From positions 1 to 64,000 of the forward strand of contig CANFDS010000005.1 of assembly GCA_947445525.1 (NCBI GenBank): a DNA stretch of 64,000 nucleotides. The letters run 5' to 3'. Source of the DNA: Actinomycetota bacterium (GTDB lineage Bacteria; Actinomycetota; Thermoleophilia; Gaiellales; Gaiellaceae). Of the stretch, positions 1 to 64,000 are shown piece after piece; position 1 is the first letter of the stretch, and each line of letters opens with the position of its first letter. The position numbers and the translations under genes were made by a program. Under the pieces are notes generated by a model. It was given only the letters and a program-made list of their open reading frames with translations. It was not told the DNA's origin and did no database searches.

Positions 1-2
1 AC

Positions 3-251
3 GGCAGCCCCGAGCACTTCTTCGAGACTGCCAAGGCGCATCTCGACCGGCTCCGCAACGACGGTGACGATGTGCCGCGGATGATGTCGATCGGCCTGCA
101 CCCGCGGATCACCGGCAACCCCGCCCGGGCCGACGCGCTCGCGCGCTTCATCGAGTATGGCCAGTCGCTCGGCGATGTGTGGTTTGCCCGCCGTATCGAC
201 ATCGCCACGACCTTCATCGAGCAGCAGCCCGCCGCGAAGTGGCTCGGCTGA
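3..251 (+). CDS. Polysaccharide deacetylase / allantoinase (PuuE-like) family protein, C-terminal fragment truncated by the window edge
   Basis: Frame ...GSPEHFFETAKAHLDRLRNDGDDVPRMMSIGLHPRITGNPARADALARFIEYGQSLGDVWFARRIDIATTFIEQQPAAKWLG*; resembles the end of deacetylase-fold allantoinases. Confidence 0.7.
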   Translation, partial: GSPEHFFETAKAHLDRLRNDGDDVPRMMSIGLHPRITGNPARADALARFIEYGQSLGDVWFARRIDIATTFIEQQPAAKWLG

Positions 252-277
252 GCCCGTAGTCAGCGGCGGGGGCGCGG

Positions 278-581
278 CTACTCGGGGACGGCGTCGTGAT
301 ACTTAACGGCGAACGGCCCGGAGCAGGTGACGATCATCGTGAAGACCGTCTCCGTGCGCGCCGCCGGGTGAACGTCGTTAGCGGGGAAGCAGAAGTAGGC
401 GGGCGCCTGGTAGCGCGTCTCGCCAAAGACCACCTCACCCTCGAGCAGGATGTCCTCCTGCACGTTGGGGTGCAACTCCGGCTGAGGCGTGCACCAGCCC
501 GGCGGCGCCGACGGCCAGCGCGCCGCCATCGGAGTCCAGGGGGATCGCGTCGAACTCGGCGGACAGCGGTTGGTGTGGCAT
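278..581 (-). pseudogene. Cupin-like protein, apparently frameshifted at a C5 run
   Basis: ATG at 581 opens MPHQPLSAEFDAIP in one frame; the rest (WTPMAARWPSAPPGW...ILLEGEVVFGETRYQAPAYFCFPANDVHPAART...) is in another frame after the GGGGG/CCCCC run near 539-543. Confidence 0.55.
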
Positions 582-715
582 GGACGTCAGCTTGCAAGGT
601 CGGAGCTGAGAAGGTCACCGTTGCCGGGTGCGGAGGTAGCCGGACGTCCGTCGCTTCCGCAGCGAATGCGCCGGGCGTCGCCAGGCCGGGATTCCGCGCT
701 GCGCCCGTCAGCCGT

Positions 716-1834
716 TCAACGAACGAATCTCTGCACGTCGCGAATCACGGCGGCGGCGCCTTCCGCGAGGTCGCGCGTGATCTCGGCCGACGACCGGAGC
801 CCGCTGAGCATCCCGGCGATCTGCCCGCCGGGGTTCTGGATCAGCTCGTAGCGGCCGGCTACCTCTGCGGCGTGGTTGAAGTCGTCCATGATCACGGTCT
901 GGTGCGGCATCTCGAGCGGCACCAGGCCGGAGTCCGTCCAGGCCTTGGCGACCTCGTTGTAGTAAATCCGCGACGGCTTACCGGTGTACGAGGTGCCGGC
1001 GATCATGTCGCGGGCCTTCGCCCCGTCGAGCTGGTCGCGCATCGGCTGGTGAAGGTTCGCCTCGTGCGAGAAGAGGTAGGCCGTACCGCACCAGACGCCC
1101 TGCGCGCCGAGCGCGAGCGCCGCTGCGACGCCACGCCCGTCGGCGATGCCGCCGGCGGCGACGACCGGGATCGGCGACACCTGGTCGACGATCTGGGGCA
1201 CGAGCGCCAGCGTGGCGATCGTGCCGGTGTGGCCGCCCGCCTCGGTGCCTTGCGCGACGACGACGTCGACGCCCGCGGCGACCTGACGGCGCGCGTTGCC
1301 CGGCGAGCCGGACATGCCCATCACGATGATCCCCTGCTCGTGTGCCGGCGGCACGATCCAGGCCGGGTCGCCGAGCGCGGCGACGAACACGGGCACCTTC
1401 TCCTCGATCACGACCGCGGCCTGCTCGCGCATCAGCGTCGGACTGATCGCCCACTCGTTGGGATGGTGGTTCTCCGGGTCGAGGCCGAAGCGCTCGTAGA
1501 GCGACATGACAAGGACCCAGTGCTGCGGGTGGCGCTGCTGAACCTGCCGCCGCACCTCCTCCCGCGGCACGTCGGCGTCGGCGAGGCTCGCCGGGATCAG
1601 CAGGTCGACGCCGAACGGCTTCGACGTGAGCGCGCGAATCGCCCGCACCTCGGCGCGCAGCTGGTCGGCCGAGAGGCCGGCGCCACCGAGGCAGCCGAGC
1701 CCGCCCGCCTCGGAGACGGCGGCGACCATCGCGGCCGAGGTGGTTGAGCCGAGCCCGCGGCCCATGCCCGCCTGCAGGATCGGAATCTCGATACCGAGGA
1801 GGTCACAGAGGGGGGTGCGCAGGGACGAAGGCAT
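716..1834 (-). CDS. Nitronate monooxygenase (2-nitropropane dioxygenase family)
   Basis: MPSSLRTPLCDLLGIEIPILQAGMGRGLGSTTSAAMVAAVSEAGGLG...; typical NPD-family TIM barrel with VVAAGGIADGRGVAAALALGAQGVWCGTAYL. Confidence 0.9.
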   Translation of the reverse strand: MPSSLRTPLCDLLGIEIPILQAGMGRGLGSTTSAAMVAAVSEAGGLGCLGGAGLSADQLRAEVRAIRALTSKPFGVDLLIPASLADADVPREEVRRQVQQRHPQHWVLVMSLYERFGLDPENHHPNEWAISPTLMREQAAVVIEEKVPVFVAALGDPAWIVPPAHEQGIIVMGMSGSPGNARRQVAAGVDVVVAQGTEAGGHTGTIATLALVPQIVDQVSPIPVVAAGGIADGRGVAAALALGAQGVWCGTAYLFSHEANLHQPMRDQLDGAKARDMIAGTSYTGKPSRIYYNEVAKAWTDSGLVPLEMPHQTVIMDDFNHAAEVAGRYELIQNPGGQIAGMLSGLRSSAEITRDLAEGAAAVIRDVQRFVR

Positions 1835-1866
1835 TCGGGGTTCCTCTCGGGTCGTGTTGCAGTGGG

Positions 1867-2244
1867 TCAGGAGGCGGGCAGCTGGATGACTGCGCGCCGG
1901 TGCGTGCCCTCGCCGATCAGCGTCTCGCCGCAGTGGCACTCGACGGCGAAGGTCAGCTTGCGCCCGTTCGTCTCGAGCAGGGTTCCGGTCGCGACGACGG
2001 CCTGGCCGAAGTGGGCGGGCGCCTTGTGAAAGACGTGCACCTCGAAGCCGACCGAGGTCTGGCCTGCGGGTAGCGCTGCGCGAATGGCTTCGTGGCAGGC
2101 GAGCTCCATCAGCGAGATCATCGAGGGTGTGGAGAGGACGCCGGGGCCGGGCAGGTGAGCTGGCGTCATCGTCGGGTCGACGACCTGTTCGAGACTGGCC
2201 GTGGCGCCGGGCTGCGGCGGAGTGGGTGTGTCCGGGCTGCTCAT
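1867..2244 (-). CDS. Thioesterase (fluoroacetyl-CoA-thioesterase-like hotdog fold)
   Basis: TPSMISLMELACHEAI...GFEVHVFHKAPAHFGQAVVATGTLLETNGRKLTFAVECHCGETLIGEGTHRRAVI. Confidence 0.75.
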   Translation of the reverse strand: MSSPDTPTPPQPGATASLEQVVDPTMTPAHLPGPGVLSTPSMISLMELACHEAIRAALPAGQTSVGFEVHVFHKAPAHFGQAVVATGTLLETNGRKLTFAVECHCGETLIGEGTHRRAVIQLPAS

Positions 2245-2484
2245 CGTGATGCGTAGCCTAGTCCAGCGCCGTCGGCCACACAGGCTGTCGGCGCCAGTTG
2301 TACGCAGCACGCGGGCCACCAGAGCTGTTTGGTCTTCGGCCTCCACCGTGGCCCTGATGTGGGCGGCCATCCCCGCGAGCCGGCTTGCGGATGCGGCCCC
2401 TGCAGCACGCTTACCCGTCTCGGGGCAACGGGTCAAGGCGGTGCCACGGCAGGGCTGCCGACGCGCAGCGCCTGCGCGCGCCCC

Positions 2485-2490
2485 TACGCT
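2485..2490 (+). promoter_or_regulatory. Putative leaderless -10 box (TACGCT) for thrC
   Basis: TACGCT-N6-GTG. Confidence 0.55.
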
Positions 2491-2496
2491 TCCCTG

Positions 2497-3609
2497 GTGC
2501 ACGCAATCTGCTCACTCTGCGCCACGCCCGTGATCCTCGGCGCCCACGTGTGCCGCTGCGGCTGTGGCGGGCCGGTCGACCTCGTCGAGCCGCCGCTCAG
2601 CGGATCGCCCGACACCGACGCGCAGGGTCTCTGGCGCTACCTCCGGTGGCTGCCGGTGCGCGAGCCGGTCTCGCTCGGCGAGCCGACGACGCCGCTGGCA
2701 GCCCTCGACTGGGGCGACCTTGATGTCGTCGCCAAGCTCGAGGGCGCGCTGCCGACAGGCTCGTTCAAGGACCGGGGCGCCGCCGTCATGGTGGCCGGGC
2801 TGCACGAGCACGGCTCGACGGGCGGCGTTGTCGACTCGTCGGGCAACGCCGGGGCATCGATCGCCGCCTACTGCGCGCGCGTCGGCCTGGAGTGCGAGGT
2901 GATGGCGCCCGCTCACGCTTCGCCTGGCAAGCTCACCCAGATCGCCGCCTACGGCGCCCGCCTGGTCGCAGTCGACGGCCCCCGCTCGGCCTCCACCGAG
3001 GCAGCTCTCGCCCGTGCGGCCGAGGGTCTCTCGTACATGTCGCACATGTGGCACCCGCTGTTCCTGGCCGGCACCGAGACGTTTGCGTTCGAGCTGGCCG
3101 ATCAGCTCGACGGCCGGATGCCGGACTGGGTCGTCATCCCCAGCGCAGCGGGCACGCTGCTGCTGGGGGCGCACCGCGGCTTCGTGCGCCTGGCGGCAGC
3201 AGGCCGCATCGATCGCGTGCCCCGCCTGCTCGCCGTGCAGTCGGCGGCGGCGACGCCGCTCGCCACCGCCTGGGCAGCCGGCGCCGATGAGCCTGCGGTC
3301 GTCGAGACGCGCCAGGGGCCGGCCGAGGGGCTGCTGACGGCGCGGCCGCCGCGCGGCCGCCAGGTGCTCGCCGCCGTGCGCGCGACCGGCGGCGCAGTCG
3401 TCGCCGTCCCCGACGACGAGCTGTGGGCCGGCCACCGCCGGGCCGCCCGGCAGGGCGTCTACTGCGAACCGACGTCGGCGGTCGCGCTGGGAGCGCTCAG
3501 CGTGGCACGTGTCAGGGGCCTGCTCTGCCCGGGCGAGCGCGTGGTCTGCGCCCTCACCGGCGCCGGCCTCAAGTCCACCGACGCGATCGGGGCCGCGCTC
3601 GCGGGCTGA
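2497..3609 (+). CDS. thrC: Threonine synthase (PLP-dependent, N-terminal Cys-rich ribbon)
   Basis: Zn-ribbon-like CSLC...CRCGCG then LPTGSFKDRGAAV PLP-Lys motif and SSGNAGASIAAYCARVG; GTG start set by TACGCT 6 nt upstream. Confidence 0.85.
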   Translation: MHAICSLCATPVILGAHVCRCGCGGPVDLVEPPLSGSPDTDAQGLWRYLRWLPVREPVSLGEPTTPLAALDWGDLDVVAKLEGALPTGSFKDRGAAVMVAGLHEHGSTGGVVDSSGNAGASIAAYCARVGLECEVMAPAHASPGKLTQIAAYGARLVAVDGPRSASTEAALARAAEGLSYMSHMWHPLFLAGTETFAFELADQLDGRMPDWVVIPSAAGTLLLGAHRGFVRLAAAGRIDRVPRLLAVQSAAATPLATAWAAGADEPAVVETRQGPAEGLLTARPPRGRQVLAAVRATGGAVVAVPDDELWAGHRRAARQGVYCEPTSAVALGALSVARVRGLLCPGERVVCALTGAGLKSTDAIGAALAG

Positions 3610-3681
3610 GCCACCTGGCGGCCGCCCCGGCAGGATGGCTCGCCTGCTCTCCCGGGCCGCCGACGGCGCCGCACCGCGGTG

Positions 3682-3687
3682 TACCTT
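3682..3687 (+). promoter_or_regulatory. Putative leaderless -10 box (TACCTT) for metX
   Basis: TACCTT-N7-ATG. Confidence 0.55.
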
Positions 3688-3694
3688 CTCAACC

Positions 3695-4951
3695 ATGCCT
3701 GCGCGCGCACACGACGAGTCGGGCTCCGTCGGCGTCGTCGATACCCGCCACCACGACCTGTCGGCACCGCTCGAGCTCGAGGCCGGCGCCTCCCTGCCGG
3801 AGGTGCGCATCGCCTACGAGACATACGGCACGCTCGCGCCCGACCGCGGCAATGTCGTGCTGGTCTGTCACGCACTCTCCGGCGACGCCCACGCGGCGGG
3901 CTGGAGCGCCGATGCCGACGCGCCGACGGCGCTCGACGGCTTCAAGGCCGACGACCGCGGCGTCAAGCCGCGCTCCGGACTCGGCTGGTGGGACGGTATG
4001 ATCGGCCCGGGCAAGGCCTTCGACACCGACCGCTACTTCGTCGTCTCGACGAACCTGATCGGCGGCTGTCGCGGCTCGACCGGCCCGTCGTCCACGAGCC
4101 CGGCGACTGGCCGCCCCTACGGCGGCGACTTCCCGGTCGTCACCGTCGCCGACATGGTGCGCGCCCAGCGCCGCTTCCTGCAGGAGGCGCTGGGCATCGA
4201 GCGGCTGCTGGCCGTCGCGGGCGGCTCGCTCGGCGGCATGCAGGGCCTGGAGTGGGCAGTGACCCATCCGGAGGCCGTCCGTGGCGTCGTCGGCATCGCC
4301 ACCACTGCGGCGCTGGGGGCCCAGGGCGTCGCGCTCAACGCCGTCGCCCGTAACGCGATCATGAGCGACCCGGACTGGCAGGGCGGCCACTTCTACGGCA
4401 CGGGCCGCCTGCCGCGCGCGGGTATCGCCGTCGCCCGTCAGCTCGGCCACATCACCTACCTGTCGGGGCCGGCGATGGAGGAGAAGTTCGGCCGCCGCCT
4501 CCAGGAGCGCGAGGACTACTCCTACACCGTCGACGGCGCCGACTTCGAGGTTGAGAGCTATCTCCGCCATCAGGGCCGGGCCTTCGCCGACCGCTTCGAC
4601 GCCAACACCTATCTCACGATCTCGCGCGCGCTGACGTACTTCGACCTGGCGCGAGCGCACGGCGAGGGGTCGCTCGAGCGTGCCGTCGCAAAGCTACGGG
4701 CGGCGGTGTTGCTCGTCTCGTTCTCCTCTGACTGGCTCTATCCGCCACGTGACGCGTACCGGCTCGAAGCGGCACTACGCGCCGGGGGCAGGGATGTGGA
4801 GCACCACGAGCTGGACACGACCTACGGGCACGACTCGTTCCTGCTCGAGGAGGCACGCCAGACCCCGATGGTGCGCGACTTCCTGGCGCGCATCGCTGCG
4901 GCGCCGGTCCCGGCGCCCGATCCGGCCGCGGCCCGGGCCGGCGGGAGCTGA
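3695..4951 (+). CDS. metX: Homoserine O-acetyltransferase
   Basis: RIAYETYGTLAPDRGNVVLVCHALSGDAHAAG; GGSLGGMQGLEWAVTHPE nucleophile motif; YGHDSFLLE. Confidence 0.95.
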   Translation: MPARAHDESGSVGVVDTRHHDLSAPLELEAGASLPEVRIAYETYGTLAPDRGNVVLVCHALSGDAHAAGWSADADAPTALDGFKADDRGVKPRSGLGWWDGMIGPGKAFDTDRYFVVSTNLIGGCRGSTGPSSTSPATGRPYGGDFPVVTVADMVRAQRRFLQEALGIERLLAVAGGSLGGMQGLEWAVTHPEAVRGVVGIATTAALGAQGVALNAVARNAIMSDPDWQGGHFYGTGRLPRAGIAVARQLGHITYLSGPAMEEKFGRRLQEREDYSYTVDGADFEVESYLRHQGRAFADRFDANTYLTISRALTYFDLARAHGEGSLERAVAKLRAAVLLVSFSSDWLYPPRDAYRLEAALRAGGRDVEHHELDTTYGHDSFLLEEARQTPMVRDFLARIAAAPVPAPDPAAARAGGS

Positions 4952-4958
4952 GCGCCCG

Positions 4959-6278
4959 ATGGCCGCCGAGCACGAGTTCGGCTTCGGCACGCGCGCCCTC
5001 CACGCGGGGCAGCGGCCCGACCCGACGACGGGCGCCCGCGCCGTGCCGATCTACCAGACCACCAGCTACGTCTTCGAGGACGCCGACTCCGCAGCGGCGT
5101 ACTTCAACCTCCAGGAGTACGGCAACACGTACTCGCGCATCATGAACCCGACCGTGGCGGTGCTCGAGGAGCGGGTGGCGAGCCTCGAGGGCGGGGTGGG
5201 GGCGGTGGCCTTCGCGAGCGGCCTCGCCGCGCAGGCGGCGGCGCTGTTCACGCTGCTCGTGCCCGGTGACCACATCGTCGCCTCGGCGTCGCTCTACGGC
5301 GGCACGACGACGCAGCTCAAGCACCTTGCGCGCAAGCTCGCCTTCGAGCTGACCTTCGTCGACCCCGATGACACCGAGGCCTGGCGGCGGGCCCTACGCC
5401 CCGAGACGAAGGCGCTCTTCGCCGAGACGATCGGCAATCCCGGCGGCAACGTCCTCGACATCGAGGCGGTGGCGGCGGTGGCCGCCCAGGCCGGCGCCCC
5501 GCTCGTGGTCGACAACACGTTCGCCACGCCGTACCTGTGCCGGCCGTTCGAGCACGGTGCCGAGATCGTCGTCCACTCGGCGACCAAGTTCCTGGGCGGC
5601 CACGGCACCTCGATCGGCGGCGTCGTCGTCGACTCGGGCCGCTTCGACTGGTCGAACGGCCGCTACCCCGTCGTCGCCGATCCCTCGCCGGCCTACCACG
5701 GCCTGGCGTTCCACGAGACCTTCGGCGTTTACGGCTACCTGATGAAGCTGCGCGCGGAGACGCTGCGCGACCTGGGCGCCGCGATGAGCCCGTTCAACGC
5801 CTTCCTCTTCCTGCAGGGCATCGAGACGCTGCCGCTGCGCATGGAGCGGCACGTCACGAACGCCACCACCGTCGCGGGCTGGCTGCAGGCCCGGCCCGGC
5901 GTCGAGCGTGTCCGCTACGCCGGGCTCACCGACAGCGCCTACGCGCCGCTCGTCGCCCGCTACCTGCCGCGCGGCGCCGGCGCGATCTTCTCGTTCGACA
6001 TCGCGGGCGGCCGTCCGGCCGCGGTCGCCCTCGTCGAGGCGCTCGAGCTGTTCTCACACCTCGCCAACGTCGGCGACGCGAAGAGCCTTGTCATCCACCC
6101 GGCGTCGACCACGCACCGCCAGCTCAGCGACGCCGAGCTGGCGGCCGCCGGCATCGGGCCGGGCACCATCCGCCTCTCGATCGGCCTGGAGGATGCCGCC
6201 GACCTGTTGTGGGATCTCGAGCAGGGGCTGGCTGCAGCCGCCACAGCCGCCGCAACCGCCGCCGGGACGGCCCCGTGA
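4959..6278 (+). CDS. O-acetylhomoserine aminocarboxypropyltransferase / Cys-Met metabolism PLP enzyme
   Basis: FGTRALHAGQRPDPTTGARAVPIYQTTSYVFEDAD...HSATKFLGGHGTSIGGVVVDSG; directly follows metX. Confidence 0.92.
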   Translation: MAAEHEFGFGTRALHAGQRPDPTTGARAVPIYQTTSYVFEDADSAAAYFNLQEYGNTYSRIMNPTVAVLEERVASLEGGVGAVAFASGLAAQAAALFTLLVPGDHIVASASLYGGTTTQLKHLARKLAFELTFVDPDDTEAWRRALRPETKALFAETIGNPGGNVLDIEAVAAVAAQAGAPLVVDNTFATPYLCRPFEHGAEIVVHSATKFLGGHGTSIGGVVVDSGRFDWSNGRYPVVADPSPAYHGLAFHETFGVYGYLMKLRAETLRDLGAAMSPFNAFLFLQGIETLPLRMERHVTNATTVAGWLQARPGVERVRYAGLTDSAYAPLVARYLPRGAGAIFSFDIAGGRPAAVALVEALELFSHLANVGDAKSLVIHPASTTHRQLSDAELAAAGIGPGTIRLSIGLEDAADLLWDLEQGLAAAATAAATAAGTAP

Positions 6279-6775
6279 CCGCCCCCGGCTCGCTCCCGGT
6301 GCCGGCCGAGTACCAGAGCCCGGAGGTCATCCGGGGCCTGCTCCTGTCCGCGCGGACGGTCGCCGTCGTCGGCCTCTCGGGCAACCCGCTGCGGCCGAGC
6401 CACTTCGTCGGCTTCTACCTGCAGCGCCACGGCTACACCGTCGTGCCGGTCAACCCGCGCGAGTCGGAGGTGCTCGGTGCGCCGTCGTACCCGTCGCTGC
6501 TGGAGGTGCCCGTGCCTATCGACGTCGTCTGCGTGTTCCGAGCAGCCGAGGCGGTGCCGGAGATCGCCCGCGAGGCCGTCGCGGTGGGAGCGAAAGCGGT
6601 CTGGTGCCAGTACGGCGTCGTCAGCGAGGAGGGCGCGGCGATTGCACGGGACGCCGGCCTCGCCCTTGTTGTCGATCGCTGCATGAAGGTCGAGCATGCC
6701 CGCTACCTGGGCCGGATGCACTGGCTAGGCTTCAACACGGGACGGGTAACGTCGAGAAGGACGGGAGCAGGTTGA
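6275..6775 (+). CDS. CoA-binding protein (YccU-like)
   Basis: TVAVVGLSGNPLRPSHFVGFYLQRHGYTVVPVNPRESEVLG...MKVEHARYLG; GTGA overlap with preceding gene. Confidence 0.88.
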   Translation: MTAPGSLPVPAEYQSPEVIRGLLLSARTVAVVGLSGNPLRPSHFVGFYLQRHGYTVVPVNPRESEVLGAPSYPSLLEVPVPIDVVCVFRAAEAVPEIAREAVAVGAKAVWCQYGVVSEEGAAIARDAGLALVVDRCMKVEHARYLGRMHWLGFNTGRVTSRRTGAG

Positions 6776-7929
6776 TGACGGAAGTTGTGATCACAGGTGG
6801 GGCACGGACGGCGATCGGCCGCTTCCAGGGCGGATTCAAGGACGTTCCCGCCTACCGGCTCGGCGCCGCGGCGATCGAGGCTGCCCTCGAGCGCGCAGGC
6901 GTCGACAAGGCCGAGGTCGAGTCGGTCGTGATGGGCTGCGTTGCCGAGGTCGGGCCGGACGCGTACAACGCGCGCCGCTGCGCCATCGAGGCGGGCATCC
7001 CGGTGTCGGTGCCGGCATACAACGTCAACCGCCTCTGCTCGAGCGGCCTGCAGGCGATCTGGAGCGGCGTCAAGGACATCCAGGTGGGCGACGCGCAGAT
7101 CGTCGTCGCCGGCGGCGACGAGAACATGACGCAGCAGCCCTTTTTCGACTACTCCGCCCGCAACGGCTCGCCCCTCGGCGACCGCAAGCTCGTCGACGGC
7201 ACCCTCTCGCTGGTCACCGACCCGTGGGGCAACTACGCGATGGGCGAGACCGCCGAGCGCGTCGCCGACCGGTTCGGCATCACCCGCGAGCGGCAGGATC
7301 GCTTCGCCCTGCTCAGCCAGGAGCGGGCCGCGGCCGCCATCGCGGGCGGCAAGTTCGCGGCCCAGCTCGTCACCGTCGGCGGCATCGAGGCCGACGAGCA
7401 CCCGCGCGCGACGACGCTCGAGAAGCTCGCCTCGCTCAAGACCGTCTTCCGCAAGGAGGGCACCGTCACCGCCGGCAACGCGTCCGGCATCAACGACGGC
7501 GGCGCCGCCGTCGTGCTCGAGTCGGCTGCGAGCGCCGAGCAGGCGGGCCGCCGGCCGCTCGCCCGCTTCGTCGGCGCGACGGTCACCGCGCTCGAGCCCG
7601 AGATCATGGGCTTCGCGCCCGCCTCGGCGGTGCGCAAGCTGATGGCGAAGCTCAACCTCTCGCTCGACGACATGGACGTGATCGAGCTGAACGAGGCGTT
7701 CGCCGCCCAGGTGCTCGCCGTGCTCGACGACCTCGGCATCGTCGAGGACGACCCGCGCGTCAACCCGGAGGGCGGCGCGATCGCGCTCGGCCACCCGATC
7801 GGCGCGACCGGCGCGCTGCTGACGGTGAAGGCGATCGACCAGCTGCACCGCAATGGCGGCCGCTACGGCCTCGTCACCATGTGCATCGGTGGCGGCCAGG
7901 GCATGGCGGCGGTCTTCGAGAAGGTATGA
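6775..7929 (+). CDS. Acetyl-CoA acetyltransferase (thiolase)
   Basis: MTEVVITGGARTAIGRFQGGFKD...NVNRLCSSGLQAI...GGAIALGHPIGATGALL...CIGGGQGMAAVFE. Confidence 0.95.
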   Translation: MTEVVITGGARTAIGRFQGGFKDVPAYRLGAAAIEAALERAGVDKAEVESVVMGCVAEVGPDAYNARRCAIEAGIPVSVPAYNVNRLCSSGLQAIWSGVKDIQVGDAQIVVAGGDENMTQQPFFDYSARNGSPLGDRKLVDGTLSLVTDPWGNYAMGETAERVADRFGITRERQDRFALLSQERAAAAIAGGKFAAQLVTVGGIEADEHPRATTLEKLASLKTVFRKEGTVTAGNASGINDGGAAVVLESAASAEQAGRRPLARFVGATVTALEPEIMGFAPASAVRKLMAKLNLSLDDMDVIELNEAFAAQVLAVLDDLGIVEDDPRVNPEGGAIALGHPIGATGALLTVKAIDQLHRNGGRYGLVTMCIGGGQGMAAVFEKV

Positions 7930-7998
7930 CCACCTGCCGTCGGTTCTGCGACGAGGAGCCTCACGCTGCCTAGGGATCAGTACGGTCGGCGTATCCGG

Positions 7999-8124
7999 AT
8001 GAGCACGGTGACCCCGGCGCGGAGGGCGCTCTCTCCCCACCGTGCGCGTCAGCTCAGGCTGGTGGCCCTCGTGGCCGCGGCGGTCGCGATCGGCCTCGCC
8101 GTCATCGCGGCAACCGTCAAGTAG
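7999..8124 (+). CDS. Small single-TM protein (41 aa)
   Basis: MSTVTPARRALSPHRARQLRLVALVAAAVAIGLAVIAATVK; convergent 8-bp overlap with the next gene. Confidence 0.45.
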   Translation: MSTVTPARRALSPHRARQLRLVALVAAAVAIGLAVIAATVK

Positions 8125-9058
8125 AAGAGGGAGCGGCCGCGGCGCGCAGCCGCGGCAGCACCTCGGCGGCGAACGCCTCGAGCTCGGGCTCGGGCGGCTG
8201 GCGTTCGTCGCGGACGAGGCTCAACACGAGGTGCGTGCAGCCGGCCGCCCGGTAGGCGAGCAGCTGCTCGACGCAGGCGTCGGCGTCACCGGCGACGACG
8301 TACTTGCCGGAGAGGTCGGTGAGGTAGCGCGGCTCGCTGTAGCGCCACGCGAGGTGCTCGTCGCCGCGGCGCACCGCCGCGGCGTGGTCGGCCCCGTACG
8401 ACACGTAGACGTAGGCGCCGAAGGCGAAGTCGGGCATGAGGATGCGCCGCGCCGCACGCGCCTGTGCGCGCACCTCCTCGTAGGCCCGGCCGCAGCGCTC
8501 CGCGGTGTACATGTACGGCAGGAACCCGTCGCCCCGCAGCGCAGCCCGCCGCACCGACGGCTGCTTGCGCCCGGCCACCCACAGCGGCGGGCCGCCGGGC
8601 CGCACCGGCAACGGGTTCAGCCAGACGTCGTCGAGCGGGTAGAGGTCGCCGGGCCACGAGAAGCGGGCGCCCGAGAAGTAGAGCCGGACGATGTCGATGA
8701 CCTCGTCGGTGCGGCGCCCCAGCAGCTCGTTGGGGACGCCGGCGGCCGGCAGCTCACGCGGGTTGTCGCCGCCGGTGCCGAGCGCGAGCACCGCGCGCCC
8801 GCCCGAGATCCGGTCGACCCCGGCAAACTCCTTGGCCAGCAGCGAGGGGTGGCGCAGCGGCGCGATCGCGGCGGCCACGCCCACGGCGATGCGCTCGGTG
8901 GCACACGCCATCGCCGTCGTCATCGACACCGCGTCCCACACTGGCCGGCTGTGCAGCAGGTGCTCGCCGCAGAAGAGGCCGTCGTAGCCGAGCTGCTCGA
9001 CCAGCCCGAACGTGGGGAGGCCCCAGAACTCGTGCCCGGACGTGATGCCGACGAACAT
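8117..9058 (-). CDS. LLM-class F420-dependent oxidoreductase
   Basis: MFVGITSGHEFWGLPTFGLVEQLGYDGLFCGEHLL...RIAVGVAAAIAPLRHPSLLAKEFAGVDRISGGRAVLALGTGG. Confidence 0.88.
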   Translation of the reverse strand: MFVGITSGHEFWGLPTFGLVEQLGYDGLFCGEHLLHSRPVWDAVSMTTAMACATERIAVGVAAAIAPLRHPSLLAKEFAGVDRISGGRAVLALGTGGDNPRELPAAGVPNELLGRRTDEVIDIVRLYFSGARFSWPGDLYPLDDVWLNPLPVRPGGPPLWVAGRKQPSVRRAALRGDGFLPYMYTAERCGRAYEEVRAQARAARRILMPDFAFGAYVYVSYGADHAAAVRRGDEHLAWRYSEPRYLTDLSGKYVVAGDADACVEQLLAYRAAGCTHLVLSLVRDERQPPEPELEAFAAEVLPRLRAAAAPSST

Positions 9059-10086
9059 CAGGCGGCGAACGCGCGAATCATCGCCTCGTGGTTCGCGAGG
9101 ATCGCGGCCGGCGGCAGCGCGAAGCTGGGGGAGTAGATCATCACGAAGTCGACGAGGCCGTCGTAGCGGCGCAGCTGGGCCCGCACGTCGGCAGGCGTTC
9201 CCGCCAGCGCGATCGCAGCGACCATCGCGTCGGTCACGCGCGCCACCGCGCCAGGGATGTCGCCCGCGAAGAACGCCTCGCGCACGGCGTGGTACTCGGC
9301 GAGGAACCCGTGCCGCGCCATCAGCGGCTCGAAGTAGGTGGTGACCGCCGCGTAGAAGGCGATCTGGTGGCGCGCGAGCTGGCGTGCGCGGTCGGCGTCG
9401 TCGTCCACCGCCGTGATCACGAGCACGCCGAGCTCGAGCTCGTCCAGGGTGCGGCCGGCCTTCGCGGCGCCCTCGGCGACCGCGGGCAGCAGCGTCTCGC
9501 GCAGGAACTCCGGCGAGTTGACCGCGTTGAAGTTGACGCCGTCGGCGATCTCGCCGGCCAGGCGGGCCATCCCCGGCAGCGAGCAGCCGATGTGGATCGG
9601 CGGCGGGTCGGCCAGCGGCCCGTTGAAGCGGAGGTAGTTGCGCACCTGGAACACCTCGCCCTCGAAGCTGACGGGCTGCAGCGCGCCGGCGGTCCAGAGC
9701 AACCGGATGCCCTGGATGTACTCCCGCATACGCCGTAGCGGCCGCTCGTACGAGATGCCGTGCCAGTCCTCGTTCCACGCCCTGGCGGTGGTGCCCAGGC
9801 CCAGCGTGAAGCGCCCACCCGACAGCTCTTGCAGGTCGGCGGCGGCCAGCTCCAGGTTCGGCAGCGTCCGCGTCCACTGCGCGACATCTGTGCCGATCCG
9901 GATCCGGCTCGTCGCGCACGCGACAGCAGCCAGCGGGATGAGCGAGTCGCGGAAGGCCTCGGCATGCCACACGCCGCCCAGGCCGACCTGCTCGGCCAGC
10001 TGCGAGAGGCGAACGATGTCGGCGATCGAGACCTGCTCGCCCGTGAAGTGGATGTCGACGCGTGGGGCGCCGCTGCGCGTGCTCAT
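9058..10086 (-). CDS. LLM-class F420-dependent oxidoreductase
   Basis: VRLSQLAEQVGLGGVWHAEAFRDSLIPLAAVACATSRIRIGTDVAQWTRTLPNLELAAADLQELSGGRFTLGLG. Confidence 0.88.
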   Translation of the reverse strand: MSTRSGAPRVDIHFTGEQVSIADIVRLSQLAEQVGLGGVWHAEAFRDSLIPLAAVACATSRIRIGTDVAQWTRTLPNLELAAADLQELSGGRFTLGLGTTARAWNEDWHGISYERPLRRMREYIQGIRLLWTAGALQPVSFEGEVFQVRNYLRFNGPLADPPPIHIGCSLPGMARLAGEIADGVNFNAVNSPEFLRETLLPAVAEGAAKAGRTLDELELGVLVITAVDDDADRARQLARHQIAFYAAVTTYFEPLMARHGFLAEYHAVREAFFAGDIPGAVARVTDAMVAAIALAGTPADVRAQLRRYDGLVDFVMIYSPSFALPPAAILANHEAMIRAFAA

Positions 10087-10118
10087 GGGCGGCATCCTAG
10101 AGGCTGGCGCCGTACCGC

Positions 10119-11024
10119 CTACGTGGTCTTTGCGGTGCCGGTGCCGAGCCCGCCGAGCAGTGCCTCGAACAGCTTGTCGAGCGGCTTGAACGACTTCGGC
10201 CGCTCGAACGCCACCTTCTGGCCGAACTTCGAGAGGTTCACGGTGACCGTGATCGACGCCGACTTGAGGCCCTTCGTCCCGGAGGCCGGCAGCGGCAGGA
10301 GCCCACCGGTCGACGACTTCGCGGCAGCCAGGTCTTTCGGGCTGAGCGTCGAGACGATCTCGATCCGGCGCAGCAGCAGGTCGTCGCGGCCGATCAGCAG
10401 CGTCACGTCGGTCTTGTCGGCGAGCTGCGTCACATCCCCCGAGCTCCCGCTCGAGAGGCCGCTGCTCTTGCTCACCTTCGCCAGCTCCTTGGCGTCGAAC
10501 TCGCCGGTGAGCAGCCACGTCGAGACGCCGTCCACGGTCGGCCCCTCGGTCACCTTCACGTCGAGGCCGCTGCGCAGGAGGTCCGAGAGCGAGCCGGTGA
10601 GCTGCTTCGGGCTGGTGTCGAGCGTCAGTCCGCTGCCCTTGGCCTTGGTGTCCTTCAGCCCGTACCAGACGCCGCCGAAGTTGACGTAGAGCTCGGTGCC
10701 GCTCGTCCGCAGCTCCGCGGCCAGCGCCTGCCCGCTCGCCGACATCTTCCCGGCCATCACGATCGTCTTCTGCGAGAGACCGCCCTTCACCGTGATGTCG
10801 GTCGGGGGGACGAGCTTCTTGACCTGGGCCGCGGTGAGCGTGCCGTCGCCGGTCGCCGTCGCATGCATCTCGACCTCGAGGTGGAGGCCGTCCTTCTTCT
10901 GGAGTGCTGCGGCGCTGCTCGCGAGCAGCTTGTCGGCTGCGGGGGGTGACGCGGCCAGCGCTGAAGGCGCGAGCACGGCTACGACGGCGGCGAGCACGAC
11001 GGGGAGAAGCGGGCGCATACGCAT
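10119..11024 (-). CDS. Secreted LppX/LprAFG-like (LolA-fold) protein
   Basis: Signal peptide MRMRPLLPVVLAAVVAVLAPSALAASP; LTGEFDAKELAKVSKS...DVTLLIGRDDLLLRRIEIVS...ITVTVNLSKFGQKVAFERP. Confidence 0.65.
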   Translation of the reverse strand: MRMRPLLPVVLAAVVAVLAPSALAASPPAADKLLASSAAALQKKDGLHLEVEMHATATGDGTLTAAQVKKLVPPTDITVKGGLSQKTIVMAGKMSASGQALAAELRTSGTELYVNFGGVWYGLKDTKAKGSGLTLDTSPKQLTGSLSDLLRSGLDVKVTEGPTVDGVSTWLLTGEFDAKELAKVSKSSGLSSGSSGDVTQLADKTDVTLLIGRDDLLLRRIEIVSTLSPKDLAAAKSSTGGLLPLPASGTKGLKSASITVTVNLSKFGQKVAFERPKSFKPLDKLFEALLGGLGTGTAKTT

Positions 11025-11130
11025 GTCTCGAAGTATGCGCGCTGCGGGGCGAGGCCGCCAGGCACCGTGCCCGCGCCGCGCGCACGGTGCTCCTGCACCG
11101 CGTCCACTGGATTCCCGTGCGGCGACACTG

Positions 11131-11136
11131 TAGGCT
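11131..11136 (+). promoter_or_regulatory. Putative leaderless -10 box (TAGGCT)
   Basis: TAGGCT-N7-ATG (11144). Confidence 0.6.
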
Positions 11137-11143
11137 CGCTTGC

Positions 11144-11989
11144 ATGGCCATCGCCCAGGCTGCCAGTCAGTCACTCGAGCTCGCCCCCGGTGCGCTGCAC
11201 GCGCTCGGCGGCGTCGTCCCCGTCGACGGTCGGATCAGCTGGTTCGACGAGTCGGCCCGCGGCTTCGCGCCGCTCCTCTGCTACCTCCTCACCGAGCCGG
11301 ACGGCGACGTCATGCTCGACACGAGCCTGCCCATTTTCGAACGCGAGATCGTGAAGCAGCTCGGCCTCCTGCACCCGGCCGACAAGCCACTGTCGCTCGC
11401 GCTGTCGCGCAATCCCGAGTTCGACTCGATCGGCAATGCGGGCCTCATCCTCACCACCTTTCGCACGCAGAAGCTGATCTCGGTGTTCAACGGGGAGCCA
11501 TGGCTCTACTTCCGCAGCCGTTCCGGCGCTGTCCCGCCCGAGGGGCGGCCTGCCGACATGCGCCCGGAGTGGATCGAGATCATGCGGGGGATGGAGATCC
11601 CGGTCGGCAGCGGCGGCCGCAGCCTGCTGGTCACCATCGCTCCGCTCCGACTGCTCTCGACCGTCTGGGCGTACGACGCGGCGACGCGGACGCTGTTCAC
11701 CTCGGATGCCTTCGGGCACAACCTGATGGAGCGCGAGGACGATCCGTGGATCGTCGACGCGAGCAACGACACGACGTCGTACGAGCAGGTGCGCGATCAC
11801 ATGCTCGCCAAGTTCGACTGGCTCGCGGCGGCGCACACCGAGCTCATCCGCGAGCAGCTCACCGAGGTCTTCTCGACGCACGACGTCGAGACCATCGCAC
11901 CACAGTTCGGTCGGCTCATCCGCGGCCGGGACGTCGTCGCACGCCATCGCGACCTCGTGCTCGCCGCCCTCGAGGAAGTAGGAGTCTAA
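11144..11989 (+). CDS. Divergent metallo-beta-lactamase-like / flavodiiron-like protein without a recognisable HxHxDH motif
   Basis: LLCYLLTEPDGDVMLDTSLPIFEREIVKQLG...AYDAATRTLFTSDAFGHNLME; tandem with a related downstream gene (TAATG overlap). Confidence 0.6.
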   Translation: MAIAQAASQSLELAPGALHALGGVVPVDGRISWFDESARGFAPLLCYLLTEPDGDVMLDTSLPIFEREIVKQLGLLHPADKPLSLALSRNPEFDSIGNAGLILTTFRTQKLISVFNGEPWLYFRSRSGAVPPEGRPADMRPEWIEIMRGMEIPVGSGGRSLLVTIAPLRLLSTVWAYDAATRTLFTSDAFGHNLMEREDDPWIVDASNDTTSYEQVRDHMLAKFDWLAAAHTELIREQLTEVFSTHDVETIAPQFGRLIRGRDVVARHRDLVLAALEEVGV

Positions 11990-12768
11990 TGGGTGATTAC
12001 AGCCTGCCGCGCGAGCTCGCGCCTGGCATCTTCTGGCTCTCCGACTGCCTTGCCATGCAGCACCAGGGGATGACGGTGCACGCCTACGGCTCGGCGTACC
12101 TCGTGGTCGGCAGCGAGTCGTCGCTGCTGGTCGATACCGGGCATCCCAAGGACTATGCGGCGATCTGCGAGCAGCTCGACATCTGCCACGCCAAGGGCGC
12201 GCCGCCGGTCAAGTACATCATGCCGACCCACTCCGAGGTGCCCCACGCTGCGAACCTTGCCTCGCTGCTCGACCGCTACCCGGAGTCGATGGTCTACGGC
12301 GATGTCCGCGACTACCACCTCATCTTCCCCGAGGCCGCCGACCGGCTGGTGCCGATGAAGGCCGGCGACGAGATCGACCTGGGCACCACGACGTTCGTCT
12401 TCCTCGAGGCCGTCGTCAAGGACCTCGTCACGTCGCTCTGGGGCTTCTCGACCGCGCAGGGCGCCCTGTTCCCCGGCGACGGCTTCGCCTACATGCACCA
12501 TCACCACGAGGGCCAGTGCGGCATGACCGCCGAGGAGTGCCCCGACCTGCCGGTGGAGGAGTTCACGGCGCTGTTCTCGGAGTTCGCGCTCTACTGGACG
12601 CGCTTCACCGACATGGACGGCGTGATCGCCCGGCTCGACGCGATGATCGACGTCGACCTCCCCGTCCAGCTGATCTGCCCGGGCCACGGCAACCCCGTCC
12701 TCGACCCGTCGGTGACCTTCCCGCGCGTCAAGGAAGGCCTCCTGCTCGGCGCCGGCGTCACGAACTAG
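11989..12768 (+). CDS. MBL-fold protein related to the flavodiiron (FprA/ODP) family
   Basis: SAYLVVGSESSLLVDTGHPKDY...IMPTHSEVPHAANLASLLDRYP...GALFPGDGFAYMHHHHEG...ICPGHGNPV. Confidence 0.75.
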   Translation: MGDYSLPRELAPGIFWLSDCLAMQHQGMTVHAYGSAYLVVGSESSLLVDTGHPKDYAAICEQLDICHAKGAPPVKYIMPTHSEVPHAANLASLLDRYPESMVYGDVRDYHLIFPEAADRLVPMKAGDEIDLGTTTFVFLEAVVKDLVTSLWGFSTAQGALFPGDGFAYMHHHHEGQCGMTAEECPDLPVEEFTALFSEFALYWTRFTDMDGVIARLDAMIDVDLPVQLICPGHGNPVLDPSVTFPRVKEGLLLGAGVTN

Positions 12769-12776
12769 GCGGAGCC

Positions 12777-13247
12777 ATGGAGACTCCCGACCGCTACTTC
12801 ACCTTCCACGCCGAGACGTTCTCGAGCGGGACGAAGGGCCGCGCGTTCTCGCGCATCCGCAACAACGTCTTCGTCGTCGACGACCCGTCGCGGCCCGGCT
12901 ACGACGGGCCCGGCGAGGAGCCGGGCGCCGGCGAGCTGTTCATGGCCGCCATCACCACGTGCGCCGGCCTGATGATGGAGCGCCTGGCGCGGGCCGACGG
13001 CCTGCCGCTCGCGCACGTGCACGTCGGCATGCAGGGCTCGCTCGACACGCAGGCCGACTTCGGCGGCAATCCGCCCGTCCTCGACAGCGCCCGCATGCTC
13101 TTCACGTTCAGCGGGCTGTCGGGAGAGCAGGCCGAGCAGCTCGTCGAGACGTTCAAGCGCCGCTGACCGCTGTACGGCTCGGTCGCGGTCGCGACCCCCG
13201 ACACGGTTGTCGAGTGGCGCCTGGAGGAAGAGCAGCCGGACGCGTAG
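12777..13247 (+). CDS. OsmC-family protein, candidate selenoprotein with in-frame UGA at 13164-13166 (conventional ORF ends at 13166)
   Basis: MAAITTCAGLMMERLARADG Cys motif, then FKRR-UGA-PLYGSVAVATPDTVVEWRLEEEQPDA-UAG in the same frame; hairpin 13181-13196. Confidence 0.65.
13181..13196 (+). promoter_or_regulatory. Candidate bacterial SECIS hairpin
   Basis: GGTCGC-GGTC-GCGACC: perfect 6-bp stem, GG-starting tetraloop beginning 20 nt after the UGA; possible lower-stem extension CGG/CCG. Confidence 0.5.
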
Positions 13248-13251
13248 GCGG

Positions 13252-14586
13252 TCAGGCGGCGAGACGCGCACTGCGGCGCCCGGCGGCCTTGGCCTCGTAG
13301 AGCGCAGCGTCGGCGACGGCCAGCAGGCCGCCGATCTCGTTGCCGTGGTGCGGGGTCAGGGCGATGCCGATCGACACCGACGAGGCGAGTGCGGCGGCGC
13401 TCGTGCCTGCCAGGCTCGCGGTCACCTCGTCGACGATCGTGCGGGCGACCTCCTGGGGGTCGGCGGCGCCGTCGTCGAGCCAGAGAGCGAACTCGTCGCC
13501 GCCGAGGCGGCCTGCGAAGCCCCGGCGCGCGAGCACGCGCGCGGTCTCGATCAGAACGACGTCGCCGGTGGCATGGCCGTGGGTGTCGTTGATCTGCTTG
13601 AGACGGTCGACGTCGCAGATCATCACCGCGCCGGGCGCCCCGCCGGCGATCCTGCCCTGGACATCCTGCAGCCAGTGGCGACGGCTGCTGATACCGGTGA
13701 GGGCGTCCACGAACGCGATGCGCTCGAGCTCCTGCACGCGGTCGGCGAGCGGACTGCCAGCGCGGCTCGCCTGCGGCGCCGCATCCTGCGCGAGCTCGTC
13801 GAGCACGCTCTCGGGCAGGCCGAGCAGCGCGAGCGCCGCCGTGACGATCTCGGGATCGGGGTCGGCTCCGGCGATCATGCCGACGACCTGGTCGGCGAGC
13901 TGCACGCAGGCGGCCTCGGCCGACGGCAGCTCGCAGCCGGTGGCGCCGCCGTGATGGGCGGCAATCGCATGGAAGACGTCGTCGGGAACCTCGGAGCGGC
14001 TGGCATAGAGCGCGCCGACGTAGGCGTGGTCGACCCCGAGCACCTCGCGCTCGCGGGCCGCACGCTGGGCGCCGCTCGGGTACGCGAGCGCGATCTCGTC
14101 GACGGCATCCTCACCGAACACGAGCGGCAGCACGACCTTGCCGATGTCGTGGAGCAACCCTGCCAGGTGCGCGGTCTCGATCGAGGCGCCGCTGCGCTCG
14201 GCTGCTGCTGCGGCGCAGGCCGCGACCGCGACGGCGTGCGCGTGCATCTGCCCGCGCGACGCGCGCCCGCTGCCGGGTGCCCGCTCGAGGTAGCGATAGG
14301 TGGCGGTCTCCAGGGCGATCTGGCCGAGGCGGCGCCTACCGACCATCGCGAGCGCCTGGCGGATCGTCTTGGCCCGGATCGGGCGCGCCATCACGGCGGA
14401 GTTGGCGAAGCGCAGCAGGTTTGCCGCGAATCCCTCGTCGTGCTCGATCGTGGCGATCAGCTCTGTGGCAGAGGACTCCGGGTCGTCGGCAAGGGCGCAG
14501 ATCTGTCGAACGGTGCGGTCGAGCACGGGCAGCGGCCCGAGCCGCTCCAGCTCAGCGTGAATCCTCGCATCGAGTGCTGCGTCCAT
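13252..14586 (-). CDS. HDOD-domain plus GGDEF diguanylate cyclase
   Basis: HDOD-like LGPLPVLDRTVRQICALADDPESSATELIATIEHDEGFAANLLRFANSA...; C-terminal DALTGISSRRHW...RLGGDEFALWLDD with intact GGDEF. Confidence 0.9.
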   Translation of the reverse strand: MDAALDARIHAELERLGPLPVLDRTVRQICALADDPESSATELIATIEHDEGFAANLLRFANSAVMARPIRAKTIRQALAMVGRRRLGQIALETATYRYLERAPGSGRASRGQMHAHAVAVAACAAAAAERSGASIETAHLAGLLHDIGKVVLPLVFGEDAVDEIALAYPSGAQRAAREREVLGVDHAYVGALYASRSEVPDDVFHAIAAHHGGATGCELPSAEAACVQLADQVVGMIAGADPDPEIVTAALALLGLPESVLDELAQDAAPQASRAGSPLADRVQELERIAFVDALTGISSRRHWLQDVQGRIAGGAPGAVMICDVDRLKQINDTHGHATGDVVLIETARVLARRGFAGRLGGDEFALWLDDGAADPQEVARTIVDEVTASLAGTSAAALASSVSIGIALTPHHGNEIGGLLAVADAALYEAKAAGRRSARLAA

Positions 14587-14680
14587 CCCTGTCTCCCCAT
14601 TCCCGGTGATGAGAAGGTATTCGACCACCGAGAAGGGGTAGTGAACCCCCCGCAACAGTGAGATCTGCCGGCTCGCCCGT

Positions 14681-15454
14681 CTAGTCGCCGGGCAGCCGCT
14701 GGAACTCGATGAAGGTACCGACGTCGGGCCGGCGCGCGAATCGGCCGTCACGTTCGATCTCGGCCATCAGCGGCTTCAGTGTGAGCTGGCGCGGATCGCC
14801 CGGCGCGGCATCGTGAAAGAGGGCATGACCACCGGGCTGCAGTTGCAGGCAGAACCGTTCGAAATCGGAGCGCGTGCCCTCGAGGCTCGGATCTCCGTCG
14901 ACCAGGACAATCGCGTAGTGCCCTGCGAGCGGCTCGACTGTTTGCGAGTCCTCGCGGCTCAGATGCACCCGGTCGGCCAGGCCGTAGCGCGCAAAAGCCT
15001 CACCGAGCTTGCTGTCGAAGCGGTCGCCGAGCTGCGGGAGCTTCGACTGGGGATCGAACGAGTGAAGGGTCGCGGCTCGCGCCATGGCCGTCGCGAGCAC
15101 GAGGGTGCTCCCGCCTCGCTCGCGACCGAGCTCGATGAGCGTTGAGGGCCCGGCGTTCGCGGCGAGCCTCCCGAGGTGGGCGACCTCGATCAGCGACATG
15201 GACGCAAGGCCCCGGTTGGCGGGATTGCTGGAGAGCACGAGTGGCGCGACATCCTCGAAGCGCTCGAGCTCGGCGGGCCAGCGGTCGAGAGCGGAGAGCC
15301 GCGAGCGACTTGCCAGCCAGTAGCCGACCGATCCGAGCAGCAGGTCGGGCCGCTCGACCGCGACGGTTCCGAGCAGGCGCCTGCCGAGTCCCGAGTCGAA
15401 TCACCGTGCAACCAGGCGGCGCGCACGGGCTCTTGCGGCACAGACGGCATTCAT
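14681..15454 (-). pseudogene. Class I SAM-dependent methyltransferase-like gene interrupted by an in-frame TGA (15401-15403)
   Basis: MNAVCAARARARRLVAR-TGA-FDSGLGRRLLGTVAVERPDLLLGSVGYW...LIELGRERGGSTLVLATAM...HYAIVLVDGDPSLEGT in one continuous frame. Confidence 0.55.
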
Positions 15455-15520
15455 GGCTGCTCTGCCATCTCGCGGAGCATCGTAGCTCGCACCTCGCTCA
15501 GGCCCCGGGCCGGCTGCACG

Positions 15521-15549
15521 ACGAAACCCGCCGGTCGGGCGGGTTTCGT
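15521..15549 (-). terminator. Intrinsic-terminator-like hairpin downstream of the tRNA-Gln gene
   Basis: ACGAAACCCGCC-GGTCG-GGCGGGTTTCGT: perfect 12-bp stem, 5-nt loop. Confidence 0.75.
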
Positions 15550-15554
15550 GAGGC

Positions 15555-15623
15555 TGCGGGACAGGGATTCGAACCCCAACTTCCCGGTCCAGAGCCGGGC
15601 GTCCTACCGTTAGACGATCCCGC
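15555..15623 (-). tRNA. tRNA-Gln (anticodon CUG)
   Basis: Reverse strand GCGGGATCGTCTAACGGTAGGACGCCCGGCTCTGGACCGGGAAGTTGGGGTTCGAATCCCTGTCCCGC; anticodon stem CCCGG-CUCUGGA-CCGGG, T-loop TTCGAAT. Confidence 0.95.
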
Positions 15624-15725
15624 AACGGCTGGGTGATTGTAGCGCCTGGGCGCGCGTGACCGGGTGATCGACAGCACGGGCCGCGTCTTCACGCTGCGGG
15701 GCGCCGTGGCGCGGCCTCGCGTCGC

Positions 15726-16670
15726 TCAGATCTCGAGCCGGAACAGCGTCACCAGTCGCTTCTCGGCCTCGGTGTCGATGTGGGCGACGACCTCGACGTA
15801 CTTCTCCAGTCCCGATCCCTTCAGCTTGGAACGCAGCAGCCCGTCCACCTGGTAGATGCCGCTGGAGTTCGACATCAGGATGTCGATGCCGATCGGGCGG
15901 GTCTCGCCGTCCTTGATGTCGACGTCCTCGATCGCGGCGGCCGACAGCGCATGGATCGACACCGAGCCGCGCTCGAAGGGGATGCGCGAGCGGCCCTTGG
16001 CCATGTCCAGGGCGTCGGCGACACGCACGATCGCGGCCTCCAGCGTCAGCGGCTTGCCGTCCTTGCGGTGGGTGATGATCGCCTGCAGCACCTCGCTCAC
16101 GATCACCGTCAGCTCGGGCTCGTCGTAGAGTCCGGCCAGCAGCTCGCGCGCCTTCGGCGCCGCCAGGAAGAGCGAGAAGTCCTCGTGGCCGTCGCGATGG
16201 ATCGACATGCCGACGCAGTGCAGCAGCGCCCCCAGCACGACGGTGACCTCGGCGTCCTCACGCGTCATGCCGTAGTCCTTCACCAGCGCCGGCTCGATGT
16301 CATGCTTGGTGAGCTGCCGGAGCAGTTTGAGCGCGATGTTCGTGACGATCTGGATGTGCACCCAGGAGTGGTCGTTGATCTCCATGCGGGCGACGGCGTT
16401 GATGTTGGCGACGTGCCACCACGCCTTGAGCTGGTTGTCGTCGTTGACGCGCTCGATCAGCTCGCGGAGCTTGCGGTTGCCGCGCTCCGGGATGCGGATG
16501 CGCATGCGGGCGACCGCCTCCGCGGGTGTCATCCGCACCTCGGACTGGGCCTCCTCCGAGACCGGCTGCAGCTCTGCGCCCGCTGCGGCGCCGACGGGGA
16601 CGCTGGGGATGGCAGCGGCCGAGGAGGTCGCGTCCGGGATCGGTGTGGCGGGGTCGGGTTCGGGACTCAT
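15726..16670 (-). CDS. HD-domain phosphohydrolase
   Basis: NDHSWVHIQIVTNIALKLLRQLTKHDI...VVLGALLHCVGMSIHRDGHE...VRVADALDMAKGRSRIPFERG. Confidence 0.85.
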   Translation of the reverse strand: MSPEPDPATPIPDATSSAAAIPSVPVGAAAGAELQPVSEEAQSEVRMTPAEAVARMRIRIPERGNRKLRELIERVNDDNQLKAWWHVANINAVARMEINDHSWVHIQIVTNIALKLLRQLTKHDIEPALVKDYGMTREDAEVTVVLGALLHCVGMSIHRDGHEDFSLFLAAPKARELLAGLYDEPELTVIVSEVLQAIITHRKDGKPLTLEAAIVRVADALDMAKGRSRIPFERGSVSIHALSAAAIEDVDIKDGETRPIGIDILMSNSSGIYQVDGLLRSKLKGSGLEKYVEVVAHIDTEAEKRLVTLFRLEI

Positions 16671-17368
16671 GCGAAGGTCGGCGGCCGCAGCCGCGCCAGC
16701 TGGTGGTACGCCACCGTCCAGGCGACCATCACGGGCGGGATCGCGATGGTGTTGGCCAGGAACATCGACAGCCACATCTGCGGGAAGCGGGGCAGGAACG
16801 CGAAGATCGCGAGGCCTGCCAGCGTGACCACGGTGAGGATGATGAACGACAGCAGCGCGAGCAGCAGCATGTCGAGGAAGTTGCCTTTGAGCAGGTCGTT
16901 GGCGCGGCGGAACACCTTGCGTAGCTGCACCTCCTCGACGACGACGATCGGCACGCAGATCACCCAGCGGGTGAGCAGGAACAGCAGGATCGGGATGGCG
17001 ATCAGCGAGAGCAGCGAGAGCAGCCCCGCCAGCAGCGCCGCCCCGAGGGCCACGATCAGCACGGGTAGCAGGAAGCGCTTGCCGCGGCGGTAGAGCTCGG
17101 TACGCGGCAGGGGCAGCCGGCCGTTGCGCTGCTCCTCGAGGCCCAGGATAAGCGCGGCCTGGAGCCACGCCGAGCCGACGATCGTGGCGACCGTGAAGAC
17201 GATCTGCCAGACGGTGGCCACAACCAGGCTCTCCCGCTGCCGGGCGTCGTCCACGACGGCGAAGAGCAGACTCGTGAACGCGAACATCGAGGCTGCGAGC
17301 GTCGTGTACTGCCGCGCCGACCGGCGGTAGTACTCGTACGACTCGTTGAGGACCGATCCGACTGTCAT
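16667..17368 (-). CDS. Polytopic membrane protein (glycerophosphodiester-phosphodiesterase-membrane-domain-like)
   Basis: TVGSVLNESYEYYRRSARQYTTLAASMFAFTSLLFAVV... with several hydrophobic stretches; 4-bp overlap with the downstream HD gene. Confidence 0.6.
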   Translation of the reverse strand: MTVGSVLNESYEYYRRSARQYTTLAASMFAFTSLLFAVVDDARQRESLVVATVWQIVFTVATIVGSAWLQAALILGLEEQRNGRLPLPRTELYRRGKRFLLPVLIVALGAALLAGLLSLLSLIAIPILLFLLTRWVICVPIVVVEEVQLRKVFRRANDLLKGNFLDMLLLALLSFIILTVVTLAGLAIFAFLPRFPQMWLSMFLANTIAIPPVMVAWTVAYHQLARLRPPTFA

Positions 17369-17380
17369 CCGGGAGACAGG

Positions 17381-19186
17381 CTACGCGACGTCGGCGGCCC
17401 AGTCGCCGTACAGGGACGTGTAGAGGCTCTTGCGGGCCATCAGCTCGTCGTGCGTGCCCGCCTCGACGACAGCGCCGTGCTCCAGCACCACGATCAGATC
17501 GGCACCGCGGATGGTGGACAGACGATGGGCGATGACGAACGCCGTGCGGCTCGAGAGCAGCGTGCGCAGCGCCTCCTCGATGCGGCGCTCGGTGCCGATG
17601 TCCACCGACGACGTGGCCTCGTCGAGGACAAGGATGCGCGGGTCGGCCAGCAGCGCGCGGGCGAACGCGACGAGCTGTCGCTGCCCGAGCGAGAGCCGGG
17701 CGCCGCGCTCTCCGACCTGCGTGTCGTAGCCGTTCTCGAGAGCCGTGATGAAGTCGTGGGCGCCGACCGCGCGGGCGGCCTGCTCGACGTCGTGCGCCGG
17801 GGCGTCGGGACGGCCGAACGCGATGTTGTCGTGGACGCTGCCCGCGAACAGGAAGCCCTCTTGCGGCACGACGCCGAGCTGCGCGCGCAGCGACTGCTGC
17901 GTGACGTCGCGCAGGTCGTGCCCATCGATCGTGATGCGTCCGTCGCGCGGGTCGTAGAAGCGGGCGAGCAGCTTGACGATGGTGGACTTGCCGGCGCCCG
18001 TGTGGCCGACGAGGGCGACGGTGGTGCCGGCGGCGACAGCCAGGTCGAACCCGGGCAGGACGTCGTCGCCCTTGCCGTAGCCAAAGCGGACATGCTCGAA
18101 GGCGACGTGGCCTTCGATCCGCGGCAGCTCCGTGGCGTCGGGCCGGTCCTCGACCTCGGGGGTCTCGTCGAGGATGTCGGTGATCTTGTCGAGCGCGGCG
18201 ACGGCCGAGAGGAACGTGTTGTAGAGCTGCGAGAGCTGCTGCACGGGGTCGAAGAAGTTCGACAGGTAGCCGATGAAGGCGAAGAGCGTGCCGAAGGTCA
18301 GCGAGCGGTCGAAGACGAGCCAGCCGCCGAACCCGAGCACGGTCGCCGTCGCCACCCCAGAGAGCAGGTCGACGGTGGGGAAGTAGATCCCGTTCAGCCG
18401 CACCGTCACGTAGTTGGCGGCGCGGTACTCGTGGTTGACCTCGGCGAAGCGAGTGCTGTTCGCGTCCTCGCGCGTGTACGCCTGAACGACGCGCATCCCC
18501 GCGATGTCCTCGGCCAGCGTCGCCGTCACCAGCCCGAGCTTCTCTCGCACGCCGCGGTACGCCCGGGCCGAGCGGTTGCGGAACCACGCCGTCGCCAGGC
18601 CCATCGGCGGCAGCACGACCAGCGTCGCCAGCGCGAGCCGCCAGTCCAGCACGAACAGCAGGATCGCCGTTCCCAGCAGCGTCAGCGTGTTCTGGACGAG
18701 GCTGGCGAGCCCCTCGGTGACGAGCTGGTCGAGCGCCTCGACGTCGTTGGTGAGGCGGCTGACCACGACGCCGGCGCGGTTGCGCTCGTAGAAGCCCAGC
18801 GACAGCCGCTGCAGGTGGCGGAACAGGCGGTTGCGCAGATCGGCCAGCATCCGCTCGCCGGTCCAGCCGGTGAGGTACGTCTGCGCGTAGGCAGAGCCCC
18901 AGTTGACGAGCCCGGCGCCGACGAAGATGGCGATGATCTCCCACAGCCGCGTGAGGTCGCGGTTGGTGATGCCCTCGTCGATCGCGAGCTTGGCGAGGTA
19001 GGGCGGCGCCAGCGCGGTGGCGGTTGCCAGGAGCAGCGTGACCATGCCGAGCACGACCCGCCAGCGGTACGGCCGGGCGAGCTGCGCCAGGGTGCTCAGG
19101 CGCCGCTGCGTGCGCTCGCGCGACCAGTCCTTGACCTTGGTGTCGCGCTCGGCGAGCAGCGAGGTGTGGGGGTTGTGCACCCGCAT
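17381..19186 (-). CDS. ABC exporter half-transporter (permease-ATPase), LSLGQ signature
   Basis: TM domain then GHTGAGKSTIVKLL Walker A, LSLGQRQLVAFARALL, ILVLDEATSSVD. Confidence 0.92.
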   Translation of the reverse strand: MRVHNPHTSLLAERDTKVKDWSRERTQRRLSTLAQLARPYRWRVVLGMVTLLLATATALAPPYLAKLAIDEGITNRDLTRLWEIIAIFVGAGLVNWGSAYAQTYLTGWTGERMLADLRNRLFRHLQRLSLGFYERNRAGVVVSRLTNDVEALDQLVTEGLASLVQNTLTLLGTAILLFVLDWRLALATLVVLPPMGLATAWFRNRSARAYRGVREKLGLVTATLAEDIAGMRVVQAYTREDANSTRFAEVNHEYRAANYVTVRLNGIYFPTVDLLSGVATATVLGFGGWLVFDRSLTFGTLFAFIGYLSNFFDPVQQLSQLYNTFLSAVAALDKITDILDETPEVEDRPDATELPRIEGHVAFEHVRFGYGKGDDVLPGFDLAVAAGTTVALVGHTGAGKSTIVKLLARFYDPRDGRITIDGHDLRDVTQQSLRAQLGVVPQEGFLFAGSVHDNIAFGRPDAPAHDVEQAARAVGAHDFITALENGYDTQVGERGARLSLGQRQLVAFARALLADPRILVLDEATSSVDIGTERRIEEALRTLLSSRTAFVIAHRLSTIRGADLIVVLEHGAVVEAGTHDELMARKSLYTSLYGDWAADVA

Positions 19187-20994
19187 CAGGCGGCGCCCTC
19201 CAGCGGCGGCGGCAGCTCGGCCCCGTCCAGCGCGATCTCGACGGCCTGCCGCTCCAGCAGGCCGTGGTCGTGGATCTCGCGGTACACCGGGCTTGTCGCG
19301 AGCAGCTCGTCGTGGGTGCCGCGAGCCGCGATGCGCCCGGCTTCGAGCACGACGATCTCGTCGGCGAGCGCGATCGTCGACAGGCGGTGGGCGATGATGA
19401 TCGTGGTGCGGCCGCGCTTCGCCTCCTCCAGCCCGCTGCGGATGCGCGCCTCCGTCGTGGCGTCAACCGAGGCGGTGGCGTCGTCGAGGATGAGGATGCG
19501 GGGGTCGACGAGCAGCGCCCTGGCGATCGCGAGCCGCTGGCGCTGCCCGCCCGAGAGGGTGACTCCGCGCTCGCCGACCCGCGTGGCGTAGCCGTCGGGC
19601 AGGCGCTCGATGAACTCGTGCGCCTGCGCCAGCCGTGCTGCGCGCTCGACCTGCTCGTCGGTCGCCTCGGCGCGGCCGAACGCGATGTTCTCGCGCACCG
19701 TGGCCGAGAACAGCAGCGGATCCTGGGTGACGACGCCAATCTCGCGGCGCAGCGAGCGCAGCGTGACATTGCGCACGTCCATGCCGTCCACGAGCACGCG
19801 CCCTCGCGTCGCGTCGTAGAAGCGCGGCACGAGCGCCGCCAGCGTCGTCTTGCCGACGCCCGTGTGGCCGATGAAGGCGACGGTTCTGCCTGGCTCGAGC
19901 TCCAGGTCGATGCCCGCCAGCACGACGCGGCCCTCACCGTACTCGAAGTCGACTCCCTCGAAGCGGACGCGTCCGGGCCCGGCGGGCAACGCGTCGGCGC
20001 CGGGGAGGTCGGTGACGCTCTCCGGCTCGTCCACGATCTGGAAGATGCGCTCGCCGGAGGCGGTCGCCCGCTGGGTCAGCCCGATCCAGTTGCCGAGCAT
20101 GCGCAGCGGCATGATCAGCATCAGCAGCAGCAGGTTGAAGGTGAAGAACGAGCCGAGCGCCAGCGAGCCGTTGACCACCATGCGGGCGCCGACCAGCAGC
20201 ACCGCCGCCTGCGCGACGAGCGGCAGGAAGCCGAGCAGCGGCACGTAGAACGCGCGCTGGCGGTTGGCTCGCACGGTCTGCTCGAACACGGCCTGCGAGC
20301 GGGCCTCGAACGCCGTGGTCGTCGCCTCCTCCTGCGCGAAGGCCTTCACTACGTGGACGCCGACGATCGACTCCTCGGCTGCGGTGGCGACATCGGCGAG
20401 GCGTTGCTGCACGTCGCGCAGCACCGGGTGCGAGATGGCGCTGTAGCGGTAGGCGACGGCCACCAGCACGGGCGTCACCGCGATCCCGATCAGCGCGAGC
20501 CGCCAGTTGACGACGAACATCACCGCCGTCACGCCCACCACCGTCAGCAGGTGCTGCGCGATGAAGATCAGGCCGTAGCCGAGGAACATGCGCACGCTCG
20601 TCAGGTCGACGGTGGCGCGGGACATCAGCTGCCCGGTCTGGTGGCGGTCGTAGAAGCCGAACGAGAGGCGGACGAGCTTCCCGTAGAGCGCAGTGCGCAT
20701 GTCGTACTCCACCCCGAGCGACTGGTTGCCCGCGATGAAGCGCCGCCCTGCCAGCGCCCCGGCTTTGACCACCGAGACCACGGCGACGGCGACGACGAGC
20801 CACCACAGGCGGGTCTGCTGCCCGCCCCGGATCGCATCGATGACGGCGCCGGTGAGGAAGGCGATGCCGATCTGCGACCCCTGCGAGACAATCGCGAGCA
20901 CGACCGAGACGCCCAGCGAGATGCGGTACGGGCGAAGAAAGCCGAGGAGCCGCAGGAACGTCCGCAGGTTCGTGGGCGTGTCGGGCTCGGTCAC
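19186..20994 (-). CDS. ABC exporter half-transporter (permease-ATPase), Walker B DD
   Basis: GHTGVGKTTLAALV, LSGGQRQRLAIARALL, ILILDDATASVD; 1-bp overlap with partner. Confidence 0.92.
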   Translation of the reverse strand: MTEPDTPTNLRTFLRLLGFLRPYRISLGVSVVLAIVSQGSQIGIAFLTGAVIDAIRGGQQTRLWWLVVAVAVVSVVKAGALAGRRFIAGNQSLGVEYDMRTALYGKLVRLSFGFYDRHQTGQLMSRATVDLTSVRMFLGYGLIFIAQHLLTVVGVTAVMFVVNWRLALIGIAVTPVLVAVAYRYSAISHPVLRDVQQRLADVATAAEESIVGVHVVKAFAQEEATTTAFEARSQAVFEQTVRANRQRAFYVPLLGFLPLVAQAAVLLVGARMVVNGSLALGSFFTFNLLLLMLIMPLRMLGNWIGLTQRATASGERIFQIVDEPESVTDLPGADALPAGPGRVRFEGVDFEYGEGRVVLAGIDLELEPGRTVAFIGHTGVGKTTLAALVPRFYDATRGRVLVDGMDVRNVTLRSLRREIGVVTQDPLLFSATVRENIAFGRAEATDEQVERAARLAQAHEFIERLPDGYATRVGERGVTLSGGQRQRLAIARALLVDPRILILDDATASVDATTEARIRSGLEEAKRGRTTIIIAHRLSTIALADEIVVLEAGRIAARGTHDELLATSPVYREIHDHGLLERQAVEIALDGAELPPPLEGAA

Positions 20995-21110
20995 CCGTGG
21001 AGGATAGCCGTCGCCCCTGGCGGAGCCGTTGCGGCCGATCTATCGCCGTCGTATCCCCGACGCGTGCGTTGTAAGCTCGCCCCAAACGGCGACCGCCCCG
21101 AGGAGGGCCC

Positions 21111-21563
21111 ATGGAGCGCATGACGTACTCGAACTTCGGCTACTACAAGCCGCAGGACAGCGACCTCGACGACGCCGAGAAGTGGGCGTTCCCCTTCATC
21201 GAAGGCTCGCAGTTCCGCGCGATCAACGTCGGCATCGACGAGCCCGCCTGTCAGATCAACTATGAGGACTGGCTGCCCGGGCCGGACATCTGGTGGAGCA
21301 TGAACCACGACGAGGTGCACGTCGTGACCAAAGGCCGCGCCGAGGTCGAGTACTGGCTCGCCCCGCTGATGCAGGAGAACAAGCTGGTGATCGCCGACGT
21401 CGGCGATGTCTACTTCCTGCCACGCGGTGCCCGGATCCGCTGGCGCGTCCTCGGCGACGAGCCATTCCGCCACCTCTGCATCTGCTACCCGAACCCCGGC
21501 TACCCGGTGCCGAAGGCGAAGAGCGTCGGCGGCGGCATGACCGACCCGCCGAAGACGCGGTAG
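21111..21563 (+). CDS. Cupin-domain protein
   Basis: WWSMNHDEVHVVTKGRAEVEYWLAPLMQENKLVIADVGDVYFLPRGARIRWRV. Confidence 0.8.
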   Translation: MERMTYSNFGYYKPQDSDLDDAEKWAFPFIEGSQFRAINVGIDEPACQINYEDWLPGPDIWWSMNHDEVHVVTKGRAEVEYWLAPLMQENKLVIADVGDVYFLPRGARIRWRVLGDEPFRHLCICYPNPGYPVPKAKSVGGGMTDPPKTR

Positions 21564-21577
21564 AGGACTTCGCTCGG

Positions 21578-22306
21578 GTGTCCCGCTACATCGGCATCGA
21601 CGGATGCAAAGCCGGCTGGCTGGCCGTGTCGCGTGGGCGGTCTGGAGTGACGTGGCGCATGTTCAAGACCATTAGAGACGTGGCAGCCGCATTTCCGGGA
21701 GCTGAGCGCATTCTCATCGACTGTCCCATCGGGCTGCCGTCGTCGGCTGCTCCGATTCGGCCCTGCGATCAGCTGGCTCGGAAAGCTCTCGGCAAGCCAC
21801 GAATGTCGAGCGTATTCCCTGTCCCGTGTCGTGAAGCGCTCATGGCCGGAGGGCTGGTCGAGGCCCGCCGCATCAATCAACTGCATCTCGGCAGGAGCCT
21901 CGGAGCTCAGACCTGGGCGATCTCCTCGAAGATCGCCGAGGTCGACGAGTTTCTGCGGGCCGATCTGAAGCGGCACGTCGTGTTCCGAGAGATCCACCCC
22001 GAGGTGTGTTTCTGGGCGCTCGCCGGCGGGCATCCGATGGTGCACCGCAAGAAGACAGGGGCAGGAGAATACGAGAGACTCCAGGTGCTTCGGCACCATC
22101 TCCCCGAGATCGATGACCTCATGAGCGACGTTCGTTCGACCACACTCCGGAAGGATGTCCAGCCCGACGACGTGATCGACGCAGCGGTTGGATTCGTCAC
22201 CGCTGAAGCGCGAAGTGGGAGGATCAGCACACTGACAGGCAGCCCATCTCACGACGACTCAGGGTTTCCTCTGGAGATGCTGTACCTCCATCCGGACACC
22301 GACTGA
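21578..22306 (+). CDS. DUF429 family protein
   Basis: VSRYIGIDGCKAGWLAVSRGRSG...ERILIDCPIGLPSS...REIHPEVCFWAL...DDVIDAAVGFVTA. Confidence 0.8.
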   Translation: MSRYIGIDGCKAGWLAVSRGRSGVTWRMFKTIRDVAAAFPGAERILIDCPIGLPSSAAPIRPCDQLARKALGKPRMSSVFPVPCREALMAGGLVEARRINQLHLGRSLGAQTWAISSKIAEVDEFLRADLKRHVVFREIHPEVCFWALAGGHPMVHRKKTGAGEYERLQVLRHHLPEIDDLMSDVRSTTLRKDVQPDDVIDAAVGFVTAEARSGRISTLTGSPSHDDSGFPLEMLYLHPDTD

Positions 22307-22322
22307 CCCCGGCTCTCAGACG

Positions 22323-22934
22323 TCAGAGTGCGATGGCGGTCAGCTCCGCGGCGATTGCCGCGAGCGCGCGGTCGAGGCGCTCGCGGTTGCCGGGCTGGTG
22401 TGGCCACGAGCTGGCGCCCGACGGGTGGGGGAGGGGGATGACGACGGCGCCGTCACGCTGGAAGCGCTCGCCGATCAGGGCTGTAAGGGGGAGCGAGCCC
22501 GTTCGGCTGCCGGCACCGCCGAGCAGCCCCTGGATCGCCAGGCCGCCGACGGGCACGACGAGCCTCGGTGCGAGCAGGCGCAGCTCCTCGTCGCGCCAGC
22601 GGGCGCAGAGGTCGCGCTCCGGGGGCGACGGCGCCCGGTCGCCGCGGCCGCCGGGCACGCGACCCGGGTAGCAGCGCGTCACCGACGCACAGTAGAAGGT
22701 CGCGTAGAACGCCTCCTCGTCGAGTCCGAGCCAGCGGCGGAGCTGCTTGCCGGCCCGCCCGCGCCACGGACGGCGCTCGTCGCCCTCGACGATCCCGGGT
22801 GCCTGCCCCAGCAGGTACGCCTGCTGCCCCGGCCGCCCCTCGAACACCGGCAGCGACTCGACCTGGAAGCCCGCGTCGTGGCAGGCGTGGCAGTCGCGGC
22901 AGGCGGCCTGCACGGCGAGCAGGGCGGCGCTCAC
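22323..22934 (-). CDS. Uracil-DNA glycosylase superfamily protein (Fe-S type)
   Basis: CRDCHACHDAGFQVESLPVFEGRPGQQAYLLGQAPGIVEGDERRPWRGRAGKQLRRWLGL...PLPHPSGAS. Confidence 0.82.
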   Translation of the reverse strand: MSAALLAVQAACRDCHACHDAGFQVESLPVFEGRPGQQAYLLGQAPGIVEGDERRPWRGRAGKQLRRWLGLDEEAFYATFYCASVTRCYPGRVPGGRGDRAPSPPERDLCARWRDEELRLLAPRLVVPVGGLAIQGLLGGAGSRTGSLPLTALIGERFQRDGAVVIPLPHPSGASSWPHQPGNRERLDRALAAIAAELTAIAL

Positions 22935-23485
22935 CGCAGGGGCACCCGCACCGCGACGAACCGTGTGCCGGCGAACACGGTTGCGCCAGTGACGCCGGCA
23001 CCACCACCGCCGACGGCACCAGGACTGCCGCTACCACAGCCGGCCTCCCTCAGCTCCGCGAGCAGCCCGTCAGCGGTGAAGAAGCACTTGAGCGCCTCCC
23101 AGCGCGAGCCGTCGTTGAGAGTGCGCTCCTGGATCGCCTCGGCGGCGACGCCGGGCCGCAGCGCCGAGTCGACGATCACGAGCTCGGGTGCGAGCCGCCT
23201 CGCCTCGCCGAGGAAGGCCGCGCGCTCGGCAGGGGCGAGATGGCCGTAGAAGTGACCGCTGAAGACGCGGTCGAGGGCGGCGTCGGAGAAGGGGAGCGCG
23301 AAGGCGTCGGCGCGGACGAAGCGCCCACCGGGCACCCGGCCGCGCGCGACCGCGAGCATGCGCTCGCTCTGATCGCTGCTGATCACCTCGCCGGCCCAGC
23401 CCGGCCGGTCGCGGTCGGCGAACAGCCCGGTGCCGCGCCACCAGTCGTCGTACTCGTCGGCCCGCGCGTCGTAGTAGTCCCTCAT
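22931..23485 (-). CDS. SAM-methyltransferase-like protein lacking the glycine-rich SAM motif I
   Basis: MRDYYDARADEYDDWWRGTGLFADRDRPGWAGEVISSDQSERMLAVARGRVPGGRFVRADAFALPFSDAALDRVFSGHFYGHL. Confidence 0.7.
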   Translation of the reverse strand: MRDYYDARADEYDDWWRGTGLFADRDRPGWAGEVISSDQSERMLAVARGRVPGGRFVRADAFALPFSDAALDRVFSGHFYGHLAPAERAAFLGEARRLAPELVIVDSALRPGVAAEAIQERTLNDGSRWEALKCFFTADGLLAELREAGCGSGSPGAVGGGGAGVTGATVFAGTRFVAVRVPLR

Positions 23486-23494
23486 CCCGTCGCC

Positions 23495-23501
23495 TAGAGT
23501 A
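23495..23501. promoter_or_regulatory. Overlapping divergent -10 boxes (+ TAGAGT, - TACTCT)
   Basis: TAGAGT-N7-ATG (23508, +) and TACTCT-N10-ATG (23485, -) overlap by 5 bp. Confidence 0.55.
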
Positions 23502-23507
23502 GAGCGC

Positions 23508-24386
23508 ATGCTGCTGGAGGCCGTGCCGAACTTCTCGGAGGGCCGCGACGAGCTCACCCTCGCGGCGCTCGGCGCGGCGCTCGCCGCGCATGCCCGCGTC
23601 CTCGACGTGCACGCGGATGCCGACCACGACCGCTGCGTCTTCACCGTGGTGGGCCGGCCCGATCAGCTGGTCGAGGCTCTCGTCGGCGCCGTCCGGGTCG
23701 CACTCGAGCGGATCGACCTGCGTGCGAAGAGCGGCGTGCATCCGCGCATCGGCGCCGCCGACGTGCTGCCGATCGTGCCGCTCGAGCCCCACCAGCTCTC
23801 TGCCGCCCGCGTCGCGGCGACCGCGCTTGCGCGCCGGCTGGCGCACGAGCTCGGCGTGCCGGTCTTCCTCTACGGCGCCTGCGCCGGCGGCCTGCGACCC
23901 TCGCACTTCCGCCGTGGCGGGCTCTCCGCGCTCTGCGCGCGCGTGCTGGCGGGAGAGCTCCGGCCCGACTTCGGGCCACCGCTGGTCGACCTGCAGCACG
24001 GCGCCTGCCTCGTCGGCGCACGGCCACCGCTCGTCGCCTTCAACGTCAATCTGGCAACCGGTGACGTCGAGGTCGCCCGCGCGATCGCCGCGGTCGTGCG
24101 CGAGGCGGGCGGGGGCTTCCCGGGTGTGCGCGCGCTCGGGCTCGCCCTCGAGCGGGCCGGCTGCGTCCAGGTGAGCATGAACATCGAGGACTGGCAGACG
24201 GCGCCGCCGCACCTGGTCGTCGCGCGCATTCGCGAGGAGGCGGCGCAACGCGGGGTGGAGGTGCTCGGCTCCGAGCTGGTCGGGCTGCTCCCGGCCGGCG
24301 CCGCCGCGCTCGCTGCGGCAGGGCCGCTGGGCCTGCCCGGGCTGGCACCCGACCGGATCCTCGAGAGTCGCGCGCTCGGCGCCTAG
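23508..24386 (+). CDS. ftcD: Glutamate formimidoyltransferase
   Basis: LLEAVPNFSEGRD...HADADHDRCVFTVVG...KSGVHPRIGAADVLPIVPLE...AFNVNLATGDVEVARAIA...QVSMNIEDWQTAPPHLV. Confidence 0.92.
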   Translation: MLLEAVPNFSEGRDELTLAALGAALAAHARVLDVHADADHDRCVFTVVGRPDQLVEALVGAVRVALERIDLRAKSGVHPRIGAADVLPIVPLEPHQLSAARVAATALARRLAHELGVPVFLYGACAGGLRPSHFRRGGLSALCARVLAGELRPDFGPPLVDLQHGACLVGARPPLVAFNVNLATGDVEVARAIAAVVREAGGGFPGVRALGLALERAGCVQVSMNIEDWQTAPPHLVVARIREEAAQRGVEVLGSELVGLLPAGAAALAAAGPLGLPGLAPDRILESRALGA

Positions 24387-24409
24387 CGCCGCTCGGCCCT
24401 GCCCGCCCG

Positions 24410-24415
24410 TAAACT
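24410..24415 (+). promoter_or_regulatory. Putative leaderless -10 box (TAAACT)
   Basis: TAAACT-N6-GTG (24422). Confidence 0.6.
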
Positions 24416-24421
24416 GCCCGC

Positions 24422-24640
24422 GTGCGCAACCTGAACCTTCACAGCTTCATCCGCGGTCGCAACCCGTATCGTGACGCTGCCCTCGTCAATGCGGGCCTCG
24501 GCGTCGTCGTCATCGTGGTCGCAGTCGCCACTGGCGGCTCCGTCGTACGCGCCGTGGTCGCCGTGCTGATCGCATGGGTGGCCGGCACTGCGTACTCGTG
24601 GTGGCGCGTCCGCCAGCGCGCCGCCCGCGACGCCGACTGA
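24422..24640 (+). CDS. Small membrane protein (72 aa)
   Basis: RNLNLHSFIRGRNPYRDAALVNAGLGVVVIVVAVATGGSVVRAVVAVLIAWVAGTAYSWWRVRQRA; leaderless-type TAAACT box. Confidence 0.55.
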   Translation: MRNLNLHSFIRGRNPYRDAALVNAGLGVVVIVVAVATGGSVVRAVVAVLIAWVAGTAYSWWRVRQRAARDAD

Positions 24641-24653
24641 CCCGCGCCGCCGG

Positions 24654-24659
24654 TACCCT
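24654..24659 (+). promoter_or_regulatory. Putative leaderless -10 box (TACCCT)
   Basis: TACCCT-N7-ATG (24667). Confidence 0.55.
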
Positions 24660-24666
24660 GCCACGC

Positions 24667-25116
24667 ATGGCCTCCAAGAAGCAGCAGAAGCGGCGTGACA
24701 AGTCCATGCGGCACGGTCTCGGCCGTCACGCGTTCGAGTACGTCACGCTCGACGAGGAGGGCAACGAGGTCGAGGTCGAGGATGCGCCGGCCGAGAAGCC
24801 TGCGCGCGCGAGTGGCAAGAAGGGCTCCACCCAGCAGCGTTCGCGCCGTCAGCCAAAGGTGCCCCAGCCGCCGTCGGTCAAGCGCATCGGCAAGAAGGCG
24901 GCCCTCTTCATCCCGGTCATTTTGCTGCTGACGCTGTCGCAGAAGAACGTCGCGATGGAGGCCCGCATCATCCAGGCGCTGCTGTTCGCCGTCATGTTCG
25001 TCGCGATCATGTGGCTCAGCGACCACCTCGTCTACAAGATGTACGTCAAGCGCCAGGCCAGGGCGAAGGAAGCCCCGTCGGGCAAGCCGGGCTCGGGCAG
25101 GCCCGGCAAGGACTGA
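24667..25116 (+). CDS. Basic membrane protein of unknown function
   Basis: MASKKQQKRRDKSMRHGLGRHAFEYVTLDEEGNEVEVED... two hydrophobic segments; TACCCT box 7 nt upstream. Confidence 0.6.
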   Translation: MASKKQQKRRDKSMRHGLGRHAFEYVTLDEEGNEVEVEDAPAEKPARASGKKGSTQQRSRRQPKVPQPPSVKRIGKKAALFIPVILLLTLSQKNVAMEARIIQALLFAVMFVAIMWLSDHLVYKMYVKRQARAKEAPSGKPGSGRPGKD

Positions 25117-25121
25117 GCTCG

Positions 25122-25784
25122 GTGACCCTCTCCGTCCACGGCTATCCGCTCGGGCAGTACCAGACCAACTGCTACGTCGTGCGCGCCGCCGACGATGCGA
25201 CCGACGCGGTCGTTGTCGACCCGGGCGCGCAGGGCCCCGTGCTGATCGCCGAGCTCGACCGGCTCGGTATTCGGCCCGTGGCGATCCTCGTCACGCACTT
25301 CCACTTCGACCACATCGGCGCCGTTGCCGACCTGGCCGAGGCGTATGGCTGCCCCGTCTCGATGTGTGCCGACGAGGCCTACGGGCTGGAGAACCCGGAT
25401 GCGGTGTTCCCCAACAGCGGCGCGCGGCCGTGGGTGCCGGAGGTCCGCCTCGCGGGCGACGAGACGTTCACGGTCGCCGGCGTCACCTTCGAGACCGTGC
25501 GAGTGCCCGGCCACTCGCCCGCGCACATCGCCTTCCACGCCGATGGCTGCCTGTTCTCGGGCGACGTGCTCTTCGCCGGCTCGGTCGGCCGCACCGACCT
25601 GCCGGGGGCCAGCTGGGACGTGTTGAAGGAGTCGCTTCGCCTGCTCGGCGAGCGCTTCCCCGCGGCCACTGACGTCTACTCGGGACATGGCCCGGCGACC
25701 ACGCTCGGCCAGGAGCTGCAGACGAATCCCTTCCTCGCCGAGCTGCGCGCCGAGCGCGAGGCCCGCCCGGAGCCAACGGCGTGA
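25122..25784 (+). CDS. MBL-fold hydrolase (glyoxalase II-like)
   Basis: QTNCYVVRAADDATDAVVVDPGAQGPVL...VTHFHFDHIGAV...VPGHSPAHIAFHADGCLFSGDVLFAGSVGRTDL. Confidence 0.9.
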   Translation: MTLSVHGYPLGQYQTNCYVVRAADDATDAVVVDPGAQGPVLIAELDRLGIRPVAILVTHFHFDHIGAVADLAEAYGCPVSMCADEAYGLENPDAVFPNSGARPWVPEVRLAGDETFTVAGVTFETVRVPGHSPAHIAFHADGCLFSGDVLFAGSVGRTDLPGASWDVLKESLRLLGERFPAATDVYSGHGPATTLGQELQTNPFLAELRAEREARPEPTA

Positions 25785-27010
25785 GCGCGCGCATCGAGGC
25801 GCCGCGCGGCACGCTCGACGCGCTGCCGGCGGCGTCGGGCGCCCGCGATCTCGTGCTGCGCACCACCGCCGAGGTCGCCGGCGTCTACGGCTACGGCGCC
25901 ATCGTCACCCCGACGTTCGAGTCCACCGAGCTGTTCCGGCGCACTGCCGGGCTCGGATCCGACGTCGTCTCGAAAGAGATGTACACGTTCGAGGACCGCG
26001 GCAACCGCTCGCTCACGCTGCGCCCCGAGGGCACCGCCGGCGTCGCGCGTGCGTACGTCGAGCATGGCCTGCACAAGACGCCGCAGCCGGTCAAGGCCTG
26101 GTACGCCGGGCCGATGTTCCGCTACGCCGCGCCGCAGAAGGGCCGCTACCGCGAGTTCTGGCAGGTCGGCTTCGAGGCAATGGGCAGCGCCGATGCCGGC
26201 CTCGACGTCGAGGTGATCCGGCTCTTCGTCGAGATCGTCGACCGGCTCGGCCTGACGGGCGTCCGGCTCGAGCTCAACTCGATCGGCGACCGGCAGTGTC
26301 GCCCGGCGTACGTCGAGCAGCTGCAGGGCTTCCTCGCCGACCACCGCTCCGAGCTCGACGACGACGCCCGCGCCAAGGCCGCTACGAGCCCGCTGCGCGT
26401 GTTCGACACCAAGAGCCCGCGCGTCGCCGAGCTGCTGGCCGCCGCGCCGACGATCGGCGGCTCGCTCTGCGCCGACTGCGCCGCCCACTTCGCCGAAGTG
26501 CGCGCCGTGCTCGACGCGCTGGGCGTCGTCTACGAGGTCAAGCCGACCCTCGTGCGTGGCCTCGACTACTACACGCGCACGGTCTGGGAGTTCGTCAACG
26601 ACGACCTCGACGCCTCGCAGAGCACCGTATGTGCCGGCGGCCGCTACGACTACCTGATCGAGGAGATCGGTGGCCAGCCCACGCCCGGCGTCGGCTGGGC
26701 GGCCGGGGTCGAGCGGCTCGCACTCTCGCTGGGCGACCTCGAGGCGCAGCCGGAGATCGATGTCTTCGTCGCCGTTGACGATCCCGTGCGCCGCACCGAG
26801 GCGCTCGTCGCGCTGGCCGCGCTGCGCAGCCTGGGCCTGCGCGCCGAGACCGACTATGCCGGCCGCTCGCTCAAGGGCCAGCTGACACAGGCGCAGCGCG
26901 TGGGCGCGCAGACAACCGTGATCGTGCGGGCCGACGGGGTCACCGTCCGCCGGCGCGGGGCAGACGACATCGTGGTCGAGACGATCCAGGAGGCGGTGGA
27001 GAAGCTGTGA
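25781..27010 (+). CDS. hisS: Histidyl-tRNA synthetase
   Basis: PRGTLDALPAASGARDLVL...TPTFESTELFRRTAGLGSDVVSKEMYTFEDRGNRSLTLRPEGTAGVARAY; LVRGLDYYTRTVWEF. Confidence 0.97.
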   Translation: MSARIEAPRGTLDALPAASGARDLVLRTTAEVAGVYGYGAIVTPTFESTELFRRTAGLGSDVVSKEMYTFEDRGNRSLTLRPEGTAGVARAYVEHGLHKTPQPVKAWYAGPMFRYAAPQKGRYREFWQVGFEAMGSADAGLDVEVIRLFVEIVDRLGLTGVRLELNSIGDRQCRPAYVEQLQGFLADHRSELDDDARAKAATSPLRVFDTKSPRVAELLAAAPTIGGSLCADCAAHFAEVRAVLDALGVVYEVKPTLVRGLDYYTRTVWEFVNDDLDASQSTVCAGGRYDYLIEEIGGQPTPGVGWAAGVERLALSLGDLEAQPEIDVFVAVDDPVRRTEALVALAALRSLGLRAETDYAGRSLKGQLTQAQRVGAQTTVIVRADGVTVRRRGADDIVVETIQEAVEKL

Positions 27011-28755
27011 GCGAGTGGCGCGACATGATGTGCGGAGAGGTGCGGCCGGAGCACGTGGGCCGGAAGCTGACGCTGTCGGGCTGGGCCGCCCGCACGCGCG
27101 ACCACGGCGGGCTCGTCTTCGTCGACCTGCGTGACCGCGCCGGCAGCTGCCAGCTCGTCATCAACCCGGCTAACGCGCCCGAGGCGCACGCACTCTCGGC
27201 GCAGCTCCGCAACGAGTTCGTGGTGCGCGTCAGCGGCGAGCTCGTCCGCCGCTCCCCCGATGCCGTCAACCCCAACATCCCGACCGGCGAGCTCGAGCTG
27301 CAGGTCGAGACGCTCGAGATCGTCTCGAAGTGCCCGCCGATCCCGTTCCAGCTGGACGAGGAGGGCGTCGACGAGACGCTGCGACTGCGCTACCGCTGGC
27401 TCGACCTGCGCCGCGAGCGGCTCCAGCGCAACATCGCCCTGCGCGCGAAGATGGTCTCGCGGATCCGCCAGGTGATGGAGGAGGCCGGCTTCCTCGACAT
27501 CCAGACGCCGATCCTGGCCAAGCCGACGCCCGAGGGCGCACGCGACTTCCTCGTGCCCAGCCGCCTCTCGCAGGGCAGGTTCTTCGCGCTGCCACAGTCG
27601 CCGCAGATCTACAAGCAGCTGCTGATGATCGCCGGCTTCGACCGCTACTACCAGATCGCGATCTGCTTTCGCGACGAGGATCTCCGCGCCGACCGCGTGC
27701 AGGAGATCACCCAGCTCGACGTCGAGCTGGCCTTCCCCGACCAGGAGGCGCTGTTCGCGCTGATGGAGCGGATGGTCTCGACGGTGTGGCGCGAGTGCAT
27801 CGGGGTCGAGCTGCCCACGCCGTTCCGGCGGATGGACTGGGATGAGGCCGACGTGCGCTACGGCTCTGACAAGCCCGACCTGCGCTTCGGCCTGGAGATC
27901 GAGGATGCGACCGAGATGACGCGCGGCTCCGGGTTCGGCGTCTTCGCCGGCGCCGAGGCGGTGCGCTTCCTGCGCATCCCGCGCGAGCTCTCGCGTGGCG
28001 AGCTGACGAAGCTCGAGGAGGTCGCCAAGGAGTGGGGAGCGAAGGGGCTCGCGTACGTCATCTTCGCCGCGGACGGAGAGGTGCGCTCGCCGATTGCCAA
28101 GTTCCTCTCGGCGGCCGAGCTGGCCGCGATCCACTGTGAGCCCGGGCACACGGTCGTGTTCGGCGCCGCCGCACCGGCGATGGTCTCGCGTGTGCTCGGC
28201 AACCTGCGCCTGCACATCGGCCGCGAGCTCGGGCTGATCGACGAGTCGCTGTGGCTGCCGTGCTGGATCACCGACTTCCCGATGTTCGAGTGGGACGAGG
28301 ACGACCAGCGCTACGGTGCCGTCCATCACCCGTTCACGCGGCCGCGCGCCTCGGACGAGCATCTGCTGGCGACCGACCCCGGCGCGGCCAAGGCCCATGC
28401 CTACGACCTCACGCTGAACGGCGTCGAGATCGGCGGCGGCTCGTTCAGGATCTACGAGCACGACCTGCAGGCGCGCGTCTTCGACATCCTGCGCATCGGC
28501 GGCGACGAGCAACGCACGAAGTTCGGCTTCCTGCTCGACGCGCTCTCGATGGGCGCGCCGCCGATGGCCGGCATCGCCTTCGGCATGGAGCGGATGATGA
28601 TGCTCCTGGCCGGCGAGTCGAACCTGCGCGACGTTATCGCCTTCCCCAAGAACCAGGCAGGCAGCGACCCGATGACGGGCGCTCCGAGCGACGTCGACGA
28701 GCGTCAGCTGGCCGAACTAGGAATTCGGCTCGCGCTGCCGAAAACCGCCAAGTAG
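27007..28755 (+). CDS. aspS: Aspartyl-tRNA synthetase
   Basis: SEWRDMMCGEVRPEHVGRKLTLSGWAARTRDHGGLVFVDLRDRAG...FRDEDLRADRVQEITQLDVE...MGAPPMAGIAFGMERMMMLLAGESNLRDVIAFPKNQAGSDPMTGAPS. Confidence 0.97.
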   Translation: MSEWRDMMCGEVRPEHVGRKLTLSGWAARTRDHGGLVFVDLRDRAGSCQLVINPANAPEAHALSAQLRNEFVVRVSGELVRRSPDAVNPNIPTGELELQVETLEIVSKCPPIPFQLDEEGVDETLRLRYRWLDLRRERLQRNIALRAKMVSRIRQVMEEAGFLDIQTPILAKPTPEGARDFLVPSRLSQGRFFALPQSPQIYKQLLMIAGFDRYYQIAICFRDEDLRADRVQEITQLDVELAFPDQEALFALMERMVSTVWRECIGVELPTPFRRMDWDEADVRYGSDKPDLRFGLEIEDATEMTRGSGFGVFAGAEAVRFLRIPRELSRGELTKLEEVAKEWGAKGLAYVIFAADGEVRSPIAKFLSAAELAAIHCEPGHTVVFGAAAPAMVSRVLGNLRLHIGRELGLIDESLWLPCWITDFPMFEWDEDDQRYGAVHHPFTRPRASDEHLLATDPGAAKAHAYDLTLNGVEIGGGSFRIYEHDLQARVFDILRIGGDEQRTKFGFLLDALSMGAPPMAGIAFGMERMMMLLAGESNLRDVIAFPKNQAGSDPMTGAPSDVDERQLAELGIRLALPKTAK

Positions 28756-28825
28756 GGTTTGCGGCCGCTCGAGTAGTCATACGTCGGCCGTCGGTACCGA
28801 TCACGAGGCAGGGCAGACCAGGGGA

Positions 28826-30422
28826 ATGTCGGCAGGCGAACCAGCACGCGCACGGGCCACCGGGCCGCTGACGCCGTTGCCACGGCTCGAAGATCTGCCA
28901 CTCGCAGGCGAGGGCTTCGATCGCGACCGCGTTTCCGAGTCGTTCGACCAGTTCCGCCGCCACGTGCTCCAGCTGCAGGCGCAGCTGCGCGTGCTGCAGG
29001 CCGCAGGCTCCTCCGGCCGCGTCGAGCCGACGGGGCACGCCGTGCGCATGGACGCGCTGTACCTAATCCGCGCCGCCGCCGAGTTCGCCGACCAGATCGA
29101 GCGCGACGCCCAGCCCGCCTCTGCCGCCCAGATCGGCCGCACCGAGGAAGAGGTGCGCCGCAAGCAGACCGAGCTGCAGGCCCGCGGCACCTGGCTGCTC
29201 GAGCAGTCACGTCATCAGGCGACCGAGCTCACGAACGCCGCCCGTGCCGAGGTCGAGCAGACGCTCGAGTGGTCGCGTGCACAGGCTCGGCGAACATCGC
29301 GCGCGCCCAGCAGGGCACCGAGCAGCTGCTTGCCGCGGCAGGCCCGCCGCCCGAGCACCAGCTCCGCGTCATCGACGCGATCGTCCGTTCGGCCGAGGCT
29401 GCCATCGAGTCGAGCCGGCCCGCCAACGGCGGCAACGGTGGCAACGGCCCGAAGCGGCCGGCCGGAGACTCTGGCGGCGAGTTGACGGCCTGGCAGTGTC
29501 GTCGCCCGGGGCGCCGCACGGAAACCTCCCACCCGTTTCGCTGATCGCAGGCGGCGGCGCACTCGCCGCTCCCGGCCAGGACGAGCCGGTTGACGTCGTG
29601 CCTCCGCCCCCGCCGGTCGCAGACGACTCGGTCATACCGCAGCCCGCGCCCCCGGCCGGCCTCGGCGCCGGCGCCGGCGCCGAGCCCACCAGCGGTCGCC
29701 AGCGCTCGCCGCGCCAACCGCGCATGAGCCTCTCGTCCCTCTTCCGGCGAGGCCCGTTTCGCTTCGGCGTGCTCATCGCCTTCACCATCCTGGCGGCGGC
29801 GCTCGCGCGCCTCGCCGAGCTGCCGACTGGCTGGATCCTTGGCGTCATCGCCATCGCCTGGGTGCTGGCAGCCCTGATCGAGCGTTCGGCGCATCGGGCA
29901 GCGGCGATCGCCATGACCGCGCCGGCGGCTGCTGTGCCCGCTTCCGGCGCAGTCGGCCGGGCCACGGCCAGCGAGGCAGGCGGCACGCGCGCCGCCATCG
30001 CCCCGGTCGAGCCCGAGGTGGCCCTGGCGCCACCGCCGGTGGCGCCCGCCCGCCCGCGTGCAGCGGCCCCGCGCGAGGACGAGCTGTGTCTGGAGGACGA
30101 CGCCGTCATCGACCCGGCGCCGGCACCCGCCGTACACCCGGCGCAGCAGCCGGCTCCGCCGCCCGGCCAGGCCCTGGCGGTAGGCGCCGACGAACCGGAG
30201 CGTGGAGCGGTCGCCGAGCAGGCCTCGGCGCCCGAGCAGGCGTCCGAGCCCGAGCCGGTGTCGGAGCCCGAGCCGGTGTCGGAGCCCGAGCCGGCGCTCG
30301 ACCCGGAGCCGGAGCCCGACCTCGTGCTGCCGCCACCGCCGCGGCCACCGTCGAGCAGCTCGCTGCCGCGTGGCATCTGGAATCTCTGGGAGGCACCCAC
30401 CTGGCGATGCCAGGTTTACTAG
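28826..30422 (+). pseudogene. Coiled-coil (DivIVA-like) protein with C-terminal TM and Pro/Glu-rich tail, split over three frames
   Basis: Frame 1 ...AARAEVEQTLEWSRAQAR; frame 2 ANIARAQQGTEQLLAAAGPPPEHQLRVIDAIVRSAEAAIESSRPANGGNGGNG; frame 3 VDGLAVSSPGAPHGNLPPVSLIAGGGALAAPGQ...FGVLIAFTILAAALARLAELPTGWILGVIAIAWVLAAL. Confidence 0.6.
30246..30299 (+). repeat. 18-bp tandem repeat (about 3 copies) encoding EPEPVS
   Basis: GAGCCCGAGCCGGTGTCG x2 plus one variant copy GAGCCCGAGCCGGCGCTC. Confidence 0.85.
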
Positions 30423-30512
30423 GGCGTGAGGTATCGGCGTGGTGGGGCACCCAACTCCCTCCGTCATGTGTGTTGCGGCCGGCGTTGCCGCGGGCCGGCA
30501 CCGTGCATCGGC

Positions 30513-30518
30513 TAGCGT
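30513..30518 (+). promoter_or_regulatory. Putative leaderless -10 box (TAGCGT) for mnmA
   Basis: TAGCGT-N7-GTG (30526). Confidence 0.55.
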
Positions 30519-30525
30519 GGCTCCC

Positions 30526-31779
30526 GTGATCGACGTCAGCGGCGATGCAACGAGGGATGGGCAGTTCGCCCTCGTCCGGCTGCGCCTCGACGGCGACCGC
30601 ATCGTTGACGCCGACGCGGACGGGCTGGCCGGGCCGCTGCGCGGGCTGACGCTGCTCGAGGCGGCCGCCGTGGGCGGCGACGAGCTCGCCGTGGACGCCC
30701 TGGCCGCCGCCATCGGGCCGGTGTTCCGCGCGCGCCGCGCCCCGGGAAGGGTCGCGGTCGCGATGAGCGGCGGCGTCGACAGCGCCGTGGCGCTGCTGCG
30801 GGCGGGCCCCGCCGCCCTCGGCGTCACGCTCCGCCTCTGGCAGGACCCGGCGGGCGCCGACGCCTCCCGTGCCTGCTGCTCGTCGGAGAGCGTGCTGGCG
30901 GCACGGCGCGCCTGCCACCAGCGTGGCCTGCCCCACGTCACGCTCGACCTGCGCGAGGAGTTCCGCCGCGCCGTCGTCGGCCCGTTCGTCGCCGGCTACG
31001 CACGCGGCGAGACGCCCAACCCGTGCACCCGCTGCAACGGCTCGTTCCGTTTCGGCGAGCTCGTCCGCTTCGCCCGCCGCGCGGGCGCCGACCGGCTCGC
31101 CACCGGGCACTATGCGCGCCTCGTGCAGCGGGACGGCCGCACGCTGGTCGCCCGCGCCGCCGACGCCGACAAGGACCAGTCGTACATGCTGGCCCGTGTC
31201 GATCCGCGCCTCCTGGCCCACGTCTGGTTCCCGCTGGGCGAGCAGGGCAAGGCCGACACCCGCGCCGAGGCTGCGCGCGCCGGGATGGAGGCAGCCGGCC
31301 GCGCCGAGAGCCAGGAGGCGTGCTTCCTGGCCGGCTCCGACTACCGCGACTTCCTGGCGCGCCAGGGGCTGCGGCCCGTGGCCGGGCCGATCGTGGATGC
31401 TGCCGGCCGCGAGCTCGGCCGTCACGCCGGCTCGTGGGGCTTCACTCCGGGCCAGCGCAAGGGCATCGGCGTCGCGGCCGCCGAACCGCTCTACGTCATC
31501 GGCTCCGACCAGCGGCGCAACGCCGTCGTCGTCGGGCCACGGACGGCGCTGGCGCGGCGGCGTGTCTCGGTGCGCGGCCGGCTATACGCCGAGGTCGGAC
31601 GGGCCGGCGCCAAGCTGCGCTACCGCTCCCCGGCGGTCGCCGCACGCGTGCAGCCCTCCTCGCGCGGGTTCGTGCTCGAGCTCGACGAGCCGGCGTATGG
31701 TGTCGCGCGCGGCCAGGTGGCGGCGCTCTACGATGGCGACGTCGTCGTCGGTGCCGGCGTTGTCACCGCGTCCCGCTGA
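30526..31779 (+). CDS. mnmA: tRNA-specific 2-thiouridylase with N-terminal vestigial IscU/NifU-like extension
   Basis: RVAVAMSGGVDSAVALL PP-loop; NPCTRCNGSFRFGEL; ATGHYARL; DKDQSYMLARV; ESQEACFLA; about 70-aa N-terminal extension. Confidence 0.92.
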   Translation: MIDVSGDATRDGQFALVRLRLDGDRIVDADADGLAGPLRGLTLLEAAAVGGDELAVDALAAAIGPVFRARRAPGRVAVAMSGGVDSAVALLRAGPAALGVTLRLWQDPAGADASRACCSSESVLAARRACHQRGLPHVTLDLREEFRRAVVGPFVAGYARGETPNPCTRCNGSFRFGELVRFARRAGADRLATGHYARLVQRDGRTLVARAADADKDQSYMLARVDPRLLAHVWFPLGEQGKADTRAEAARAGMEAAGRAESQEACFLAGSDYRDFLARQGLRPVAGPIVDAAGRELGRHAGSWGFTPGQRKGIGVAAAEPLYVIGSDQRRNAVVVGPRTALARRRVSVRGRLYAEVGRAGAKLRYRSPAVAARVQPSSRGFVLELDEPAYGVARGQVAALYDGDVVVGAGVVTASR

Positions 31780-31796
31780 CCGGGTCGCACAACCAA

Positions 31797-31954
31797 GAGC
31801 GCGAATCAGAATGAGCGCCGTCCGCGGGTGGCTCCGATCGTCCTGCGGCCCGCAGTCCGGCCGCTGCGCGCCCGACCTGTGGGCCTGTGAGCCAGTCGAC
31901 CCACCCGCTCGCTCCGAGCGTCCCGAGGTTCAACGCTCATTCTGATTCGTGCTC
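31797..31954. repeat. 158-bp element with 21-bp terminal inverted repeats (MITE-like or structured RNA)
   Basis: Left GAGCGCGAATCAGAATGAGCG (31797-31817), right CGCTCATTCTGATTCGTGCTC (31934-31954), 20/21 complementary; nested GCGGGTGG/CCACCCGC and CTGCG-GCC-CGCAG hairpins. Confidence 0.8.
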
Positions 31955-31960
31955 TAAGCT
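31955..31960 (+). promoter_or_regulatory. Putative leaderless -10 box (TAAGCT)
   Basis: TAAGCT-N6-GTG (31967); abuts the 158-bp IR element. Confidence 0.55.
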
Positions 31961-31966
31961 ACCGGG

Positions 31967-32485
31967 GTGCCTCTCGCGGTCTCCCTTAACGACGTCGGTG
32001 ACCTCGCTCTCGCGGTGTTCCTGATCGCGCTCGGCCTCGGCCTCTTCTACGCCTTTTTCCAGCTCGGCGAGCTCTTCCACCGGCTGGCGAACCTCGTCCG
32101 GGGCACCGAGCGCGAGGTGCTGCCGGTGATCGCCAAGGTCGGCGGCACCGTCGACCGCGTCAACGACCAACTGTTGAAGGTCGACACCATGAGCGACAGC
32201 GCGGTCGACGCGGTCGAGAGTGTTGACCGGGCCGTACGCGCGGTCAGCTACGGCGTCTCGACGCCGGTGCAGAAGGCCGTCGGCCTCGTCACCGGGCTTA
32301 GGTTCGGCGCCGCCTCGCTGCGCGTCGACCGCGACTGGCGCGCGGCCGTCGTCGAGGCGAAAGAAGCAGCGGTCCGGCGCGAGCACGACTTCGTCGAAGA
32401 GCTCAACCGCCGCGGCGGCACAGCGGAAGCCGCCCCGGGCGCTGCCCCGGGCGACGCCGGTTCCGGCACCCCGCCCTCGGTCTGA
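31967..32485 (+). CDS. DUF948-like membrane-anchored protein
   Basis: LNDVGDLALAVFLIALGLGLFYAFFQLGELFHRLANLVRGTEREVLPVIAKVGGTVDRVNDQLLKVDTMSDSAVDAVESVD. Confidence 0.75.
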   Translation: MPLAVSLNDVGDLALAVFLIALGLGLFYAFFQLGELFHRLANLVRGTEREVLPVIAKVGGTVDRVNDQLLKVDTMSDSAVDAVESVDRAVRAVSYGVSTPVQKAVGLVTGLRFGAASLRVDRDWRAAVVEAKEAAVRREHDFVEELNRRGGTAEAAPGAAPGDAGSGTPPSV

Positions 32486-32532
32486 CGGCTCCGGCGCTGA
32501 CGGCGCGCGCGACCCCGGTACCATCCGCTGCC

Positions 32533-35115
32533 ATGCGCACGTCCGCCGAGATCCGCGAGGGCTTCTGCTCCTACTTCGAGTCGAAGGGGCATCTCCGGCA
32601 TCCCTCGGGCTCCCTCGTGCCGGCCAACTACGACCCTTCGGTGCTGCTCACCACGGCGGGCATGCAGCCGCTCAAGCCGTTCTTTCTCGGCCTCGCCGAG
32701 CCGCCCGGGCCGATGCTGACGACCGTGCAGAAGTGCTTCCGCACCACCGACATCGACGAGGTCGGCCAGACCGCACGGCACCTCACCTTCTTCGAGATGC
32801 TCGGCAACTTCTCGTTCGGCGACTATTTCAAGGACGGTGCCATCGAGCACGCCTGGGAGTTCGTCACCGAGCACCTGCAGCTCGACCGCGAGCTACTGTG
32901 GGCAACCGTGTTCGCCGGCGATCCCGAGCTGGGCCTCGGCCCCGACGAGGTTGCCATCAGGGGCTGGGAGCGGATGGGCGTGCCCGCCGAGCGCATCGTC
33001 CGGCTGCCGCGCTCCGACAACTTCTGGCAGGCCGGCCCGACCGGCCCCTGCGGCCCCTGCTCCGAGCTCTACTTCGACCGCGGCGCCGCTCAGGGCTGCG
33101 GCCGCCCCGAGTGCGCGCCCGGCTGCGAGTGCGACCGCTACCTCGAGTTCTGGAACCTCGTGTTCATGGAGTTCGAGCTCCACGGAGACGGCTCGCTCAC
33201 GCCGCTGCCCCGCCAGAACATCGACACCGGCATGGGCGTCGAGCGCACCTCGGCGATCCTCCAGGGCGTCTACTCGGTGTACGAGACCGACGGCTTCCAG
33301 GCGATCATGCAGTGGGTCGAGGCCGAGACCGGCACGAGCTACGGCACCGACGAGATCGCGACCAAGGCGCACCGCGTGCTCGCCGATCACGGCCGCGCGA
33401 TGACCTTCCTCGTCGCCGACGGCGTCACCCCCGGCAACGAGGGGCGCGGCTACGTGCTGCGCCGCGTCATTCGCCGCGCCGTGCTGCAGGGCAACCGTAT
33501 CGGCCTGGCGGCGCCGTTTCTGGCGCGCCTCGCCGACGTCGTGATCGAGCAGATGGGCGCGGTCTATCCCGAGCTCACGCAGAACCGCAAGGACGTGCAC
33601 GCCGTGCTGACGGCCGAGGAGGAGCGCTTCTCGCTCACCCTCGCCCGCGGCCTCAAGCTGTTCGAGGAGCGCGCCACCGGCGACGTCGTCACCGGCGACG
33701 ACGCCTTCCTGCTGCACGACACGTACGGCTTCCCCGTCGAGCTGACAACCGAGCTGGCGCGCGAGCGCGGCAGGGGGGTGGATATCGACCGCTTCCACGA
33801 GCTGATGGGCGAGCAGCGCGAGCGGTCGCGGGCGGGCGTGGGGGAGAAGGGCGACCAGCGCGCCGCCGACCTGGCCCGGGCCGCCGGCTTCACCACGCAG
33901 TTCGTCGGCTACGAGCAGACCGAGGTGCTCACGCAGATCGGGGTGCTCGAGGAGCTCGGCGACGGCCTCTTCCTGGCGAAGCTGCGCGAGAGCCCGTTCT
34001 ACGTCGACTCGGGCGGCCAGGTCACCGACGCGGGCGCCATCGAGGCCGAGAACGGCCGCCGTGCCGAGCTGCGCCAGGCCTTCCGCTTCGAGGGCGACCA
34101 GGCGCTGCTGTTCGAGGGCGCGGGCTTCGCCGCCGGCGACCGTGTCAGAGCCGTCGTGCCGCGGGCCGTTCGCTTCCCCACGGAGGCGAACCACACCGCG
34201 ACGCACCTGCTGCACGAGGCGCTGCGCCAGGTGCTGGGCGACCACGTCAAGCAGGCAGGCTCAGCGGTGCGGCCCGACAAGCTGCGCTTCGACTTCACGC
34301 ACGGCGCCGCGCTCACCGCCGACGAGCGCACGCGCGTCGAGGCGATCGTCAACCGGGCCGTGTTCGAGAACCGGCCGGTGCGCATCTACGAGACGCCGAT
34401 CGCCGAGGCGCGCAAGCTCGGCGCTCAGATGCTGTTCGGCGAGAAGTACGGGGAGATCGTGCGCGTGGTCGACGTCGAGGGCTTCTCGCGCGAGCTGTGC
34501 GGTGGCACCCACGTGCGCGCCACCGCCGAGATCGGGCCGTTTGCGATCCTCTCGGAGGGCTCGGTCGGGTCGGGGGCACGGCGCATCGAGGCCGTCACCG
34601 CCGGTGAGGCGTATGCGTACCTGCACGCGCGCTCGGTCGAGGTGGACGAGTTGCGCAGCGAGCTGGAGAAGCTCCGCAAGGAGCTGAAGAAGCGGCCTGC
34701 AGCGGGGGCCGGCGGCTCGGCCCCGGCAGGCGCGGGTGGCGGCGCCGACGCCCTGGCAGCGCTGCTCGCCGGCGCGAAGCAGGCGGGTGGCGTCACGGTG
34801 GTGGCCGCCGACCTCGGCGAGCTGGACGGTGACGCGCTGCTTGAGTTGTGCGACCGGGTCAAGCAGAAGGCCCAGCCGGCTGCGGTGGTGCTCGGAGCGG
34901 CCAGCGAGGGCCGCGTGACGATTGTCGTCAGCGTGGACGCGTCGCTGCCCGGCCGCGGGGTCGACGCCAGCGAGATCGTGAAGGTCGCGGCTGCTCTCGT
35001 GGGTGGCGGCGGTGGCGGCCGGCCGACGATGGCGCGTGCCGGCGGCAAGGATCCGGGTCAGATCGGCGCTGCCGTGGCCGCTGCCGAGCAGGCCATCCTG
35101 ACGATCCTCGGGTAG
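32533..35115 (+). CDS. alaS: Alanyl-tRNA synthetase
   Basis: [35 protein letters not shown]-like N-terminus; [47 protein letters not shown]. Confidence 0.98.
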   Translation: [860 protein letters not shown]

Positions 35116-35134
35116 GGCGCGACGGACCGGCGGG

Positions 35135-35140
35135 TACGCT
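35135..35140 (+). promoter_or_regulatory. Putative leaderless -10 box (TACGCT) for ruvX
   Basis: TACGCT-N7-ATG (35148). Confidence 0.55.
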
Positions 35141-35147
35141 GGTTGGC

Positions 35148-35546
35148 ATGAAGATGCTCGCTCTCGACTACGGCAGTGCCCGCACCGGCGTCGCCGTCTC
35201 CGACCCGACCGGAACGTTGGCCCGGCCCGTCTGCGCCGTGCGTGCCGTCGGCACCGAGAAGGGGCTCGCGCACCTGGTCAAGGTGATCGGTGAGCACGAG
35301 CCCGAGCGGATCGTCGTCGGGCTGCCGCTGACGCTCAAGGGCGAGTACGGGGCGCAGGCCCAGGAGACGCAGCAGTTCGTCGAGGCGCTGCGCGCTGTAG
35401 TCGACGTGCCGGTCGAGACCTACGACGAGCGCTTCACCACCGCGCTGGCGGCGCGCGGCGGTGGCGCCGGAAAGTCGGGCGAGGACGCGCGCGCCGCCGC
35501 CCACCTGCTCGAGAGCTACCTGCAATGGGCAGCGGGCCGCAGCTAG
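35148..35546 (+). CDS. ruvX: Holliday junction resolvase RuvX (YqgF)
   Basis: MLALDYGSARTGVAVSDPTGTLARPV...RIVVGLPLTLKGEYGAQAQ...VETYDERFTT. Confidence 0.93.
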   Translation: MKMLALDYGSARTGVAVSDPTGTLARPVCAVRAVGTEKGLAHLVKVIGEHEPERIVVGLPLTLKGEYGAQAQETQQFVEALRAVVDVPVETYDERFTTALAARGGGAGKSGEDARAAAHLLESYLQWAAGRS

Positions 35547-36442
35547 CCGACGACGCGCCGGTCTGGCCCGTCCCGGGTGCGCCGCCACCGCGGCGTGGCC
35601 GGTACCGGCGCCGGCGGCTCGTCGCCCTCTTCGGCGTCGCGCTGGCAACTGCAGTCGCTGCGACCCTGATCGCGCTGGCGGTCGGCCGCGAGAGCGGCCC
35701 GCCGCCACCGCCACCCGAGCTTCGCATCACCTTCGCCGAGGGTCTCAGCCTCGAGGAGATGGCCCGCCAGATCACCACAATCGACGGCATCGCGCGGACG
35801 ACACGCAAGCTCGACCCGATCATGACCCGTCAGGGCTATCTCGCGGCCACGCGGTCGTGGCTGACGCCCGCCTGGTTCGAGACGCCTCGGCGCACACGGC
35901 CGCTCGAGGGCTTCCTCTTCCCGTCGACCTACTCGTTCCTGGAGGCGACGCCGTCACGCACGCTGGCCGCCCAGCAGCTCGGCGCGTTCCGGCAGGTGTG
36001 GGAGTCCCTCGATCTCTCGTATGCGCGCTCGAAGAAGCTGACTGCCTACGACATCCTGATCATCGCTTCGATGATCGAGAAGGAGATCGCGGCGCCCGAG
36101 GAGCGCGCGCTGGCCGCCGCTGTCATCTACAACCGGCTGAAGGCACGCATGACGCTGGGCATCGACGCAACCCTCCGCTACGGCCTGCGCATTCCCGCGA
36201 CGCGATCGATCACCGGCGCCGACCTGCGCAGCGACAACCCGTACAACACGCGCAAGCTCCACGGGCTGCCGCCCACGCCGATCGCGAACCCGGGGGCAGC
36301 TGCGCTGCTCGCCGCCACCCGCCCGGCGCAGGTGGCCTACCTCTTCTACGTGCGCAAGCCCGACGGTATCCATCACTTCTTCACGGCGAGCTACGACGCG
36401 TTCAAGCGTTACTGCGTCGCGCACGGGTACGGTCCCTGCTGA
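35525..36442 (+). CDS. mltG: Endolytic murein transglycosylase
   Basis: N-terminal TM; LEGFLFPSTYSF...ILIIASMIEKEIAAPEERALAAAVIYNRLKARMTLGIDATLRYGL...YNTRKLHGLPPTPIANPG. Confidence 0.95.
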   Translation: MGSGPQLADDAPVWPVPGAPPPRRGRYRRRRLVALFGVALATAVAATLIALAVGRESGPPPPPPELRITFAEGLSLEEMARQITTIDGIARTTRKLDPIMTRQGYLAATRSWLTPAWFETPRRTRPLEGFLFPSTYSFLEATPSRTLAAQQLGAFRQVWESLDLSYARSKKLTAYDILIIASMIEKEIAAPEERALAAAVIYNRLKARMTLGIDATLRYGLRIPATRSITGADLRSDNPYNTRKLHGLPPTPIANPGAAALLAATRPAQVAYLFYVRKPDGIHHFFTASYDAFKRYCVAHGYGPC

Positions 36443-37278
36443 TGAGCAGTCTCGACAGCATGCCGCCGGCCGGTGACCCGCCTGTAGAGCCGGGCCTGCC
36501 GGCGATCGACGCCGAGACGCGCATCGTCGCGCTGCTCGGCCATCCGGTCGCGCACTCGCTGTCGCCGCGGATGCAGAATGCTGCGTTCCGTGCGCTCGGG
36601 CTGAACTGGGCCTACGTGGCGCTCGACGTCGCGCCGGAGCGCGTGGGGGAGGCGGTGCGCGGCCTGGCGGCGCTAGGCCTCGCGGGTGCCAACGTCACGA
36701 TCCCGCACAAGTCCGCGGTCATTCCCTTCTGCGACGAGGTTGACACCGTCGCGAGACGCGCGGAGTCGGTCAATACGCTCGTGGTGCATGACGGGCGCCT
36801 GTTCGGATCGTCTACCGACGGGCTCGCGGTGACGCAGGCTGTGCGCGCGGCGGGGGAGCGGGTGCTGCTGCTGGGTGCCGGCGGGGCGGCGAAGGCTGTC
36901 GCTGTCGCGCTGGCGGACGCCGGGGCCGACGTCGTCGTCTCGGCCCGCCGCGACGAGCAGGCGCGCGCGCTGGCAGCCCTCTGTGGGGGCACCACGGCAG
37001 CGTGGCCGCCGCGCGGCGACGGCTTCGGCATCCTGCTCAACTCGACGCCGCTGAAGGACGAGCTGATCGTGACGCCGCAGCCGGGCCAACAGGTCGTCGA
37101 CATGGCCTACAACCGTGACGGCTCGCCGACGGCGCTGGTCGCCGCCGCCTGTGCCGCCGGCTGCGACGTCGTCGTCGACGGGGTGGCGGTGCTGGTCGGT
37201 CAGGGCGCTGCGGCCTTCGAGCGCTGGACGGGCCAGGCAGCACCAGTCGCCGCGATGCGCGCAGCGCTGCGCGCGTAG
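36442..37278 (+). CDS. aroE: Shikimate dehydrogenase
   Basis: RIVALLGHPVAHSLSPRMQNAAFRALGLNWAYVALDV...GANVTIPHKSAV...GAGGAAKAVAVALADAGA. Confidence 0.95.
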   Translation: MSSLDSMPPAGDPPVEPGLPAIDAETRIVALLGHPVAHSLSPRMQNAAFRALGLNWAYVALDVAPERVGEAVRGLAALGLAGANVTIPHKSAVIPFCDEVDTVARRAESVNTLVVHDGRLFGSSTDGLAVTQAVRAAGERVLLLGAGGAAKAVAVALADAGADVVVSARRDEQARALAALCGGTTAAWPPRGDGFGILLNSTPLKDELIVTPQPGQQVVDMAYNRDGSPTALVAAACAAGCDVVVDGVAVLVGQGAAAFERWTGQAAPVAAMRAALRA

Positions 37279-37290
37279 AAGCCCGAGCAG

Positions 37291-37321
37291 CGGAGAGGCC
37301 CGCCGGTGGCCGGCCTCTCCG
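37291..37321 (+). terminator. Hairpin terminator downstream of aroE
   Basis: CGGAGAGGCC-N11-GGCCTCTCCG: 10-bp perfect stem 13 bp after the stop codon. Confidence 0.7.
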
Positions 37322-37523
37322 TGGTGCTTGGGTGCGGCCGTCAGGCCGCTGTGGTGCGCCTAGCTATCGTCACCGCTGCGGTCGTGGTGGCCGCCGTCGT
37401 GGTCGTCGTCTTCGTAGTCACGGCCGTCGTCGGCGCAGACCTCGCGGCCAAGCGCCACGATGGAACGGCGAGGCGCCCGCTCGCGCGGGCCCCTCGCTTC
37501 GTTCGGATGTTCGCGCTGCGTGG

Positions 37524-39767
37524 CTAGCAGAGCGTTGCGATCACCGTGCCGGTGTCGGTGTGGCACGGGTCGGCGGCGTAGCCTGCATTCGTCTTGACGA
37601 GCACGATGCGCGGCGTGTTACCGCTGATCTGCGAGCCCGACTTGGTCGTCGTGCTGGTGACCAGAACGGCCATGTAGGTGGGCAGCGGGCCCGTCGGCGG
37701 CGGAGCGCTGTTGCCCGGGTCGGTGCTCCAGGCTGCGCCGCAGGACGGCGTCGCCGGGCTCTTCGCCTAGCCCTTGAACGCGGCCGGTGCTGCGCCGCCG
37801 CTCAGGCTGTTGCGCTTCCACCACTGCGCGCCCCAGAACGTGACGGATCCCGTCGCGCTCTGGTTTCCGACGACAAACGTGCCGCCGCCGGGTGCGAACG
37901 AGTCGACGAACACGCTGTTGCCGTCATTGGAAGGCAGGTAGTAGGCGTCGCCGCAAAGGTCGCCGTCACGAGGCCCGGACCTGTCGGCTGAGCCACGACG
38001 ACAGTGCAACTTGCGACTCCGCTGGCGTTGGTCACATCGCTGCAGCTCTGCGAGCCGAGCGTCAGAGCGATGGTGCGGCCGCCGATCGGGGTCACGCCGT
38101 TCTCCCTCAGCGTGGCCGACAGCGTCACCGTCGAGCCATTGGTGACATATCCGGTCACACCGGTGTAGACCGTCGCGGTCTGCTCGAGCGTCACGTCGAA
38201 CGTCCCGGTATCGATGCTGCCGATGAACAGGAACGAGCCGGCGTAGGCCGCCGACAGCGGGTAGCTACCTGGAGCCACGTTCGGCGCGATCGTGCAGGAG
38301 ACCACGCCGAGGGCATTGGTGCCGTTGGTGCAGGCCTGCGCGTCGAGCGCGAAGTCCACGGCCTTGCTGCCGAGCGGCAGGCCGGTGGCCAGATCCACGA
38401 GCACGGCCGAGAAGAGAGCCGCATCGTGGTAGTCGCTGGTGGTGGCACCCGTGTAGGTGATCCTCGTCGGGTGTGCCAGCACGTCGGGAGACGCCTCGGC
38501 AGCGTTGTTGGTCAGGTCGAACTCGAACTCGTTGCCAGCGGCGGAAGCCCTGTCGACGATGATTCCGGGCGTGTCGCCGCTGACGACGATCGTCACGGTC
38601 GACGAGTCGCCGGCAGCGATCGTGCCGACCGCGCAGTGCACCAGCCCGGCGGAGATCGTGCAGGCACCGCCGGCAGCCGTGCCCGAGACACCGTCACACA
38701 ACCGACGGGAACACAGGTGCCGGCGGCTCCCGCGTTGATGCCGGTCAACGTCCACGTTACGACCTTGCCCGACACCGGTGAACCGCCCGATGTCACAGTG
38801 GCCGTCACCGTGTGATTGGTGTACACCGGATTCGTCGCCGTCAGCGGCGCCACGGCGATGCTGCCCGAGACGACGACGATCGACGAGCCCGCGATCAGGA
38901 TGTACGCCTCACCGCAGGCGCTCAACCCGGTGCCCGGATCGATACCGCAGACAGGTCGGGTCGCGGCGTCGGTCGCTACGGCCAGGGGGTTCCAGTCGCT
39001 CGGGAAGGTCGGGAACGTCTCGTGCACCGAGCAGCCCTAACCCTGGAGCGACGAGGTGGTGAAGTCCACGAACGACGGCTCGGCGGCGATCAGCGAGACG
39101 CTGCCACCGCACGGGGCGGAGTTCGTCTCGCTCCAGGTGCCCGTGCCCGTGCTCAGCCTGGCCAGCATGGCAAGGATCGCGGCATGATTCGAGTAGTCGC
39201 AGGTGAGCCCCAGGTAGATGCCCGTCCACCCGGGCTGCTTGCCCGCGAACGCGATACCCGTCCGATGGATCCGCCCACGGTCGTTGGTGGCGTCCGCTCC
39301 GTGCGTCACAGGATCGGTGCCGATGACGATCCGGTTGCCCGGCAGCGTCCTCCCGCCGGCGGTGCCCATGACGACGGGCTCCCAGGTAGCGGCGGTCGAG
39401 GTCAGCGAACCGGCCACGCCGACGCAATACGGGTCACCGGCAATCAGCACGTCGTACGTGCCGAAGTCGGCCTGCGACAGCGCGCTCCACGCGGCGCCGC
39501 TGACGACGGTCACCGCGAAGCCGAGGTTGCCTGCAGCCACGGCCTCGGCGCTCGTAGCACCTCCCGCCACAGTGTCGCCGTTGACCAGCGCCTTTTGGGC
39601 GTGGCCGCGCCGGCGCTACCGGCCCCGAGAAATATCCCGAGAACGACGAGCGCTACCAGCGCTAACAAGAGCCTTCCTCCAGGACGTCCGCTTCTGGTAC
39701 TCGCGAACCCTCCCTCTTGTGGTGACGACGGCTGCTGTACTGCCGCCTCCTCATGCGATGAAGGCAC
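37524..39767 (-). pseudogene. Ig-like/beta-strand-repeat surface protein pseudogene
   Basis: Signal peptide LLLALVALVVLGIFLGAGSAGAATP then ALVNGDTVAGGATSAEAVAAG..., Ig-like ...TATVTSGGSPVSGKVVTWTLTG..., ending FVVGNQSATGSVTFWGAQWWKRNSLSGG...; pieces lie in three frames with two in-frame TAGs (39037, 37767). Confidence 0.75.
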
Positions 39768-39903
39768 GATCCTTGCCCGCTGTCGTCAACCATCGGGACG
39801 AACCTTTGCCTCGAGCGTCGCCTGATCCCACGCTCCTCTCACCATTTTCCCACGATCGCAACGAGGTGGGCAGCAGCGGTGCACCGGCGGCTATCGTTAG
39901 TGT

Positions 39904-40722
39904 GTGGCAAGGTCGTTCCGGAGCCGTGAGGCGCACCGCCTGCCACGTGCGGCAGCGGCGGCAGCGGCCCGGTTTCGGCGGCTCCTCCAGGTCGGCGCCG
40001 CGGTCGCGCTCGCCCTCGCCGTCGCCCCGGCTGCCGGGGCACACGGCGACCCGACCGGCAAGTCGGACGTCTCGAGCGTCCACTTCCTGTCGGTGCTGAC
40101 GGTCTTGACACCCGAAGTGCCCGGGCTCGAGCTCTCGGTCGCCGACCGCAACGACCGCCTCGTCCTCACGAACGATACGGGGAAGACGGTGATCGTCAAG
40201 GGGTACTCGAACGAGGGGTACCTGCGCTTCGACACGCGTGGGGTCTGGGTCAACCGGCACTCGCCGAACCACTGGCTGGATCGGCTGCGCTTCGTACCCG
40301 AGGACTTCAAGCTGCCGCAGGCGGTGGACGAGAATCTGCCACCCGACTGGTTGTTTCTGACCACCGGGGACACCTGGGAGTGGCACGATCACCGCATCAA
40401 CTGGGGGTACACGACCAGCCCCGCCGGCATCGTGAAGCCTGTCAACGGCAAGTTCACCATCCGTGACTGGGGAGTGGGCATCCTCGTGGACGGGGCACCG
40501 GCGATCATCAATGGCCGGCTCGACTTCTACGTGAACGCTCAGGGCACGGGAGGTGGCGGCGGCGGCGGGCTCTGGCGGATCCTGGCGATCGTGCTGCCCG
40601 TCGCCGCGGTCGTGGCCGCGGGCGGGGGCTGGCTGCTCTTCCGGCGGCGCCGGCGGCTGCGCGCGCTGCCCGAGCGGGTGGAGGACGCCGGCGCCGGGCC
40701 CGGCAACTACGCTACCCCGTAG
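39904..40722 (+). CDS. Secreted, C-terminally membrane-anchored protein of unknown function
   Basis: N-terminal signal LLQVGAAVALALAVAPAAGAHG; C-terminal GGGGGGGLWRILAIVLPVAAVVAAGGGWLLFRRRRR. Confidence 0.75.
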   Translation: MARSFRSREAHRLPRAAAAAAARFRRLLQVGAAVALALAVAPAAGAHGDPTGKSDVSSVHFLSVLTVLTPEVPGLELSVADRNDRLVLTNDTGKTVIVKGYSNEGYLRFDTRGVWVNRHSPNHWLDRLRFVPEDFKLPQAVDENLPPDWLFLTTGDTWEWHDHRINWGYTTSPAGIVKPVNGKFTIRDWGVGILVDGAPAIINGRLDFYVNAQGTGGGGGGGLWRILAIVLPVAAVVAAGGGWLLFRRRRRLRALPERVEDAGAGPGNYATP

Positions 40723-41826
40723 ATGTCGCTCACGCTCGTCACCGCCGGCGAATCGCACGGCCCCGCGCTGGTCGCGATCCTCACCGGCCTGCCGGCCGGC
40801 CTCGAGCTCGACCGCGCGAAGATCGACCACGACCTGTTGCGGCGGCAGCAGGGGTACGGCCGCAGCCCGCGCCAGCAGATCGAGACCGACCGTGTCGAGG
40901 TGCTGACAGGGCTGCGCCAGGGCCGCACGTTGGGCACACCGCTGACGCTCGTCGTCCGCAACGCCGACCACAAGAACTGGCTGTGGGGCATGAGCCCCTG
41001 GCCGCCCGAGGGCGAGCCGTCGGGCAAGGGGACGAAGGCCGTCACGCTGCCGCGCCCGGGCCACGCCGACCTCGCCGCGGTGATGAAGTACGACTACGAC
41101 GACGTCCGCAACGCCCTCGAGCGCGCGAGCGCGCGACACACGGCGGTCACCGTCGCCGCCGGCGGTGTGGCCAAGGCCCTGCTCGCAGCGCTCGCCGTCA
41201 CCGTCTCGTCGGAGACGATCGAGGTTGGCGGCGCCCACGGCGAGGCTGCGATGCGCGAGGCGATGGATGCGGCGAAGACCGACCGCGACACGCTCGGTGG
41301 CGTCGTCGAGATCCGCGTCGACGGCCTGCCACCGGGGCTCGGCTCCTACGTGACGAAGGAGGAGCGGCTCGATGCGCGCATCGCCTGGGCCCTGATGGGC
41401 ATCCAGGCGGTCAAGTCGGTCGAGATCGGCGACGGGCTCGACCTGGCGCGCCGCCGCGGCTCGCTCGCACACGACGAGATCTTCCGCGACGACGAGCACG
41501 GCTTCTACCGGCGCACCAACCGGGCCGGTGGCCTCGAGGCCGGCATCACCGACGGCGAGCAGCTCGTCGTGCGCTGTGCGATGAAGCCGCTGCCGACGCT
41601 GATGAAGCCGCTGCAGTCGGTCGACCTGGCGACGGGCGAGCCGGCGGCCGCGCTCGTCGAGCGCTCGGACACCGCTGCAGTCGAGGCGATGGCCGTGATC
41701 GCGGAGGCCGTCGTCGCGTTCGAGCTGGCCTCGGCCGCGAAGGCGAAGTTCGGGGGCGACTCGATCGGTGACCTCCTCGCCGCCCACGCTGCGTACCTGG
41801 CGCGCATCGACTGGCGCCGGCCCTAG
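40723..41826 (+). CDS. aroC: Chorismate synthase
   Basis: MSLTLVTAGESHGPALVAILTGLPAGLEL...RPGHADLAAVMKYDYDDVRNALERASARHTAVTVAAGGVAKALL. Confidence 0.97.
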   Translation: MSLTLVTAGESHGPALVAILTGLPAGLELDRAKIDHDLLRRQQGYGRSPRQQIETDRVEVLTGLRQGRTLGTPLTLVVRNADHKNWLWGMSPWPPEGEPSGKGTKAVTLPRPGHADLAAVMKYDYDDVRNALERASARHTAVTVAAGGVAKALLAALAVTVSSETIEVGGAHGEAAMREAMDAAKTDRDTLGGVVEIRVDGLPPGLGSYVTKEERLDARIAWALMGIQAVKSVEIGDGLDLARRRGSLAHDEIFRDDEHGFYRRTNRAGGLEAGITDGEQLVVRCAMKPLPTLMKPLQSVDLATGEPAAALVERSDTAAVEAMAVIAEAVVAFELASAAKAKFGGDSIGDLLAAHAAYLARIDWRRP

Positions 41827-41841
41827 CCGGGTCGATCCGGG

Positions 41842-43290
41842 ATGAACGCCCTCCACCGCCACCTCGCGCTGATCGGCTTCATGGGGGCTGGCAAGTCCAC
41901 GGTCGGGGCCGAGGTCTCGCGGCGGCTCGACCGGCTCTTCGTGGACATCGACCGCGTCGTGGAGGAGCGCGTCGGCACGACGATCGCCACTCTCTTCGCC
42001 GAGCGCGGCGAGGCAGCGTTCCGCGCGCTCGAGGCCGAGGCCACCGTCGAGGCGCTGCGCCGGCCCGAGCCCGCCGTGATCGCGCTCGGCGGCGGCGCGG
42101 TGGGCACGCTCGAGATTCGCAAGGCGCTCCAGGAGCATGCGCTGACGGTGCTGCTGGAGGTCGCCGTCAACGACGCCTGGAAGCGGTCGCAGAGCGGCCA
42201 CCGGCCCCTCGCCCGCGACCGCGCCCGCTTCGAGGCGCTCTACGACGAGCGCGAGGGCCTGTACCGCGACTGCGCCGACGCCACCGCGCGCGACGCCCAC
42301 GACGTCGTGCTCGCCGCGGGCGGCGTCCACGTCGGCGTCGGCTCGCTCGAGCGGCTCGGCGAGCTCGTCCCCGGTGTCGGCCGCGTCGCGCTCGCCGCCG
42401 ACCAGCGGGTGCTCGGGATCTACGGCGCCGAGGCCCAGATCGCCCTCGGCACACGGCTGGGCGCCACGCACGAGCTGCCCTCCGGCGAGGAGGCCAAGTC
42501 GACCGGCAGCCTCGAGCGGCTGTGGTGCGACCTGCAGCTCGACCGCAGGAGCACGCTCGTCGCGCTCGGCGGCGGTTGCACGACCGACGTCGCCGGCTTC
42601 GCCGCCGCCACGTACATGCGCGGGATCCCCTGGGTCTCGGTGCCGACAACGCTCGTTGGCCAGGTGGACGCGGCGATCGGCGGCAAGACCGGCATCAACC
42701 TGCCGTCGGCGAAGAACCTGATCGGCGCCTTCCACTGGCCCACGCGCACCGTCATCGACCCGGTGCTGCTCGAGACGCTGCCCGCCGAGGAGCGCGCAGG
42801 CGGGATGGCCGAGGTCGTCAAGACCGGCCTGCTCGCCGGTGAGCGCCTGTGGGAGCTGCCCGCCCCGGAGCTTGTGCGCCGCTGCGCCGCGCACAAGGTC
42901 GCCGTCTGTGTGCGCGACCCGCACGACCGCGCGCTCCGCATGTCGCTCAACCTCGGCCACACGTTTGCGCATGCGCTGGAGGCGGGCGCGGCGTACTCGA
43001 CCGTCTCGCACGGCCACGCCGTCGCCCTGGGGCTGCGGGCCGCGCTCGAGCTCTCCGTGCGGCACCTCGGCCTCGACCCGGCCGCCGGGCAGGTCGTCGA
43101 GGAGGTGCTGCGGCCGCGCCGCGTCAAGGTCGACCTCGAGCGGGCCTGGCAGGCCCTGGCACGCGACAAGAAGGCCGAGAGCGGACGTACCAGGCTGGTG
43201 CTGCTGGAGAAGCTCGGCAAGCCGGTGTGGGGCGTCGAGCTTCCGAACGACGAGGTGCGCGCCGCGCTCGAGTCGCTCGTGGAGCGGTAG
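41842..43290 (+). CDS. aroKB: Bifunctional shikimate kinase / 3-dehydroquinate synthase
   Basis: N-terminal LIGFMGAGKSTVGAEVSRRL kinase; C-terminal ALGGGCTTDVAGFAAATYMRGIPWVSVPTTLVGQVDAAIGGKTGINLPSAKNLIGAFHWP. Confidence 0.95.
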   Translation: MNALHRHLALIGFMGAGKSTVGAEVSRRLDRLFVDIDRVVEERVGTTIATLFAERGEAAFRALEAEATVEALRRPEPAVIALGGGAVGTLEIRKALQEHALTVLLEVAVNDAWKRSQSGHRPLARDRARFEALYDEREGLYRDCADATARDAHDVVLAAGGVHVGVGSLERLGELVPGVGRVALAADQRVLGIYGAEAQIALGTRLGATHELPSGEEAKSTGSLERLWCDLQLDRRSTLVALGGGCTTDVAGFAAATYMRGIPWVSVPTTLVGQVDAAIGGKTGINLPSAKNLIGAFHWPTRTVIDPVLLETLPAEERAGGMAEVVKTGLLAGERLWELPAPELVRRCAAHKVAVCVRDPHDRALRMSLNLGHTFAHALEAGAAYSTVSHGHAVALGLRAALELSVRHLGLDPAAGQVVEEVLRPRRVKVDLERAWQALARDKKAESGRTRLVLLEKLGKPVWGVELPNDEVRAALESLVER

Positions 43291-43299
43291 ATTCGGGCC

Positions 43300-43734
43300 A
43301 TGCGCATCCTCGTCCTCAACGGGCCGAACCTCGACGTCCTCCACCGCCGCGATCCCGCCCTCTACGGCGGCATCAGCCTGCACGACCTGGAGAGCCGGGT
43401 CTACGCCTGGGCCAGCGAGCTCAACCTCTCGGCCCGCTGCGAGCAGACCAACCACGAGGGCCGCGCCCTCGACCTGCTGCACGAGGCGCTGGACTGGGCG
43501 AACGGCGTCGTCATCAACCCCGGCGCGTGGACGCACTACAGCTACGCGCTACGCGATGCGGTCGAGCTATTCACGGTGCCCGTCGTCGAGGTACACCTCT
43601 CGAACATCGACGCCCGCGAGGACTTCCGCAAGCACTCGGTGATCGCCGACCTCGCGACGTTCAGGGTGATGGGCAAGGGCCCCGACGGCTACCGCGAGGC
43701 ACTCGAGCTGCTCGCTGGCACGGTGCCGGCGTGA
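43300..43734 (+). CDS. aroQ: 3-dehydroquinate dehydratase, type II
   Basis: MRILVLNGPNLDVLHRRDPALYGGISL...EQTNHEGRALDLLHEA...VINPGAWTHYSYALRDA...EVHLSNIDAREDFRKHSVI. Confidence 0.96.
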   Translation: MRILVLNGPNLDVLHRRDPALYGGISLHDLESRVYAWASELNLSARCEQTNHEGRALDLLHEALDWANGVVINPGAWTHYSYALRDAVELFTVPVVEVHLSNIDAREDFRKHSVIADLATFRVMGKGPDGYREALELLAGTVPA

Positions 43735-44795
43735 GCGCCACGGCAGGCACGGCGCGGATCGCGCGGCTCGCCGCCGGGCTCGAGGAGCCGCTGCTGGTGC
43801 TCGACCCGACAAACGTGCGCTACCTCGTCGGCTTCCGCTCGTCGAACCCGGCGCTGCTCGTGCGCCCCGACGGCCACGCCACGCTCTACTCGGACTTCCG
43901 CTATGCCGAGGCCGGGCAGGCCGCAGCCGCGGCGGCCGAGGTCGAGTTCGTCGTCAGCGGGCGCGCGCTACTGAAGGATCTCGCGGCACGGCTGACCGGC
44001 CGGATCGGCTTCGAGGCCGGCTTCGTCACGTACGACGGCTGGGAGGCGCTGGGCACCGGCGGGGCCGAGCTCGTGCCGCGCCGTGGCAACGTGCAGGCGC
44101 TGCGCGCCGTCAAGGACGAGGCCGAGGTGGACGCGATCCGCCGGGCCTGCGCGATCACGACCGCCACCTACGAGCGCATCGCCGAGGAGGGCCTCGTCGG
44201 CCGCACCGAGCGCGACGTGGCCGCGCGCATCGAGCAGCTCTTCCGCGAGCTCGGCGCCGACGGGGCGGCGTTCGCTTCGATCGTCGCTGCCGGCGCGAAC
44301 GGGGCGCTACCGCACGCCGACCCGGGCGACCGGCCGATCGCCGCCGGTACCCTCGTCACGATCGACTGCGGCGCCCAGGTCGCCGGCTACTGCGCTGACT
44401 GCACGCGCACCTTCGCCACCGGCCCGCTGTCCGACGAGCTCGCACGCGCCTACGTCGTGTGCCTGGCTGCGGAGGAGGCCGGCCTGGCGGCGATCTGCCC
44501 GGGCGGAGTGGGCGCGGCCGTCCACGAGGCGGCGCACGCCGTCATCCGCGCTGCCGGCTGGGGCGAGCAGTTCGGCCACGGGCTCGGCCACGGGGTGGGC
44601 CTCGCGGTGCACGAGGCGCCGGCCCTGCGCCCCGAGTCCGAGGACGTGCTGGCAGCCGGCAACGTCGTCAGCTGCGAGCCGGGCATCTACCTGCCGGGCA
44701 GCGGCGGCGTGCGGATCGAGGATCTCGTCGTCGTCCGCGACGGCGCCCCGGAGATCCTGACGCTGTTTCCGAAGGCCCTGCTGACGGTCGGCTGA
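43731..44795 (+). CDS. Xaa-Pro aminopeptidase (M24)
   Basis: LVTIDCGAQVAGYCADCTRTFATG...FGHGLGHGVGLAVHEAPALRPESEDVLAAGNVVSCEPGIYLPGSGGVRIEDLVVV. Confidence 0.93.
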   Translation: MSATAGTARIARLAAGLEEPLLVLDPTNVRYLVGFRSSNPALLVRPDGHATLYSDFRYAEAGQAAAAAAEVEFVVSGRALLKDLAARLTGRIGFEAGFVTYDGWEALGTGGAELVPRRGNVQALRAVKDEAEVDAIRRACAITTATYERIAEEGLVGRTERDVAARIEQLFRELGADGAAFASIVAAGANGALPHADPGDRPIAAGTLVTIDCGAQVAGYCADCTRTFATGPLSDELARAYVVCLAAEEAGLAAICPGGVGAAVHEAAHAVIRAAGWGEQFGHGLGHGVGLAVHEAPALRPESEDVLAAGNVVSCEPGIYLPGSGGVRIEDLVVVRDGAPEILTLFPKALLTVG

Positions 44796-44801
44796 GGCAG
44801 C

Positions 44802-44807
44802 TAGACT
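44802..44807 (+). promoter_or_regulatory. Putative leaderless -10 box (TAGACT) for efp
   Basis: TAGACT-N8-GTG (44816). Confidence 0.55.
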
Positions 44808-44815
44808 CCCCGACC

Positions 44816-45382
44816 GTGGCCGAGACAGTCTCCACCAACATGTTCAAGAACGGCATGCACATCGACGTCGAAGGCGACGCGTGGCGCATCGTCGAGTTCC
44901 AGCACGTCAAGCCCGGCAAGGGCGGCGCCTTCGTGCGCACCAAGCTGAAGAGCGTCGCGAGCGGCGCGGTGGTCGAGAAGACCTTCCGCGCCGGCGAGAA
45001 GTTCAGCCGGATCCACACCGAGGTGCGCAACGCCCAGTTCCTCTACGAGGCAGGCGACGAGGTGCACTTCATGGATCAGGAGACGTTCGAGCAGTACATC
45101 CTCGCCCGCAGCGGCGTCGTCGAGGCGCTCGACTTCATACTCCCGTCCGAGGTCATCCAGATCCTCAGCCTCGACGGCGTGCCGATGACCGTGCAGCTCA
45201 GCGCCTCCGTCGAGCTGAAGGTCACCGACACCGAGCCGGGCGTCAAGGGTGACACCGTCTCCAACGTGACGAAGCCGGCGACGCTTGAGACCGGCGCCGT
45301 CGTCGCAGTGCCGCTGTTCGTCGAGGTGGGCGACCGCATCAAGGTCGACACCCGCGACAAGCGCTACATCTCGCGCGTGTGA
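44816..45382 (+). CDS. efp: Elongation factor P
   Basis: STNMFKNGMHIDVEGDAWRIVEFQHVKPGKGGAFVRTKLKSVASGAVVEKTFRAGEKF. Confidence 0.97.
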   Translation: MAETVSTNMFKNGMHIDVEGDAWRIVEFQHVKPGKGGAFVRTKLKSVASGAVVEKTFRAGEKFSRIHTEVRNAQFLYEAGDEVHFMDQETFEQYILARSGVVEALDFILPSEVIQILSLDGVPMTVQLSASVELKVTDTEPGVKGDTVSNVTKPATLETGAVVAVPLFVEVGDRIKVDTRDKRYISRV

Positions 45383-45453
45383 CCTCGATCGTGGGCCTCC
45401 GCAGGGCGGGCAGGCTCGCCCGTCGCTGCGCGCACTCCTGCGGACACACTCGG

Positions 45454-45459
45454 TAGGCT
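45454..45459 (+). promoter_or_regulatory. Putative leaderless -10 box (TAGGCT)
   Basis: TAGGCT-N7-GTG (45467). Confidence 0.55.
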
Positions 45460-45466
45460 CTCCTCA

Positions 45467-47275
45467 GTGCCAGCACTCGTCGACACCACGATCCGCCTGC
45501 TCGGACAGGAGCCGCTCGCCGGCTCGGTGCCGGCGTCGGCGACGCTGCGGCTCGCCGAGCTCCTCGACGGCGCGGGCTTCGCGTACCTCGAGGTGTCGGG
45601 CGGCGGCTGCTTCGACACAGCCGTCCGGCGCGGCGTCGAGAGCCCGTGGGAGCGCATCCGCGCGATCAAGCAGCGCACGAAGACACCGCTGGCGATCGCG
45701 GTGCGCGGCCGGTTCCTCGTCGGCGTGCGCCCCGTCGGCGGCGACCTCGCCCGGCGCTTCGTCGCCTGCGCCGCCGAGAGCGGCATCGACGTCTTCCGGC
45801 TGCACGACCCCCTCAACGACGTCTCCAACCTCGTCGAGGCCGCCGCTGCCATCACCGCCGCCGGGCGGGAGTTCGCCGCCGGCCTCGTCTACAGCCCCGG
45901 CCCCGGCGGCGAGCTGGAGGCGCTCGCCGGACGCGCCGCCGCCCTGCGCGACCTGGGCGCAACCCGCATCCTCGTGCACGACCCGTCCGGCTCGCTGCGG
46001 CCCGGCCGCACCCGCGAGCTCGTCGTGGGCCTGCGCGAGGCGTCGGGCCTGCCGATCGGCCTCTACTGCCAGGGTGCCGCCGGCAACGCGCTGGCGACGG
46101 CGCTGGAGGGCGCCCGCGCCGGCGCCGACCTGCTCGCGTGCACGATCTACCCCCTCGCTGTTGCCCTCTACCGGCCCGCCGGCGAGGCGCTCTCCGAGGC
46201 GCTCGACGGGCTCGGCCTCGGCTCCGGCATCGACGGGGAGCGGCTGTGGCAGGCGGCCGAGCTGGTCGGTGGCCACCTCGGCGCGCTGCCCGTGGCCCCG
46301 CTCGCTCCGTCCGTGGCCACGCAGGCGGCCCGCCGCCAGCTTCCGCCTGGCCTGATCGCCGCCCTCGATCAGCACCTCCAGGCCTTCGGCGCGGCCGACC
46401 GGCTCGACGAGGTGCTCGACGAGCTCGCCCGCGTGCGCGAGGAGGCCGGCCGGCCGCCGCTCGCATCGCCGATCGGTCAGATCCTCGGCTCGCAGGCCCT
46501 GCTCCATGTGCTGACGGCCCGCCGCTACGGCACCGTCGTCGACCAGCTGCGCGAGCTGCTCGAAGGCCAGTACGGCACCGCACCCGGCGAGGTCGACGAC
46601 ACCGTCGTGCGCGCGATCCGGCTCACCTACGGCGAGCTGGCGCCGCGGGTGGCACTCGACATCGAGCAGGTGCGTGCCGACGCCGACGGCCTCGCAGCCG
46701 CCGAGGAGGACCTGCTGCTGCTCGCGCTGTTCGGCGTGGACGCGCGGGCGCTGCTCGAGGCGATGCGCGAGCGCGGCAACGAGACGCTCGCCGCTGCCGG
46801 CGTCGATCAGGATCGTGCCGAGCGTATCCGCGAGATCGTCCGTATCGTCCAGGAGTCCGGCGTCGCCGAGGTGACGATCGAGGAGGGCGACCTGAAGGTG
46901 TCGGTGCGGCGCACCGACGACCGGCCGGCTGCTGCCGTGGCTGCCGCTCAGCTGTCACCGCTGGCCGACCTCGACGTGCCCGCCACCGGCAGCGTGGGCG
47001 CCACCTCGCGGCCTGGCATGCACCGCGTCGAGTCGCCGATGGTGGGCACCTTCTACCGCGCGTCGTCGCCGGCGGCACCGTCGTTCGCCGAGCTCGGCAC
47101 TGCTGTCGAGGCGGGCCAGACGCTCTGCATCCTCGAGGCGATGAAGCTGATGAACGAGGTCAAGTCCGAGATCGACGGCATCGTCCGGGTGATCCACGTC
47201 GGCAACGGCGACCCCGTCGAGTTCGGGCAGCTCCTCTTCGAGCTCGAACCGGTCGGCGGACCGCCGACGCTCTGA
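45467..47275 (+). CDS. Degenerate OadA/PycB-like carboxyltransferase domain fused to biotin carboxyl carrier protein
   Basis: N-terminal VDTTIRLLGQEPL...DVFRLHDPLNDVSNLVEA...HDPSGSLRP; C-terminal AccB-like MVGTFYRASSPAAPSFAELGTAVEAGQTLCILEAMKLMNEVKSEIDG. Confidence 0.88.
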   Translation: MPALVDTTIRLLGQEPLAGSVPASATLRLAELLDGAGFAYLEVSGGGCFDTAVRRGVESPWERIRAIKQRTKTPLAIAVRGRFLVGVRPVGGDLARRFVACAAESGIDVFRLHDPLNDVSNLVEAAAAITAAGREFAAGLVYSPGPGGELEALAGRAAALRDLGATRILVHDPSGSLRPGRTRELVVGLREASGLPIGLYCQGAAGNALATALEGARAGADLLACTIYPLAVALYRPAGEALSEALDGLGLGSGIDGERLWQAAELVGGHLGALPVAPLAPSVATQAARRQLPPGLIAALDQHLQAFGAADRLDEVLDELARVREEAGRPPLASPIGQILGSQALLHVLTARRYGTVVDQLRELLEGQYGTAPGEVDDTVVRAIRLTYGELAPRVALDIEQVRADADGLAAAEEDLLLLALFGVDARALLEAMRERGNETLAAAGVDQDRAERIREIVRIVQESGVAEVTIEEGDLKVSVRRTDDRPAAAVAAAQLSPLADLDVPATGSVGATSRPGMHRVESPMVGTFYRASSPAAPSFAELGTAVEAGQTLCILEAMKLMNEVKSEIDGIVRVIHVGNGDPVEFGQLLFELEPVGGPPTL

Positions 47276-47280
47276 CGGCC

Positions 47281-48660
47281 GTGTTCAAGCGCGTGCTCAT
47301 CGCCAATCGTGGCGAGGTCGCGGTGCGTGTCATTCGTGCGCTCCACGAGCTCGACATCGAGGCCGTCGCGGTCTACTCGACCGCCGACGCCGACTCGCTC
47401 CACGTGAAGATGGCCGATCGCGCGGTCAAGATCGGCCCGCCCGCGGCCAACGCCAGCTACCTCAACATGGCGTCGATCATCGGCGCTGCGCAGATCACCG
47501 GCGCCGAGGCGATCCACCCGGGCTGGGGCTTCCTCTCCGAGAACGCCGACTTCGTGCGTGCCTGCGCGGACAACGACATCGTCTTCATCGGCCCGACCCC
47601 GGAGGCGATGGAGCGCATGGGCGACAAGGCGCAGGCCAAGGCCGAGATGCGTGCTGCCGGCGTTCCCCTCGTGCCGGGCACGGAGGGCACCGCGACGCTC
47701 GCCCAGGCACGCGCCGCAGCCTCGGAGTTCGGCTATCCGGTGCTGCTGAAAGCCCGCTCCGGCGGCGGCGGCCGCGGCATGCGGCTGGTGCTGGGGCCCG
47801 ACCAGCTGGAGGCGGCCTACGCGGCGGCTGCAAACGAGGCGGAGGCCGCTTTCGGCGACGGCGGCCTCTACCTGGAGAAGGCGCTCGTCCCGGCTCGCCA
47901 CGTCGAGATCCAGGTGATTTGCGACAGCCACGGCAACGTGCTCACCCTCGGCGAGCGGGAGTGCTCGATCCAGCGTCGCCATCAGAAGCTGATCGAGGAG
48001 TCGCCGTCGGCCGCGCTGACGCCCGAGCGCCGCGAGGAGATGGAGGCCGCCGCCGAGCGCGCCTGCCGCGCGATCGGCTACGAGAACGCCGGCACCTTCG
48101 AGTTCCTGCTCGGGCCCGAGGGCAACTTCTACTTCATCGAGCTGAACTGCCGCCTGCAGGTCGAGCATCCGGTCAGCGAGCTATGCACGCGCGTCGACAT
48201 CGTGCGCGAGCAGCTGCGCGTCGCCGCGGGCGAGCGGCTGCTGCAGTCGGGCCGGGCCCCGCGCGCCGGCCACGCCATCGAGGTGCGCATCAACGCCGAG
48301 GATCCGTCGCGCGGGTTCCTGCCGGCGCCGGGCCGGATCTCGCTCTTCCAGCCGCCGCTCGGGCCGGGCATCCGCATCGACAGCCATGTCCAGACGGGCT
48401 CCGTGGTGCCGCCCTACTACGACTCGCTGATCGCCAAGCTGATCGTGTGGGACGCCGACCGGCCCGCCGCGATCGCTCGCACCCTGCGGGCGCTCGACGA
48501 GCTCGTGATCGAGGGCGTGCCAACCACCGCCGCGGTCGCCGCCGACGTGCTGCGCAGTGACGACTTCGGCTCGGGCAACTACTCGACGAGCTTTCTCGAG
48601 CTGAACGAGGCGAAGCTGCCCTCGCTGCGCACGGCCGCCGCCGTGACTGGGCCGGCATGA
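47281..48660 (+). CDS. accC: Biotin carboxylase
   Basis: FKRVLIANRGEVAVRVIRALHELDIEAVAVYSTADADSLHVKMAD...GGGGRGMRLV...ECSIQRRHQKLIEESPS...YFIELNCRLQVEHPVSEL. Confidence 0.97.
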   Translation: MFKRVLIANRGEVAVRVIRALHELDIEAVAVYSTADADSLHVKMADRAVKIGPPAANASYLNMASIIGAAQITGAEAIHPGWGFLSENADFVRACADNDIVFIGPTPEAMERMGDKAQAKAEMRAAGVPLVPGTEGTATLAQARAAASEFGYPVLLKARSGGGGRGMRLVLGPDQLEAAYAAAANEAEAAFGDGGLYLEKALVPARHVEIQVICDSHGNVLTLGERECSIQRRHQKLIEESPSAALTPERREEMEAAAERACRAIGYENAGTFEFLLGPEGNFYFIELNCRLQVEHPVSELCTRVDIVREQLRVAAGERLLQSGRAPRAGHAIEVRINAEDPSRGFLPAPGRISLFQPPLGPGIRIDSHVQTGSVVPPYYDSLIAKLIVWDADRPAAIARTLRALDELVIEGVPTTAAVAADVLRSDDFGSGNYSTSFLELNEAKLPSLRTAAAVTGPA

Positions 48661-49043
48661 GCCTCAGCCGTCGCCAGGCGCGCCGGCAGGCGCTCGTCCT
48701 GCTGTACCAGTGGGATCTCACCGGACAGGACTTCGGCGTGCTCTACGACGGCGAGCTCGACGCGTTCGCGCTCGGGCTCGCCGAGGCGGTGCGGGAGCAT
48801 GCGCCTGCGCTCGACGAGCGCATCACCGCCGCCGCCGAGGGCTGGACGGCCGACAGGCTCGGTACCCTCGAACGCAACGTGCTGCGCATCGCCATCCTCG
48901 AGCTCGAAAGCGGAGTTGTGCCCGCGGAGATCGCCATCAACGAGGCGGTCGTGCTGGCCAAGCGCTACGCCTCCGACACGGCGGGCCGCCTCGTCAACGG
49001 CATTCTCGGCCGGGTCGGCCGCGAGCTGAAGGGCAGCCGGTGA
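48657..49043 (+). CDS. nusB: Transcription antitermination factor NusB
   Basis: LSRRQARRQALVLLYQWDLTG...LERNVLRIAILELESGVVPAEIAINEAVVLAKRYASDTAGRLVNGILGRV. Confidence 0.95.
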   Translation: MSLSRRQARRQALVLLYQWDLTGQDFGVLYDGELDAFALGLAEAVREHAPALDERITAAAEGWTADRLGTLERNVLRIAILELESGVVPAEIAINEAVVLAKRYASDTAGRLVNGILGRVGRELKGSR

Positions 49044-49231
49044 CCGCCGACGAAAGCCTCGACCGCGCCGAGGCGCAGGTCGGCCGCATCGAGTCGCTGC
49101 GGGAGCAGCTCGAGCGCACCGACGACGCCGAGCAGGCGGTCGAGATCCTCGGCCAGATCTCCCAGCTCGCCAAGGACATCGAGGCCGAGCTGCAGCGCGC
49201 GAAGCGGGATGCGGATGCGCGCCCCCGATGA
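49040..49231 (+). CDS. Small coiled-coil protein (possibly XseB-like)
   Basis: TADESLDRAEAQVGRIESLREQLERTDDAEQAVEILGQISQLAKDIEAELQRAKRD; operon position. Confidence 0.5.
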   Translation: MTADESLDRAEAQVGRIESLREQLERTDDAEQAVEILGQISQLAKDIEAELQRAKRDADARPR

Positions 49232-49985
49232 CCTGCGGGCGCTCGTCGAGGAGCGCCTGGCCACGCTGTCGCTGCTGCCCGAGCTGCACGGGCAGGCCGA
49301 CTCCGTCCGCTACGCGCTGACCGGCGGCGGTAAGCGCGTCCGCCCGGTGATCTGCCTGGCGACCGGCGAGGCCGCCGGCGCCTCCGTCGAGACCGTCATG
49401 CCGGCCGCCCTGGGCCTCGAGCTGATTCACGCCTTCTCGCTCGTCCACGACGACCTGCCGTCGCTCGACAACGACGAGGAGCGTCGCGGGCAGCCGTCCA
49501 CCTGGGCCAAGTACGGCGAGGCGGTCGCGGTGCTCGCCGGCGACGCCCTCTTCGGCGAGGCGCTCCGACTGGCGCTCTCGTACCCGACACCGCACGTGGC
49601 GCGCGAGCTCACCGACGCGACGCTCGGCATGATCGGCGGCCAGTACCTCGACATCACCGCCACCCAGCCCGACATGGCGACGCTGCACCGCCTCAAGACC
49701 GGGTGCCTGTTCGGCGCCTCGGTCGGTATGGCGCTCTGGGCAGCCGGGGTGCCGGAGGCCGAGCAGGGCCCGTGGCGCGGCTTCGGCGCCGAGCTCGGAC
49801 TGCTGTTCCAGGTCGTCGACGACATCCTCGATGGCGACGGCTACGTCCTCACCGACGGGCTCGACGGCGCCCGCGGCATCGCCGACGAGTCGGCCGACCG
49901 CGCGCAGGCTGCGCTCGCACAGGTCACCGCCGACACCTCGGTGCTAGCCGGCATCGTCGAGAGCCTGCGCTCCCGCACGATCTAG
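49209..49985 (+). CDS. Polyprenyl (farnesyl/geranyl) diphosphate synthase
   Basis: GGGKRVRPVICLATGEAAG...ELIHAFSLVHDDLPSLDNDEERRGQPSTWAKYGEAVAVLAGDALF...VVDDILD. Confidence 0.95.
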   Translation: MRMRAPDDLRALVEERLATLSLLPELHGQADSVRYALTGGGKRVRPVICLATGEAAGASVETVMPAALGLELIHAFSLVHDDLPSLDNDEERRGQPSTWAKYGEAVAVLAGDALFGEALRLALSYPTPHVARELTDATLGMIGGQYLDITATQPDMATLHRLKTGCLFGASVGMALWAAGVPEAEQGPWRGFGAELGLLFQVVDDILDGDGYVLTDGLDGARGIADESADRAQAALAQVTADTSVLAGIVESLRSRTI

Positions 49986-50073
49986 GAGCAGCACGGCTCG
50001 TGAGAGCCAGGGCGGGCGAGTCCGCGGCGGCAGCGGCGGCTCGCGCAGCGCCCACTGTGAGACGGTGCCCGCC

Positions 50074-51153
50074 ATGACCGACCTCGACGATCTCATCAGC
50101 GTCCTCGACTTCGAGCGGCGCGCCGAGCAGCTGCTGCCGCCCGGCGTGCACGGGTACTACGCGGGCGGCGCCGGCGACGAGGTGACGCTCGCCGAGAACC
50201 GCGCCGCCTTCCGGCGCTGGCAGTTCCGGCCGCGAATGCTCGTCGATGTGAGCGGCTGTACGACGCGCACCACCGTCCTGGGCGAGGAGGTTGCCCTGCC
50301 GGTGCTGGTCGCGCCGTTCGCGGTTCCCGGGCTCGGCCACCCGGACGGCGTCCGCGGGATCGCCCGGGCGGCAGCCGGGGCCGGCACCCTGCACTGCGTC
50401 TCCTCGCTGGCCGACGCCTCGCCCGCGCAGGTCGCAGCAGCGGCACCCGGCGGCCGCTTCTGGTTCCAGGTGTACTGGTACCGTCGCGACACCGGCATCA
50501 CCAGGGCGGCCTTCCAGCTTGCCGCCGAGGCGGGCTTCAAGGCGATCGTGCTGACAGTCGACGCGCCCCGCGTCTCGCGGCGTGAGCGTGACCTCCGCAA
50601 TCGCTGGGCGCCGCCCGCCGACATGATCGTGCCGAGCCTGTTCGAGGCGACCGGCGGCAAGCTCGGCCGGCAGGCCGACTTCTTCGCACTGCTGTCGGAC
50701 GCGATGACCTGGCGCGACCTCGACGACATCGTCTCGTGGTCGCCGCTGCCGGTGATCGTGAAGGGCGTGCTCACCGCGGAGGACGCGAGGCTCGCAGTGG
50801 AGCATGGCGTGGGGGCGATCGTCGTGTCGAACCACGGCGGGCGCCAGCTGGACGAGGTGGCTGCGAGCATCGACGCGCTGCCGGAGGTGGTCGAGGCGGT
50901 CGACGGGCAGGTCGAGGTGCTGCTCGACGGCGGTGTGCGCCGCGGCTCCGATGTCGTCAAGGCGCTGGCGCTGGGCGCGCGGGCTGTGCTCATCGGTCGA
51001 CCTGCCCTGTGGGGTCTGGCCTGCGGCGGCGAGGCCGGGGTGGAGCGCGTGCTGCAGACGCTGCAGACCGAGGTCGAGATCTGCCTGGCCCTGCTCGGCG
51101 TGACCGCCCCCTCGGAGGTTGGCCAGCAGCACCTCCAGCGAGCGCAGGGGTAG
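50074..51153 (+). CDS. FMN-dependent alpha-hydroxy-acid dehydrogenase/oxidase
   Basis: YYAGGAGDEVTLAENRAAFRRWQFRPRMLVDVS...VKGVLTAEDARLAVEHGVGAIVVSNHGGRQLDEVAASIDALPEV...LLDGGVRRGSDVVKALALGARAVLIGRP. Confidence 0.93.
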   Translation: MTDLDDLISVLDFERRAEQLLPPGVHGYYAGGAGDEVTLAENRAAFRRWQFRPRMLVDVSGCTTRTTVLGEEVALPVLVAPFAVPGLGHPDGVRGIARAAAGAGTLHCVSSLADASPAQVAAAAPGGRFWFQVYWYRRDTGITRAAFQLAAEAGFKAIVLTVDAPRVSRRERDLRNRWAPPADMIVPSLFEATGGKLGRQADFFALLSDAMTWRDLDDIVSWSPLPVIVKGVLTAEDARLAVEHGVGAIVVSNHGGRQLDEVAASIDALPEVVEAVDGQVEVLLDGGVRRGSDVVKALALGARAVLIGRPALWGLACGGEAGVERVLQTLQTEVEICLALLGVTAPSEVGQQHLQRAQG

Positions 51154-51187
51154 CCGGACGACGAGCGCGCGTCCGTAGAGTGTCGGC

Positions 51188-51877
51188 ATGACCCGTCGCG
51201 TGATCGACCTCAGCCAGCCGCTCTCCAACAGCAGCCAGCTCCATCACTTCTTCCCGACCGTCCAGATCCTCCGCCACAAGCTCCACTCGGACGCGGTCGG
51301 GAACGAGAAATCGTTCGACGCCGAGATCATCATCACGTCGAACCATGCGGCCACCCACGTCGACGCGCTCTCGCACTTCGACCCGCGCCCCGGCGCGCCC
51401 AGGATCGCCGAGATGCCGCTCGACACCTTCTGCGGCACGGCGATCTGCATCGACGTACGCGAGCACCCGGGCGGCTACGAGGTCACCGTGGCCGACACCG
51501 AGCGCGCGCTCGCAGCCAGCGGGCAGGAGCTGCGCGAGGGCGACATCCTGCTCTTCTGCACCGACCACTGGAACCGCACCCAGGGAACGCCGGCGTTCCT
51601 CGACGGCTTCTCGGGTATCGCCGCTGAGGTCGTGCACTGGATGGCCGACCGCAAGGTGAAGATCTTCGGCGTCGAGACCATCAGCCCCGACCTCGTCTAC
51701 CAGACCGGCGCGTACGCCAACCACCGCGCCTGTGCCGAGCGCGGACTGACGCACTTCGAGAACCTCAACAACCTGAGGGACGTCGTCAACCGCCGCTTCG
51801 ACTTCTACGGCTTCCCGCTGCGGCTCGAGCCGGCAGCGGGCTCGCCGATCCGCGCCGTCGGCATCTTCGAGGAGTAG
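51188..51877 (+). CDS. Cyclase family protein (kynurenine-formamidase-like)
   Basis: RRVIDLSQPLSNSSQLHHFFPTV...SNHAATHVDALSHFDPRPGA...FCTDHWNRTQGTPAFLDGFSG. Confidence 0.88.
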   Translation: MTRRVIDLSQPLSNSSQLHHFFPTVQILRHKLHSDAVGNEKSFDAEIIITSNHAATHVDALSHFDPRPGAPRIAEMPLDTFCGTAICIDVREHPGGYEVTVADTERALAASGQELREGDILLFCTDHWNRTQGTPAFLDGFSGIAAEVVHWMADRKVKIFGVETISPDLVYQTGAYANHRACAERGLTHFENLNNLRDVVNRRFDFYGFPLRLEPAAGSPIRAVGIFEE

Positions 51878-51886
51878 CGGGCGGCG

Positions 51887-52651
51887 GTGGCCAGGAAGCG
51901 CCTCGATGTGCTGATGGTCGAGCGCGGGCTCGCCGAGAGCCGGGCGCAGGCGCAGGCGCTCGTTCTGGCGGGACTCGTGCAGGGACGCTCGAAGGCGGGC
52001 GACCAGCTGGCCGAGGACGCCGAGATCGTCGTCGAGCGCCCGCCGCGCTTCGTGTCGCGAGGTGGCGACAAGCTCGCGAACGCGCTCGCGGCGTTTGCGG
52101 TCGACCCGGCGGGACGTGACTGTCTCGATGTCGGCGCATCCACTGGCGGCTTCAGCGACTGCCTGTTGCAGGGCGGCGCGGCGAGGGTAATAGCACTCGA
52201 TGTCGGGCACGGGCAGCTGCACCCGCGCGTCCGCAACGACGGGCGCGTCACCGTGTTCGAGCGAACGAACTCGCGCGCGCTCGCCGAGCTGCCGTTCGCG
52301 CCGTCGCTTGTCGTCTGCGATGTGTCGTTCATCTCGGTGACGATCGCGCTACCGCCGGCGCTGCGCCTGGCGGCGCCCGGCTGGGAAGCCGTGGTGCTCG
52401 TCAAGCCACAGTTCGAGGCCGGGCGGGCCGACGCGCCGAAGGGGGTCGTGCGCGACGACGAGGTACGCCGCCGGGTCGTGCGTGCCGTTGCCGAGGCGGC
52501 CGTCGGCTGGGACGCCGTGACCGTCGGGGCCGTAGACTCCGGCGTGCCCGGCCCGAAGGGCAACCGGGAGCTCTTCCTCCATCTGCGCCACGAACCGGGA
52601 GCGACGATCGCCGATGACCTCGACCGCTGGATCGATGCCGCCATCGGGTGA
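51887..52651 (+). CDS. tlyA: TlyA family rRNA methyltransferase/hemolysin
   Basis: KRLDVLMVERGLAESRAQAQALVLAGLV...RFVSRGGDKLANALAAFAVDPAGRDCLDVGASTGGFSDCLLQGGAARVIALDVGHGQL. Confidence 0.95.
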   Translation: MARKRLDVLMVERGLAESRAQAQALVLAGLVQGRSKAGDQLAEDAEIVVERPPRFVSRGGDKLANALAAFAVDPAGRDCLDVGASTGGFSDCLLQGGAARVIALDVGHGQLHPRVRNDGRVTVFERTNSRALAELPFAPSLVVCDVSFISVTIALPPALRLAAPGWEAVVLVKPQFEAGRADAPKGVVRDDEVRRRVVRAVAEAAVGWDAVTVGAVDSGVPGPKGNRELFLHLRHEPGATIADDLDRWIDAAIG

Positions 52652-53471
52652 GCGCGTCCGCCGCGCCGCCGTCGTCACGCACGGCCGCGTGGAGGCTGTC
52701 GGCGACGCGATCCCGCGGCTGCAGCGCCTGGCCGGGCGGGCCGGTGTGGAGCTCGCGTTCGGCGGGGAGGAGGCGGCGCGGCACGGCGTCCCGGAAGCGC
52801 CCCGGCCGGACGAGGTGGACATCGCCGTTGTACTGGGCGGTGACGGCACGATGCTACGGGCGCTGCACCGCTTCCTGGGCAGCGGCGTCCCCGTGGTCGG
52901 CGTCAACTACGGGCGGGTCGGCTTTCTCGCCTCGATGCCGCCGGACGAGCTGGAGACGGGCCTTGCGCAGGCCTTCAGAGGAGAGCTGGAGGCGATCGAG
53001 CTCTCGACGCTGGAGCTAGAGCTGGATGGGCGCAGCCACGTCGCGGTCAACGACGTCGTCGTCGCGAGCGCCGTCCCCGGGCGCATGGTCGAGCTGGGCT
53101 GGGCGCTCGCGGGCGAGCGTCTGGGCGTGCAGCCGTGCGACGGCCTGATCTGCGCCACCCCGACGGGCTCGACCGCCTACAACCTCTCGAACGGCGGGCC
53201 GGTGCTGGTGTGGGGCCTCGACGCGATGGCGATCAGCTTCGTCGCGCCGCACTCGCTCACGGCACGGCCGCTCGTCGTGCCGCGCAGCCGGCCGCTGGAG
53301 GTGGAGAACGCTACCGACGACGTTGCGACGACGGTGATCGTGGACGGCCACGCCGTCGGCGTCCTGCGCCCCGGCGAGCGCACCGAGATCCGACTCGGCC
53401 CACAGCGGGCGTTGATCGGCTCGGTGCCGGGCGCGACGTTCTTCCGTCGCTACCGCGACGCGTTCGGCTAG
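52635..53471 (+). CDS. nadK: NAD kinase
   Basis: VDIAVVLGGDGTMLRALHRF...GVNYGRVGFLASMPPDE...LICATPTGSTAYNLSNGGPVL. Confidence 0.95.
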   Translation: MPPSGERVRRAAVVTHGRVEAVGDAIPRLQRLAGRAGVELAFGGEEAARHGVPEAPRPDEVDIAVVLGGDGTMLRALHRFLGSGVPVVGVNYGRVGFLASMPPDELETGLAQAFRGELEAIELSTLELELDGRSHVAVNDVVVASAVPGRMVELGWALAGERLGVQPCDGLICATPTGSTAYNLSNGGPVLVWGLDAMAISFVAPHSLTARPLVVPRSRPLEVENATDDVATTVIVDGHAVGVLRPGERTEIRLGPQRALIGSVPGATFFRRYRDAFG

Positions 53472-53544
53472 CGAGGCCGCCTGGCGGGACGCGTCGGCAA
53501 CGGCGGGTAGTCGCGATCGGCGGCACGGCGTACCATGCCCGTCA

Positions 53545-55173
53545 GTGCTGCGCCGCCTCCACATCCAGAACCTCGTCCTCATCCGCGACGCCGACATCGT
53601 CTTTGCGCCGGGCATGACGGCGATCACCGGCGAGACCGGGGCCGGCAAGACGATTCTGGCGCAGGCCATCGGCCTGCTGCTGGGGGCCCCGGGGGACGCC
53701 CGCCTCGTCGGGCCCGGCGCAGCCGAGGCCTACGTCGAGGCCGAGCTCGACGCCCCCGACTGGCTGTTCGACGACGAGGAGCTGGAGTCCCTCGCCGATC
53801 TGAGGCCCGACGGCGAGGACGGCCTCGTCGTGGCTCGCCGCGTGTTCGCCGACGGCCGCACCAGGGCATACGCCTGGGGCCGCAGCGCCGCCCGCGACGA
53901 CGTCGCCGGCGCGGTCGAGCGGCTGATCGCGATGTCCGGCCAGTTCGAGCAGCGCCGGCTGGCCCGGCCGGCCTACCAGCTGGCCGTACTGGACGCGTTC
54001 TGCGGGCCGGAGCAGCTACGGCGGCGCTCCGAGGCGCGCCGGGCCTGGCGTGCCCTCCAGGCGGCGCGCCGGCTGGCGGAGGAGATCTCACGCGACGCCG
54101 GCCGGGCGCGCGAGCACCTCGAGGAGCTGCAGGCGCTGGTCGCTGCCACGGACGGTCTCGCCGTCGCCGCCGAAGCGGCGCTGCGCGCCGAGCGCGAGCG
54201 GCTGCGCCACCTCACCGAGCTCGTCGCCGCCGCGGCCGCGGCCGTCGAGGCGCTCGCCCCCGACGACGGCGACGGCGCCACCGGCCTCGTCGGCACCGCG
54301 GCCAGGGCGCTCGCCCCGGTCGAGCGGCTCGCGCCCGAGCTTGCCACCGCGGGCGACGTGCTGCGCGACGTCGACGTCCGCCTCGGCGAGCTCGCCGGCG
54401 ACCTGCGGTCGTTTCTCGTCGAGCTCGACGCCGAGCCGGGCCGGCTCGACCAGATTGAGGAGGAGCTCGGGCGCTACGACGACGCGCGCCGCCGCTTCCG
54501 GGCGGCGACCACCGACGAGCTGCTCGAGCGCGCGGCGGCGGCCGGTGCGGAGCTGGCCGCGCTCGGTGAGGGCGCCGATCCGGCAGCCGCCGCCGAGGCC
54601 GCGCTGAGCGCCGCCGCCGCGACAATGGGCAGTCTCGCCGAGGAGCTCGGAGCCGCCCGCCGCGCCGCCGCCGGCCCCTTCGCCGAGGCGGTTTCGGCAG
54701 AGCTGCACGGTGTCGGCATGGGCGACGGGCAGCTGGTCGCGGAGCTGTGCGAGGGCACGCTCGGTGCCACCGGCAGCGACGAGGTCGCCTTCCTCATCCG
54801 GCCGAACGCAGGCCTCCCCTTTGCGCCGGCCGCCGAGACGGCATCGGGCGGCGAGCTCTCTCGCGTGGCTCTTGCCATCGCCGCGGTCGGCGGTGGCGAG
54901 ACGATGGTCTTCGACGAGATCGACGCGGGCATCGGCGGCCGCACCGCCAACCAGGTCGCCGACACGCTGGCGCGCCTCGCCGGCCGTGCCCAGGTGATCA
55001 CGATCACGCATCTTCCGCAGATCGCGAGCCGGGCCGACCTCCACCTACGCGTCGAGAAGATCCCGGGCGACCCGACCCACACCCGCATCGACGCCCTCGC
55101 TGCCGACGAGCGCCGTGAGGAGCTCGAGCGGATGCTCGGCGGGCGCGAGTTCCTCTCCACACTCGACCGGTGA
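53545..55173 (+). CDS. recN: DNA repair protein RecN
   Basis: LRRLHIQNLVLIRDADIVFAPGMTAITGETGAGKTILAQAIGLLLG...ASGGELSRVALAIAAV...VFDEIDAGIGGRTANQVADTLARLA...QVITITHLPQIASRAD. Confidence 0.95.
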   Translation: MLRRLHIQNLVLIRDADIVFAPGMTAITGETGAGKTILAQAIGLLLGAPGDARLVGPGAAEAYVEAELDAPDWLFDDEELESLADLRPDGEDGLVVARRVFADGRTRAYAWGRSAARDDVAGAVERLIAMSGQFEQRRLARPAYQLAVLDAFCGPEQLRRRSEARRAWRALQAARRLAEEISRDAGRAREHLEELQALVAATDGLAVAAEAALRAERERLRHLTELVAAAAAAVEALAPDDGDGATGLVGTAARALAPVERLAPELATAGDVLRDVDVRLGELAGDLRSFLVELDAEPGRLDQIEEELGRYDDARRRFRAATTDELLERAAAAGAELAALGEGADPAAAAEAALSAAAATMGSLAEELGAARRAAAGPFAEAVSAELHGVGMGDGQLVAELCEGTLGATGSDEVAFLIRPNAGLPFAPAAETASGGELSRVALAIAAVGGGETMVFDEIDAGIGGRTANQVADTLARLAGRAQVITITHLPQIASRADLHLRVEKIPGDPTHTRIDALAADERREELERMLGGREFLSTLDR

Positions 55174-56303
55174 GCGCCAGCGAGGTCACCGGGCCGGCGC
55201 GGCTCGGCAAACGCACCAAGCAGCTCGTCAAGCGGCTCAGGCCCGGCGACGTCGCCGTGATCGACCACCTCGACCTCGACCGCGTGTCGGCCGAGGAGCT
55301 GATCGCCTCGGGCGTCCGGGTCGTCGTCAACGTCGCCGCGTCGCAGAGCGGCCGCTACCCGAACCCCGGCCCGCTCACGCTGGTGCGCGGTGGCGTGCGC
55401 CTCGTCGACGCGCCCGGCGCCGCACTCTTCGACGTGCTCTCGGACGGTGAGGAGGTGAGCGTCCGCGGCGGCACCGTGTTCCGGGCGGGCAGCCCGGTGG
55501 CGGAGGGCCGGCTGGTCGGCGAGGTCGAGCTGCAGACGGCGCTGGCCGAGCAGCAGAGCCGCGTCACCGACGCGCTCGCCGCGTTCGCCGAGAACACGAT
55601 GCGCTACCTCAGGGACGAGGGCCACCTGCTGGCCGGCAGCATCGAGTTCCCGCCGCTCGCCACGCGCTTCCGCGACCGCCACGCGCTCGTCATCGCGCGC
55701 GGCCCGGGGTTCAAGGATGACCTGCGGATCGTGCGGCCGTACATCCGTGACTTCCGGCCCGTGCTCGTGGCGGTGGACGGCGGCGCCGACGCGCTGGTCG
55801 AGGCCGGCTACACGCCCGACGTCATCGTCGGCGACATGGATTCGGTGTCCGACGGTGCGCTGCGCTCCGCTCGCGAGATCCTCGTGCATGCCTACGCGGA
55901 CGGCCGCGCGCCCGGCTCGGCGCGTCTGGACGCGCTCGGCCTCCGCTACACCACCGTGCCCGCACCCGGTATCTCGGAGGATCTCGCGCTGCTGCTCGCG
56001 TTCGAGAAGGGCGCCGAGCTGATCGTCGCCGTCGGCACGCACCTCAACCTGATCGAGTTCCTCGAGCGCAACCGGCAAGGGATGTCGTCGACGTTCGTGA
56101 CGCGGCTGAAGGTGGGGGAGGTGCTCGTCGACGCGAAGGGCGTGTCGCGGCTGGTGAGCCGCCGGGCGGGGCTCGGGCCGCTCGTCGCGTTCGCGGTCGC
56201 CGGGCTCGGCCTGATCATCGTCGCGATCGCCGTGTCGCCGGGGCTGCGGCACCTGATCGAGCTCGCCTTCGTCCGCCTGCGCGATGCGCTGGGGCTCGGA
56301 TGA
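55170..56303 (+). CDS. steA: SteA-like cytokinetic-ring protein
   Basis: RTKQLVKRLRPGDVAVIDHLDLDRVSAEELIASGVRVVVNVAASQSGRYPNPGPL...VDGGADALVEAGYTPDVIVGDMDSVSDGAL; C-terminal TM. Confidence 0.85.
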   Translation: MSASEVTGPARLGKRTKQLVKRLRPGDVAVIDHLDLDRVSAEELIASGVRVVVNVAASQSGRYPNPGPLTLVRGGVRLVDAPGAALFDVLSDGEEVSVRGGTVFRAGSPVAEGRLVGEVELQTALAEQQSRVTDALAAFAENTMRYLRDEGHLLAGSIEFPPLATRFRDRHALVIARGPGFKDDLRIVRPYIRDFRPVLVAVDGGADALVEAGYTPDVIVGDMDSVSDGALRSAREILVHAYADGRAPGSARLDALGLRYTTVPAPGISEDLALLLAFEKGAELIVAVGTHLNLIEFLERNRQGMSSTFVTRLKVGEVLVDAKGVSRLVSRRAGLGPLVAFAVAGLGLIIVAIAVSPGLRHLIELAFVRLRDALGLG

Positions 56304-56719
56304 GGGCGAGCGCGACCGTGGAGCTGCTCGCCGGGGTGGAGGACGCCTGGCGGTTCTCGACCGACCCGTACCTGCTCGCCGACTGGTGGCCGGGCATCGC
56401 GGCGCTCGCCCCCGACCGGCGCGGGCTTGCTGCCGGGGCGCGCTGGGAGGTGCGCCGCAACCCGCGCCCGAGCCTGCTGCACCGCGCCGCCGCGCAGGAG
56501 CTCCTGCTGGTGCGTGCGGTCGAGGAGCAGCGGCGGTTCGCCTGGTACCTGAGCGCCGAGCGGATCGAGTGCGAGCTGCGCCTGGAGCCGACGGGCGCGC
56601 AGCGAACGCGGGCAACGCTGACCGTGACCAGCCCGCTGCTGGCCGGTTTCCGCCGCAGCGTGGCCCGGGTCGCGTTGGGCCGCCTCTACGCCCTCTGTCA
56701 GACTGGCGCGGAGTTCTGA
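56300..56719 (+). CDS. SRPBCC (polyketide cyclase/dehydrase-like) protein
   Basis: RASATVELLAGVEDAWRFSTDPYLLADWWPGIAALAPDRRGLAAGARWEVRR. Confidence 0.7.
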   Translation: MRASATVELLAGVEDAWRFSTDPYLLADWWPGIAALAPDRRGLAAGARWEVRRNPRPSLLHRAAAQELLLVRAVEEQRRFAWYLSAERIECELRLEPTGAQRTRATLTVTSPLLAGFRRSVARVALGRLYALCQTGAEF

Positions 56720-56720
56720 C

Positions 56721-57603
56721 GTGTTCGACCTCCGCTACCACGTCGCCTCGCTGGCGGCCGTTTTCATCGCCCTCATCGTGGGCATCCTGATCGGCGTGGG
56801 CCTGTCCGGTCGCGGCTTCGTCAGCGACAGCGAGCGCCAGCTGCTCAACGCGCGCAGCGCCGACTTCCAGCAGCGCGCCGAGGCCGCGGAGGCGCGGGCG
56901 AGCGCGCTGGCGGCGTCGCGCAAGGCCGCCGACTCGTTCGTCGCCAGGGCCTATCCGACGCTCGTGGGTGGCCGCCTGCGGGGCAAGCGCATCGCGATCG
57001 TCTTTGTCGGCTCGGCCGACGCCGACCTCCGTGCTGCCGTCAGCGGCGCGCTCCGGGACGCCGGCGCGCCCGGGTTCGCCCGGCTGCGCGCCCTGCGCGT
57101 CCCGCTCGACACGCAGCGACTGGCCACCGCGATCCGGGCGCGGCCGGCGCTGGCACCGTACGACGGCGCGCAGCACCTCGACGAACTCGGACGCGACTTC
57201 GGCAAGCAGCTCCTGCTGGGCGGTCGCTCGCCGCTGGTGGAGGCACTGGCACCCGTGCTGCTCGAGGAGCGCTCCGGCAACGACCGCAAGCCGCTCGACG
57301 GCGTCGTCGTCGTCCGGACAGCCGGGCCACAGAGCGGCGTCTCGGCGCGCTTTCTGCAAGGGCTCTACACCGGCCTCGGGCGGGCCGGCATACCGGCGAT
57401 CGGCGTCGAGACGACCGGCGCCACAGCGTCTGCGGTGACGGCTTTCCGGCGGGGCGGCCTGTCGACCGTCGACGACGTCGACCAGCGCACCGGGCGGGCC
57501 GCGCTCGTCCTCCTGCTCGCGGGCGGCGCCCGCGGCGACTACGGCGTGAAGGCGACGGCCGAGGCGGGCATCATCCCGCCCGCCACCGCACCGGCGGCGG
57601 GCG

Positions 57604-57611
<8 letters not shown>
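56721..57611 (+). CDS. steB: SteB/MctB-like copper-transporter-family protein
   Basis: FDLRYHVASLAAVFIALIVGILIGVGLSG followed by a coiled coil; directly downstream of steA and the SRPBCC gene. Confidence 0.82.
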
Positions 57612-60497
<2,886 letters not shown>

Positions 60498-60503
60498 GCC
60501 CCG

Positions 60504-61064
60504 GTGGAGCGGCCCGTGCCGGCACAGGCGAAGCTGGTCCTGGCCGAGCACGGGGTGGCACCCGAGGGCGAAGGCTGGTTCGTCGTCAACGCCGCCGACA
60601 CCGTGTGGCGCCGCCTCGAGGAGTACGGTGACTGGTGCACGTTCGAGGGCACGGGCGCTGCGCGCTTCAAGGAGGTCGGCATCAACCTCCACGTGCTCGA
60701 GCCCGGCCAGCCGAGCTGCAAGTACCACGGCGAGAGCGCCCAGGAGGACTTCCTCGTGCTGTCGGGCGAGTGCATCGTCGTGATCGACGGCGAGGAGCGC
60801 CACCTGCGGGCCTGGGACTTCGTGCACTGCCCGTCGTGGACGGAGCACGTGTTCGTCGGCGCCGGCAGCGGGCCGTGCCTGCTGCTGATGGTCGGCGCCC
60901 GCCCGGAGACCGTCGGGATCAGCTACCCGGTGTCGGAGCCGGCAGCGCGCCACGGTGCATCGGTCGCCGCCGAGACCCCGGAGCCGCGCGAGGCCTACGC
61001 GGGCACGACGCCGCGATACGAGATCCCCGCGCGCCGTGACGTCCTGCCCGGGGCGCCGCGCTGA
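60504..61064 (+). CDS. Cupin-domain protein
   Basis: NLHVLEPGQPSCKYHGESAQEDFLVLSGECIVVIDGEERHLRAWDFVHCPSWTEHVFVGAGSGPCLLLMVGARP. Confidence 0.88.
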   Translation: MERPVPAQAKLVLAEHGVAPEGEGWFVVNAADTVWRRLEEYGDWCTFEGTGAARFKEVGINLHVLEPGQPSCKYHGESAQEDFLVLSGECIVVIDGEERHLRAWDFVHCPSWTEHVFVGAGSGPCLLLMVGARPETVGISYPVSEPAARHGASVAAETPEPREAYAGTTPRYEIPARRDVLPGAPR

Positions 61065-62173
61065 GCGACGTCGTCGACCTCTTCGTCGAGCTCGCCGCGA
61101 TCGCGAGCCCGAGCGGGGAAGAGCGCGCCGCGGCCGAGGCTGTCGCCCGCTACCTGCGGGGGCTCGGCCTCACCGTCAGGGAAGACGACGCGGGCAGCCG
61201 GATCGGCTCCAACTGCGGGAACCTCATCTGCACGCTGCCCGCGACCGCACTTGGCACGCCCATCTTCCTGTGCGCGCACCTCGACACCGTGCCGCCCGCC
61301 GGGCCGCTGCAGCCGGTCGTCGCCGACGGCTTCGTGCGCAATGCGGGCGGCACGATCCTCGGGGCCGACAACAAGGCGGCGATCGCCGCGATGCTCGAGG
61401 CGGTGCGCCGCATTGTCGTCGAGCGGCGGCCTCACGCCGGCATCGAGCTGCTGTTCACGCTGCAGGAGGAGGTCTCACTCGGCGGAGCGCGCGAGCTCGA
61501 CCTCGACAGCGTCGTTGCAACGGTGGGCTTCGTCTACGACCAGACAGGGCCGATCGGCGAGATCATCCTCGGCGCACCGCACCAGGGCGCCGTCGACCTC
61601 ACCTTTCACGGCCGCGCTGCGCATGCGGGCATCGCCCCCGAGGAAGGCCGGTCGGCGATCGCGGCGGCAGCGCGCACGATCGCGGCGCTTCGCCTCGGCC
61701 GCCTCGACGACGAGACGACTGCCAGCGTCGGCCTGATCGCCGGCGGAACCGCGCGGAACGTCGTGCCGGAACGCTGCTCCGTCTCGGTCGACGTCCGCTC
61801 GCACGACGCGGCCAAGCTGGCGGCGCTCGTCCAGGAGGTCATGGACGCCGCCGCGTTCGCAGCCAACGCCGCGGGGTGCACGCTGGACGCACACGTCCAG
61901 GAGACCGCGCCTGGCTACCGCTTTGCCCCCGACATCCCCGCGATCCGCCTCGCGCAGAGCGCGCTCACGCGCGCCGGGTACGAGCCGCGGCTCGCCCTCA
62001 CCGGCGGCGGCGCCGACGCGAACGCCTTCAACCAGCGCGCCCGCCAGTGTGTAAACCTCTCCAACGGCATGGCCGACATCCACTCTCCTGGTGAGCACAT
62101 CGCGGTCGCCGACCTCGAGGGGATGATCGAGGTCACGCTCGCGCTCGTGGACGTCGCCCGCGAGGGCGGCTGA
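61061..62173 (+). CDS. M20/M42-like peptidase (tripeptidase T-like), apparent CTG start
   Basis: LSDVVDLFVELAAIASPSGEERAAAEAVARYLRGLGLTVREDDAG...FLCAHLDTVPPAG...GADNKAAIAAMLEAV...FTLQEEVSLGGARELD. Confidence 0.88.
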   Translation: MSDVVDLFVELAAIASPSGEERAAAEAVARYLRGLGLTVREDDAGSRIGSNCGNLICTLPATALGTPIFLCAHLDTVPPAGPLQPVVADGFVRNAGGTILGADNKAAIAAMLEAVRRIVVERRPHAGIELLFTLQEEVSLGGARELDLDSVVATVGFVYDQTGPIGEIILGAPHQGAVDLTFHGRAAHAGIAPEEGRSAIAAAARTIAALRLGRLDDETTASVGLIAGGTARNVVPERCSVSVDVRSHDAAKLAALVQEVMDAAAFAANAAGCTLDAHVQETAPGYRFAPDIPAIRLAQSALTRAGYEPRLALTGGGADANAFNQRARQCVNLSNGMADIHSPGEHIAVADLEGMIEVTLALVDVAREGG

Positions 62174-63208
62174 GTGGCCGCGACCCTTCACCGCGGAAGG
62201 GTCACCACGATCGCAGAGCGTCACCCCGGGTTCGTGCGCCTCACCGTTGACGGTGTCTCCTGCATCGCGTATCCGCCGCTGACGGGGCCGGTCGCGGTCG
62301 GTGATGAAGTTGTCGTCAACGTGCAGGCACGCCAGCTCCGGCTGGGATCGGGCGGGTTCGACGTGCTCGTGGTCAACCTGACGCGCGGGCTCGGGCTCGC
62401 CCCCGACGCCGGCGCGCACGTGATGACGCTGCCGTACACGCCGCTGCAGGCAGCCGTACGCCAGCTCGAGGAGGACGAGCCCGGTGGTCGGATCGACGAG
62501 GGAGCCGGGCCGGGGGCGCCGCTCGACGGCCTGCCCGTGGTGTGCTGCTCGCTGCACGCCCAGCTGGTACCGGTCTGCGCGGGCCTGGGCGAGGGGCTGC
62601 GCGTCGCGTACGTCCAGCTCGGGGGCGGGGCGCTGCCGGTGGCGCTCTCCGATGCTGTGCGGACGCTGCAGGCGCGCGGGCTGCTGGAGGCCGTGGTGGC
62701 CGTCGCGCCGTGCTTCGGCGGTGACGCTCAGGCGGTGTCGGTGGCGACGGCGCTTGCCTGGGCCGGGGCGCAGGGCTTCGACGTCGCCGTCTGTGGCATC
62801 GGCCCCGGGGTCGTCGGAACGGGCAGCCGCTACGGGCACGGCGGCCTCGCAGTCGCCGAGGCGGCCAACGCTGCCGTCGCGCTCCGCGGCCGCGCCGTCG
62901 TCGCCGCGCGCGTCTCGGGTGCCGACCCGCGCAAGCGGCATCGGGGGCTCTCGCACCACACCCGCTCGGCGCTCGAGCTGAGCCTCGGCGACACCCTCGT
63001 CGCCTGGCCGGCCGGGGCACCGCATCCGGCCGCGCTGCCGGGCCGGGCCACGTTGCGCGAGGTCGATGCGACCGGGTGGGCCGCGGCCTGTGCCGGGCTG
63101 CCGCTCGCCCACATGGGCCGGGGGCCGGACGACGACCCGGACTTCTTCGCGGCGGCGTACGCCGCCGGCCGACTCGCCCGGGAGCTCGCCGGGGAGCTCG
63201 CCAGATGA
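62174..63208 (+). CDS. DUF3866 family protein
   Basis: VTTIAERHPGFVRLTVDGVSCIAYPPLTGPVAVGDEVVVNVQARQLRLGSGGFDVLVVNLTRGLGL...VMTLPYTPLQ. Confidence 0.85.
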   Translation: MAATLHRGRVTTIAERHPGFVRLTVDGVSCIAYPPLTGPVAVGDEVVVNVQARQLRLGSGGFDVLVVNLTRGLGLAPDAGAHVMTLPYTPLQAAVRQLEEDEPGGRIDEGAGPGAPLDGLPVVCCSLHAQLVPVCAGLGEGLRVAYVQLGGGALPVALSDAVRTLQARGLLEAVVAVAPCFGGDAQAVSVATALAWAGAQGFDVAVCGIGPGVVGTGSRYGHGGLAVAEAANAAVALRGRAVVAARVSGADPRKRHRGLSHHTRSALELSLGDTLVAWPAGAPHPAALPGRATLREVDATGWAAACAGLPLAHMGRGPDDDPDFFAAAYAAGRLARELAGELAR

Positions 63209-63834
63209 GCGCCGACGGCGCGCCTCCGGGCCGCGGCTCACGCCTGGCGCCCTCCGCTCCGCCACCGTACCCAGGCAGCCCTGCCCTGGCCGACGGAGGC
63301 CCTGTGCCCGACTCCGCAGAGCTGCTCTTCGCCGGACACATCATCGACCTGACGGTCGAGCAGTGGGGCTCGAACGAGCGCGAGATCATCGGCCACCCCG
63401 GCGCCGTCGCGATCGTGCCGATCGACCGCGACGGCAACGTCGTGCTCGTCCGCCAGCTGCGCGAGGCGACGCGGCGCCGGCTGCTCGAGCTGCCGGCCGG
63501 CGGGCTCAAGCCCGGGGAGGAGCCGCTGCCGTGCGGCCGTCGCGAGCTGGCCGAGGAGACCGGCCTGGTGGGCGGCCTCTGGACGCACGCGACGACGTTC
63601 TGGACGACGCCGGGGTTCTGCCGCGAGCTGATGTGGCTCTACTACGCCGAGGGCGTCGAGCCGGGCGAGCGCTGGACGGAGCCCGACCCCGACGAGGAGC
63701 TCGAGGTGGTGCGCTGGCCGCTCGCCGAGGTCGCTGCCCGGCTCGGCGAGATCGAGGATCTGAAGACCCTCGCCGGCCTCCTGCTCTATCTGCGTGACCG
63801 CAGCGGCCCGACAGGTAGCGTTCCCGCTCGATGA
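63205..63834 (+). CDS. NUDIX hydrolase (ADP-ribose pyrophosphatase-like)
   Basis: GNVVLVRQLREATRRRLLELPAGGLKPGEEPLPCGRRELAEETGLVGG Nudix box. Confidence 0.92.
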   Translation: MSADGAPPGRGSRLAPSAPPPYPGSPALADGGPVPDSAELLFAGHIIDLTVEQWGSNEREIIGHPGAVAIVPIDRDGNVVLVRQLREATRRRLLELPAGGLKPGEEPLPCGRRELAEETGLVGGLWTHATTFWTTPGFCRELMWLYYAEGVEPGERWTEPDPDEELEVVRWPLAEVAARLGEIEDLKTLAGLLLYLRDRSGPTGSVPAR

Positions 63835-64000
63835 GAGTCGCGGTCGTCAGAGAGATCAAGAGCGACGAGTACCGCGTCGCCCTCACCCCGGCCGGTGCGA
63901 GCGAGCTCGTGCGGCGCGGTCACGACGTGCTCGTCGAGACGGGCGCCGGCCTCGGCTCACGCTTCTCCGACGCGGCCTACGTGGCCGTCGGCGCTCGCAT
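63831..64000 (+). CDS. ald: Alanine dehydrogenase, N-terminal part (runs off window)
   Basis: MRVAVVREIKSDEYRVALTPAGASELVRRGHDVLVETGAGLGSRFSDAAYVAVGARI. Confidence 0.88.
   Translation, partial: MRVAVVREIKSDEYRVALTPAGASELVRRGHDVLVETGAGLGSRFSDAAYVAVGAR

Follow-up and report, generated by a model that had tools for sequence, protein, structure and literature searches.

What is the present role of a protein that joins the carboxyltransferase (CT) part of a pyruvate carboxylase or oxaloacetate decarboxylase to the biotin carrier of acetyl-CoA carboxylase (ACC), when the residues expected to carry out carboxyl transfer have been replaced? This question is raised by an open reading frame at positions 45467 to 47275 (+) of the window, i.e., the whole 64,000-nucleotide stretch of Thermoleophilia DNA analysed here, which starts with GTG and encodes 602 aa without an internal stop. 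The preliminary description had read it as an OadA/PycB-like N-terminus followed by an AccB-like C-terminus with the motif EAMKLMNE, located upstream of accC, and this reading was borne out by Pfam and NCBIfam profiles.

Domain architecture of the fusion protein

From its N-terminus, the fusion is composed of an HMGL-like TIM barrel containing the predicted dead CT (residues 1–290; 45467..46336, +; PF00682, matched over residues 3–267), the PYC_OADA conserved carboxylase domain (residues 290–440; 46334..46786, +; PF02436) and a complete AccB with N-terminal segment, linker and biotinyl domain (residues 453–594; 46823..47248, +; TIGR00531), within which Biotin_lipoyl was matched at residues 520–593. 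The scores of PF00682 (35 bits) and PF02436 (74 bits) were both above the cut-off, indicating that the order of barrel and then PYC_OADA is present. The AccB part covered positions 5 to 155 of the 156 of the TIGR00531 (NCBIfam) model with 123 bits, against a cut-off of 115.2. The predicted biotinylated Lys560 (47144..47146, +) is part of EAMKLMNE, and EAMK was intact in every fusion with residues at that site (100 of 104) among the distinct sequences sampled from f1–f3, the three gene-holding families of the source genome's order, a sample that does not include every copy. In a phmmer search of the PDB, the top matches were a two-subunit pyruvate carboxylase (5ks8), OadA (2nx9) and transcarboxylase 5S.

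Loss of the catalytic site

The CT site was aligned to that of OadA from Vibrio cholerae (2nx9), whose residues D17, K178, H207 and H209 are established in this family as metal ligands. The motifs LRDAHQS, LLRGQN, ALKDM, LHCHS and VTPTS of OadA were matched, free of gaps, by IRLLGQE, AVRGRF, LVHDP, LYCQG and ASPIG in the fusion. As a result, the metal-ligand Asp (D17) is replaced by Leu11 (45497..45499, +), the carbamylated Lys (K178) by His171 (45977..45979, +), and the metal-binding His-x-His (H207, H209) by Tyr200-Cys-Gln202 (46064..46072, +), in agreement with the earlier claim that the Asp, the Lys and both His had been exchanged. In the same alignment, Ser334 (46466..46468, +) takes the place of the catalytic Thr, equivalent to Thr882 of R. 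etli pyruvate carboxylase, which has been termed catalytically essential (PMC5895798).

The loss of ligands extends over the order. Among the f1–f3 sequences, the D17 position was occupied by Leu, Val or Ile in all 99 that were readable there, and the K178 position by His (64), Asn (25), Leu (8), Asp (6) or Ser (1), so that His accounted for 62% and Leu was found in one family. The H207 position contained Tyr (94), His (6), Ser (2) or Phe (2), and the H209 position Gln (102) or His (2), each out of 104, while Ala, most often, or Ser stood at the catalytic Thr position in 100 of 103, with Pro and Gln also occurring. The full metal-ligand set was present in none of the 104 distinct sequences, a pattern of replacement far beyond chance, and this number of distinct sequences rules out a sequencing error or an artefact of one genome. 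Intact ligands at shifted positions, a possibility raised by the preliminary description, were looked for in the 2nx9 alignment and not found, and they are ruled out by motifs that align gap-free with conserved flanking residues. Near the pocket, the f1–f3 alignment contained no newly fixed metal set of Asp, Glu, Cys or His, the fixed changes being mostly to Arg, Tyr, Gln and Trp. With the ligands lost, there is a strong case against catalysis, and the designation of the CT domain as a pseudoenzyme, i.e., its catalytic death as claimed before, is well supported as far as sequence can tell, with four ligands and the catalytic Thr replaced order-wide.

Conserved locus and number of losses

The upstream neighbour efp (44816..45382, +; TIGR00038) marks the orthologous locus by synteny. 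Downstream, accC (47281..48660, +) starts directly after the stop codon of the fusion and encodes an intact biotin carboxylase subunit (NF006367, above the cut-off) whose catalytic motifs are kept in the alignment to 8hz5. The gene order aroC-aroKB-aroQ-pepP-efp-[CT-AccB]-accC-nusB-ispA, whole or in part, is shared by the source stretch, f1–f3, Coriobacteriia, and f7 and f9, which are other families of the source genome's class, Thermoleophilia. The class assignment follows from the grouping of named records (L033, L036) with these families, and the order may be Gaiellales. Since canonical CT motifs are found in fusions of f6, most of f7, f9, Coriobacteriia and Bacillota, in the actinobacterial ones at the same locus, the gene of the source genome is an orthologue that lost its site rather than a different gene. 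A class-wide search gave matches at 1e-30 or better in 232 of 399 genomes, including nearly all of f1–f3, and a PYC_OADA protein was present in all 27 relatives of 90% or higher completeness.

The neighbourhood also contains an aroK-aroB fusion ORF (shikimate kinase and 3-dehydroquinate synthase; 41842-43290, +), which is matched in the corresponding region of related genomes, and a gene for an FMN-dependent alpha-hydroxy-acid dehydrogenase (PF01070; 50065-51153, +) just downstream of the nusB-ispA group. In f6 (L129, L130, L131), the canonical CT-AccB occupies the efp locus but is followed directly by nusB rather than accC.

Sites were found to be differently broken in other lineages. In f5, at the same locus, the Asp is kept, the Lys is mostly replaced by Ser, and HxH has become QxQ, IxQ, SxR and others, and the equivalents of OadA Q20 and R87 are lost in these dead fusions. 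Two f7 genomes contain Ser, Lys and DxD at the ligand positions, and because DxD might still bind a metal, they are called non-canonical here, not surely dead. Outside the class, f16 contains SxY and a Gly in place of R87, with the Asp and Lys remaining, and its gene adjoins accC. The CT-AccB of L229 (f34) keeps His-x-His, with Lys178 changed to Met and R16 to Gly, and is possibly an intermediate towards loss. In the AccC tree, f1–f3 and f5 formed one group (100/98), f16 stood apart and non-canonical f7 fell inside canonical f7, and one dead clade including f7 was rejected (p 0.0075). The CT tree, which has long branches, joined the dead forms and rejected the f7 grouping (p 0.012), a conflict over f7 that could reflect either long-branch attraction or gene exchange. 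The CT site thus appears to have been lost at least twice, counting f16, and probably three times.

Probable association with acetyl-CoA carboxylase

An association with an acetyl- or acyl-CoA carboxylase had been suggested from the window, and it gained support from the full and sole AccB, the adjacent accC, the accA and accD genes elsewhere in the genome and the co-occurrence with AccA. The source genome contained one PYC_OADA protein and one AccB above the cut-off, and both are this fusion. A second pyruvate carboxylase was rejected for the source genome, in which no other PYC_OADA protein was found; one is present in some relatives (G030, L127 and several f5 genomes). The other biotinyl domain of the source genome is part of a BC-BCCP protein, and the contig that encodes it also contains a PCCB-type gene. 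An intact accA and an accD with the Cys4 motif were found adjacent to each other on contig C46, the latter with 289 bits, slightly below the cut-off of 317. The source genome is a fragmented metagenome-assembled genome (MAG) with 8% estimated contamination, as most of the compared genomes are MAGs, so that a second AccB or pyruvate carboxylase could be missing from the assembly; relatives of 90% or higher completeness gave the same picture.

Among 56 genomes checked, AccA (E < 1e-50) was found in all 29 that bear the fusion, in one of them (G131) as a match split in two pieces, and 22 genomes of f4, f8, f10 and f11 without the fusion had no AccA, giving cross-hits only. This co-occurrence follows family lines and therefore represents few independent events, and as proof of ACC function it is weakened by an f7 subgroup (G068, G083, G094, G110) in which AccA is present and the fusion absent. 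In several canonical f6 and f9 genomes with AccA and AccD, the fusion was the sole TIGR00531 match, in keeping with an ancestor in which one carrier was shared by both reactions.

Other arrangements were seen in genomes without the fusion. AccA was present in most f7 genomes lacking it, and in f7 genomes of this kind (G068:C60, G094:C5 and others) an OadA-like CT with the motif HxHYTSG lies beside a PCCB-type gene and a small biotinyl protein. In f4, which belongs to the same order (G039, G042, G045, G048, G051), AccA/AccD and the fusion were absent and PCCB-type carboxyltransferases were the only ones found, so that another acyl-CoA carboxylase is probably used. Multi-subunit ACC has been reported in under half of the Actinobacteria analysed (PMC3199775).

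Origin and present role of the carboxyltransferase domain

It is probable that the protein descends from an ancestral bifunctional PycB/AccB that lost CT catalysis and was kept as the carrier of ACC, its CT domain now being a structural and possibly keto-acid-sensing pseudoenzyme. The fusion would serve as the AccB of a multi-subunit ACC, with an N-terminal CT inherited from the beta chain of a two-subunit pyruvate carboxylase or OadA-type enzyme. The ancestor at efp - CT-AccB - accC probably conducted two reactions through one biotin: once AccC had loaded it with CO2, the fused CT could use the carboxyl group to turn pyruvate into oxaloacetate, or AccA-AccD could use it to turn acetyl-CoA into malonyl-CoA. 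After CT catalysis had been lost in this lineage, carboxyl transfer would have been left to AccA-AccD, and as the only AccB is part of this chain, the chain had to be retained.

In the AlphaFold2 model of the fusion, the mean pLDDT was 90 and the barrel mostly reached 93–99. A Foldseek search with this model gave 5ks8 as the best match, with target-normalised TM scores of 0.83 to 2nx9 and 0.84 to 1rqh, and the dead CT is thus modelled as an intact OadA fold; for a member of the f5 fusions, the mean pLDDT was 87.8. A lost site combined with a preserved shape and a partial pocket suggests a structural or sensing job for the domain at present. Judged from selection and predicted fold, the retained barrel most likely keeps AccC and AccB assembled by CT dimerisation and by placing the carrier, such that it would still dimerise and set the geometry of AccC and carrier, and a ligand in the pocket could modulate this. 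In two-subunit pyruvate carboxylase, the subunits are joined by a BC helix and by a sheet of four strands in the linker of CT-BCCP, and the CT forms dimers (PMC5059739). In the model of the fusion, a helix (448–464) and two strands (468–473 and 476–481) lie between the CT part and the biotinyl part, around the start of the AccB match.

Part of the substrate pocket has been retained. Arg80 (45704..45706, +), equivalent to the pyruvate-binding active-site residue R87 of OadA and presumably, by homology, to Arg621 of R. etli pyruvate carboxylase, was invariant in f1–f3 (102/102), and so were Arg10 and Gln14 (45494..45508, +), the equivalents of OadA R16 and Q20 (99/99 each). The latter two are putative pyruvate-binding residues too, as their counterparts in the R. 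etli enzyme, Arg548 and Gln552, have been reported to allow pyruvate binding (PMC10653868). The catalytic machinery being gone, the grip on a keto acid may have been kept, and the barrel may bind a 2-oxo acid without turnover. Accordingly worded as regulation, the dead pocket would be a sensor of pyruvate, oxaloacetate or another 2-oxo acid that tunes the attached ACC to the 2-oxo-acid pool, which is possible, if rather unlikely. Consistent with it, these residues are invariant while the metal and catalytic residues are gone, Gln is almost fixed in place of H209, and conservation at the pocket positions, a hand-chosen set, somewhat exceeds that of barrel positions drawn at random (p about 0.03). 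Since the residues that would grip the keto acid are kept without exception in f1–f3, the binding of a ligand could control how the carrier moves or how the subunits assemble. Nevertheless, the loss of Q20 and R87 in dead f5 indicates that not every dead form shares such binding, and the three residues may persist for packing.

That the barrel only folds, as a passive relic that cannot be removed from AccB without harm, is unlikely. AccB is essential and is fused in frame here, and the differently broken sites of several lineages would fit an unconstrained decay of catalysis. However, the dead barrel is not decaying, and purifying selection acts on it as strongly as on AccC: its pairwise omega was 0.085–0.255, compared with 0.10–0.26 for AccC, and often lower than that of the biotinyl domain. 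In addition, 71 barrel positions showed 95% or higher conservation across the dead clade, and the CT domain was full length in complete copies across f1–f3 and f5, in which no internal deletion was noticed.

A conversion of the barrel to some other, metal-independent lyase or carboxyl-transfer chemistry is very improbable. The substrate-binding Arg and Gln are kept and fixed residues have been gained in the pocket (Gln202, Phe83, Arg82, Arg236), but no cluster of newly fixed Asp, Glu, Lys or Cys accompanies them, His171 occurs in only 62% and gives way to Leu in one family, Ala mostly stands at the catalytic Thr position, and HMGL-like carboxyltransferases require a metal. It is hardly credible that the fusion still functions, with unusual ligands, as a subunit of pyruvate carboxylase or oxaloacetate decarboxylase. 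The profile matches to PycB and OadA are highly significant, and the genome contains no other PYC_OADA protein. However, the PycB score (PRK09282, NCBIfam; residues 4–594) is 361 bits, below the cut-off of 402, about twice which is reached by a canonical sister (L128, 832 bits). In addition, the catalytic Thr and all four metal ligands are replaced, and one ligand position contains Leu, Val or Ile wherever it is readable.

If an ACC carrier with a structural pseudoenzyme is the right reading, fatty-acid synthesis in a major soil lineage would depend, at its first committed step, on a carrier with a fossil pyruvate-carboxylase domain, and the canonical sisters at the same locus would point to an ancestral enzyme whose single biotin served the synthesis of both oxaloacetate and malonyl-CoA. 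Should the pocket act as a sensor, fatty-acid synthesis would be coupled to central carbon supply. For metabolic models of Thermoleophilia, this is a warning not to label such genes pyruvate carboxylase or oxaloacetate decarboxylase.

Comparison with known systems

Kinases and proteases offer well-known examples of pseudoenzyme domains. In the open-access literature, outside which most subscription papers lie, we found neither a pseudoenzyme in a biotin-dependent carboxylase nor any work on this fusion. Among known proteins, PycB of Methylobacillus flagellatus (5ks8) resembles the fusion in its CT barrel, PYC_OADA domain and C-terminal biotinyl domain, its separate BC subunit and its overall fold, whereas the fusion has lost the metal ligands, the catalytic Thr and the RGQN..Y motif, and its carrier is a complete AccB. 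OadA (2nx9) and transcarboxylase 5S (1rqb) share the CT fold, with target-normalised TM scores of 0.82–0.84, and the R16, Q20 and R87 kept in the fusion; unlike them, the fusion has replaced D17, K178, H207 and H209, and its neighbours are accC and efp, as identified by profile downstream and upstream, respectively (oadB and oadG were considered in the neighbourhood only).

The fusion is similar to AccB (TIGR00531) in its near full-length match including the N-terminal segment, the EAMKLMNE motif, the adjacent accC and its position as the sole AccB of a genome that has accA and accD, but differs from it by about 450 extra N-terminal residues that form the predicted dead carboxyltransferase. 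The canonical CT-AccB fusions of Thermoleophilia (f6, f7, f9), Coriobacteriia and some Bacillota are orthologous to it and have the same domain order; the actinobacterial ones also share the efp-X-accC order, and in several genomes with accA and accD such a fusion is the sole AccB. In contrast to the fusion of the source genome, these proteins keep the Asp, the Lys, HxH, R/Q/Y and the catalytic Thr, and they are therefore presumably active carboxyltransferases.
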